Source of the DNA: Chitinophagales bacterium
GTDB taxonomy: Bacteria > Bacteroidota > Bacteroidia > Chitinophagales > CAIODY01
Direction of reading: 5' to 3'
Assembly (NCBI GenBank): GCA_026461075.1
Contig: JAPJNH010000054.1
Span: forward strand, 1-45,908
DNA: 45,908 nucleotides
Shown: piece after piece, positions 1 to 45,908 of the stretch
Layout: every line of letters begins with the position of its first letter
How positions within the stretch are numbered: position 1 is the stretch's first letter
Notes under the pieces: model-generated
Told to the model about the DNA's origin: nothing
Seen by the model: the letters and a program-made list of their open reading frames with translations, nothing else
Database searches by the model: none
Translations under genes and position numbers: made by a program

Positions 1-2
1 GG

Positions 3-87
3 CGGAGGAAAAGGGATTCGAACCCCTGGACCTGTTACAGTCAACAGTTTTCAAGACTGCCGCAATCGACCACTCTGCCATTCCTCC
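3..87 (-). tRNA. tRNA-Ser (anticodon TGA)
   Basis: Reverse complement GGAGGAATGGCAGAGTGGTCGATTGCGGCAGTCTTGAAAACTG...GGTTCGAATCCC TTTTCCTCCG; 7-bp acceptor stem GGAGGAA/TTCCTCC, long variable arm, anticodon loop CTTGAAA. Confidence 0.95.
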
Positions 88-187
88 GCTGCAAAGATAA
101 AACGAATTTTCAAATTCGCAACATTTTTCTTACGAACTTTGTAGCATTACCCTTTGTTATTTAGCTTTATACCCCTAACCTATTCCT

Positions 188-592
188 ATGAACTACTGGC
201 TTATCAAATCCGAACCCTTTGTCTACTCCTATGATCAACTCGTAAATGACGGTAAAACCGACTGGACAGGCGTTCGCAACTACCAAGCCCGTAACAACCT
301 CAAAGCAATGGAAAAAGGCGATATCTGCTTCTACTACCACTCCAATGAAGGAATGGAAATAGTAGGTAGCGCTAAAGTCAATAAAACCTTCTTCCAAGAC
401 CCTACTACCGAAGATAAAAACTGGGTAGCCGTGGAAGTCGTGCCGCATAAAAAATTCAAAAAGACCGTTAAATTACAAGACGTGAAAGAAGATAAACGCC
501 TTGCCAATATGGTACTCGTAAAGAACAGCCGCTTATCGGTTCAACCCGTTACAGCAGTAGAAGCAAAAATCATAGAGGAGCTTTCAAAATAA
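188..592 (+). CDS. EVE domain-containing protein (thymocyte nuclear protein 1-like)
   Basis: MNYWLIKSEP...DWTGVRNYQARNNLKAMEKGDICFYYHS matches EVE/PUA-like family hallmark sequence. Confidence 0.93.
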   Translation: MNYWLIKSEPFVYSYDQLVNDGKTDWTGVRNYQARNNLKAMEKGDICFYYHSNEGMEIVGSAKVNKTFFQDPTTEDKNWVAVEVVPHKKFKKTVKLQDVKEDKRLANMVLVKNSRLSVQPVTAVEAKIIEELSK

Positions 593-602
593 ATAGAAAA
601 GC

Positions 603-1937
603 CTATACCAAGGCCTCCGTTAGCACCCTTCCTGGTAACATCCCTGAAGGTATATCATTATAAAATCCTAATAAATGCGCAATCGTAGGAACGATATCAA
701 TCGTCTCCCCTACCGGCGCCGTATTGCTACCAAAAACTTGGTTCGACTTGATCTTGCCATTCGGACCAACCATCAGCGCAAATAACCTTCTACTGTTCGC
801 ATCACTCGTATGGTCAAAGGCACGCATACCATACGGATCGATAATGGCATTCGGAGAAAGATTTCGCCCATGCTCCGGCATACAAATCATCACCGTATCA
901 TTCGCCAATCCTGGTGTCGATTGTATCTTATTCCACAACCAACCTATCCCATAATCCGCTCTATGCGTATATTCTAAATACGAACTGAAATCACTATGAC
1001 AAACATCCAAGTTGAAGGTATTAATGACAGTCAACTCTGGCTTGAAGGTTTCTAAGACTTGCCACGAATAAGCGATATTCGTCAAATCACCTGTCAGACT
1101 AGCTCTTGAGCCTCCTGGTGTTGGTAATGGCAAGGTATTATTAGCCAACTTCGCATAGGTATCGGCCATAAACTGTTTAATATTCACGCTATCTGCCGCA
1201 TCATTATGTACGCCAGGCATCTCGTTCGCAGCCCGATGAAAACTCTTATTCAGAAAGTCTTTCACCGTCTTCATGCGCTGCACATCATCTGGCTGATACG
1301 TCTTCGCATCACTCAAATATTGTTGTCCATAACCTTCAAAAATGGTAGAAGGATTGATATAGTTAGCACCATACTGCGGACCATATAATGGATGTCGACT
1401 GAAATTCAAACTTGGATATGGTCCTAAGCCTTCTGAAATCCACCACGCATTCACCGCACTCTTATTCGGATTCGTATGCTTGCGATAGTATTCAAATAAA
1501 GTCGGCATGTCTGGATTGATATTTAAATTCAAACCAGTATTGGTATAATTACCCGTCATCGCCACAGTATGCCCATTATAGTGGCCTGTAGGACCTTGTG
1601 CATAACGAAGTTCCTGAAACAAGGATCCTTGCGTACTGAGCGGACTAGTTAATATCGGCGACCAAGGCGTAAAAATCGGATTGCTAAGTGGCGCATTACC
1701 ACTCAACATATTATTCATGATATTACCCATAATAGAAAAGCCTGTTTGCGTAGCGGTGAATTGTTGTTCGATCGATTCTTGATTTCTTAATCCTCCCGCA
1801 AACAATACAAAGACCACATGATTCACGACACGCGACCCTGTAGAAGCAAATAAGCGACCACTCGGCAAGATATACGGAGCAAGAATTGCTCCGGTAGTAG
1901 CAAGGGCGGCTTTCTTTACAAAACTTCTTCTTTTCAT
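603..1937 (-). CDS. DUF1501 family protein (exported, twin-arginine-like signal)
   Basis: ORF 603..1967; start at MKRRSFVKKAALATTGAIL (1937) preferred; FVLFAGGLRNQESIEQQ, MICMPEHGRN and DIVPTIAHLLG resemble the DUF1501 sulfatase-like fold. Confidence 0.8.
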   Translation of the reverse strand: MKRRSFVKKAALATTGAILAPYILPSGRLFASTGSRVVNHVVFVLFAGGLRNQESIEQQFTATQTGFSIMGNIMNNMLSGNAPLSNPIFTPWSPILTSPLSTQGSLFQELRYAQGPTGHYNGHTVAMTGNYTNTGLNLNINPDMPTLFEYYRKHTNPNKSAVNAWWISEGLGPYPSLNFSRHPLYGPQYGANYINPSTIFEGYGQQYLSDAKTYQPDDVQRMKTVKDFLNKSFHRAANEMPGVHNDAADSVNIKQFMADTYAKLANNTLPLPTPGGSRASLTGDLTNIAYSWQVLETFKPELTVINTFNLDVCHSDFSSYLEYTHRADYGIGWLWNKIQSTPGLANDTVMICMPEHGRNLSPNAIIDPYGMRAFDHTSDANSRRLFALMVGPNGKIKSNQVFGSNTAPVGETIDIVPTIAHLLGFYNDIPSGMLPGRVLTEALV

Positions 1938-1947
1938 TGCCTTAGAT

Positions 1948-2469
1948 TTAATAAAACCAATATTCATCGCTCAATGCAAAAGAGCTGTACACCAATTCAG
2001 GAGTCATATTCGGGTCGTCCGTGATTAGTTTACGTAAGCCATACAATTCATATGAAGTAGGCTTGCGTTGGTAAAAACGGATATAGGTATCAGTGATAAA
2101 TTGATCTAGGTTACTGCGCATATAAGCAGCTGTCGGAAGCACTACCCCAGGATTATTCATGTAATGACTCACCAAAATTTCATTCACCAATCCTTTGTCG
2201 CCAAAACCTAAATTTACTTGACTTAAATTGGTCAATTCATTATTCGGAATGGTAGTCTGCTTTAAGTCGGCGTATAAAATAGAGAGGTATTGGGTGGCCG
2301 TTTTTTGCTTAGCCTTTTGAGAAGCAGAAGTATATACTACTTGATTTCCTAAATCATAAATCACATTATCATATACCTTGTCTTGCACAATCGTCTTCTC
2401 ACACGAACTCGTCGCGAAGGCGATTGCCAGACCAATGCTGACCCATAAAACAAATTTAGAAGCCTGCAT
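1948..2469 (-). CDS. Small exported lipoprotein, unknown function
   Basis: Signal peptide with lipobox-like ATSSC; overlaps the next gene in the run. Confidence 0.65.
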   Translation of the reverse strand: MQASKFVLWVSIGLAIAFATSSCEKTIVQDKVYDNVIYDLGNQVVYTSASQKAKQKTATQYLSILYADLKQTTIPNNELTNLSQVNLGFGDKGLVNEILVSHYMNNPGVVLPTAAYMRSNLDQFITDTYIRFYQRKPTSYELYGLRKLITDDPNMTPELVYSSFALSDEYWFY

Positions 2470-3364
2470 AATTTTGGGATGCTAAGATTGTTTTAAGTAA
2501 GAAAAGATAATCATGATTATGCGCTGCGAGCTGATCTTGTAGTGTATGAATTTCTGTATCTGAAGGCTCACGAAGCAAGAAGTTTAGATAAGCCCCGCGT
2601 ATCATCCCTTCATAAAAATCATTAGAGTATACTACGATTTGAATAAAGTCGCCTTTCCCTGTTCCCGATTGACCAAACAAGGTAGCCGCGTTAAAGCCGT
2701 CTACCATTGTTTTTCCGGCAGCGAGCTCATTGGCTGTTGCTGCGCGATGAAATAAATTTTCGAAGCAGGCTTTCACAAAATTCTCCGAACCCATATTGAT
2801 TTGATCGTAGAAGTAGTTGTTCAAAAAGCGCGCATAGAATTGATTGATCGAGAGATTGCCAATTCGGTACAAGGAATCACAATTATACAAATCAACTACT
2901 AGATTATATTCTGAAAGCATATAGTTAGCTCCTACCTGATCATTGTTTGCAAGCGATGATTGATACAAAGATTGGAACTGAGCGCCTTGTTGCGCTATCT
3001 CCAATTTGGAGGTCCCATTCAAAACATTGTTAGAAGTTTTAATGAACAGCTGTTCAAAAAAGGTATGCGACAACATCAGCTGATTCACTAAATTCTCCTT
3101 CGCCAGAACGGTAGTGCTCGCACTCCGAAAGTCACTCACGGCAGCGCTGAGCTCGGCAGCTAATGGTTCACGTCCTAACAAGTCGACATACAACTTATTG
3201 ATATACGCTTCAAGATCTACCGTTGAAATACTAGTCGGCAAGGTGCCATGGTCGACAGGCACAATTAAATTCTCATGCACATTTTCATGTACCGTCTTGC
3301 GGCAGGCACTTTGCAACAAGCAAAGCACACTCAGCATTAAAACGTATAGTAAAGATTTGCGCAT
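2456..3364 (-). CDS. Lipoprotein with YVDLLGREP motif (DUF1549/DUF4214-like segment)
   Basis: Start chosen at MRKSLLYVLMLSVLCLLQSAC (lipobox); AYINKLYVDLLGREPLAAEL motif; overlaps 1948..2469. Confidence 0.65.
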   Translation of the reverse strand: MRKSLLYVLMLSVLCLLQSACRKTVHENVHENLIVPVDHGTLPTSISTVDLEAYINKLYVDLLGREPLAAELSAAVSDFRSASTTVLAKENLVNQLMLSHTFFEQLFIKTSNNVLNGTSKLEIAQQGAQFQSLYQSSLANNDQVGANYMLSEYNLVVDLYNCDSLYRIGNLSINQFYARFLNNYFYDQINMGSENFVKACFENLFHRAATANELAAGKTMVDGFNAATLFGQSGTGKGDFIQIVVYSNDFYEGMIRGAYLNFLLREPSDTEIHTLQDQLAAHNHDYLFLLKTILASQNYAGF

Positions 3365-3398
3365 ACTTAAATATACGCAATGCCAATCGGATTTACAA

Positions 3399-4175
3399 CT
3401 AACCTTTAAAAAGCATTGCAGCAATCCCTTCCACCCAAGATTTAGGCAATAAATTCCCAAGCCAAACCCCCATTTTATTAGAGAAGCCTGCGATCACTTC
3501 TGGCTTACGTTTGAACATACAATGAATAGCCAAACGAGCTACGTCAGACGCTTCCATACCCATCTTCTCAAATATCTTATCGATGGTTTGATTCATCCCT
3601 GCACGCGCTACAAAACCTGTTTTCGTTGGTCCAGGACAGACAGCCGTCACACTCACCTCCCCTTTCCATTCATGATAAAGTGCACGAGAGAAAGACAATA
3701 CAAAAGACTTAGTAGCCGCATAAGCAGCCAACTTAGGAACTGCTTGGAAAGCCGCTGTACTAGCGACATTCAAGACATAGCCTTTTTGCTTTTTCAATAA
3801 GGGGTAGAACAAATACGTCAAGCTCATCAAGGACTCATTATTCAAACGCAACATTTCTTGTTGCTCTTTTAAACTAACTTTTTCAAACGCCCCCCAAACT
3901 CCATAACCAGCATTGTTCACCAATACTTCTACAGCTAGACTTTGCGACTGACAAAATTCAAGCAACTGTACGGGTCCTAAATCATTCGCTAGATCTACTT
4001 TACAAACTAAAGTATCACAGTTATACTTCGACTGAAGATCTGTGGCGATCTGCTTTAACTTCTCCTCCGAACGTGCGGCCAATACCAAATGATAGCCACG
4101 TTGCGCTAATAAAATTGCTAGTTCTGTTCCAATACCGGAGCTGGCTCCTGTGACGATTGCGTACTTCTTTTCCAT
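3399..4175 (-). CDS. SDR family oxidoreductase
   Basis: TGASSGIGTELA, NNAGYG, YAATKSFVLSFSRAL (YxxxK) motifs. Confidence 0.93.
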   Translation of the reverse strand: MEKKYAIVTGASSGIGTELAILLAQRGYHLVLAARSEEKLKQIATDLQSKYNCDTLVCKVDLANDLGPVQLLEFCQSQSLAVEVLVNNAGYGVWGAFEKVSLKEQQEMLRLNNESLMSLTYLFYPLLKKQKGYVLNVASTAAFQAVPKLAAYAATKSFVLSFSRALYHEWKGEVSVTAVCPGPTKTGFVARAGMNQTIDKIFEKMGMEASDVARLAIHCMFKRKPEVIAGFSNKMGVWLGNLLPKSWVEGIAAMLFKG

Positions 4176-4206
4176 GTTCTTACAACGAATATTTTTAAGT
4201 TTTGTT

Positions 4207-4241
4207 CATAAAAAAGGCCCCTTTCGGAGCCTTTTCTAAGG
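4207..4241. terminator. Rho-independent terminator
   Basis: aaaaaaggcccctttcggagccttttct hairpin with A/T tracts downstream of 4245..6269 (-). Confidence 0.75.
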
Positions 4242-4244
4242 TAT

Positions 4245-6269
4245 TTAATGTTTTTCTACTGATTCATGCTCAGCTGTGCTCGGAACTGGATTTTTTTTTT
4301 CAATCTCCATTAGTACCGAATGATTCGGTGCTTGGTTCTTATTACGCACATTGATAATTTTAAAGTTGGTACGACGATTTTGTGCATGCTCTTGTTCAGA
4401 ACATTTAACGCCATCTTGGCAATTATTTACCGGCTGTGACTCACCATAACCGCGAGACACCATACGACGCTTATCAACGCCTTTACGACGTAAATAGAAC
4501 ACAACTGCAGCAGCACGACGCTCACTCAACCACATATTGTATTTCGCTTTACCACGGCTATCGGTATGTGCTGAAATTTCGATATCCAATTGTGGGTTAT
4601 CACGTAATTTCTTCGCTAATGAATCCAATGTCTTCACCGCATCTTTACGAAGCACCCATTTGTTAAATGCATAGTAGATATTACGTAAAGGAATATCCTT
4701 GTTCACTTCAACCGGCTCCATGCCTAAGTTAACCACAAAACCTTTGCGTTTTGCTTCTTTAACCGTACGCAATACATCTTTAGAGCCAATGTATTGATTT
4801 CCTTTAGAAACGCGGATATCATAATTAGAACGACAAGCAACATCATCGAAAGAGTATTTACCTTCTTGATCTGTTGTAGTAGAAATGATAGAATTGTTTT
4901 GGTTATTGATCAACTCAACCTTTGCACCAGCAATTGGCTTGTTTGATTTTTTATCCATGATTTGTCCTTCTACGAATAAAACAGGATCGTTACGAGTCCA
5001 GTCAAAAATACGATCACGACCTGTTCGGTTAGTAGAGAAGAATCCTGTTTCACCAGAACCTTTCGTAACGAAGCAATAATCATCGTGCGAAGAGTTAACA
5101 GGTACGTTCAAGTTTTCTGCAGCATCGAAGCTAGAGCCATTCCAAGTAGCAGAGAACACGTCCAAACCACCTAAGGTATAACGACCATCAGTAGAGAAGT
5201 ACAAAGTATTATTATCATCAACGAATGGGAATACTTCATTACCATTGGAGTTCACTGATTCACCTAAGTTTTGAGGTTCGCTCCATGAATTATTTTCTGC
5301 GTCGAAGTGAACGACATACATATCAGTTCCACCCATACCGCCAGAGCGATCCGACATGAAATACAAATCTTGACCATCAATTGACAAAGCAGGATGACCT
5401 GTATTGAAATCATTGCTATTGAAAGGCAATTCTTTGATATTCTGCCACGTGTTATTGTCTTCTTTAGTAGCTGAATAGATCTTCATGCGGCTGATGTTCA
5501 ACATAGCACCTGACTTATCTTTCGCTTTGATAACGCTTGTACGTGTGAAGTAACAGATATTCCCTTCAGCATTGAAAGTAGCAGGACCTTCGTGCGCAGG
5601 GGTATTGATTTTACCCATCAATTTAACAGGCTTAGTCCATTCTGCATCTGGCACAGTATCTTTTTCAGTATAGAACAAATCGAGGTAGCCAGGAACAGCA
5701 TAAGAGCCTTTCTTAGCTTTCGGGTCTGCAACCTCTTGCGCATACACGATACCATTAAGGTAAGGGACTGCAGCAAAACGATCTCCAGAACCACGGAAAC
5801 CCGCTTCGTTAATCGTGTACAAGGCTGTATCACGTTTAAACATCGCGATAGAGTCGCAACTTTCCATCCATAATGAAACAGAAGGGTCGCTGTTGTTTGT
5901 CAACTCATTGTATTTAGCAAACCATTCACGCGCATCTTCATATTTCTCGTTAGCCATCAACATTTGTGCATAATGCAAAACGTCCTCTGGCGTTGCTTTA
6001 GCCGCTGTTTTTTTACCACGCACTAACTTCGAGTAAGTTGATTCTGCTTGACGCGTTTTGTTGGTCAAACGATAAGCATCTGCAAGCTTTCTTAAGGCAT
6101 CCGCGTTTTCAGGCTTCGACTCCACATATTTCTTCATATAATACGCCGACTTCGGGTAGTTCATCTCGTTATATGCTTGAGAAGCTACCTTGTAGTTTTG
6201 TCCAGAACAGGCTGCTAAAAAGGCTACGGCCAACAGCACTGCAGAGTAGACAAGGGTTTGTTTTTTCAT
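4245..6269 (-). CDS. OmpA family lipoprotein with TPR, PD40 repeats and carboxypeptidase-regulatory-like domain (PorE-like)
   Basis: Lipobox LAACSG; TPR-like N-terminus; PD40 (DLYFMSDRSGGMGGTDMYVV); GQIMDKKSNKPIAGAKVEL; OmpA C-terminus (DIEISAHTDSRGKAKYNMWLSERRAAAV). Confidence 0.85.
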   Translation of the reverse strand: MKKQTLVYSAVLLAVAFLAACSGQNYKVASQAYNEMNYPKSAYYMKKYVESKPENADALRKLADAYRLTNKTRQAESTYSKLVRGKKTAAKATPEDVLHYAQMLMANEKYEDAREWFAKYNELTNNSDPSVSLWMESCDSIAMFKRDTALYTINEAGFRGSGDRFAAVPYLNGIVYAQEVADPKAKKGSYAVPGYLDLFYTEKDTVPDAEWTKPVKLMGKINTPAHEGPATFNAEGNICYFTRTSVIKAKDKSGAMLNISRMKIYSATKEDNNTWQNIKELPFNSNDFNTGHPALSIDGQDLYFMSDRSGGMGGTDMYVVHFDAENNSWSEPQNLGESVNSNGNEVFPFVDDNNTLYFSTDGRYTLGGLDVFSATWNGSSFDAAENLNVPVNSSHDDYCFVTKGSGETGFFSTNRTGRDRIFDWTRNDPVLFVEGQIMDKKSNKPIAGAKVELINNQNNSIISTTTDQEGKYSFDDVACRSNYDIRVSKGNQYIGSKDVLRTVKEAKRKGFVVNLGMEPVEVNKDIPLRNIYYAFNKWVLRKDAVKTLDSLAKKLRDNPQLDIEISAHTDSRGKAKYNMWLSERRAAAVVFYLRRKGVDKRRMVSRGYGESQPVNNCQDGVKCSEQEHAQNRRTNFKIINVRNKNQAPNHSVLMEIEKKNPVPSTAEHESVEKH

Positions 6270-6333
6270 TCCTTCGATTGATTAGATGGACTTATAATAC
6301 TAATGGACAAATTTAATCTATTTTATCCAAAGA

Positions 6334-6366
6334 AAAAGGTCATTTTCCTTAGAAAAATGACCTTTT
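6334..6366. terminator. Rho-independent terminator
   Basis: AAAAGGTCATTTT-CCTTAGA-AAAATGACCTTTT, 13-bp perfect stem downstream of the LolA-like gene. Confidence 0.85.
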
Positions 6367-6403
6367 AGGTTGAAAATTTAGGAAATAGGACATTTCCCTT
6401 AAC

Positions 6404-7078
6404 TTATCGAATATCGTTCACCTCTACACCAGGGTATTTTTTAGCATCGAAAACGAAGCTAGCGTCTGTAACATCTTTCGGGTTAGCCGTAAACTGAACA
6501 ATATCGTAGGTAATGAAACCGCCATTATTGTTGAAGATTTTCATCTTCTGAATCGACTTTTCAGCTTTGTTGACAAAAAGTTTAATCTTAAAATAAGCCT
6601 TCTTTTTATCGGTAGGTGTTAATTCAACTACTTGTAAGCCTTTTGCTGCATCCACTTCTGCCATTTGGTAGATAAATCCCTTTTCGTACATCGTAAAAAT
6701 TTCAGAAGGGTTTACCTCGTGGGCATTGTGCTCATAGTTATTTACTTGCACCTCATTCGACTCCTTAGAGTAAGTCCAAACCGTTTTACCATCGCAATAG
6801 ATATCTTGATTATCCAATTGAATGATGTATTTAGTTCCCTTCAAAACCAAGGCACCTCTTTTCTCTTGCTTGGTCTTCATATTCGGGTGTTCCATGCTCA
6901 ACTTAAAAGTAGCGCGGATAGACTTGATCGCTTTATAGTGTTGGCTAACTGCATCCAATAATGTTTTTGCATTAGGATCCATGGCTGCCGGAGCCGCTTT
7001 TTTCTGTTGAACAAGCATTGGTGCCGATGTAAAGGCAAACGCAGCCACAACAGTCAAAAGCAAGAAAATCTTTTTCAT
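6404..7078 (-). CDS. LolA-like outer-membrane lipoprotein carrier protein
   Basis: Signal peptide MKKIFLLLTVVAAFAFTSA; LDAVSQHYKAIKSIRATFKLSM, YIIQLDNQDIYCDGKTVWTYSKESNEVQV; start moved to the internal Met. Confidence 0.82.
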   Translation of the reverse strand: MKKIFLLLTVVAAFAFTSAPMLVQQKKAAPAAMDPNAKTLLDAVSQHYKAIKSIRATFKLSMEHPNMKTKQEKRGALVLKGTKYIIQLDNQDIYCDGKTVWTYSKESNEVQVNNYEHNAHEVNPSEIFTMYEKGFIYQMAEVDAAKGLQVVELTPTDKKKAYFKIKLFVNKAEKSIQKMKIFNNNGGFITYDIVQFTANPKDVTDASFVFDAKKYPGVEVNDIR

Positions 7079-7139
7079 AAGTAGGTTTTTCAAATCTATG
7101 CAAATATACGGCCAAATTTTGAAATCCACACGCTTTCGC

Positions 7140-9500
7140 TTAGGAAGGCATGACCATCAACTTCGCAAACTTGAGCATGATTTTCTTCGCACCGAGCTGT
7201 TGAAACACCACATTCGCAAAAACCTGATCCCCCGCTGTCTCTAAACTTTCCACTACCCCCATACCAAATTTCTGATGGGCAACATTCACCCCAGCCTGAA
7301 TGGCTTCGAGCGGACTCACCACGAAGTTAGCAGGAACCTGAACCGCTGCAGGTGGCGGCGTCGGAGTGCTAGCGGCAGGACGAACCGGTGCGCTAGGCTG
7401 TGCTGGACGGTTGGCAGGATAATCTGTGCGGTTTTGATTGGCAAAGCCCGGACGGGTATTTTTTGCTGCGTTGTTCGTATAGCCACTACGGAAAGAGGTC
7501 ACACGTGTAAAAGCGTCTGGCTCTTGGGCTTTCGGATGACGGATACCACTCGTTTCGGTAAAATGCTCTGGAATTTCAGTCAAGAAGCGACTTGGATCGC
7601 AGAACATCAACTTTCCAAAACGATAACGGTTCAAGGCATAGGTTAAATATAATTTCTCCCTAGCGCGTGTTACCGCTACGTAAAACAAACGTCTCTCCTC
7701 TTCTAAATCAGAGCGATCATCTACACTTCGGGCACTTGGAAATAACTCTTCTTCCATCCCAACGACAAAAATACAAGGATACTCCAAACCCTTTGCAGAA
7801 TGGACCGTCATCAATTTTACCTTATCTTCGTCCTCTTCTTCTGCTTCACTCGAAGTAAGTAATGAAACGGTTTGTAAATAGCTCCCTAAAGATTTATCTA
7901 CGATCTCACCTGTCTCTTCATTCACACGAACTTCTTCTGTAAATTCCTTAATAGAATTGAGTAACTCTTGTACGTTTTCATAACGACTTACCCCTTCTAC
8001 AGTTTTATCTTCTGCCAACTCCTTAATCAAACCTGTTTGTTTGCCAATATATTGAGCAAGGTCGTAGGCATTGGTATTGGCCATCATCCCGGTAAAAGAC
8101 TTAATCATCCACACAAAATCTTCCAAAGACTTTCCGGCTTTGATAGAATATAAAGAGGCGTTGGCAACCACTTCCCAAAGGGTACGGTCTGTTTCGTGCA
8201 TAGCCACTGTTGCCCTATCCATCGTAGTTTTACCGATTCCACGCGCTGGATAATTGATTACACGACGTAATGCTTCTTCATCTTGCCAGTTGACAGTCAG
8301 GCGTAGATAGGCGATAAAGTCTTTGATCTCCTTTCTTTGGTAGAAGGAAAGACCACCATAGATACGATAAGAAATATCTAAACGGCGCAAGGCTTCCTCA
8401 AAAGAACGGGATTGTGCATTGGTACGATAAAGAATCGCGAAATCCTTATTGCGCCAACGGTTGCGCATTTTGTTTTCAAAAATCTTGTCGGCTACCCAAC
8501 GACCTTCTTCGTTATCGGAGGCGGTTTGTACAATTTGTACTTTGTCGCCACCTGGATTTTCGGTCCAGATTTCTTTTTTAATCTGTGCGCGGTTGTTCTC
8601 AATAATGGAGTTTGCCGACTTTACAATATGTTGGGTGCTACGATAGTTTTGTTCGAGCTTGAAGGTCTTCACATCTGGATAGTCCTTTTCGAAGTTGAGG
8701 ATATTGGCAATCGTCGCGCCACGGAAGGCGTAGATCGACTGGGCGTCATCCCCTACTACAGCGATGTTTTCATTAACGGCCGCGAGTTTTTTGATAATCT
8801 CATACTGCGCGAAGTTGGTATCTTGAAACTCATCAATGAGGATATATTTAAACTTGCGTTGGTATTTCGCAAGGGCCTCTGGCGAATTCTCCAAAAGCTC
8901 ATGCATTTTCACCAAAAGATCGTCAAAGTCCATCGCACCACTCTTCTCACAACGCTTGGTATACCATTCAAAAATCTTGCCCATCATCGGACGGCGAGCC
9001 ATTCGATCCTCTGTCATCAACTCCGGACTCAACTGATATTGTTGCCAGTTGATCAAAGAGTTTTTAGCTGAGGAGATTCTTCCTAAAATGCTATTTGGCT
9101 TGTAGATCGCGTCGTCGAGGTTATTTTCCTTGATGATATTTTTGATAACGCTTTTCGCATCATCGGTATCATAAATCGTAAAATTCGTTGGATAGCCTAT
9201 CTTATCGGCTTCCATGCGTAAGATGCGTGCAAATACGCTGTGGAAGGTACCCATCATCACATTTCGCGCTTCGTCACCTACCATGTGCGAGATACGTTCT
9301 TTCATCTCTTGAGCCGCCTTATTGGTAAAGGTTAGTGCCAAGATATTAAATCCATCCACCCCTGAATTCAACATATGAATGATCCTGTAGGTAAGCACGC
9401 GGGTCTTTCCCGAGCCTGCACCTGCAATGATCATAACCGGTCCGTTGATACATTCAACCGCCTTCCTTTGTTCGGGATTCAATTCTTCTAAATACTGCAT
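7140..9500 (-). CDS. ATP-dependent DNA helicase, UvrD/PcrA family
   Basis: LNPEQRKAV, AGAGSGKTRVLTYRI, LIDEFQDTN, VGDDAQSIYAFRGA, LMTVHSAKGLEYPCIFVVG, VAVTRAREKLYL motifs; PcrA-type C-terminal HQKFGMGVVESL segment. Confidence 0.97.
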   Translation of the reverse strand: MQYLEELNPEQRKAVECINGPVMIIAGAGSGKTRVLTYRIIHMLNSGVDGFNILALTFTNKAAQEMKERISHMVGDEARNVMMGTFHSVFARILRMEADKIGYPTNFTIYDTDDAKSVIKNIIKENNLDDAIYKPNSILGRISSAKNSLINWQQYQLSPELMTEDRMARRPMMGKIFEWYTKRCEKSGAMDFDDLLVKMHELLENSPEALAKYQRKFKYILIDEFQDTNFAQYEIIKKLAAVNENIAVVGDDAQSIYAFRGATIANILNFEKDYPDVKTFKLEQNYRSTQHIVKSANSIIENNRAQIKKEIWTENPGGDKVQIVQTASDNEEGRWVADKIFENKMRNRWRNKDFAILYRTNAQSRSFEEALRRLDISYRIYGGLSFYQRKEIKDFIAYLRLTVNWQDEEALRRVINYPARGIGKTTMDRATVAMHETDRTLWEVVANASLYSIKAGKSLEDFVWMIKSFTGMMANTNAYDLAQYIGKQTGLIKELAEDKTVEGVSRYENVQELLNSIKEFTEEVRVNEETGEIVDKSLGSYLQTVSLLTSSEAEEEDEDKVKLMTVHSAKGLEYPCIFVVGMEEELFPSARSVDDRSDLEEERRLFYVAVTRAREKLYLTYALNRYRFGKLMFCDPSRFLTEIPEHFTETSGIRHPKAQEPDAFTRVTSFRSGYTNNAAKNTRPGFANQNRTDYPANRPAQPSAPVRPAASTPTPPPAAVQVPANFVVSPLEAIQAGVNVAHQKFGMGVVESLETAGDQVFANVVFQQLGAKKIMLKFAKLMVMPS

Positions 9501-9606
9501 AACTCGTTTTTCTATATACGCTTGACTCGCAAAAATAATTTACTTATTAAGGAATTAAGCATAAGCGGGAAAATTAAATTTACTTTGTGTCAGAATTTAT
9601 GCTGAC

Positions 9607-10137
9607 ATGAAGAAAACTAATAACGAAGATTTGGGTAGAATTAGTGTGGAGGAGTATAAAAATAGTCCGAAACACCCGATTGTCATTGTATTAGACAATA
9701 TCCGCAGTTTTCATAACGTAGGTTCGGTATTTCGTACGGCAGACGCCTTTCGTATCGAAGCCGTTTATCTATGTGGCTATACGCCTTGTCCGCCCCACCG
9801 TGATATCCACAAAACCGCTTTAGGAGCTACCGAAAGTGTTACCTGGGAATATCGCGAGAGCACGTTGGATGCAATTCATGAATTAAAAGGTCAAGGTTAT
9901 ACCGTTTATGGCGTTGAACAAGCAGAACCGAAAACGTATTTGAATGAGTTGCAAGTAAACGGTCCGATTGCTTTAGTCATGGGCAGCGAGGTGGGCGGCA
10001 TCGATGAAATAGCGCTTGCAGCATGCGACGCTTGCCTAGAGATTCCACAATGGGGCACCAAGCATTCTTTGAATATATCGGTAGCTACCGGAGTCGTGTT
10101 ATGGGAAGTGATTCGTCAGATCGACCCAAAACATTAA
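9607..10137 (+). CDS. TrmH/SpoU family RNA methyltransferase
   Basis: LDNIRSFHNVGSVFRTADAF, ALVMGSEVGGID, IPQWGTKHSLNISVATGVVLWE (SPOUT motifs 1-3). Confidence 0.92.
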   Translation: MKKTNNEDLGRISVEEYKNSPKHPIVIVLDNIRSFHNVGSVFRTADAFRIEAVYLCGYTPCPPHRDIHKTALGATESVTWEYRESTLDAIHELKGQGYTVYGVEQAEPKTYLNELQVNGPIALVMGSEVGGIDEIALAACDACLEIPQWGTKHSLNISVATGVVLWEVIRQIDPKH

Positions 10138-10604
10138 TCCAATTTCGGCAGTTCGAACTTCATATGTCGAGCAGCCACTTGTGGCAAAACAGCCACAGTA
10201 TGGCGCGACAAGCACATTAAATTACCGGATTCATCTGTAATTTTAATCTCCCAAATTTGGGTCATTCTTCCCAAGTGAATCGGCTTTGCTGTGCCGAGCA
10301 CATAACCTTCATGTTTCGTGCGAATGTGATTGGCATTAATCTCCAAACCAACCGCATAATTCACATCTTGGTCTAAACACAAGTTGGCAGCCAAGCTTCC
10401 GATTGTCTCCGCTAAGGCAACATTCGCTCCGCCATGTAAAAGTCCTGCGCTCTGGCGTGTACGCTGATCCACAGGCATTTTAGCGACTAGATAGTCGTTA
10501 CCCACTTCGACACATTCAATACCCAAAAGTTGAATCATATTGGTCATGAATAGCTCATTGATACGTTGCGGAGTGAGTTGGTATTTCCAAATAATGGTAG
10601 ACAT
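10134..10604 (-). CDS. Hotdog-fold thioesterase (PaaI/YdiI-like)
   Basis: QSAGLLHGGANVALAETIGSLAA; VGLEINANHIRTKHEGYV. Confidence 0.9.
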   Translation of the reverse strand: MSTIIWKYQLTPQRINELFMTNMIQLLGIECVEVGNDYLVAKMPVDQRTRQSAGLLHGGANVALAETIGSLAANLCLDQDVNYAVGLEINANHIRTKHEGYVLGTAKPIHLGRMTQIWEIKITDESGNLMCLSRHTVAVLPQVAARHMKFELPKLD

Positions 10605-10699
10605 AGCTAATTTTTTAACGGGGCGAAGATAATGCCTTTTATTGCAGGATACTATCCCAAGTAAATTGCGTATTTTCGCGCGAGCAATTCAGAAATTTT

Positions 10700-12811
10700 A
10701 TGTCGAAGCAACGTTTTCTTATTACGGCGGCCCTTCCTTATGCGAACGGTCCTATTCATATCGGTCATTTAGCAGGCTGTCATTTGCCTGCGGATATTTT
10801 TGCTCGATACAGGCGTATGCAAGGCGACGACGTATTGTTTATTTGCGGTACGGATGAGCATGGTGTACCTATCACCATTGCAGCCAAGAAAGAGAATACA
10901 ACGCCACAAGCCGTTGCTGATAAGTATCATGAGCTGATCGATGTTTCTCTATATAAGTTTGGCATTTCTTTCGACAACTTCTCAAGAACAACGAACCAAG
11001 TCCATAAGGACACGGCAGCGGAGTTCTTCACGCACCTTTACGATAAGGGACTTTTTATTGAAAAAGAAGAAGAGCAATTTTTTGATGAGCAGAACCAACA
11101 GTTTCTTGCCGACCGTTATATCATGGGCACTTGTCCGAAATGCGGTAACGACAGAGCTTACGGCGATCAATGTGAAAAATGTGGTAGCACTTTAAATCCG
11201 CGCGACCTCATCAATCCGCGTTCAACAATTTCTGACCAGGCATTGGTGATGAAGCCTACAAAGCATTGGTATATTCCATTAGATCAGTATGAGGCTTGGT
11301 TGAGAGAATGGATTTTGGAAGGTCATAAAGAATGGAAGACGAATGTATACGGTCAGTGTAAAAGCTGGATTGATGGCGGTTTGCAAGCACGTGCGGTGAC
11401 GCGTGATTTGGATTGGGGTATTCCTGTTCCTTTAGCAGATGCAAAAGGAAAGGTATTATACGTTTGGTTCGACGCACCGATAGGTTATATAAGCGCTACG
11501 AAAGAGATTACGAACGATTGGAAGAAATACTGGTGTAACGAAGACACACGTTTAATTCACTTCTTAGGAAAGGACAATATCGTGTTTCACTGTATCATCT
11601 TCCCTACCATGTTGAAAATGCATGGCGGTTTTGTATTGCCTGAAAATGTCCCTGCGAATGAGTTCTTGAATTTGGAAGGTGATAAAATCTCCACTTCTAG
11701 AAATTGGGCGGTTTGGTTGCATGAATATTTAGAAGAATTCCCAGAACAACAGGACGTCTTGCGTTATGTATTGGCTGCCAATGCGCCAGAGACGAAGGAC
11801 AATGATTTCACCTGGAAAGACTTCCAGGATCGCAATAACAGCGAGTTGGTTGCGATTTTAGGTAATTTCTTTAATAGAAGTTTAGTCTTAGCACATAAGT
11901 TTTGTGGTGGAAGAATTCCTGCCCATCATGTTTTATTCGATGGTCCTTTAGAGGAGCAATTATGGGGCGAAGTGGAGGCTGGCAAGCAGAAGATAGAGGC
12001 GGCGATGGCGCAGTATAAAATTCGTGAAGCCTTACAAGAGATGATGAACGTGGCACGCGCTGGTAATAAGTATCTAACGGAGTTAGAGCCTTGGAAAAAA
12101 GCAAAAGGTGATTACTATGTTGGCGAAACAGAGGAAGACCAATTACATAATAAATACTTAGTAGAAAATTGCCTATTCCACTGTTTACAGTTATCGGCGA
12201 ACTTGTCGATTTTGATGTATCCATTCATGCCATTTACGGCGAAGAAGATGTTGTTACATTTCAATATTGATAAGCGCGCAAATGAGTTATTGAAATGGGA
12301 GCATATTGGAAGAAAAGATTTATTGTCGACAAGATATATCATCAACAATCCTGTTTTGTTATTTAAGAAAGTAGAAGACGAACAGATTGCTGCGCAGATG
12401 GAGAAGTTGAATCAGCAGAAAATGGCAAGTGCAGCTGCAACTGCAGTGGTAAAGGAAGAGAGCGTGGCAACGGAGCCATTGAAAGCAGAAATCGCTTTTG
12501 ATGATTTCGCTAAAATGGATTTACGTGTAGGGACGATTATCGAGGCTGAGCGTGTACCGAAGGCGGATAAGCTTTTGAAGTTGACGGTCGATCTTGGTTT
12601 TGAAAAACGCACGGTGGTGAGTGGCATTGCCGCACATTACGCTCCTGAAGATATCATCGGTCAGCAGGTAACTTTGCTTGCGAATTTAGCTCCGCGAAAA
12701 ATGCGTGGCGTTGAAAGTCAAGGGATGATTTTAATGGCTGAAGATGCGGATGGCAAGTTGCAGTTTATGCAACCGAAAAATACGACTAGCAACGGCTCTA
12801 GCGTTGCTTAG
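10700..12811 (+). CDS. metG: Methionine--tRNA ligase with C-terminal tRNA-binding domain
   Basis: ITAALPYANGPIHIGHLAG, KMSKS-like DKISTSRNWAVW, zinc-binding CPKCGNDRAYGDQCEKCG, C-terminal DLRVGTIIEAERVPKADKLLKLTVDLG. Confidence 0.97.
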   Translation: MSKQRFLITAALPYANGPIHIGHLAGCHLPADIFARYRRMQGDDVLFICGTDEHGVPITIAAKKENTTPQAVADKYHELIDVSLYKFGISFDNFSRTTNQVHKDTAAEFFTHLYDKGLFIEKEEEQFFDEQNQQFLADRYIMGTCPKCGNDRAYGDQCEKCGSTLNPRDLINPRSTISDQALVMKPTKHWYIPLDQYEAWLREWILEGHKEWKTNVYGQCKSWIDGGLQARAVTRDLDWGIPVPLADAKGKVLYVWFDAPIGYISATKEITNDWKKYWCNEDTRLIHFLGKDNIVFHCIIFPTMLKMHGGFVLPENVPANEFLNLEGDKISTSRNWAVWLHEYLEEFPEQQDVLRYVLAANAPETKDNDFTWKDFQDRNNSELVAILGNFFNRSLVLAHKFCGGRIPAHHVLFDGPLEEQLWGEVEAGKQKIEAAMAQYKIREALQEMMNVARAGNKYLTELEPWKKAKGDYYVGETEEDQLHNKYLVENCLFHCLQLSANLSILMYPFMPFTAKKMLLHFNIDKRANELLKWEHIGRKDLLSTRYIINNPVLLFKKVEDEQIAAQMEKLNQQKMASAAATAVVKEESVATEPLKAEIAFDDFAKMDLRVGTIIEAERVPKADKLLKLTVDLGFEKRTVVSGIAAHYAPEDIIGQQVTLLANLAPRKMRGVESQGMILMAEDADGKLQFMQPKNTTSNGSSVA

Positions 12812-12816
12812 TGGCT

Positions 12817-12888
12817 GGCCTCGTAGTTCAATGGATAGAACGGAAGTTTCCTAAACTTTAAATACAGGTTCGATCCCTGTCGAGGCTA
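12817..12888 (+). tRNA. tRNA-Arg (anticodon CCT)
   Basis: GGCCTCG/CGAGGCT acceptor, anticodon stem GAAGT/ACTTT with loop TTCCTAA, T arm ACAGGTTCGATCCCTGT; CCA not encoded. Confidence 0.93.
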
Positions 12889-12896
12889 CATTGTAT

Positions 12897-13250
12897 ATGC
12901 CACGGTTCGTCCCGAACTCCCGAAACTTCGGGACGGGACCCAATGCAACGGTTCGTGTCCCCACGAACCGTAATAATTTCAAAAAAACAATTAATTATAA
13001 TGCATTCAATATGGATCGTGAGACACGAACCATAACGGTTTATCATGCCACGGTTCGTCCTGAACTCCCGAAACTTCGGGACGGGACTCAATGCAACGGT
13101 TCGTGTCCCCACGAACCGTAATAATTTCAAAAAAAAACAATTAATTATAATGCATTCAATATGGTTCGTGAGACACGAACCATAACGGTTTTTAATGCAA
13201 TGGTTGGTCCCGAACTCCCGAAACTTCGGGACGGGACACCACGAACCGTA
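12897..13250. repeat. REP-like palindrome array, left side (about 2.4 tandem units of 148-150 bp)
   Basis: Unit order C (GTCCCGAACTCCCGAAACTTCGGGACGGGAC: 12909-12939, 13057-13087, 13207-13237) - A (ACGGTTCGTGTCCCCACGAACCGT: 12948-12971, 13096-13119; right arm only 13240-13249) - spacer - B (ATGGTTCGTGAGACACGAACCAT: 13011-13033 with one change, 13161-13183). Confidence 0.95.
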
Positions 13251-13317
13251 AAATTATACTGCACAAAACAATATCTAGACCAATTGTCACGTTATATAGG
13301 TAATTAAAATTAATAAC

Positions 13318-13875
13318 GTGAATAGCAAGAAGTCAATAAGGCGGAAATCATATACTGAACCAGGTAAACTTTACTTTTTCACAGCAACAATAAATCAGTG
13401 GGAGCGTCTATTTGAGTTAGAGAGAAATAAAGAAATTGTAATCGAATGTTTGCAACATCTATCAAACACGAATAAAATAAGAGTTTATGGTATTGTAATA
13501 ATGCCTACGCATCTGCATATAATATGGCAAATTCTAGAATCAAACAACAAAGAATCCCCACAAACAACATTTTTAAAATTCACAGCGCATGCATTTCTAA
13601 AAACTATTAAAGACAAAAAGAAACAATTGTTAAGTAATTATAGAGTCAATGCAAACAACAAACGTTATGCATTCTGGCAAAGAGATTCACTTGCTTTCGA
13701 ATTAACAAAGAGAAAAACAGCATTAACAAAATTAAATTACATTCACAACAACCCTATTGCTAAACACTGGCGACTAGCAAGCTCACCTGAGGAATACAAA
13801 TATTCATCTGCACAATTTTACAAGAATGGAGAAAACAATTTTTCATTTCTGAAGCACATCATTGAAGTTATTTAG
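13318..13875 (+). CDS. REP-associated tyrosine transposase (RAYT; Y1/HUH transposase_17-like)
   Basis: GKLYFFTATINQWERLF, HUH motif VIMPTHLHIIW, catalytic-Tyr region KLNYIHNNPIAKHWRLASSPEEYKYSSA; GTG start. Confidence 0.93.
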   Translation: MNSKKSIRRKSYTEPGKLYFFTATINQWERLFELERNKEIVIECLQHLSNTNKIRVYGIVIMPTHLHIIWQILESNNKESPQTTFLKFTAHAFLKTIKDKKKQLLSNYRVNANNKRYAFWQRDSLAFELTKRKTALTKLNYIHNNPIAKHWRLASSPEEYKYSSAQFYKNGENNFSFLKHIIEVI

Positions 13876-13887
13876 ATTGAATTTGAA

Positions 13888-14229
13888 ATGGTTCGTGAGC
13901 CACGAACCATAACGGTTTATCATGCAACGGTTCGTTTTTCTTGCCACGGTTCGTGTCCCCACGAACCGTAATAAATTCAAAAAAAAACGATTAATTACTT
14001 CAAGATGGTTCGTGAGACACGAACCAATACATATTTCCTTTACAACACCCCATTACTCTTATAAAACAAAATACTCTTGCCACGGTTCGTGTCCCCACGA
14101 ACCGTGATAATTTCAAAAAAAACAATTAATCACAATACATTCAAGATGGTTCGTGAGACACGAACCATAACGGTTTTTCATGCCGCGGTTCGTCCCGAAC
14201 ATTCGGGACATTACGTAAGACACGAACCA
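13888..14229. repeat. REP-like palindrome array, right side
   Basis: B 13888-13910, A 13946-13969, B 14005-14027, A 14082-14105, B 14146-14168, short C-like hairpin GTCCCGAA-CA-TTCGGGAC 14192-14209, B remnant 14217-14229. Confidence 0.95.
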
Positions 14230-14242
14230 TTACATATTTCCT

Positions 14243-15163
14243 TTACAACACCCCTTTACTCTTGTAAAACAAAATACTACGCTTAATCCCCTCTTCTACC
14301 CCAAAGGACAGGGAAGAATTATGCGGAACATATTCTACCTTATTGGAAATGGCATTTAGTTTATTAATTCCTACGCTTCGAAAAAGACGAATTAAAAAAC
14401 TAGGAATACGAACAAGTCTATTGGGATGTGATAAGCTTTGCGCAAGCAAGGTGTAAAAATCTTTCAAGGACATCGCTGTACCAACATTGCGTATTTCGAG
14501 ATTTGTAGTGCTATCGAAGGCGGATTTTATCTCTTCCACTAAATCTTTAACGTAGACGTAGTTAACCATCGCCCCTTCACTATAAATAGCTGGTCGGCCT
14601 TTTTGTAATTGCTGACAGAGATTCAATAAAGCATTGAATGGATGATGTTCGCCAAATACATTGGTCGGACGAAGGATGCAACAATTGATTTGGCCAGCGT
14701 GTGCTGCTTTCGATAGAATCTCTTCCGACTTCAACTTCGTTATTTCATATCGGTTCTTTGGATCGCAGGGATAGAATTCATCCACTAAAACAGTTTTGGC
14801 TGCGTATTGCATACCCACCACCCCAACACTACTCAAATGAAGTATTTTAGGCACCTGACAAAACACCGCTGCATCTGCTAAATTTTGCACCCCAATAATA
14901 TTACTCGCCTCCATCATCGACTCATTACGAATTTCAGCGGCTATATTCACTACTAAATCTTGTCCAGCGAACGCACGTTTCAAACTTTCAACATCCGCTA
15001 AATCAGCCACAACTTGTTCGCACTTACTAAAATCAGCCCACGTAGATTTTGAAAAGCTTCTACTAATAATTCTAACATTATATCGGTTGTAGTCGATACT
15101 TTCTAAAAAGTGCTGTCCGACAAAACCCGTTGCTCCGGTAATTACTAGGTTAAATTTAGCCAT
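14243..15163 (-). CDS. NAD-dependent epimerase/dehydratase family protein
   Basis: VITGATGFVGQHFLESI Rossmann motif; YEITKLKSEEIL (YxxxK); NVFGEHH. Confidence 0.9.
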   Translation of the reverse strand: MAKFNLVITGATGFVGQHFLESIDYNRYNVRIISRSFSKSTWADFSKCEQVVADLADVESLKRAFAGQDLVVNIAAEIRNESMMEASNIIGVQNLADAAVFCQVPKILHLSSVGVVGMQYAAKTVLVDEFYPCDPKNRYEITKLKSEEILSKAAHAGQINCCILRPTNVFGEHHPFNALLNLCQQLQKGRPAIYSEGAMVNYVYVKDLVEEIKSAFDSTTNLEIRNVGTAMSLKDFYTLLAQSLSHPNRLVRIPSFLIRLFRSVGINKLNAISNKVEYVPHNSSLSFGVEEGIKRSILFYKSKGVL

Positions 15164-15260
15164 GTCACAAAATACGCAAATTGAGCGCGTTAAAAAAAAT
15201 GATAATTAGGCCCATTTGGAAGCGTAACATAAGTTACCGAACTTAAAACATCAAAACAAT

Positions 15261-15268
15261 TACCTTTG
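15261..15268 (+). promoter_or_regulatory. Bacteroidota -7 element TACCTTTG upstream of trxA
   Basis: TAnnTTTG match 17 nt before the ATG; no clear -33 TTG at the usual spacing. Confidence 0.5.
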
Positions 15269-15284
15269 TTAAAACAAAAAGAAC

Positions 15285-15662
15285 ATGGCTACGACACAAC
15301 TAAACGAGGAAACCTTTAAGGAACTTATTTTCAACTACGATACACATCAGGATTGGGCCTATAAAGGCGCATTACCTGCTATTATAGATTTCTATGCTGA
15401 TTGGTGTGGTCCCTGTAAAATGGTGGCTCCGATTTTGGAGGAACTTTCGGATGAATATGCAAGTAAAATCAACATCTATAAAATCGATACGGAAGCACAG
15501 TTAGAATTGGCGCAAGTTTTCGGGATTCAAAGCATCCCTTCCTTTTTATTCATTGATGCGAACGGCAAACCGATGATGCAGGCAGGAGCCTTTCCTAAAA
15601 GCTCTTTTAAGAAAATAATTGAAGAGTATTTAATCAATCCTCCGCAAGAAAATGCTGAATAA
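15285..15662 (+). CDS. trxA: Thioredoxin
   Basis: IIDFYADWCGPCKMVAPILEEL active site; FGIQSIPSFLFI cis-Pro. Confidence 0.95.
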   Translation: MATTQLNEETFKELIFNYDTHQDWAYKGALPAIIDFYADWCGPCKMVAPILEELSDEYASKINIYKIDTEAQLELAQVFGIQSIPSFLFIDANGKPMMQAGAFPKSSFKKIIEEYLINPPQENAE

Positions 15663-15664
15663 TT

Positions 15665-15688
15665 AATGGAGCCTAAGGGCTCCATTTT
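15665..15688 (+). terminator. Rho-independent terminator of trxA
   Basis: ATGGAGCC-TAAG-GGCTCCAT followed by TTT. Confidence 0.8.
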
Positions 15689-15759
15689 ACTTTATAAAAT
15701 AGTTAACTGCAATACCCTGTTAAACTAATGAATAAAAAATTAGTCCTACCTTAACACAC

Positions 15760-16323
15760 ATGCAAGAAAGTGATTTGGATATCGTTAAGCTCCGTCAAGG
15801 AGAGGCAAGCGCTTATGTCCAACTCTTGCATAAGTATCAGTCGAAAGTCTTTGCAACCTGCTACAAATACTTTTTGAATGAGGAGGATGCGAAAGATTTA
15901 ACGCAAGAGGTATTTATAGAAGTCTTTGAATCCGTTAAACATTTCAAAGAAGAGGCGCAATTGTCGACCTGGATTTTCCGCATCACTAGTAACAAATGCC
16001 TAGATGAGATTAAACGGAGGAATCGTAAAAAAAGACTTTCAAATATTGCCAATAAAATAGGTTTAGAAAGTCTACAAAATCTACTCACTAGCGATCAAAA
16101 CCTGGAAAAAGATTTGCTAGTAAAAGAAGAACTAAGGGTCGTTTTAATCGCTATGAATAAACTTACAAATCAGCAGCGAACGGCCTATACCTTGAGTAAA
16201 GTTGAATCTTACAGCACCAAAGAAATCGCAGAAATTCTTGCAATAAGTATTAGCGCTACTGAAGGGCTAATCAAGAGAGCGAAGCAGAAGTTATTAGAAG
16301 AATTGAAAAAAGATCAAAATTAG
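15760..16323 (+). CDS. RNA polymerase sigma factor, ECF subfamily
   Basis: DAKDLTQEVFIEVFESVKHFKEEAQLSTWIFRITSNKCLDEIKRR; region 4 YSTKEIAEILAISISATEGLIKRAKQKL. Confidence 0.93.
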   Translation: MQESDLDIVKLRQGEASAYVQLLHKYQSKVFATCYKYFLNEEDAKDLTQEVFIEVFESVKHFKEEAQLSTWIFRITSNKCLDEIKRRNRKKRLSNIANKIGLESLQNLLTSDQNLEKDLLVKEELRVVLIAMNKLTNQQRTAYTLSKVESYSTKEIAEILAISISATEGLIKRAKQKLLEELKKDQN

Positions 16324-16379
16324 CGCCTGATTTTATTGTAGTGGTCGTCTAAAGAATAATAAATCGACCCTAAAGCGCT

Positions 16380-16661
16380 ATGATAGAACCAAATAAAATC
16401 CTGTCTCTTTATGACAGAGAAAATAAATCGGAATCAAATTTAGAATTCGGCCAAATAATGGCGAAGCTAGATGCGAGCAAAAAAGCGAAATCAAAAACGA
16501 AAGCCATTTTTTTTATTGTTTCCCTATTTGTTATCGCAATTAATATCATGGGCATAAGTATGCTTGTGAGTAATTCTTCAAGCAACAAGTTGAAGTCCGA
16601 TTCAGCAAACGAATGGCAAACCATTTACTCTTCCTTACTAATTGATCAAAATCCAAACTAA
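16380..16661 (+). CDS. Small single-TM protein, possible anti-sigma factor
   Basis: Soluble N-terminus, one TM (AIFFIVSLFVIAINIMGISMLV), short C-terminus; directly downstream of the ECF gene. Confidence 0.55.
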   Translation: MIEPNKILSLYDRENKSESNLEFGQIMAKLDASKKAKSKTKAIFFIVSLFVIAINIMGISMLVSNSSSNKLKSDSANEWQTIYSSLLIDQNPN

Positions 16662-16663
16662 TT

Positions 16664-17164
16664 ATGGACTATATATCGAAGTATAAATTACTATTGCGAT
16701 TAGTTATTCTTCTCTTTATTCTAAATGGCACAACCATTGGTTTTATTGTTTGGCACAAATACAATAAACCAAAACGAGAACCGCATCTTTTTAAACAAAA
16801 GGAACGTTTTAGAGATGTTTCAGGCATTCTAAAAAAAGAACTCAATCTGGATAAAAACCAAATGCAACACTTTGAAAGCGTTAGAGAAAAATACTACCAA
16901 AAAGAAGTTCAATTGGCTAGTATAATCAAAGCGGAGAAAGATTCCATGAATGCAATCATGTTCAACAAAGTAAGTGATGAAAATTACTTAAAACAACTAG
17001 CGCATCGAATAGCAGGAAATGAAGAAGCGATGGAGTTATTGCGTATTGAACAGGCGAAAGAATTGAAGACCATTTGTAATGAAGAACAACAAGCCAAATT
17101 CGAAAACTTAGTGAAAGAAATACGTGATTATTTCCGTCCAGATAACCGCCCTAATCAAAAATAA
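16664..17164 (+). CDS. Membrane-anchored Spy/CpxP-like periplasmic heavy-metal-sensor-type protein
   Basis: N-terminal TM then ILKKELNLDKNQMQHFESVREKYYQKEVQLASII...EEQQAKFENLVKEIRDYF (LTxxQ-like helical pattern). Confidence 0.72.
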   Translation: MDYISKYKLLLRLVILLFILNGTTIGFIVWHKYNKPKREPHLFKQKERFRDVSGILKKELNLDKNQMQHFESVREKYYQKEVQLASIIKAEKDSMNAIMFNKVSDENYLKQLAHRIAGNEEAMELLRIEQAKELKTICNEEQQAKFENLVKEIRDYFRPDNRPNQK

Positions 17165-17168
17165 GCAA

Positions 17169-18821
17169 ATGAAAAAACTAGCACAAGCTCTATTATTATT
17201 CGCCATCCTACTTATTTTTTCGACGACTAAATTAAGTGCCCAGAATTATAATATAATCCTCGGAAGACCCACTGATACGAGTATAACCGCAAGTATCTTA
17301 TTTGACAACAGCACTAGCTTTTATTTAGAATATGGAATAAACAGTACGACCTATTCTAATCAAACAAGCACTTTCAATATCAGTGCTGGCGTACCAATGG
17401 AAGTGGATATAAAAGCATTATCGGGCGATACGAAATATTATTACCGGATGCAGTATAAAGTAAATGGGGTATTCACTCCTTCTCCGCAATACAGTTTTCA
17501 TACACAAAGAAAAGCGGGTTCTACATTCACCTTTACAGTTGAATCTGATGAACATTTGTATGACAAAAAAGGAGTAAAAAACATGTACAATGTCACTCTA
17601 CGTAACCAAGCTGCTGACAACCCAGATTTCATGTTTTCACTCGGAGATATTTTCGGAGACGACCACTACCCTTTTACCATTACCTCAGGAGGTCTTGATT
17701 CATTGCATAAAGATTACCGTCCTTTTTTAGGAAGCATTTGCCACTCCATTCCATTTTATGTATGTCTTGGTAATCACGAAGGCGAAAATGATTATTATCA
17801 AAGCTTCAATGCTCCGAATAACCTATGTGTTTGGGGTACACAATGGAGACAATACTATTATCCGAATCCTTATCCAAATAAGTTTTATAGCGGTAATACA
17901 CAGATTGAACCATTCGGTATTGGCTACCCAGAGAATTATTATGCATGGACCTGGGGAGACGCTTTATTCGTTGTACTCGATGTTTACAGAACAGAATGTC
18001 ATGATTCCTTAGTACCGAAACCAACGGGTTGGAATTGGACGCTTGGACAAGCACAATATAACTGGCTCAAAACAACTTTAGAAAATAGCAACTCTAAATA
18101 TAAGTTCGTCTTTGCACATCATTTAAGAGGGCAAGGGCGCGGAGGCGTCGCAATGGCTACTACCAATGAATGGGGCGGGAATCAGAATACAAACGGCAAT
18201 TATACCTTTCCGATAAATAGACCAGGCTGGGCAAAGCCCATTCATAAATTATTTGTAGATAATAAGGTAACCATGTTTGTACAAGGACATGATCACGTTT
18301 TTGCACATGAAGTTTTGGATAGTATTACCTATATATCAACCCCAATGGCTGCCGATTCAACCTATGAAATAGGAATGCTAGCCAATGCAGATGCGTATGT
18401 TTCGGATACTGTTGACGGTACAGGACATCTGCGATTCACTGTTTCTCCTGACTGCGTTAAAATGGATTATGTAAAAGCCTATCTGCCACAAGACACGAAT
18501 GGGGTACATAAAAACAGAGAGATTGGATTTTCGAAAACTATTGGCACATGTAAAACAAGTAATGGAATCTATATTCCATCCAAGGTGAAATTCAGCATTC
18601 AACCAAATCCTGCTAATGAAAACATTCTTATTAAAGGAACTTCAAACATTCCTCTAGGAAAGATAACTATTGTCAATGCCTTAGGAGAATGTGTATGGAA
18701 AGGTGAATCTAAAGACTCAGTATTAAACATTCCTACACACAACTTCAATAATGGATTATACAGAATATCTATTGAGAAAAATGGAACTAGCAATACAGAA
18801 AGTATCATCATTCAACATTAA
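17169..18821 (+). CDS. Metallophosphoesterase (purple acid phosphatase-like) with fibronectin-like N-terminus and T9SS sorting domain
   Basis: Start MKKLAQALLLFAILLIFSTTKLSAQ; SLGDIFGDDH, CLGNHEGEND, FVFAHHLRG, FVQGHDHVFAHE; C-terminal FSIQPNPANENILIKG...NNGLYRISIEKNG. Confidence 0.9.
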   Translation: MKKLAQALLLFAILLIFSTTKLSAQNYNIILGRPTDTSITASILFDNSTSFYLEYGINSTTYSNQTSTFNISAGVPMEVDIKALSGDTKYYYRMQYKVNGVFTPSPQYSFHTQRKAGSTFTFTVESDEHLYDKKGVKNMYNVTLRNQAADNPDFMFSLGDIFGDDHYPFTITSGGLDSLHKDYRPFLGSICHSIPFYVCLGNHEGENDYYQSFNAPNNLCVWGTQWRQYYYPNPYPNKFYSGNTQIEPFGIGYPENYYAWTWGDALFVVLDVYRTECHDSLVPKPTGWNWTLGQAQYNWLKTTLENSNSKYKFVFAHHLRGQGRGGVAMATTNEWGGNQNTNGNYTFPINRPGWAKPIHKLFVDNKVTMFVQGHDHVFAHEVLDSITYISTPMAADSTYEIGMLANADAYVSDTVDGTGHLRFTVSPDCVKMDYVKAYLPQDTNGVHKNREIGFSKTIGTCKTSNGIYIPSKVKFSIQPNPANENILIKGTSNIPLGKITIVNALGECVWKGESKDSVLNIPTHNFNNGLYRISIEKNGTSNTESIIIQH

Positions 18822-18825
18822 CAAC

Positions 18826-20550
18826 ATGCGACTAAAAAATTTACTTTTTATTTTAACACTACTTTGCTTTCCTATGGTGAGCTATTCACAAAGAATCATG
18901 AATAGCGAAGTACTAGGACGTTGCACCAATAACAGCATCGTCATTCAAATGATGTTTGGTGATTCGAGTGATGTGAAAGTGGATTATGGAACCAGTCCGG
19001 GCACCTTCACAAGCCAAACTACCTGGCAAGTTTATCCAGATAGTATAAATGCGGATATTTCGATCAATGGATTAAGTCCGAATACTACGTACTATTACAG
19101 AGTTAATACGCGTAAACACAATACAGCAACTGTGAATACATTAGGCGAACATTACTTTCACACGCAGCGTGGTATAATGGATTCATTCGTGTTTACCGTG
19201 CAGGCCGATCCGCATATGGACGCTTCAAGTGACACCACCCTTTACAAAGTTTGCCTTCAAAATCAATTGAATAATCATCCTGATTTCATGATTGATCTTG
19301 GAGATTTTTTAATGACTGATAAACTTAAAAATTCAGCAAACCAAGTACCTTTTGACACTATTCCTTATCGTTGCAATTTATTAAGAAGAAAATATGAAAC
19401 CATCTGTCATTCGGTTCCTTTGTTTATCGCTCTAGGAAATCATGAAGGAGAAGCAGGTTGGTATAATACGGGAACTGCAAACAATATTGCAGTCTGGGAC
19501 ACCAAGGAAAGAAAGAAATATTTTCCCAATCCATTCCCAGACGGCTTTTACACCGGCGACACCACTCATTATCCGTATGTAGGTCAAAGAGCGAGTTACT
19601 ATGCATGGACATGGGGCGATGCGCTTTTTGTGGTACTAGATCCATATTGGTTTACAAAGCCTAAACCAGATTCATTAAATGGCTGGAGATGGACCTTAGG
19701 AAAAGTACAGTATGATTGGTTGAAGCAAACCTTAGAACAAAGTACAGCAGATTACAAATTCGTTTTCGCACACCAAATGGTAGGTGGTGACCCGGATGGA
19801 CGTGGCGGAGTAGAATTCGCAAAACGTTATGAATGGGGAGGATACAATTTGGATGATACGACCTATACCTGGAATACGAATCGACCAGGCTGGTATAAGC
19901 CTATCAAAGATTTATTTAAAGAGAATAAAGTAAATGTATTCTTTCACGGGCACGATCATTTCTTTGCCAAGCAAGAACGTGAATGTTTAATCTATCAAGA
20001 AACCCCACAACCAAGTTTACCTAACTTCAACTATCCGAACTCTGCTGCACCTTATGGTTATTTGGAAGGATTGATTCTAGGTAATACAGGCCATTTGAAG
20101 GTGAGTGTAAATAACAATTACACAAAAATTGAATACGTTAAAGCCTATCGACCTTCACAAGAAAATAGTACTCGACATAATGGAGATATAGTTGCAACCT
20201 ATTTTATCAAAGCACATAATAATTGCTATGACTCCTTAAATACAGGCTCTCCACTTATTTGGAATAGTGAGTATTTCAAAGAAGTGGTCTATCCGAATCC
20301 AACTCAGGAAAGCACTTCTATTGCATTCAATCTAGAGAAAGCAGACCAATTAACAATCAGTATTTATAATATCCAAGGTAAATTAGTCCGCAAAATAATG
20401 GACAACGAAACACTTGCTAGCGGACATTACATCGTCAATTGGGATGGACAAGATTTTTTACATAATACCGTTCAATCTGGAACCTATCTCTATACCATTG
20501 AAAGTGCAAATAAGGCAATTAGCAATGGCAAAATAATTCTAACGCATTAA
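18826..20550 (+). CDS. Metallophosphoesterase (purple acid phosphatase-like) with T9SS sorting domain, paralogue of the preceding gene
   Basis: Start MRLKNLLFILTLLCFPMVSYSQ; DLGDFLMTD, ALGNHEGEAGW, FVFAHQMVGG, FFHGHDHFFAKQ; C-terminal VVYPNPTQESTSIAFNLEKA...GTYLYTIE. Confidence 0.9.
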   Translation: MRLKNLLFILTLLCFPMVSYSQRIMNSEVLGRCTNNSIVIQMMFGDSSDVKVDYGTSPGTFTSQTTWQVYPDSINADISINGLSPNTTYYYRVNTRKHNTATVNTLGEHYFHTQRGIMDSFVFTVQADPHMDASSDTTLYKVCLQNQLNNHPDFMIDLGDFLMTDKLKNSANQVPFDTIPYRCNLLRRKYETICHSVPLFIALGNHEGEAGWYNTGTANNIAVWDTKERKKYFPNPFPDGFYTGDTTHYPYVGQRASYYAWTWGDALFVVLDPYWFTKPKPDSLNGWRWTLGKVQYDWLKQTLEQSTADYKFVFAHQMVGGDPDGRGGVEFAKRYEWGGYNLDDTTYTWNTNRPGWYKPIKDLFKENKVNVFFHGHDHFFAKQERECLIYQETPQPSLPNFNYPNSAAPYGYLEGLILGNTGHLKVSVNNNYTKIEYVKAYRPSQENSTRHNGDIVATYFIKAHNNCYDSLNTGSPLIWNSEYFKEVVYPNPTQESTSIAFNLEKADQLTISIYNIQGKLVRKIMDNETLASGHYIVNWDGQDFLHNTVQSGTYLYTIESANKAISNGKIILTH

Positions 20551-20559
20551 TTATCTCCA

Positions 20560-22197
20560 ATGAAAAAGTATTTATTCCTTACTCTTTTAACAGTAACGCT
20601 TTTATTCAATGCTAAACAAACTTTGGCGCATGATATCAATTACAGCAAGATAATCGAACGCGAATGGCATACTAACGATAAGCAAGGTATTATTATGACG
20701 GGCAGTTTCTATTTCATGAAAAACGGAATAGTAAGCATAGAAAACAAAAGCCATCAAATTTCTGAAATCCCTTATGACAAGCTTTCTAAGGATGATCAAG
20801 TTTATGTTCAAAATCGTCAAGCGAAAATAAATAATCTTAATAAACAGATTCTAAAGAATCAGCAAGGAAAGACCGAGACGTCGTTGACAGTTTTAAAACC
20901 ACAATTATTCGTCCTACTTGCAATCCTTTTGTTATTAGGTACAAGTATTTTCTTAGTCCGTAAAAACAAGCAGGCAAAATATTTGATTCCGGTTTTCGGA
21001 GTTGGAATAATCTTTTCAATCTATAGTTTTTCTTTAAAATCTTCACAAGCAAGCAGCCCTGCGGTAATTAATAGCGCCTTTGCTCCCTTCGTTCCAAATG
21101 TCCATACCTTTTATGATAGCACCTATTTCTGGGTAGAGTCAAAAGGAATCCCAACTACACATCCTATGATGGTTGGTATTTCATCCACAGGCTGGCAACG
21201 TCAAGTACCGATTCCGCAATGTTATATGGGGACGAATGCATGGCCTATTCCCTTAAATCCTGTGATGTCGAGTAGTCCTATTCCAGTTGACAGTATACAC
21301 TTCACGCGAGGCGCGATCGCCATAGCTGTTAACGGAGTTCCTATTTTTAATGAACATACAAATACGGGTGCTGACGCCTTGACAGCTGGTCAATTGGATA
21401 CCTATGGTGGTCACTGTGGTAGAGGCGATGATTATCATTACCATGTTGCTCCATTACATCTATATAACTACACTGCAGCTACTTTACCAATTGCTTACGC
21501 ATTAGACGGCTTTGCAGTATATGGGGCTAAAGAAGCGGACGGTAGTAACATGCAAAGCCTAGATGCTAATCATGGTCATGCTTACGGAGGCTCCTATCAT
21601 TATCATGGAACAAGTACTTATCCATACATGATTGCGAAAATGGCTGGCCAAGTGACGGAAGATGCCACGCATCAATTGATACCGCAAGCCGTTGCACGTC
21701 CTGTTCGTGCCGGACAATTACCTCTAAATGGCGCACTAATTACGGCTTGCACACCAAATGCAACGAATAATGGCTATAACCTCACCTATACCTATAAAAA
21801 CAATACAGATTCAATTGTATACAGTTGGGATGCGAATGGCAATTATACATTTAATTACTATACGGGAGCAACTATGGATTCCACTGAAACAAAACACAGT
21901 TTTGTACAGTGCGTTGTACCTGCGACTCCGACAGGCATTAAAAACGTAAACGACTTTACCACTACGTCACTATTTCCGAATCCTAGCAATGACGAGATTT
22001 ATATTAACACCCAAAAGCAAATACAAGCGATTCAATTATTTACCGCAAGCGGAATACTTATTAGTAATGAACAAATAAATGCAATCGATCAAAACAAATA
22101 TTTAATTAACATCAGTACGCTACAAGCAGGTATCTACTTCGTAAAAATTATCGACCAAGAACATAATAGTAGTGTTTTAAAATTTGTTAAAGAATAA
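20560..22197 (+). CDS. YHYH domain protein with N-terminal SHD1-like segment, two predicted TM segments and T9SS sorting domain
   Basis: GGHCGRGDDYHYHVAPLHLYNYTAATLPIAYALDGFAVYG...GGSYHYHGTSTYPYMIAKMAGQV; TM segments LFVLLAILLLLGTSIFLV and YLIPVFGVGIIFSIYSFSL; C-terminal SLFPNPSNDEIYINTQ...AGIYFVKI. Confidence 0.85.
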   Translation: MKKYLFLTLLTVTLLFNAKQTLAHDINYSKIIEREWHTNDKQGIIMTGSFYFMKNGIVSIENKSHQISEIPYDKLSKDDQVYVQNRQAKINNLNKQILKNQQGKTETSLTVLKPQLFVLLAILLLLGTSIFLVRKNKQAKYLIPVFGVGIIFSIYSFSLKSSQASSPAVINSAFAPFVPNVHTFYDSTYFWVESKGIPTTHPMMVGISSTGWQRQVPIPQCYMGTNAWPIPLNPVMSSSPIPVDSIHFTRGAIAIAVNGVPIFNEHTNTGADALTAGQLDTYGGHCGRGDDYHYHVAPLHLYNYTAATLPIAYALDGFAVYGAKEADGSNMQSLDANHGHAYGGSYHYHGTSTYPYMIAKMAGQVTEDATHQLIPQAVARPVRAGQLPLNGALITACTPNATNNGYNLTYTYKNNTDSIVYSWDANGNYTFNYYTGATMDSTETKHSFVQCVVPATPTGIKNVNDFTTTSLFPNPSNDEIYINTQKQIQAIQLFTASGILISNEQINAIDQNKYLINISTLQAGIYFVKIIDQEHNSSVLKFVKE

Positions 22198-22754
22198 TGC
22201 ATCTATTCTTTCGATATATTTTATTGGGAATAGAACATGTATTGCCCTTAGGCTATGATCATGTCCTCTTTATCGTAGCTTTATTCTTGCTTAATTCAAG
22301 ACTAAAAACTGCCGTAATTCAATGTACATTGTTTACGATAGCTCACTCGATTACTCTTGCGCTAGCCACTTTCGACTTCATCCATATCCCTTTACAAGTC
22401 ATTGAAACTTCGATCGCATTTTCTATAGCTTTGGTAGCTATTGAAAATTTATTTATCCCAACATTAAATTACCTGCGAATGAGTCTTGTGTTTGTGTTCG
22501 GATTATTACACGGACTAGGTTTTGCAAGTGCGCTAAATGAAATAGGAATCCCCAAGTCAGAATTATTAACCAGCTTATGCGGTTTCAACTTAGGAGTAGA
22601 AATTGCACAGCTCTTTATCATTCTAATCTGTTATTTCACCCTCGCCTACTTCTGGAAGAAAAAGGAATGGTACCAAGAAAAACTTATCCATCCTATCAAT
22701 ATGATGATCGCCTGTATCGCAATGGTAATAGGTATTCAACGACTAATTAACTAA
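22197..22754 (+). CDS. HupE/UreJ family membrane protein
   Basis: GIEHVLPLGYDHVLFIVALFLL (HupE-type metal motif), FTIAHSITLALA, FGLLHGLGFASAL, multiple TMs; start overlaps previous stop (TAATG). Confidence 0.88.
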   Translation: MHLFFRYILLGIEHVLPLGYDHVLFIVALFLLNSRLKTAVIQCTLFTIAHSITLALATFDFIHIPLQVIETSIAFSIALVAIENLFIPTLNYLRMSLVFVFGLLHGLGFASALNEIGIPKSELLTSLCGFNLGVEIAQLFIILICYFTLAYFWKKKEWYQEKLIHPINMMIACIAMVIGIQRLIN

Positions 22755-22758
22755 CCGC

Positions 22759-23988
22759 ATGAGAACTTTAATAATTCTACTTTTAGTAGCTTCTAGTCAA
22801 ATCAGTTTCGCCCAATCTGTAAAAAAAACAATGAAGCGAATTCCGGATAGTGGTCAAAACACAAGCTATACCAATACATTTGGAGAAGACAACGACTACT
22901 CCATTTACACGCCCTTTTATGTAGATAATGGAGATGGAACCATTACTGATACCATTACAGGATTGATGTGGCAAAAGACAGATGGCGGAGAAATGACTAT
23001 CGACAGTGCACACAAATATGTGCAACAACTAAATTTGGCGACTTACTCCGATTGGAGATTACCAAGTGTATCAGAAAGCTTTACGCTATTAAATTTAGAT
23101 GCGCTTAACCCCTCTATTAATACTCAATTCTTTCCCAACACAAATGCTGAATACTGGTGGTGTTTAGATACTGCCTATAACAACGCTTCAAAAATTTGGG
23201 TAACAAACGCTGGTGGCGGACAAGGGCCACATCCGAAATCAGAAACTATAAGTGCTGGTGGCAATAAACGTTTTCATACCAGAGCCGTTCGTGACATTAT
23301 TCCAGGAGCAACACTTCCTTCACGATTTACAGACAATGGAGATAGCACAATCACCGATAATCTTACCGGACTAATTTGGCAGAAATATGCAAGTAATGAT
23401 ACCATGAGTTGGGAGAATGCGCTCACGCGAGCGGAGAGCAGTACCACTGCCCAAAACAACGATTGGCGATTGCCTAATATTAAAGAAATCGCAAGTATTA
23501 ATAATGTAAAAGCAAATAATCCTTCTGCTTATAGCTCAGTGTTCCCCAACCTCAAAGCTTACAATTTTTGGTCGAGCACTTCACAATTTAATCACGCGAG
23601 CAATGCGTGGTACATCGACTTTAAAAATTTCGGTTTGACAAGTTACATGGACAAAGCAAATAGACAAGCCTACATCATTTGTGTTCGCAATAAAACAGTT
23701 ACCACCCATACAAGCCTATCGAATGATAAAAGTCCCTTAAAGTATTTCTTCAATACCAATCAATCAGAACTCATCATTGAAAGCAATGCAAGTGCTTATT
23801 TACAGCATGTAGAAATTTTCAATGCAGCTGGTCAATTGATTACTGAACAAAGCTTCGATACCGCAAGCGCAGAACCCCTAACACGTATTAGCTCAACTAA
23901 CCTAGCGAATGGAACCTATGTATTTCGCTTACAAGACAATCATGGCAAACTAATTTCAGGAAGCTTCGTACATTCCTCCTCGCATTAA
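22759..23988 (+). CDS. DUF1566 (Lcl C-terminal) protein with two repeats and T9SS sorting domain
   Basis: DNGDGTITDTITGLMWQKTDGG...DWRLPSVSE and DNGDSTITDNLTGLIWQKYAS...DWRLPNIKEIASI repeats; C-terminal QLITEQSFDTA...LANGTYVFRLQDNHG. Confidence 0.88.
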   Translation: MRTLIILLLVASSQISFAQSVKKTMKRIPDSGQNTSYTNTFGEDNDYSIYTPFYVDNGDGTITDTITGLMWQKTDGGEMTIDSAHKYVQQLNLATYSDWRLPSVSESFTLLNLDALNPSINTQFFPNTNAEYWWCLDTAYNNASKIWVTNAGGGQGPHPKSETISAGGNKRFHTRAVRDIIPGATLPSRFTDNGDSTITDNLTGLIWQKYASNDTMSWENALTRAESSTTAQNNDWRLPNIKEIASINNVKANNPSAYSSVFPNLKAYNFWSSTSQFNHASNAWYIDFKNFGLTSYMDKANRQAYIICVRNKTVTTHTSLSNDKSPLKYFFNTNQSELIIESNASAYLQHVEIFNAAGQLITEQSFDTASAEPLTRISSTNLANGTYVFRLQDNHGKLISGSFVHSSSH

Positions 23989-25898
23989 CTCGCCTTCGCA
24001 GACTGAATAATTTCCTCCACCACAGCTGGATCTAATAAAGTCGTAGTATCTCCAATAGCAGCATACTCCCCTTCCGCAATTTTGCGAAGGATGCGACGCA
24101 TGATTTTTCCAGAGCGCGTTTTCGGAAGACCTTTGACGAATAGTATTTTATCAGGCTTTGCAATTGCACCTATCGTCTTCGTTACCGCATTCAGAATATG
24201 CTGACGAAGCACGTCATCTGTTTTAGTGTCTGAAGAGGCAATAACGTAAGCGAAAATCCCTTGCCCTTTAATATCGTGCGGATACCCCACCACAGCACTT
24301 TCCACCACTTCATGATGTAAGTTAATAGCATTCTCCACTTCGGCTGTGCCAATTCGATGCCCACTCACATTCAATACATCATCCACTCTTCCTGTAATTC
24401 GATAAAATCCGTTTTCATCACGCAAGCAGCCGTCACCCGTAAAATATAAATCTTTATAGGCACTAAAATAATTAGTGCGACAACGCTCATGATCTCCATA
24501 AGTCGTTCGCAACATCCCTGGCCACGGCTTTGCAATACACAAATTCCCGCTCACGTTAGGACCTTCTAATCGATTACCCTGTTCATCCACTAAAACCGGT
24601 TCTATACCTGGCAAAGGCAAGGTGGCGAAAGACGGTTTCGCTTGCGTAACGCCAGCCAAATTAGAAATCAAAATACCTCCCGTTTCTGTTTGCCACCAAG
24701 TATCTACAACAGGTAATGTTCCCTTGCCCGCCTTATCTTGATACCAATGCCAGGCCTCTTCATTGATGGGCTCACCAACCGAACCTAACACTTCTAAAGA
24801 GTTTAAAGACTTCCCTTCAAATGGTGTATCGCCAAAGCTCATCAGCGAACGAATCGCCGTGGGGGCGGTATATAAAATATGTACGCTATGCTTATCGCAA
24901 ATATCCCAAAAACGACCAGCATCTGGATAGGTAGGAATCCCTTCAAACAACAAACTCGTTGCTCCGGCACTTAATGGACCATATAAAATATACGAATGCC
25001 CTGTTATCCAACCGATATCAGCCGTGCAAAAATGAACTTGCCCCGGGCGATATTGAAACACATTGACGAAAGTATAATTCGTCCACACCATATAACCAGC
25101 ACAGGTATGCACGACGCCTTTTGGTTTTCCCGTCGATCCACTTGTGTACAAAATGAAAAGCATATCCTCCGCGTCCATTACCGTCGCCGGCAAAAAATCC
25201 GTACTTACTTTTTCCATCGCCTCATGCCACCATAGGTCGCGCGAAGCATCCATTGCGCAAGCCTCTCCTGTTCGTTGGTAGACCAATACTTTTTTAACGC
25301 AAGCCGTTTTTTGTAAAGCCTCGTCTACTACCGCCTTTAAAGGAATTGATTTATTACCGCGATAAGCGCCGTCACACGTAATCACAAAACTCGCCTGCGC
25401 ATCCTCTACTCTATCTGCGATACTTTGTGCGGAAAAGCCTCCGAAAATAACAGAATGTATCGCTCCGATACGCGCACAAGCTAAGGTAGCAATGGCCAAT
25501 TCTGGAACCATCCCCATATAAATACACACACGGTCTCCCTTTTGAACGCCCATTGCCAACAATACACGTGCACATTGATTCACCGCTTGTAATAGTTCAG
25601 CGTAGGTATATCGACGAACCACCTCCTGCGGTTGATTTGGCTCCCAAATCAAGGCTATTCGATCAGGCGTTACAGCTGCGTGGCGATCCAAACAATTTTC
25701 TGTAATATTTAATTGCGCACCCTCAAACCAACGAATAGCTGGTTCTTTAAAATTCCAATCCAACACTTTATCCCACTTGCGGTGCCAAACAAAATTTTCT
25801 GCGATGCCCGACCAAAACTGCTCCGGGTGATTCAAACTCTCCGCATAGGCAGTTTTATATTCTGCCATTGTACCAATCTGATAAGGATAATGCTTCAT
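23985..25898 (-). CDS. acs: Acetate--CoA ligase
   Basis: ILYTSGSTGKPKGVVHTCAGY, VDTWWQTETGGILISNL, YFTGDGCLRDENGFYRITGRVDDVLNVSGHRIGTAEVE, LPKTRSGKIMRRILRKIA. Confidence 0.97.
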   Translation of the reverse strand: MKHYPYQIGTMAEYKTAYAESLNHPEQFWSGIAENFVWHRKWDKVLDWNFKEPAIRWFEGAQLNITENCLDRHAAVTPDRIALIWEPNQPQEVVRRYTYAELLQAVNQCARVLLAMGVQKGDRVCIYMGMVPELAIATLACARIGAIHSVIFGGFSAQSIADRVEDAQASFVITCDGAYRGNKSIPLKAVVDEALQKTACVKKVLVYQRTGEACAMDASRDLWWHEAMEKVSTDFLPATVMDAEDMLFILYTSGSTGKPKGVVHTCAGYMVWTNYTFVNVFQYRPGQVHFCTADIGWITGHSYILYGPLSAGATSLLFEGIPTYPDAGRFWDICDKHSVHILYTAPTAIRSLMSFGDTPFEGKSLNSLEVLGSVGEPINEEAWHWYQDKAGKGTLPVVDTWWQTETGGILISNLAGVTQAKPSFATLPLPGIEPVLVDEQGNRLEGPNVSGNLCIAKPWPGMLRTTYGDHERCRTNYFSAYKDLYFTGDGCLRDENGFYRITGRVDDVLNVSGHRIGTAEVENAINLHHEVVESAVVGYPHDIKGQGIFAYVIASSDTKTDDVLRQHILNAVTKTIGAIAKPDKILFVKGLPKTRSGKIMRRILRKIAEGEYAAIGDTTTLLDPAVVEEIIQSAKAS

Positions 25899-26045
25899 AA
25901 ACTCAATTAATTGCCTTTCAAATTAAGGAATGTTTAAAAATTAGCAGATAAAAGTTTAAAAAGCCTCCAACATTTTAAAATAAATCCTAAAATGAGGCGA
26001 AATTTGTTTAATTTTAAAGCAATAACATAGCCAGAAACATAAACA

Positions 26046-26083
26046 TCAATAATTTTGTTGAATTTTTTCGCCAAAATTATTGA
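26046..26083. promoter_or_regulatory. 12-bp inverted repeat in the crtI promoter region containing a TAnnTTTG element
   Basis: TCAATAATTTTG-N14-CAAAATTATTGA; the left arm contains TAATTTTG (26050-26057). Confidence 0.6.
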
Positions 26084-26113
26084 ACAAACTAAACAAATGC
26101 GTGTTACACCATT

Positions 26114-27598
26114 ATGTCACGCATTATAATTATCGGAGCAGGATTCTCCTCTTTATCAGCAGCAGCCTACCTAGCAAAAGCAGGACATGAAGTACATGTA
26201 CTCGAAAAATGGGAACAACCCGGCGGGAGAGCACGTACATTTAGCGCAGAAGGTTTCTTATTTGATATGGGACCGAGCTGGTATTGGATGCCCGATGTTT
26301 TCGAACGCTTCTTTGGCAACTTCGGCAAAAAAGTCAGTGACTATTATAACTTAGTTCGTTTAGACCCTTCCTATAAAGTAGTTTGGCAAGATGGTTCCCA
26401 ATGGGATATTCCTGCCGGCATGGAAGCTTTAGCAAAGCTTTTAGAAGAAAAAGAAAAAGGAGCTGGCAAACAATTAGAAAAGTTTCTAGCCCAAGCGAAA
26501 AAGAAATATGAATTAGGGATTCAAGAATTAGTGTACAAACCGAACCTTTCTTTCGCGGAATATCTTCATTTAGGCTTATTAAAAGGACTATTAGAGTCGG
26601 ATGTATTCACCTCGATGCGCAAGCATATCGCAAAATACTTCTCCGATTCAAAAATCATTGAATTACTTGAATTCCCTGTACTTTTCTTAGGTGCCGGCGC
26701 ACAAGATATTCCAGCGCTTTATAGTTTGATGAACTACGCTGATATCGTTGGCGGTACGTGGTATCCGATGGGAGGCATGCACTTAATTGCAAAAGCAATG
26801 GAGGCCGTGGCAAAGGAACAAGGAGCGCATTTTCATTACGGGGAAGATGTTATTTCCATCTCTTGTAATGGAGATCAAATCAATGGGATAAAAACAAGCA
26901 AAGGCAATTGGGAAGGCGATTTCTATCTCTCGGGCGCAGATTATCACCATACAGAAAATTTATTACCGAAGGCATTACAACAATACGATGAAAATTATTG
27001 GCAGAAGCGTACAATGGCTCCTTCCGCATTAATTTATTATGTGGGCTTGAATACAAAAATGCCTGATACGGTGCCGCATCATACCCTTTTCTTCGACGCT
27101 GATTTCGAAAGACATTCTGAAGAAATCTATGATCGTCCACAAATGCCGACTGATCCATTATTCTATCTGTGTGCACCTAGTAAAACGGATGCGTCAGTGG
27201 CGCCAGCAGGTTGTGAAAACTTATTCTTTCTCATTCCTACAGCACCTGGCTTAGATAACGATACAGAAGAGGTTCGTCAACAATATTTTGACATGCTGTG
27301 CACGCGACTTGAAAAGCATTATGGAATGGACATCCGTCCGCATATTGTGTATCAAAGAAGTTTTTCTGTGAAAGACTTTAAACAAGACTATAATTCCTTC
27401 AAAGGGAATGCCTATGGACTTGCCAATACCTTAAATCAAACAGCAATTTTAAAACCACGATTAGTAAGCAAAAAAGTGAGGAATCTTGCTTACTGTGGGC
27501 AGTTGACAGTACCAGGTCCTGGTGTCCCTCCTGCTCTAGTAAGTGGTGAAGTAGCTGCAAATTATATCCATCAAAAACTAAAAAGAACCAATCATTAG
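26114..27598 (+). CDS. crtI: Phytoene desaturase
   Basis: IIIGAGFSSLSAAAYLAKAGHEVHVLEKWEQPGGRARTF (FAD dinucleotide motif); C-terminal NLAYCGQLTVPGPGVPPALVSGEVAA. Confidence 0.95.
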   Translation: MSRIIIIGAGFSSLSAAAYLAKAGHEVHVLEKWEQPGGRARTFSAEGFLFDMGPSWYWMPDVFERFFGNFGKKVSDYYNLVRLDPSYKVVWQDGSQWDIPAGMEALAKLLEEKEKGAGKQLEKFLAQAKKKYELGIQELVYKPNLSFAEYLHLGLLKGLLESDVFTSMRKHIAKYFSDSKIIELLEFPVLFLGAGAQDIPALYSLMNYADIVGGTWYPMGGMHLIAKAMEAVAKEQGAHFHYGEDVISISCNGDQINGIKTSKGNWEGDFYLSGADYHHTENLLPKALQQYDENYWQKRTMAPSALIYYVGLNTKMPDTVPHHTLFFDADFERHSEEIYDRPQMPTDPLFYLCAPSKTDASVAPAGCENLFFLIPTAPGLDNDTEEVRQQYFDMLCTRLEKHYGMDIRPHIVYQRSFSVKDFKQDYNSFKGNAYGLANTLNQTAILKPRLVSKKVRNLAYCGQLTVPGPGVPPALVSGEVAANYIHQKLKRTNH

Positions 27599-27601
27599 GA
27601 T

Positions 27602-28450
27602 ATGGAAAACAAAGTTAAACTCTACGAACAAGTAGCATTTGAAAATAGCGAATCGCTCACGAAGCGCTACTCAACCTCGTTTAGCAGTGCTATTCGTTTG
27701 CTACATCCAAAATTGCATGCCCCTATTTATGGCATCTATGGATTCGTTCGCGTAGCAGATGAAATCGTCGACAGCTTCCACCATATTGATCAAGCCGCAA
27801 CATTAGCTGCTTTCAAAAAAGAGACCTATGAAGCAATCGAGAAAAAATTCTCTACCAACCCAATTCTACATTCCTTCCAAAGTGTTGTACACCAGTATAA
27901 AATCCAACATGATTTGATTGAATCCTTCTTCAAAAGCATGGAAATGGATTTGGATAAGAAAGCTTATCATACGCAAGAAGAATACCAGAGCTATATTTAT
28001 GGTTCAGCAGAAGTAGTTGGACTAATGTGTTTAGCCGTTTTTTGTGATGGAAATAACGACTATTGCAATTCATTAATTGCTCCGGCAAGAGCCTTGGGTT
28101 CGGCATTCCAGAAAATCAATTTCTTAAGAGATCTGAAAGAGGATTATGTCGATTTAAAAAGAACCTACTTCCCGAACGTCGACTTCGACAATTTAAGCGA
28201 GTCAGACAAAGAAGCAATCATTCTTGATATTGATAAAGATTTCCAGCATGGATTGGAAGGTATCCGCAATCTGCCTTTAAGCAGCCGTTTCGGAGTTTAT
28301 ACCGCCTATAATTACTATTATAAGTTGTTTGAAAAAATTAAAAAAGTTCCTGCAGAAACCATTCAGCAAGAACGAATCCGTATTCCGGATATCCGTAAAT
28401 TCTTTATCTTGTTGGAATCCTATTTAACCATTCAATTGAAACGTATTTAA
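27602..28450 (+). CDS. crtB: Phytoene/squalene synthase family protein
   Basis: YSTSFSSAIRLL, YGFVRVADEIVDSF, YIYGSAEVVGLMCL, ARALGSAFQKINFLRDLKEDYVDLKRTYFP. Confidence 0.95.
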   Translation: MENKVKLYEQVAFENSESLTKRYSTSFSSAIRLLHPKLHAPIYGIYGFVRVADEIVDSFHHIDQAATLAAFKKETYEAIEKKFSTNPILHSFQSVVHQYKIQHDLIESFFKSMEMDLDKKAYHTQEEYQSYIYGSAEVVGLMCLAVFCDGNNDYCNSLIAPARALGSAFQKINFLRDLKEDYVDLKRTYFPNVDFDNLSESDKEAIILDIDKDFQHGLEGIRNLPLSSRFGVYTAYNYYYKLFEKIKKVPAETIQQERIRIPDIRKFFILLESYLTIQLKRI

Positions 28451-28962
28451 TGACGTCTGTTATTTTAGTTAATGAACAAGATGAGGCCATCGGCACGATG
28501 GAGAAAATGCAGGCGCATCGCGAAGCGGTTTTGCACAGGGCCTTTTCAGTCATTTTACGAAACAAAAAAGGGAAAATCTTATTACAACAACGCGCATTAT
28601 CGAAATACCATAGTGGAGGCTTATGGACAAACACTTGTTGCAGTCATCCCGCTCCGGGAGAAGATATTCTAAGCGCCTCCAAGCGCCGTTTACAGGAAGA
28701 ACTGGGGATTCAATGCGAAGATCTCAGTGTTCAGTATAGTTTTATTTACAAAGCTGAATTGGATAATGAACTAACGGAGCACGAATTAGACCATGTCGTA
28801 TTAGGAAATTATGACGGTCCTATTTCATTAAATGAAGAAGAAGTGGCCGCAATAGAATATGTGAGCAGTGAAGAATTAAAAATGCGCATGCAAAGTGCTC
28901 CAGAACAGTTCACCGTCTGGTTTAGAGCCATCTACCAAAAATTACATCCTGAGTATCTCTAA
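28450..28962 (+). CDS. idi: Isopentenyl-diphosphate delta-isomerase, type 1
   Basis: HRAFSVILRNKKGKILLQQRALSKYHSGGLWTNTCCSHPAPGE...RRLQEELGI; start overlaps crtB stop (TAATG). Confidence 0.95.
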   Translation: MTSVILVNEQDEAIGTMEKMQAHREAVLHRAFSVILRNKKGKILLQQRALSKYHSGGLWTNTCCSHPAPGEDILSASKRRLQEELGIQCEDLSVQYSFIYKAELDNELTEHELDHVVLGNYDGPISLNEEEVAAIEYVSSEELKMRMQSAPEQFTVWFRAIYQKLHPEYL

Positions 28963-28963
28963 A

Positions 28964-28996
28964 TAAAAAAAGCCCTTCTTTCGAAGGGCTTTTTTC
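28964..28996. terminator. Bidirectional rho-independent terminator
   Basis: AAAAAAAGCCCTTC-TTTC-GAAGGGCTTTTTT between convergent idi and ECF genes. Confidence 0.9.
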
Positions 28997-29014
28997 TTAA
29001 TCCAAAACTACTAA

Positions 29015-29521
29015 CTATACTGCATAAGCCTTTAAAGATTCTTGCAACTCCTTACGAGCGATAAAAATTCTGCTCTTCACCGTTCCTAATGGCAAATCCA
29101 ACTCTTCAGCAATCTCTTGGTATTTAAAACCTTCGAAATGCATCATAAAAGGAACTTTAACTTCCGACTTCAAATCACGCATCGCCAAATCAATATCCTT
29201 CATCACCAAGTTATTTACGCCAAGGTTATGTTCAGTTTTAGTGGTACTGTTTAAAATAAATTTTGTTTCTGTATTATCAGTCACCGTATTTTGTTTAACC
29301 TTTCTACGGTAATCGTTAATAAAAATATTGCGCATAATAGTGTACAACCATGCTTTAATATTGGTTCCTTCAGCAAACTTATCTTTGTACTTCAAAGCCT
29401 TGAAGATCGTTTCCTGTACGAGGTCTTTAGCGTCATCCATATCTTTTGTCAAAGAGTAGGCGAAAGGACGCATTGTGCCGCTGAGGCGAATGATATCATT
29501 TTGAATGGCTAAATGTGACAT
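29015..29521 (-). CDS. RNA polymerase sigma factor, ECF/RpoE-like
   Basis: DAKDLVQETIFKALKYKDKFAEGTNIKAWLYTIMRNIFINDYRRK; GFKYQEIAEELDLPLGTVKSRIFIARKEL. Confidence 0.95.
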   Translation of the reverse strand: MSHLAIQNDIIRLSGTMRPFAYSLTKDMDDAKDLVQETIFKALKYKDKFAEGTNIKAWLYTIMRNIFINDYRRKVKQNTVTDNTETKFILNSTTKTEHNLGVNNLVMKDIDLAMRDLKSEVKVPFMMHFEGFKYQEIAEELDLPLGTVKSRIFIARKELQESLKAYAV

Positions 29522-29528
29522 GATTGTT

Positions 29529-29561
29529 TTGTTTAACTATTTACTCTGCAAAGTTAAACAA
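29529..29561. promoter_or_regulatory. 10-bp inverted repeat (candidate operator) overlapping the ECF promoter
   Basis: TTGTTTAACT-N13-AGTTAAACAA; right arm overlaps the -7 element. Confidence 0.6.
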
Positions 29562-29578
29562 GAAATCCAATACCGCAA
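29549..29578 (-). promoter_or_regulatory. Bacteroidota promoter of the ECF gene (TTG-N19-TAACTTTG, minus strand)
   Basis: On minus strand TTG (29578-29576), 19-nt spacer, TAACTTTG (29556-29549). Confidence 0.7.
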
Positions 29579-29643
29579 GTCTAAATTTTTAAAATTTTTG
29601 TTATTATTTGTGAACTAATTTCGTGGTGCTGTGTTCTAATGAT

Positions 29644-30543
29644 ATGTCGAATATATCCGGAGTAGTTAATTATGCAATCAGTGAGTTGTCCCAATTGAGC
29701 GGGATTAAGCCTCATACGATACGGATGTGGGAGCAACGCTACGGCATTTTAAAGCCGAAACGTACTGAAACCAAGATTCGTACCTATTCTGATCATGATC
29801 TGCGTTTTCTAATGAACATCGCCTTGCTCAATCGTCAGGGCTATAAGATTTCTAAAATTGCTGAATTAGGCAATGAAGAAATCAACAAAATTGTTAATCA
29901 AATTGAACAAGCGGATCCTAGTTTTGAAATACTTGTGGACCAGCTAACCAAAAGTATGATTTCCTTCGACGAAATCGCTTTTGAAAAGACCATTAACACT
30001 TCCATTCTACGTAATGGCTTCAAGGATACCATGTTGCAAGTTATTTATCCATTCTTGGAAAAGATTGGCTTGTTATGGGTTACCGGACATATAAATCCTG
30101 CGCAAGAGCATTTCGTTGCTAACCTAGTTCGCCAGAAGATTATCGTTGCCATCGATGGCCAGAATTTACAATGGGGCCCAGGATCGAAAAAGATATTATT
30201 ATTCTTGCCTGCGCACGAATTACACGAGCTTTCTTTATTGTTCTTCACCTACAATTTGAAGACGCAAAACCACCATACGATTTATTTAGGTGCTAATTTA
30301 CCGAATGCCGATTTACAACCGGTCATCGATGTTTACCAGCCTGATTACGTGTTCACGGTTTTGACCAGTACTTTGTATATCAAGAACAGTGTAAACTTAT
30401 TGCAGACGACCGCGAAGAATAATCCGAAGATTAACTTCAAAATTGCGGGTATGCAAGCGCATCATGCAGCTAAAGGAGCACCGAAAAACCTCACTACGTT
30501 CCAAAGTTTGCCTGACGTTCTCAAGTTCGGTCAAAATTTGTAA
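29644..30543 (+). CDS. MerR family regulator with cobalamin-binding domain (CarH/LitR-like)
   Basis: AISELSQLSGIKPHTIRMWEQRYGILKPKRT MerR HTH; Wx9EH (WVTGHINPAQEH); ELHELS...IYLGANLPNADL B12-binding-like region; start moved to MSNISGV. Confidence 0.88.
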   Translation: MSNISGVVNYAISELSQLSGIKPHTIRMWEQRYGILKPKRTETKIRTYSDHDLRFLMNIALLNRQGYKISKIAELGNEEINKIVNQIEQADPSFEILVDQLTKSMISFDEIAFEKTINTSILRNGFKDTMLQVIYPFLEKIGLLWVTGHINPAQEHFVANLVRQKIIVAIDGQNLQWGPGSKKILLFLPAHELHELSLLFFTYNLKTQNHHTIYLGANLPNADLQPVIDVYQPDYVFTVLTSTLYIKNSVNLLQTTAKNNPKINFKIAGMQAHHAAKGAPKNLTTFQSLPDVLKFGQNL

Positions 30544-30572
30544 TCCCTCCTCCGAAAGCGTATATTCGTACA

Positions 30573-32480
30573 ATGCGCCGCCGAATTCTATTTTCTCTAG
30601 TCATTCTTTTATTTGGGTTAAACGCTTTAGCTCAAACGAAAAATGGAATAGGCACGCAAGTTAAAAACGATTACGACCTAAGCTACGAACGGATTCAACT
30701 CCATCTCAATCCTGATCGCTTTTATATCGAGGGTGCTATCCTTTTTAAATTCACCGTTCGCGACTCCGCCATTGCTGAATTCCGTTTAGATATGAGCGAC
30801 TCCTTACAGATCGACTCCATCCTCTATCACGGACAAATGGCGCTTTATCAAGGTCCGCAATCTAATCTCCTCCGCATCAACTTCCTGTCGCCGCTCGCTC
30901 CGCTCGCGACCGACTCCTTGCAAATCTTCTACCATGGTCCGCCTCATCATGCACCCGACCAAGCCTCCTTTACCATCGACACCATAGACGGACATCGCGT
31001 ATTATTTACCCTGTCGGAGCCCTATGGCGCCAAAGATTGGATGCCCTGCAAACAAGGACTGCAAGACAAAATCGATAGCATCGATTATTACCTTACGTGC
31101 GCCGACACGCTCCGCACCGCATCAAATGGCCTGTTAAAAGAACGCACTTTTCACACTAACCATACTATCACCGAACATTGGCAAACACGCTACCCTACCG
31201 CAACGTATCTAATGGCCGTGGCTTGTGCCCCTTATATTGAATACAAAGAGTATTCCATCAAAAACCAAGACTCCCTGTTAATTCAAAATTTGGTTTATCC
31301 CGGCTTCGACACAATAGCTCCAGCCAAAACAGCGCAACTGATACCCGTCCTACAAAAGTTTGAAGAGCTATTCGGTCCTTATCCTTTCAAAAAAGAAAAA
31401 TACGGGCATGCACAATTCACTTGGAGTGGAGGGATGGAACATCAAACACAAAGCTTCGTTAAAAACTTTGGACAAGGTCTGTTGGCACACGAGCTTGCGC
31501 ATCAATGGTTTGGAGATCTGGTAACCTGTAGCTCATGGCAGGATATATGGCTCAATGAAAGCTTTGCTACCTATTGCGCCGTAATTGCCGACGAAATGGT
31601 ATGGAATCCGCAAAGGGCTGTCGACTGGCGCTTTCTAACAACAGATCGCTTGCGTAAAATAAAGGATGGCAGTGTGCATTGTGAAGACACTACGCTTGTT
31701 TCCAGAATATTCAGCAGTGATTATAGTTATAACAAAGGTGCATTTGTTTTATATCAACTCCGTTATCAAATGGGTGATTCGGCGTTTTTTAAAGCACTCA
31801 GAAGCTATTTATACGACCCAGCAACCACTTACAGTTTCAGCAGGACATCGTCGCTTAAAAAGCATTTAAAGCAGCATTGTGATTTAAATATCGACCACTA
31901 CTTCGATATCTGGCAAATGCAAGCCACCCTACCCGATTATCAAATCTACTTCTGGCAAGATTTTGATTATACCATTCATATCAAAACCTGGCAACAAACG
32001 CATAATGATACGATAGACTATTACCCGCTACCCCTTTCCTTTAAAATCCGTAGCGACTGGAATCATGAAGCGGATAGTATCATTCAAATTTTTCCAAAAT
32101 CTAATGGCGAGATTATCACTGTGCCTTACTATATGAAAGTATTTTTGCTAGAAGGAGATCCGAGAGCCCAGTTACTAGCGCGCTTTAGCGTAGCAGAATT
32201 TAACGCAGCAAATACCGCTTATAGGCAAACGAATTTTATCATCCGTAATCCAGCGGAGGACGTTCTATGGATTCGTGGCGACGCATCCAAAGCAAGTGCT
32301 TATCGTATTATAGACGCACTTGGACGGGAGGTGCAAAAAGATGTAATGAACGGTGCTTCGGTAGAAAGTGCCGATGCTAATAGTAAAATCAATCTCCGTA
32401 ACTTAAGCGCAGGTTTCTATGTGATGCAATTACAGCAACGCAATGGAAGCATCTGGTCGCAAGCCTTTATCAAACAATAA
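30573..32480 (+). CDS. M1 family metallopeptidase with T9SS sorting domain
   Basis: SGGMEHQTQ (GAMEN-like), LLAHELAHQWFGDLVTCSSWQDIWLNESFATY (HExxHx18E); C-terminal RIIDALGREVQKDVMNG...SAGFYVMQLQ. Confidence 0.92.
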   Translation: MRRRILFSLVILLFGLNALAQTKNGIGTQVKNDYDLSYERIQLHLNPDRFYIEGAILFKFTVRDSAIAEFRLDMSDSLQIDSILYHGQMALYQGPQSNLLRINFLSPLAPLATDSLQIFYHGPPHHAPDQASFTIDTIDGHRVLFTLSEPYGAKDWMPCKQGLQDKIDSIDYYLTCADTLRTASNGLLKERTFHTNHTITEHWQTRYPTATYLMAVACAPYIEYKEYSIKNQDSLLIQNLVYPGFDTIAPAKTAQLIPVLQKFEELFGPYPFKKEKYGHAQFTWSGGMEHQTQSFVKNFGQGLLAHELAHQWFGDLVTCSSWQDIWLNESFATYCAVIADEMVWNPQRAVDWRFLTTDRLRKIKDGSVHCEDTTLVSRIFSSDYSYNKGAFVLYQLRYQMGDSAFFKALRSYLYDPATTYSFSRTSSLKKHLKQHCDLNIDHYFDIWQMQATLPDYQIYFWQDFDYTIHIKTWQQTHNDTIDYYPLPLSFKIRSDWNHEADSIIQIFPKSNGEIITVPYYMKVFLLEGDPRAQLLARFSVAEFNAANTAYRQTNFIIRNPAEDVLWIRGDASKASAYRIIDALGREVQKDVMNGASVESADANSKINLRNLSAGFYVMQLQQRNGSIWSQAFIKQ

Positions 32481-32483
32481 CAT

Positions 32484-32515
32484 AAAAAAAGGCCTTCTCG
32501 AAAGAAGGCCTTTTG
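32484..32515. terminator. Bidirectional rho-independent terminator
   Basis: AAAAAAAGGCCTTCT-CGAA-AGAAGGCCTTTT between convergent genes. Confidence 0.88.
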
Positions 32516-32537
32516 TATTTTGAATCGCAATACTCGA

Positions 32538-33974
32538 TTAAGGGAAGATACCCAATTGCAAGTAGCTATCACCAATTTTATTGATTGCATTAGCAAAAGA
32601 AGCTGTACGCAAATCAGTAATTTTCTTGTTAGACAAACGCATATCACGAATCTCATTGTAAGAAACGATCATTGAATCTTCCAATCCAGAATATACTAAA
32701 TCAACTTCATCAGGACCATGAGCAATTAACTTACGTTCTGCAGCGCTCACTTTTTTACCCGTCAATGATTCAACGGTATTCAACATGTTAGCATGTGCAC
32801 CTTCTTGGAAACGCTTTTCCATACGTCCGAAACGTACATGGCTTAAGTTTTTCAACCATTCGAAGTAAGAAACAGTAACACCACCAGCGTTCAAGTACAT
32901 ATCAGGAACAACTACAGCGCCTTTCTTCAACAAGATTTCGTCTGCTTCTGGAGTCAAAGGACCGTTTGCAGCTTCACCGATGATTTTAGCTTTTACTTTA
33001 GCAGCATTGCTAGCATCGATAACGTTTTCAAGCGCAGCAGGGATTAAGATATCGCAATCACATTCCAAAACATCAGAAGCTTTCTTCGTAGTTTTTGTAG
33101 CGTGCTTATAATTCAAGATAGAACCTGTTTCGCGACGGCAAGCCATAACAGCTTCAACATCCAATCCTTTCGGGTTGAAGATCGAACCTTCCATTTCTGA
33201 CAAACCAACAACGATAGCGCCGTTAGCGTGGAAGTAGTGAGCAGCATGGTAACCTACGTTACCCAAACCTTGAACAGCTACGCGCTTTCCTTCAACGCCA
33301 GTAGTCATGCCCAATTTCTTCATATCTTCTACATTGCTCAACATTTCACGGATACCATAGAATACACCAAGACCAGTAGCTTCCTTACGTCCGCGTACAC
33401 CACCTTGTGCAATTGGCTTACCAGTGATACAACCTGCTGAATCGATTTCACCAGGACGCATTGCTTGGTACGTATCCAAGATCCAACCCATTTCGCGTTC
33501 GCCGGAACCGTAATCAGGTGCAGGTACGTCGATACCAGGGCCGATGAAATTCTTTTTCACCAACTCAGCAGCATAACGACGAGTGATACGCTCTAGTTCT
33601 TCAACTGTATAATCTTTAGGATTGATTTTGATACCTCCTTTACCACCACCAAACGGAACGTTTACGGTAGCACATTTGTAAGTCATCAAAGCCGCTAATG
33701 CCATTACCTCATCTTGGTTAACAGCAGTGCTGTAACGGATACCACCTTTACATGGCAATTTATGATGAGAGTGTTGAACACGGTAAGCTTCAATTACTTG
33801 TACTTGTCCGCGGATATTCACCGGGAAACGCATTTGGTATACGCTGTTACAAGCCTTGATTTGTTCCAACAAACCTTTGTCAAACTTCGTGAACTTAGCC
33901 GCTTTATCAAAAGAGCGTTCTACACTGTTGAAAAAGCTGTACTCGTGTGCAGCTGTGGTCTTCTTTGTAGCCAT
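32538..33974 (-). CDS. Glu/Leu/Phe/Val family dehydrogenase (probable glutamate dehydrogenase)
   Basis: HHKLPCKGGIRYS, VPFGGGKGGIKINPKDY, DVPAPDYGSGEREMGWI, VAVQGLGNVGYHAA. Confidence 0.93.
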   Translation of the reverse strand: MATKKTTAAHEYSFFNSVERSFDKAAKFTKFDKGLLEQIKACNSVYQMRFPVNIRGQVQVIEAYRVQHSHHKLPCKGGIRYSTAVNQDEVMALAALMTYKCATVNVPFGGGKGGIKINPKDYTVEELERITRRYAAELVKKNFIGPGIDVPAPDYGSGEREMGWILDTYQAMRPGEIDSAGCITGKPIAQGGVRGRKEATGLGVFYGIREMLSNVEDMKKLGMTTGVEGKRVAVQGLGNVGYHAAHYFHANGAIVVGLSEMEGSIFNPKGLDVEAVMACRRETGSILNYKHATKTTKKASDVLECDCDILIPAALENVIDASNAAKVKAKIIGEAANGPLTPEADEILLKKGAVVVPDMYLNAGGVTVSYFEWLKNLSHVRFGRMEKRFQEGAHANMLNTVESLTGKKVSAAERKLIAHGPDEVDLVYSGLEDSMIVSYNEIRDMRLSNKKITDLRTASFANAINKIGDSYLQLGIFP

Positions 33975-34006
33975 GTTAATGGTTTAGGGTTAAATTATGA
34001 TTTAGT

Positions 34007-34231
34007 TTAATGAATATTTTCGTTTGCATCCTTGTGCAACTTATTTACTTTTTTGTCGAGATTAAATAGAAAAACGAATAAGCCAATGAGGATAATTAAA
34101 ATTACAGCAATGACTACACGGATTTTTCCATCGGCGCGAAAGGTATCGGCCATTTCAACAGAGTTTGTCCCTGCTTGCGCAATGAAAGCGACAAAGCTAA
34201 ATAGGACTGCCAAAAGCACACTTTTTCTCAT
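34007..34231 (-). CDS. Small membrane protein resembling Bacteroidota CcmD-family proteins
   Basis: Start at MRKSVLLAVLFSFVAFIAQAG; ADTFRADGKIRVVIAVILIILIGLFVFLFNLDKKVNKL. Confidence 0.65.
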   Translation of the reverse strand: MRKSVLLAVLFSFVAFIAQAGTNSVEMADTFRADGKIRVVIAVILIILIGLFVFLFNLDKKVNKLHKDANENIH

Positions 34232-34364
34232 ACCAGGACTGCTTGATAATAAGGGGACAAACGTAATGCTAAAAGTGGAATAATGCAAGAAAAATCAACA
34301 ATTCACGATAAAAATCGCACTTGATTTATGCACACCATTTTGTGCTTTACTTCGCTAAAACAAA

Positions 34365-34392
34365 AAAGCCTTTCCAGAAGGAAAGGCTTTCG
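34365..34392. terminator. Rho-independent terminator
   Basis: AAAGCCTTTCC-AGAA-GGAAAGGCTTT, downstream of rpmE (-). Confidence 0.85.
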
Positions 34393-34408
34393 AATGAATT
34401 GAAGCAGA

Positions 34409-34663
34409 TTACTTTGCTTTCTTTTCGTATTTCTTGTTGAACTTGTCGATACGACCAGCTGTGTCGATGAATTTCATCTTACCAGTATAGTAAGGATGGC
34501 TCGTATGCGAAATCTCTAATTTCACTAATGGATATTCGTTGCCATCTTCCCACTTAATGGTTTCTTTTGTGTTCACGCAACTACGAGTTAAGAATGCGTA
34601 ATCATTTGACATATCCTTAAATACCACAAAACGGAAACTTGAAGGATGGATATTTTGTTTCAT
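34409..34663 (-). CDS. rpmE: 50S ribosomal protein L31, type B
   Basis: [30 protein letters not shown]...[36 protein letters not shown]. Confidence 0.96.
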
Positions 34664-34795
34664 TTTTCTTTGATTTAACTAGAATTCAGGATTGCAAAAG
34701 TAATCATTTTCTTTGAAAAACAAAAAAAATGCATAAAATATATTAGTCCTGCGGTGAAAGTTTATAAATACTTGATTATTTGAGGGTTTTACTAA

Positions 34796-34829
34796 AAAAC
34801 AAATGCCGGTAAGAATAAACTTACCGGCA
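34796..34829 (-). terminator. Rho-independent terminator of ftsZ
   Basis: Minus strand TGCCGGTAAG-TTTATT-CTTACCGGCA followed by TTTGTTTTTT. Confidence 0.88.
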
Positions 34830-34869
34830 CTGTCACCTTTAAAAACAGACAAACAAGAACGTCTCTTTT

Positions 34870-36546
34870 CTAGTCCAACTTATCGTGGAGGTAGGAGTTT
34901 CTGCGAATTTCCGACTGATTATCAGCATTACGGATCACGCTAAACTCATTATAAGTTTTTTCTGCAGAGCTATGTGCCATGAAATCCTCATTTGGATTTT
35001 TAGCACTAAACGCAGAATTATCGTAGTTATAGTTTAATTGCTTCAATTTATTCTTGCGGTCGTCCGCCAATTCGCTCGACTTATGCTCTACTGCAGCAAC
35101 TGTACTAGCCAAGATATCATTCATTTGACTTCTTGGAGATGCTTGGTGTAAAGGATCGCTCATTGGGGCAACGCTAAACTGAATTTCATTAGATTCTACT
35201 TCAGCAGCAGGCACTTCGGCTTCGTTAATAACCACTTGCTCGAATTCCATTTCAACTTCAGCAACAGGAGCTTGCTCTAATTCGAATTCCATTTCAACTT
35301 CCATCGGAACCTCTGACACTACTGCTGGTGCTTGTACCGCTTGAAACAAATCAAGCACAATTGGCATTTCAGCTTCGGCAACAGGCGACTCTTCTACTTG
35401 CGCCGCAACAGATGCAGACACCGCTTCGAATTCAGCAGCAGGAACCGATTCAACAATATTAAAAGGAGCAGGGTTGATATCCAACTCTAGGGCTGCTTGA
35501 GAAACTGGACTCACCACTTCCGCAACTTGCGCAGGAGCCGCAGCATTTACTTCCTCCGCACGATTAAAACCCGCAGCAATAATAGTTACGCTGATATTAT
35601 CTTCTAATGTTTCATCAAAAACGCGACCTTGCTTAATTTGAACATTATCACCCGCAGCACGACGTACATAGGTAGCGATTTCTGTCAATTCATCCAAGGT
35701 AATCTTCTTAGTACCGTAAGTAACGTTGATCAAGATGAATTTAGCGCCTTGAATTTCTTTATCATTCAATAAGCGTGATTCTAAGGCACGTTCAGTAGCT
35801 GCTAACGCACGACCTACTCCACTTGCCGCTCCGTTACCAATTAAGGCAACACCACTGTTTGTTAATGCTACACGCACATCTTCAAAGTCGACGTTTTGTG
35901 TACCAACAGTAGTAATACATTCTGCAATGCTCTTTGCAGCAGTCGCCAAAATATCATCGGCTTTGCCATAAGCATTATCAATATCCATATCGCCATACTC
36001 CGCACGTAATGTTTCATTTGAAACAACGATTGTAGCATCTGCATACTTTTTCAATTCTTCAATACCGCTATCAGCTTGCTTTTGTGTACGCAATCCTTCA
36101 TAATCAAAAGGAGTGGTAACAATACCAACTGTTAAAAGGCCTAATTCACGCGCTACACGAGCGATAACAGGAGCAGCACCCGTACCTGTTCCACCACCCA
36201 TTCCGGCAGTTACGAACAACATCTTAGTACTTCCTTGTAAATATTCACGGATAGCGTCGATTGATTCAAGCGCCGCTTCACGACCACGTTCAGGATTTGT
36301 TCCTGCACCTAATCCTTCCGTTAATTTTTCACCTAACTGAATTTTGTTCAATACCGGGCTCATATCCAAAGATTGGCGATCGGTATTCGCTACTACTAAA
36401 TCAACATCCTTAATACCTAAGCGGAACATATGATTCACCGCATTAGTACCGCCACCACCCACACCAATTACCTTGATGCGAGCGCTTTTGTTTTTCGGCA
36501 TGTTGAATTCTAACATTCGATTGAGATTTGGTTGATTTTGGTTCAT
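34870..36546 (-). CDS. ftsZ: Cell division protein FtsZ
   Basis: IKVIGVGGGGTNAVNHM, TAGMGGGTGTGAAPVIARVA tubulin signature; long acidic C-terminal linker. Confidence 0.98.
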   Translation of the reverse strand: MNQNQPNLNRMLEFNMPKNKSARIKVIGVGGGGTNAVNHMFRLGIKDVDLVVANTDRQSLDMSPVLNKIQLGEKLTEGLGAGTNPERGREAALESIDAIREYLQGSTKMLFVTAGMGGGTGTGAAPVIARVARELGLLTVGIVTTPFDYEGLRTQKQADSGIEELKKYADATIVVSNETLRAEYGDMDIDNAYGKADDILATAAKSIAECITTVGTQNVDFEDVRVALTNSGVALIGNGAASGVGRALAATERALESRLLNDKEIQGAKFILINVTYGTKKITLDELTEIATYVRRAAGDNVQIKQGRVFDETLEDNISVTIIAAGFNRAEEVNAAAPAQVAEVVSPVSQAALELDINPAPFNIVESVPAAEFEAVSASVAAQVEESPVAEAEMPIVLDLFQAVQAPAVVSEVPMEVEMEFELEQAPVAEVEMEFEQVVINEAEVPAAEVESNEIQFSVAPMSDPLHQASPRSQMNDILASTVAAVEHKSSELADDRKNKLKQLNYNYDNSAFSAKNPNEDFMAHSSAEKTYNEFSVIRNADNQSEIRRNSYLHDKLD

Positions 36547-36601
36547 GTGTTTTGTCTGTTTATGGTTGCTGTATGGTTAAAGGTGCGTCTGTTTGATCTG
36601 A

Positions 36602-38059
36602 TTATTTATCGATGTTCGGATCTTCATCGCCTTCGAAAAGGTCTTTGGTCATTTTCAAAATTGCTGTCAAGGAGAAGCGACTCTTTTCTTTCACAATATC
36701 TCTTGTTTTATCCCCTGCAACAATAGGTTCTGATTCCAAAACGGGTTCTTGCTGAGGGACATCCATTACCCCATTCACTGCATCTACTTGAACTTCATCC
36801 ACTGGTGCAACTTGCGCTTCAGCGATTGGTTCTGCGACTACTTCAACATTTTTATATGAATTGTTTAATGGCTTAAGGCTACCGTTCTCATAACCCCATT
36901 TCACCAAACCAATTACCGTTGAATGCGAAGCATTACTAAATAAATCTTTATCTGTATTTGCTACATAAGCCACTGGCAAACCAATGCGGGTAGCAATTCC
37001 TGTATTTACATCAAATAACTTCGTAAGGTGCTTCAATTGCGAACCACCACCTGTTAATACGATACCTGCGATTAACTTTCTTTGATCGAAGCCTGCATTC
37101 GTGATATGCGACTTAACAGCGTTCACGATATCTTCCATACGTGCATGGATGATTTTTGACAACTGATACAAAGAAATTTCTTGAGCCGGGTTCCAACGCA
37201 TTCCTTTAATGGTAATGACTTGGTTCTGGTCCATTTCATTTGGCATTGCGCAACCGTATTCAACCTTCAACTTTTCTGCAATATTTTGCATTACAGAACA
37301 GTCTTGCTTGATATCCATTGTAACGATATTACCACCGTAACCAATCACACCAGTATGATGGATTACATTATCCTTGAAAATCGCGATATCGGTAGTACCG
37401 CCTCCGATATCGACCAATACCACACCGGCTTCGATTTCTTCGGCAGTTAATACAGAAGCTGAAGAGGCTAAAGGTTCCAAAGTAGAACCTGCAATTTCTA
37501 AACCTGCATCCAATACACAACGGTAGATTACTTTTACAGCATTTAAACGTGCTGTGATGATATGGAAGTTACCTGTTAGGCGCGTTCCTATCATACCACG
37601 AGGATCCACGATACTACGTGACGTATCAACTATAAAATCTTGCGGTAATACGTTAATGATTTGCTCACCTGGATCCACTTGTAACTTGAACATATCATCA
37701 ATCAAACGCTGAATATCGCCTGTATTAATAGGCTCATCAATTTGATCACGGATGATGATTCCAGTATGTTTTGAGCTTTTGATATGTTGACCAGCGATAC
37801 CTACAAAAACGGTACGAATATTAACGCCGGCATTTTCTTCTGCTAATTTAACAGCTTGCTTAATCGCATCTACTGTTTGAACCACATTCACCACTCCATC
37901 GTTTTTATCAACGCCTGAAGAAGCTACTCTACCCATGCCCAAGACCTCAATCTTGTGATGTTCATTCACCTTTGCGACAATCGCTACAATTTTAGTGGTA
38001 CCGATATCCAAACCTGCAATAATATCGCCAGGTAAAATTTTGTGTTTAGGTGAGCTCAT
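36602..38059 (-). CDS. ftsA: Cell division protein FtsA
   Basis: IIAGLDIGTTKIVAIVA, AGVVLVDIGGGTTDIAIF, AGIVLTGGGSQLKHL actin-like motifs; C-terminal amphipathic helix. Confidence 0.96.
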   Translation of the reverse strand: MSSPKHKILPGDIIAGLDIGTTKIVAIVAKVNEHHKIEVLGMGRVASSGVDKNDGVVNVVQTVDAIKQAVKLAEENAGVNIRTVFVGIAGQHIKSSKHTGIIIRDQIDEPINTGDIQRLIDDMFKLQVDPGEQIINVLPQDFIVDTSRSIVDPRGMIGTRLTGNFHIITARLNAVKVIYRCVLDAGLEIAGSTLEPLASSASVLTAEEIEAGVVLVDIGGGTTDIAIFKDNVIHHTGVIGYGGNIVTMDIKQDCSVMQNIAEKLKVEYGCAMPNEMDQNQVITIKGMRWNPAQEISLYQLSKIIHARMEDIVNAVKSHITNAGFDQRKLIAGIVLTGGGSQLKHLTKLFDVNTGIATRIGLPVAYVANTDKDLFSNASHSTVIGLVKWGYENGSLKPLNNSYKNVEVVAEPIAEAQVAPVDEVQVDAVNGVMDVPQQEPVLESEPIVAGDKTRDIVKEKSRFSLTAILKMTKDLFEGDEDPNIDK

Positions 38060-38077
38060 GAATAGCTGTTTGTGTGT

Positions 38078-38842
38078 TTATTTTTTGGTAGCGACGACTT
38101 GCCGATCGAATTGAAGGGAAATCTTTCTATATGCTTGTGGTAGATGACTTTGATAGAACGTTTGTAGTTTATTCAATTTCTCTTCGGCATTTTCTGGCCC
38201 TCCGAACTCTATAAACGCATCGCCCAGCAAAGGATAAAGGTGAATCATTTGCGGACTCTTCACATCCATCATCGTAATCTGGCTTTGCCAAAACACGCTA
38301 CTCTGAATTAATTTGGCAAGGTGAACCAAATCTTGTCCAAAGTGTTGTGTTGTATCACGAGGATTGAAAATGCTTTCTGTAACATCTCCACTAACAATAA
38401 GAACGCGTGGTGTAAAAGTAGGGCAATAAGGCATCGTTCTTCCGTTTTGATCCACATAAAACCCTACATCGTTTTTGTGAATTATCCTCATTAGTGGACA
38501 ACGTTGTACAATCTTAATATCCACCACCCCATTTCTGTCTACAAAAACCTCTGCATCTTGCACCCAGAAATTGGCTTCCAGAGCACGTTCTAGGATATTT
38601 AGCTGTATTGCACTGAGGGGTTTATTGAACAGCGTATCATAGCCTTCTCTTTTGAACATCGCATGCACATCTTTCTTCGTTACAAACTGCTTATTCACAT
38701 CGGTGTCGATCGTAATATTTATAACTGGAACCTTTTTATTTTGACGTACAAAAACGCCCCAAATAATCCCTAGCAACAGCACCGCTGCTAACACTATCCA
38801 CAAGACCCAATACCCTATTTTCTTCCAATCAATATTCTTCAT
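38078..38842 (-). CDS. ftsQ: Cell division protein FtsQ/DivIB-like
   Basis: Single N-terminal TM, position between murC and ftsA, 4-bp ATGA overlap with murC; start MKNIDWKKIGYW. Confidence 0.85.
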   Translation of the reverse strand: MKNIDWKKIGYWVLWIVLAAVLLLGIIWGVFVRQNKKVPVINITIDTDVNKQFVTKKDVHAMFKREGYDTLFNKPLSAIQLNILERALEANFWVQDAEVFVDRNGVVDIKIVQRCPLMRIIHKNDVGFYVDQNGRTMPYCPTFTPRVLIVSGDVTESIFNPRDTTQHFGQDLVHLAKLIQSSVFWQSQITMMDVKSPQMIHLYPLLGDAFIEFGGPENAEEKLNKLQTFYQSHLPQAYRKISLQFDRQVVATKK

Positions 38843-40260
38843 GATGCATTCCTTTGCTTTGCCCACTTGGCAAGTGGTTCGATTAATAAATCAATATCGC
38901 CAGCGCCAATGGTGCATAGCACTTCGATCTCTTTATGGTCCAAATAAGCTAATACCCCATACATAGGGATTACCGATTTTTTCGGAGCCGCACAGTTTTC
39001 TAATATCAACTCCGATACAATACCTGGAATAGGCAATTCACGTGCAGGATAAATCGGTAATAAAATCAATTCATCACAACTACTTAAAGATTCGCTAAAG
39101 CCAGCTAAAAAATCACGGGTTCTACTATACAAATGCGGTTGAAAAATCGCTGTAATACGCTTTCCTGGATACATTTCCCGTACCGAAGTCAAGAAAGGCG
39201 CAATCTCATTAGGATGATGTGCATAGTCGTCGATATAGGTAATCTTTTTTCCTTTCTCCACATATTCAAAGCGACGTTTCACCCCTCGGAAGCTAGCAAT
39301 ACCTTTCCTTACCATTTCCATATCCATGCCCATCAACTGACAGAGAGCAATGCCTGCTAAGGCGTTTTCAATATTATAACGACCATGAATTAACAATTGA
39401 AATTCACCATAGGTAGTCGACTGATGCCATACCTCAAAATGATAATATCCGTCGATAATGCGAATATTTCGAGCCGTCCAATCAGCCTCCATATCCTCAA
39501 TACTATAACTCTGCAGCTGTGGATGCTGTAATCTGTTTTCTATTCGAATCCCCTTTTTGTACAACAAGAAGCCTTCTTTCTTTACCACTTCGCTGAAGGC
39601 ACAGAAGGTATCCTCAAAATCTTGAATTCCTCCTTTATAGATATCTAAATGATCTGGGTCGGCCGCAGTAATAATCGCTGCATATGGAGCTAGACGTAAA
39701 AAAGAACGATCATATTCATCGGCCTCCACTACCATCCAATCGCTATTTCCCAATAAGGAATTCGAATTGTAATTAGCGGAAATACCGCCTAAGAATGCGG
39801 TAGGATCGGCACCTGCAGTCTTCATTAAATGCGCCAATAAGGTAGAGGTCGTTGTTTTACCATGTGTGCCCGCCACGGCGGCCACTTTACTTTGCGCGGT
39901 GATCCATTGCAAAGCCTCACTACGCTTCATCACCCGAACGGTACCTTGCAAGGCTGTTTGCAGCTCTTGCATTTCTTTTGGAATTGCAGGGGTATAAATA
40001 AACAAATCAACAGCGGCAGGAATTAGACTAGGACGATCTTCGTAATGAATTTGCATTCCTTCTTGCTCCAACTCTTTGGTAAGCACGGTGGATGTCTTAT
40101 CATAGCCACTCACTTGAATGCCACGGCGATGCAGATAACGCGCAATAGCGCTCATCCCTATTCCTCCGATTCCAATAAAATAAACATGTTTTAGCTGCTG
40201 CAATTGCATAAGGGGTCGTTTTGAACCGACTCCTAAAATTACTTTGCTTCGCTTATGCAA
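38839..40260 (-). CDS. murC: UDP-N-acetylmuramate--L-alanine ligase
   Basis: HVYFIGIGGIGMSAIARYLHRRG, VAGTHGKTTTSTLLAHLM, DDYAHHPNEIAPFL. Confidence 0.97.
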   Translation of the reverse strand: MHKRSKVILGVGSKRPLMQLQQLKHVYFIGIGGIGMSAIARYLHRRGIQVSGYDKTSTVLTKELEQEGMQIHYEDRPSLIPAAVDLFIYTPAIPKEMQELQTALQGTVRVMKRSEALQWITAQSKVAAVAGTHGKTTTSTLLAHLMKTAGADPTAFLGGISANYNSNSLLGNSDWMVVEADEYDRSFLRLAPYAAIITAADPDHLDIYKGGIQDFEDTFCAFSEVVKKEGFLLYKKGIRIENRLQHPQLQSYSIEDMEADWTARNIRIIDGYYHFEVWHQSTTYGEFQLLIHGRYNIENALAGIALCQLMGMDMEMVRKGIASFRGVKRRFEYVEKGKKITYIDDYAHHPNEIAPFLTSVREMYPGKRITAIFQPHLYSRTRDFLAGFSESLSSCDELILLPIYPARELPIPGIVSELILENCAAPKKSVIPMYGVLAYLDHKEIEVLCTIGAGDIDLLIEPLAKWAKQRNAS

Positions 40261-40325
40261 TCATAAGTTCTTGTTCACAAGACCTATTCATTAGCACTAA
40301 ATTGTGAACGTTAAGAGGCATTATA

Positions 40326-40976
40326 TTAACGAGCCCCAAACAAGGTGCTGCCAATTCGTACCATATTGCTCCCCTCTTCAATTGCCAATAAATAATCGCC
40401 ACTCATACCCATGGAGAGTATGTTTGCGGCGGGATTTAAGGCGACTAATCGATCCGATGCCTGTTTTAAGGCTTTAAATTCAGAACGAATCTGTTCGGTG
40501 TTTTCTGTCACCGAGGACATCCCCATAACGCCAAGGACATTGACATTTGGCCATCTTGATAAATCAGCAATAATCCCTTCGAATTCGGATAGATCGAATC
40601 CAAACTTGGTTTCTTCCTGTGCGACAAAAAGCTGTAACAAGACATTAACCCTTAAATTCGCTTTGGCCGCTTCCTTTTGAATCTCACTCAGCAGTCGCTC
40701 AGAGTCGACTCCATGTATAAGATACACATGCGGAATCACCAATTTAACCTTATTACGTTGCAGATGTCCAATGAAGTGCCAACGTATATCAGCTGGTAGC
40801 GCGGGTACTTTTTCTACAAATTCCTGGACATAGTTTTCGCCGAAATCACGCTGTCCCATGTCGTAATACCCTTGAATATCTTCAATGGGTTTAGTTTTCG
40901 AAACGGCAACCAGTTGTACCTGCTTGCCGCCGAAAGACTTTTTTATTTGCTGATAGACATCAACATTAATCGCCAT
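40326..40976 (-). CDS. YggS family pyridoxal phosphate-dependent protein (PLPBP)
   Basis: VQLVAVSKTKPIEDI, DFGENYVQEFVEK, IRWHFIGHLQRNK, LSMGMSGDYLLAIEEGSNMVRIGSTLFG. Confidence 0.95.
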   Translation of the reverse strand: MAINVDVYQQIKKSFGGKQVQLVAVSKTKPIEDIQGYYDMGQRDFGENYVQEFVEKVPALPADIRWHFIGHLQRNKVKLVIPHVYLIHGVDSERLLSEIQKEAAKANLRVNVLLQLFVAQEETKFGFDLSEFEGIIADLSRWPNVNVLGVMGMSSVTENTEQIRSEFKALKQASDRLVALNPAANILSMGMSGDYLLAIEEGSNMVRIGSTLFGAR

Positions 40977-40978
40977 GA

Positions 40979-41566
40979 TTAGTGTAAATTCTTCGAAATA
41001 AGTTTTAAGAATTCAGAACGAGTAGCCTGATTTTTGAAAACGCCCGTGAATGCGGAGGTAGTCGTACTTGAATTTTGTTTCTGTACACCACGCATCATCA
41101 TACATAAGTGTTGACATTCAATAACCACGGCAACGCCAAAAGGCTTCAAGCCTTCTTCCAAAGCCACTAATACTTCGTTCGTCAGACGCTCTTGCACTTG
41201 TAAACGACGTGCAAATACCTCTACTACACGCGCTATTTTGCTCAGTCCAATGATTTGACCATTAGGAATATAGGCGATATGCGCTCTTCCGAAGAAGGGC
41301 AACATATGATGTTCGCACATGCTATAAATCTCGATATCCTTCACCACTACCATTTCACTCACTTCTTCTTTGAATAAAGCGGATTGAATAATATCAGCGG
41401 CAGACATTTTATAACCACCAGTAAGGTAGGACAATGACTTTGCCACGCGTTCAGGCGTTTTCAACAAACCTTCTCTTTCTGGGTTTTCACCAATTTCAGA
41501 AAGGACGAGTTTGTATTGCTTGGCAATAGCTTCCATTGTCGGGGTTAATTCCACTTTCTCTTGCAT
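40979..41566 (-). CDS. folE: GTP cyclohydrolase I
   Basis: [45 protein letters not shown]. Confidence 0.97.
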
Positions 41567-41583
41567 ATGTTTAGTTTAATTTT

Positions 41584-41991
41584 TTATTCTCCGTAGTATT
41601 CCACAAAAATATTTTCCGTTTCCTGCAATTTTACGCAATGCAAGATTCCTCCTTCAATATGAGGGGCCATTTGGTCCCAGATAGCTTTCGCCACATTTTC
41701 TGTCGAAGGCATGATACCTTGTAGAAAAGGAACATCCAAATTGAGGTTTTTGTGATCGATATGTTTGATCACCTGTTCATTGATTACCTTGCTGAGGTCG
41801 CGCATATTCATTACGAAGCCCGTTTCCGGATTTACATTTCCTTTAACAGTTACCCATAGTGTATAATTATGCCCATGCCAATTCGGATTGGCACAGCCTC
41901 CGAATACGGTTTTATTCTGTTCTTCGGTCCAATTTGGGTTAGAAAGCTTATGAGCGGCGTTAAAATGCTCGCGACGGGTTAGGTAAAACAT
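41584..41991 (-). CDS. 6-pyruvoyl/6-carboxy-tetrahydropterin synthase family protein
   Basis: FNAAHKLSNPNW...CANPNWHGHNYTLWVTVKG, DHKNLNLDVPFL, PSTENVAKAIWDQM. Confidence 0.95.
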   Translation of the reverse strand: MFYLTRREHFNAAHKLSNPNWTEEQNKTVFGGCANPNWHGHNYTLWVTVKGNVNPETGFVMNMRDLSKVINEQVIKHIDHKNLNLDVPFLQGIMPSTENVAKAIWDQMAPHIEGGILHCVKLQETENIFVEYYGE

Positions 41992-42061
41992 GTTTAATGA
42001 TTAGATATAAAGGGTAGAACAAAAGTACAACAGAATAGTTCAGAAATTTTCTTAAAAAATA

Positions 42062-42092
42062 TTTGGAGAAACAAAAAGTGTTCGTATCTTTG
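42062..42092 (+). promoter_or_regulatory. Bacteroidota promoter of tRNA-Asp (TTTG-N19-TATCTTTG)
   Basis: TTTG at 42062-42065 and TATCTTTG at 42085-42092. Confidence 0.85.
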
Positions 42093-42110
42093 CACCCGCT
42101 TCAACCGCGT

Positions 42111-42184
42111 GGTGCGGTAGTTCAGTTGGTTAGAATGCCGCCCTGTCACGGCGGAGGTCGCGGGTTCGAGTCCCGTCCGCACCG
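42111..42184 (+). tRNA. tRNA-Asp (anticodon GTC)
   Basis: GGTGCGG/CCGCACC acceptor; CCGCC-CTGTCAC-GGCGG anticodon arm; GGGTTCGAGTCCC T arm. Confidence 0.97.
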
Positions 42185-42189
42185 CAGAC

Positions 42190-42224
42190 AAAAACCCCGA
42201 TTCACGATGTGTCTCGGGGTTTTT
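42190..42224 (+). terminator. Rho-independent terminator after tRNA-Asp
   Basis: AAAAACCCCGA...TCGGGGTTTTT. Confidence 0.82.
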
Positions 42225-42334
42225 AATTTTTGGAGGTTTTTAGAAAATTTGTTCGACGTACTAAAAGAATGATTAAGCATCCTTTTAAAGCTTCATTACA
42301 TTAAAACTCTAATACAACCTAGTGTTCAGCATCC

Positions 42335-45175
42335 CTATCGTTGAACAATCAATTGCTTATGAATTTGCTCTGTTTCTGTGGTAATTTCTATTAAATAAAT
42401 GCCAGCAGATAAACTACTACAGTCGACCGGAAATTCATGATTGCCTGCTTCTAAAGTTTGAGAATTTAAGATCGATTGTATTTTACTTCCGACAATATTA
42501 AATAAAACAATATTGGTTTTGGAAGCTAATGGTATTACTACTCTTAAATTTGTATTATTATTGACTGGGTTAGGATAAACCGTAACCAAGGTGCTTGGCT
42601 TTTGAATTGCATGCGAATGCAAAGGATTTTCAGCTGTACTAGCATTATTGGTGGTTCTAAGATTAACGTTGCTACATGACAACCCTGATTCAATTGACGC
42701 ATGAAAATCTGAGCCAGCTTTTGCATTAAAACCTTTTTTCAAATAAACTAAATTGCCAGCTTTAAAATCCACTTTGCTACCATCACCAGCTATAGTAAAA
42801 TTATTAGCTGTCAAGACATTATTTGAATGGTAATCCACAACATAATCATTTGTTGTATTAGAATAATTATTGTTGATGGTATAATTATCATCAATAGTTT
42901 GGTTTGACAAATGAAGACTCGGACAAATACCGTCCATATTATAAATTGTTATCTGTCCATCAAAGTTTCGAAACATTACTAATGCATCTTTACTATCATC
43001 TAATTTGAAACGAGCTGTGCACATTGCTTTATTCAATTGATCAATTGGAAAATACTCACCATATACTGCAGTTAATGTACCATTTTTAAGTTTATAGATT
43101 ATTACCTGTCCGTCATAATCCCTATGTGCAACCAATTCGCTAATACCATCTCCATCTAAATCACCAGCTGTTAGGCCTGTCCAAATATTATAAGTGCCTG
43201 CTGTTACCACATTGTTATAAAGTGAATGTAAACTATTATTGCTGTATTCAAAAATGCTAATTAAACCTGAATTATTATCTGCGATTGCTATTTGGGGGTT
43301 TACATTATTTAAATCAAAATTACCCGAGGTGATGCTTATAGGGTGATTATTCATTGAACCTATGCTCATATAATTAATTGCGCCATTAGAGACACTTATT
43401 AAATAGGCATTGCCATTATTATCACTTGCTATTGCTGCATTGCCATTGATTGTAGTAATGCCCGCCCAATTGCTAACAGTATTAGTCAAAGTCTGTTCAC
43501 TAAAGATAGAACCCGACAGTTCAAAATAATGAATTGCACCAGTAGTTTTGTTGAGTGCAATTAGTTCTTGCCCTGCATGGCTGCTATTAAAATCTGCTGA
43601 AGCCATTCCTGCCCAATTACCAGTATGACCTGAGGAAGAGGCTACTACCCAACAATTATTAGGTAGATTAGGGTCATTGCAAATATCTGGGGTATAAACA
43701 TGAAACACACCATTAGCATTATCTACGCTCACAAAATCATTTAAACCATTATTATCAAAGTCACCGCTGGCCAAATAATTGCATTGCGAATTAAGGCTAT
43801 GTCCTCGTCTAACATCTATTGGATTAAATTTATAATTAGTTCCATAGCTAAAATTTGAGGAATTGTAGATACTTTGCAAAAGAGATAATTGAGGATATTC
43901 AACAATTCCCTTGTCATTTTTATAAAGTGCATCTTCTGCATAATAGTCTATTAAAATTTGGTACACATATTTATTGTAGTTAGACAAGAATGGATATTGT
44001 TGTAAACTTATTCCCCCCTGCGCAATATTTGTATTTGTTCCTAGAGTATTCAACCCAAATGTTAATGGCGCCTGATAAATATGTTTACTAAACGTGTTTC
44101 CCAATTTAATCAAATCACTTTGATTAAATACGGGCTGAATATAATCGGTATCAACTAACTGAGTTTTTACACACCAATCAACAAATGACATAACTAAATA
44201 AGTATGTTCAATATCTTCAGTATTGCTACAATTAAATTCATGACACCACGTATAACTTGATGCGTCGCTAGAATTCAATTTTAGCTGACTTTTTGCCAAA
44301 TTAGCAAGTTTAGATGCATTTTGAAATAAGGTGTTATTTATATTATTATCAAGAACAGAAATTTCATACATAATAGCTAAAACCCTTCCCATAGCTGCCT
44401 GCATATTTAATTCAGCATGATTTCCATTATTTTTTCGATTGTATAATCGTGATGAAAAATTATGCAAAAATGAAATTGGTATTTTAGCTGCTGTCCAATC
44501 ATTATTGTTATGATAGTCTATAGTTTCATTAATTTTACATTTCAACCAATTACTGTAGTCTCCAATTGTGGAAATATGATTAATGTTACAAGCTGTTGTT
44601 GGCTGAACATAGCCCACTTCAGCAGGTGCCGCTAAACTAGACAATGCCATAAAAAAAGGATCTGTCTGCATAAAATAAACAAACTGAGCCATGGGATAAA
44701 TTATTTCGGCTGAATGCAATACATATGTCATTGTAGTATCACAATAATTGTTGTCATCTATGCAAGACCAGCCCTTTGAATTTGTTAAAATATCATTGGC
44801 TATCTGGCTTTGATCACCTATACACATGGGAGCTAATGCGGCATGACCTGTTTTACCAATATTATTAAATCCTAAAATTTGATTTAAAGGCAATAGTTTT
44901 ATTACATCGTCCCTTCGTTCCTGCACTCTTTTGGAATGAATAATAAACTTATAAATATACTGTACATCATGCGTTGCCCTAAACATGTCAACATATGATT
45001 GGAGATACATAAACTCAGTATTAGAAAGGATAGAAACAATATTAGAATGATAGGAGGCTCCTTGCCCAATGTTACTAGAATTAGATTCTTCTAAAATATC
45101 GTAAGCGGTTCTAAATGTCTGAGTATAGCCATTAGCACACAAAAGTAAAAAAACAAAAAAAATGATTTGTTTCAT
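42335..45175 (-). CDS. Large secreted protein with FG-GAP/VCBS-like repeats and T9SS sorting domain
   Basis: Signal peptide MKQIIFFVFLLLCANGYTQ; repeats SGDFDNNGLNDFVSVD, ASADFNSSHAGQELIAL, AGDLDGDGISELVAH; KAGNLVYLKKGFNAKAGSDFHASI; C-terminal VTVYPNPVNNNTNLRVVIPLASKTNIVLFNIVG...AGIYLIEI. Confidence 0.85.
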   Translation of the reverse strand: MKQIIFFVFLLLCANGYTQTFRTAYDILEESNSSNIGQGASYHSNIVSILSNTEFMYLQSYVDMFRATHDVQYIYKFIIHSKRVQERRDDVIKLLPLNQILGFNNIGKTGHAALAPMCIGDQSQIANDILTNSKGWSCIDDNNYCDTTMTYVLHSAEIIYPMAQFVYFMQTDPFFMALSSLAAPAEVGYVQPTTACNINHISTIGDYSNWLKCKINETIDYHNNNDWTAAKIPISFLHNFSSRLYNRKNNGNHAELNMQAAMGRVLAIMYEISVLDNNINNTLFQNASKLANLAKSQLKLNSSDASSYTWCHEFNCSNTEDIEHTYLVMSFVDWCVKTQLVDTDYIQPVFNQSDLIKLGNTFSKHIYQAPLTFGLNTLGTNTNIAQGGISLQQYPFLSNYNKYVYQILIDYYAEDALYKNDKGIVEYPQLSLLQSIYNSSNFSYGTNYKFNPIDVRRGHSLNSQCNYLASGDFDNNGLNDFVSVDNANGVFHVYTPDICNDPNLPNNCWVVASSSGHTGNWAGMASADFNSSHAGQELIALNKTTGAIHYFELSGSIFSEQTLTNTVSNWAGITTINGNAAIASDNNGNAYLISVSNGAINYMSIGSMNNHPISITSGNFDLNNVNPQIAIADNNSGLISIFEYSNNSLHSLYNNVVTAGTYNIWTGLTAGDLDGDGISELVAHRDYDGQVIIYKLKNGTLTAVYGEYFPIDQLNKAMCTARFKLDDSKDALVMFRNFDGQITIYNMDGICPSLHLSNQTIDDNYTINNNYSNTTNDYVVDYHSNNVLTANNFTIAGDGSKVDFKAGNLVYLKKGFNAKAGSDFHASIESGLSCSNVNLRTTNNASTAENPLHSHAIQKPSTLVTVYPNPVNNNTNLRVVIPLASKTNIVLFNIVGSKIQSILNSQTLEAGNHEFPVDCSSLSAGIYLIEITTETEQIHKQLIVQR

Positions 45176-45184
45176 AGTAATACA

Positions 45185-45898
45185 TCAAAGTTGACAACTA
45201 AGTCCGAACGAACATGAAAAATGATTAATTCTTAAAATCCTTTGCCACTCCTTATATCCAGCTAGAGGCACATCTAAGTAATCTTTATAATCAAATATTT
45301 GATTATAATAATACAAAGATGTATTTAAGTAAATTCTATTAAATAAAGCATAACTTAATTGTAATCCTGCGCAAGCATGCAAATTAAATCTATAATACGG
45401 TTTTCTAGAGTAGAATCTTTCTTGCAACAACGAGCCTTCAAAATCTGCATAATATGCGATTTCTTTCTGAATCAAACTAGTTTTAAAACCTAGACAGGTA
45501 TTTATGGAGAACTTATGCCTTAACATTATTTTATACAAAAAATCACAGCCCAAATTATGGACAAAAAAAGTTTTTTCAAACTTATACCTTCTAAATGTAT
45601 ATGGCCAATTTGATGGGTAATTATATTGCACCTTATACCCAAATTTATCATAACCCAAACTTAGCTTTACGCCGAAATTCTTTGAATAAGAATACTGAAT
45701 TGAAGTATTAATATGTTCAGTTAATGGGTACGAAGTATGCCTATAACCATAAGTTCTTGGTATATCATTTTTAAATTGTTGAAAATTTACACCTCCGCTT
45801 ACCCCCAACTCCCAGCGTTTAAACTTTTGTTCTTTTGGGGAAACAGAATCACGCAGCATGCATTTATGCTTTTGAGAATTCGCTGAAAAGGTTGGCAA
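45185..45898 (-). CDS. Putative outer-membrane beta-barrel protein, probably truncated at its 5' end by the window edge
   Basis: Alternating aromatic/polar pattern (WELGVSGGVNFQQF, FGVKLSLGYDKFGYKVQYNYP, NHFSCSFGLSCQL); ORF reaches the window boundary with no clear signal peptide. Confidence 0.5.
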   Translation of the reverse strand: MPTFSANSQKHKCMLRDSVSPKEQKFKRWELGVSGGVNFQQFKNDIPRTYGYRHTSYPLTEHINTSIQYSYSKNFGVKLSLGYDKFGYKVQYNYPSNWPYTFRRYKFEKTFFVHNLGCDFLYKIMLRHKFSINTCLGFKTSLIQKEIAYYADFEGSLLQERFYSRKPYYRFNLHACAGLQLSYALFNRIYLNTSLYYYNQIFDYKDYLDVPLAGYKEWQRILRINHFSCSFGLSCQL

Positions 45899-45908
45899 AA
45901 AGGTATCA

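Follow-up and report, generated by a model that had tools for sequence, protein, structure and literature searches.

The REP-associated tyrosine transposases (RAYTs), the REPtron, the REPIN and a TnpA_Y1 subclass, 2.6, with atypical hairpins are already known. This subclass (Bertels group 5 in the table of Quentin et al., 2018, PMC6006769) is the one closest to the locus described here: it is found mainly in Bacteroidetes, its proteins are of ~180 aa with the motifs NH[LIV]H, WQ and YIH[QN]NP, and its genes are flanked by hairpins with copies elsewhere in the genome and no GT[AG]G. These hairpins were termed 'atypical secondary structures' and described as weaker, and the main text gives no consensus for them; in the main texts of the literature we found no stated consensus, foot or loop rule for the hairpins of subclass 2.6. 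Experiments on RAYT-REP recognition in the literature consulted concern groups 2 and 3 only (E. coli; Corneloup et al., 2021, PMC8266576). In the E. coli REPtron (group 2; structure 4ER8) a single gene lies between inverted REP pairs and the REPs are intergenic, with a GTAG foot and a bulge in the stem, while the loop is not read. The group 3 REPtrons of Stenotrophomonas and Marinomonas (PMC8266576) have perfect short palindromes with stems of 5–8 bp that keep the GTAG foot, although the foot is more tolerant and positions in the loop are essential. REPINs (Bertels and Rainey, 2011, PMC3116915) are dispersed as units made of an inverted REP pair with GTAG or GTGG feet, and TIRYT/TIRtron elements (Di Nocera et al., 2013, PMC3733652) carry long terminal inverted repeats. 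Lastly, insertion sequences of the IS200/IS605 type occur as multiple near-identical copies, with a Y-x-x-x-Q motif and often a tnpB gene.

A single-copy transposase of probable subclass 2.6 type

The window (the whole stretch of 45,908 nucleotides of Chitinophagales DNA that was analysed) carries at 13318–13875, on the + strand, an ORF with a GTG start that encodes 185 aa. The sequence-only reading had recognized it as a Y1/HUH ORF with HLH and YIHNNP motifs amid palindromes and as a Bacteroidota RAYT, and our analysis agrees on both points. The HUH motif is T64-H65-L66-H67, W120-Q121 is present and the putative catalytic Y141 lies within YIHNNP. The product matches the NCBIfam family NF047646 (REP_Tyr_transpos) with 84.7 bits, above the cut-off of 80, and its AlphaFold2 model (mean pLDDT 92.2) has as best PDB match in Foldseek 4er8_A (E 3.5e-8), a RAYT bound to a REP hairpin, with the ISDra2 and IS608 transposases as the next structural matches. 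Judged by profile and predicted fold, the product is thus a REP-associated tyrosine transposase of the Y1/HUH type. Pfam Y1_Tnp is matched only at E = 0.017, below the Pfam cut-off, which explains why a search of the own genome with this family returned nothing over the E 1e-3 threshold.

By its motifs (the HLH core, WQ and YIHNNP) and by its length, near the 179 aa of subclass 2.6, the protein fits this subclass. It differs in having THLH in place of NH[LIV]H, as the N corresponds to T64 both in the window protein and in that of the sister species, and is almost invariant among the other relatives. The fold is that of the E. coli enzyme, but the E. coli residues that contact GTAG (E100, H101, and R104) are not kept and correspond here, in an alignment made by eye, to A126, F127, and T130.

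The gene is present in one copy in its genome, no tnpB was found beside it among the ORFs of the window, and the same genes flank it on both sides in the sister genome. No RAYT relative was found in a phage collection of 50,697 records and no close relative in viral contigs, and only seven of 72,556 plasmid records contain relatives, all of them distant. Given the single genomic copy, the absence of phage relatives and the few distant plasmid matches, the behaviour of the gene is not that of an insertion sequence. It is apparently one chromosomal, domesticated Y1/HUH transposase within an array of its own REPs. A second RAYT in a relative (L030 in genome G001), 30% identical, has long inverted repeats (CCCCTGCTGGCGCA..GCCGACTTGTGCC, at 1410–1480 and 2070–2130) like those of the TIRtrons, whereas the window gene has hairpins and no long terminal inverted repeats. 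Among 80 related RAYT genes, 10 contain stop codons in frame, and in four of these ten the stop falls at the same conserved Trp, equivalent to W28 of the window protein (TGA in two cases and TAG in two).

One REP in two orientations and a separate palindrome

The gene is surrounded by nine hairpins that had been described as two palindromes, A with four identical 24-mers and B with five slightly varying copies, counts that we confirmed. The A copies (ACGGTTCGTGTCCCCACGAACCGT), all on the + strand, are A1 at 12948–12971 (loop TCCC, foot TGCA), A2 at 13096–13119 (foot TGCA), A3 at 13946–13969, and A4 at 14082–14105 (both with foot TGCC). The B copies, all inverted on the − strand, are B1 at 13011–13033 (loop TCT, one mismatch in the 5' arm; model match at 13007–13038 on the − strand), B2 at 13161–13183 (foot CGTT), B3 at 13888–13910 (loop GCT, the closest hairpin downstream of the RAYT gene), B4 at 14005–14026 (foot TGTA), and B5 at 14146–14168 (foot CGTT). 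However, A and B are not different palindromes: the reverse complement of B is GGTTCGTG-TCT-CACGAACC and A is GGTTCGTG-TCCC-CACGAACC, so that B is A in the opposite orientation, its AGA loop being TCT on the other strand. The order A B A B, gene, B A B A B is one of REP and inverted REP and, B being A reversed, each A..B is an inverted REP pair in the ordinary REPIN/BIME layout; the alternation that had seemed unusual is therefore an ordinary arrangement. The pattern GGTTCGTG N2-8 CACGAACC matches eight times in the window against none in 100 dinucleotide shuffles, and a single A-B unit folds as ssDNA with −24.4 kcal/mol (z = −6.9). The foot in this genome is mostly GYY (GCC, GCT, or GTT), with the B copies having GTT or GTA rather than CC.

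Several observations concern the surroundings of the array. A tRNA-Arg (CCT) at 12817–12889, the only Rfam match, ends ~10 nt short of its start. A direct repeat of 65 nt (14011–14075 and 14214–14278, 94% identical) spans B4 and C4 (see below) to the right of the gene, and a similar stretch exists in the sister genome. Identity to the sister species (L126 and L127; G005) is 93–95% to the left of the array (1–12906) and 72–74% over most of the right side (14330 to ~23.7 kb), a sharp break that is perhaps the end point of a recombination. In the sister genome, a 19-nt unit equivalent to half a B element, CGTGAGACACGAACCATAA, is repeated in tandem about nine times upstream of the RAYT (L025, about 1181–1357). 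The RAYT of the sister genus has beside it extended series of degenerate units that resemble CGCAATACTATATCGCATAGCCGCTATAC (L026 901–1250, L027 1001–1350, and L028 801–1200).

A third palindrome, C, had been counted three times to the left of the gene and once, shortened, to its right. The counts hold, but only the third copy is a complete nested hairpin on the left. C1 (12902–12939, core 12918–12933) and C2 (13050–13087, core 13066–13081), both on the + strand like the other two, consist of the 5' arm of A leading into a CCCGAA palindrome, with no right outer arm. C3 (13200–13249, core 13216–13231) is a REP with the CCCGAA palindrome nested in its apex and both outer arms kept, and C4 (14185–14229, core 14193–14208) is a short nested form with outer arms GGTTCG..CGAACC. 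The orthologous site of C3 in the sister (L025) is a plain hairpin, ACGGTTCGTG-TCCA-CACGAACCGT, which gives C3 the appearance of a REP that had its apex replaced or invaded. The core of C (TCCCGAANNTTCGGGA) has 35 copies in the own genome and a single one in the sister species, and is absent from the four other genomes of the family; about 10 of the 35 cores touch an A or B element, while the rest stand alone, several of them within a longer repeat of their own. To judge from these sequences, C is a separate, dispersed palindrome family that appears to have grown into, or been inserted at, the apex of some REPs, rather than a third part of the system as had been proposed. As a target of the RAYT it is an unlikely candidate, since most cores are alone and none is found in the relatives from other genera that have RAYT and REPs, and it is probably not part of what the enzyme recognizes. 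Several CCCGAA palindromes, at seven loci, lie inside a longer dispersed repeat (ccactttttcccaa-palindrome-tggagcaaaaatcgcc..gagaatctgatgctaaaat), possibly a separate small mobile element.

The REPs are not confined to the array. Over the 2.53-Mb assembly the palindrome pattern has 26 exact copies against none for a control pattern, 18 of them dispersed beyond the array, so that the gene has what is expected of a RAYT, a single copy with flanking REPs that also occur elsewhere in the genome. The earlier reading had proposed to look for an intergenic bias, and all 18 dispersed copies are intergenic, as in E. coli; for 14 of them both flanking genes are known, and these genes converge in 10 cases and diverge in none. 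The two outer pairs of the stem vary among copies, but a change on one side is accompanied by one on the other (16 double-changed cells; 4.0 on average in shuffles). Inverted A..B pairs away from the gene occur at three places (L003, L005, and L010), and two inverted REPs dispersed as one unit, the hallmark of REPINs, were found both in the own genome and in the sister genus. In the latter, a unit of ~64 nt composed of GCC, REP, spacer, inverted REP, and GGC recurs ~12 times in one genome and ~6 times in another, the units being mostly 77–95% identical with unrelated flanks that start right at the feet. These units are the best evidence, from comparison of sequences, that the inverted pair with both its feet may be what spreads. 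They differ from the described REPINs in their ends (GCC..GGC instead of GTAG or GTGG feet) and in the low copy numbers seen here, in the tens. No empty site exact to the base was found for the locus itself, the sister having the same neighbours with 72% identity to the right of the array, nor a clean pair of filled and empty sites among the flanks of the dispersed units in the sister genus, as the relatives have diverged too far or the sites fail to align.

A hairpin signature across related loci

Scanning species genomes, we retrieved 80 RAYT relatives with their flanks (38–95% identity), and from 66 loci we obtained 209 oriented hairpins, weighted by locus. Hairpins with a GTG/CAC top reach 3.74 per kb within 300 bp of a RAYT gene, compared to 0.007 per kb at 2–3 kb. 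The top of the stem is almost fixed (2.0, 1.7, and 2.0 bits), the loop starts with T (0.91) and then C (0.71) with a consensus TCYY, the middle of the stem is free (0.2–1.0 bit at three positions), and the lower stem differs between species on both arms. The modal stem is of 10 bp and perfect, as in 125 of the 209. The two positions that immediately precede the stem on its 5' side are mostly C (0.83 and 0.75; 1.1 and 0.9 bits), whereas the 3' flank has <0.2 bit; CC is at the 5' foot of 151 of the 209 hairpins and GG at the 3' side of six. The one-sidedness is kept at loci with <60% mutual identity, where 61 of 93 hairpins have CC at the 5' foot and 5 of 93 have GG on the 3' side, and CC is the majority foot in 13 of the 23 loci of the thinned set. 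None of the 209 hairpins has the canonical GT[AG]G foot, which rules out GTAG as the foot of these REPs and bears out the earlier statement that the proteobacterial guide is missing.

The hairpins are also oriented with respect to the gene, the nearest one upstream being in sense in 43 loci against 16 (59 loci) and the nearest one downstream in antisense in 50 against 10 (60 loci). Strict alternation of orientation is weakly above chance (p = 0.02), little support for a rule of the family. At 15 of 81 RAYTs there are no hairpins of the GTG/CAC type, and the hairpins of more distant RAYTs are equal in size but differ at the top, e.g., GCGTAGTC-TCCT-GACTACGC at L029.

What is new here is this shared signature of 66 RAYT loci: a perfect stem of 10 bp, a GTG/CAC top, a TCYY loop, and a CC foot on the 5' side. 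It defines, for one clade, a common form of the hairpins that had been left as atypical in subclass 2.6. What departs from the classic system is a constant apex (GTG-TCYY-CAC) together with a CC/GYY foot: the stem is perfect, with neither the bulge nor the GTAG of E. coli, the loop is constant, and the stems and loops are different from those of group 3. The proposal of a distinct BIME-like architecture thus stands as regards the lack of GTAG, the constant apex and the foot, but not as regards the A/B alternation, which is ordinary, or C, which is separate.

Loop type follows the RAYT tree. When the loop classes TC, TT, GC, and CG were placed on the tree of 81 RAYTs they required 4 changes, with a minimum of 3 and a shuffled mean of 19.3 (none of 200 shuffles was as low); the GC-loop group is one supported branch, and all TT loci but one fall in one supported branch. 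The protein columns at which TC and TT RAYTs differ are concentrated at 73–95, in or before the helix formed by residues 81–100 (N76, P81, H91 to Q, and K95 to F), with Q121 to E also among them. Corneloup et al. (2021, PMC8266576) suggested loop contacts for a helix positionally equal to residues 81–100. That this helix reads the loop is a lead only, because the columns separating the loop classes also separate clades and the test is confounded by clade.

Among 399 genomes of the order, a RAYT match (E <= 1e-25) was found in 73, the exact palindrome in 47, and both in 27 (odds ratio 9, Fisher p = 8.6e-11), the association with RAYTs for which the earlier reading had proposed to look. The exact palindrome is present in 21 of the 29 genomes with a closer RAYT, and 20 of the 47 palindrome-bearing genomes have no RAYT match at E <= 1e-25. 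One genome of 4.7 Mb within the order (G221) contains 114 exact GGTTCGTG..CACGAACC palindromes, far above any other.

Interpretation of the locus

We consider it very probable that the locus is a REPtron of subclass 2.6, with the RAYT lying within an array of its own REPs, the hairpins as its targets, the inverted pair dispersed and C a separate element. By analogy with the characterized systems, the enzyme would recognize and cleave the hairpins: it may bind the single-stranded REP hairpin, probably on the lagging strand, the DNA-binding helix (residues 81–100) would read the loop, and the foot, in place of GTAG, would select the cut sites. Homology suggests that ssDNA would be bound and then cut through Y141, and that loop and foot would determine the choice of strand, the single-stranded REP and not its inverted counterpart being cut and joined. 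Under the cross-pairing rule of Corneloup et al. (2021), a CC foot would select sites with G (GG or GC), as at the GGC end of the unit. The inverted pair, whose ends would be the two feet (GCC..GGC), may be moved or copied while the gene stays put.

An arrangement of three recognition palindromes in one new BIME-like architecture, as first proposed, would account for the presence of A, B, and C in the same array and for the outer arms that C often shares with A. It is very improbable, given that B is simply A reversed, that C-cores mostly stand apart from A and B, and that relatives from other genera have RAYT and REPs with no C-core. Slightly more doubtful still is a role of the hairpins as transcription terminators or RNA hairpins, with their position around the gene being incidental. 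Two B copies are terminator-like by score and the dispersed copies favour convergent gene pairs, so that a secondary role as terminators is possible, but their concentration around RAYT genes is >500-fold, the loop is oriented, the foot is one-sided, the loop type follows the RAYT tree, and a U-tract common to the family is absent. The Y1/HUH fold and the structural likeness to the IS608 and ISDra2 transposases could also suggest an autonomous insertion sequence of the IS200/IS605 type with the hairpins as its ends; this we regard as extremely improbable in view of the one genomic copy with no adjacent tnpB, a Y-x-x-NP motif instead of Y-x-x-x-Q, the sub-threshold Y1_Tnp score, flanking genes shared with the sister genome on either side, and relatives that number none among the phage records and a few distant ones among the plasmid records.

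A different matter is whether the dispersed palindromes still move or are old, vertically inherited remnants. The in-frame stops in one part of the related RAYT genes and the genomes that hold palindromes with no detected RAYT are in keeping with remnants, but we judge this unlikely, as there are 26 exact copies here but only 3 in the sister species, where each lies at the RAYT, and the numbers of exact copies range from 0 to 114 between genomes. The age of the dispersed copies is mixed, since the covariance model still finds diverged ones in the sister.

Returning to the REPtron, it is about an even chance that the subclass 2.6 RAYTs of Bacteroidota are a separate class as regards recognition. 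In such a class the loop (TCYY, TTRT, or GCY, depending on the clade) would hold the specificity and would be read by, and co-evolve with, helix alpha-3, the CC/GYY foot would replace GTAG as guide to the cut site, and loop and foot would be exchangeable as modules. For REP recognition without GTAG in this mainly Bacteroidetes subclass, the signature supplies testable oligonucleotides, with the strand and the loop and foot changes defined, and the clades that differ at a few helix residues offer natural pairs of RAYT and loop. REPINs of Bacteroidota, for which the main texts lack consensus sequences, can also be searched for with this signature. Hairpins with a constant mark in the loop and a short CC-type foot provide a new handle on how a poorly studied group of enzymes may recognize its targets and spread them.
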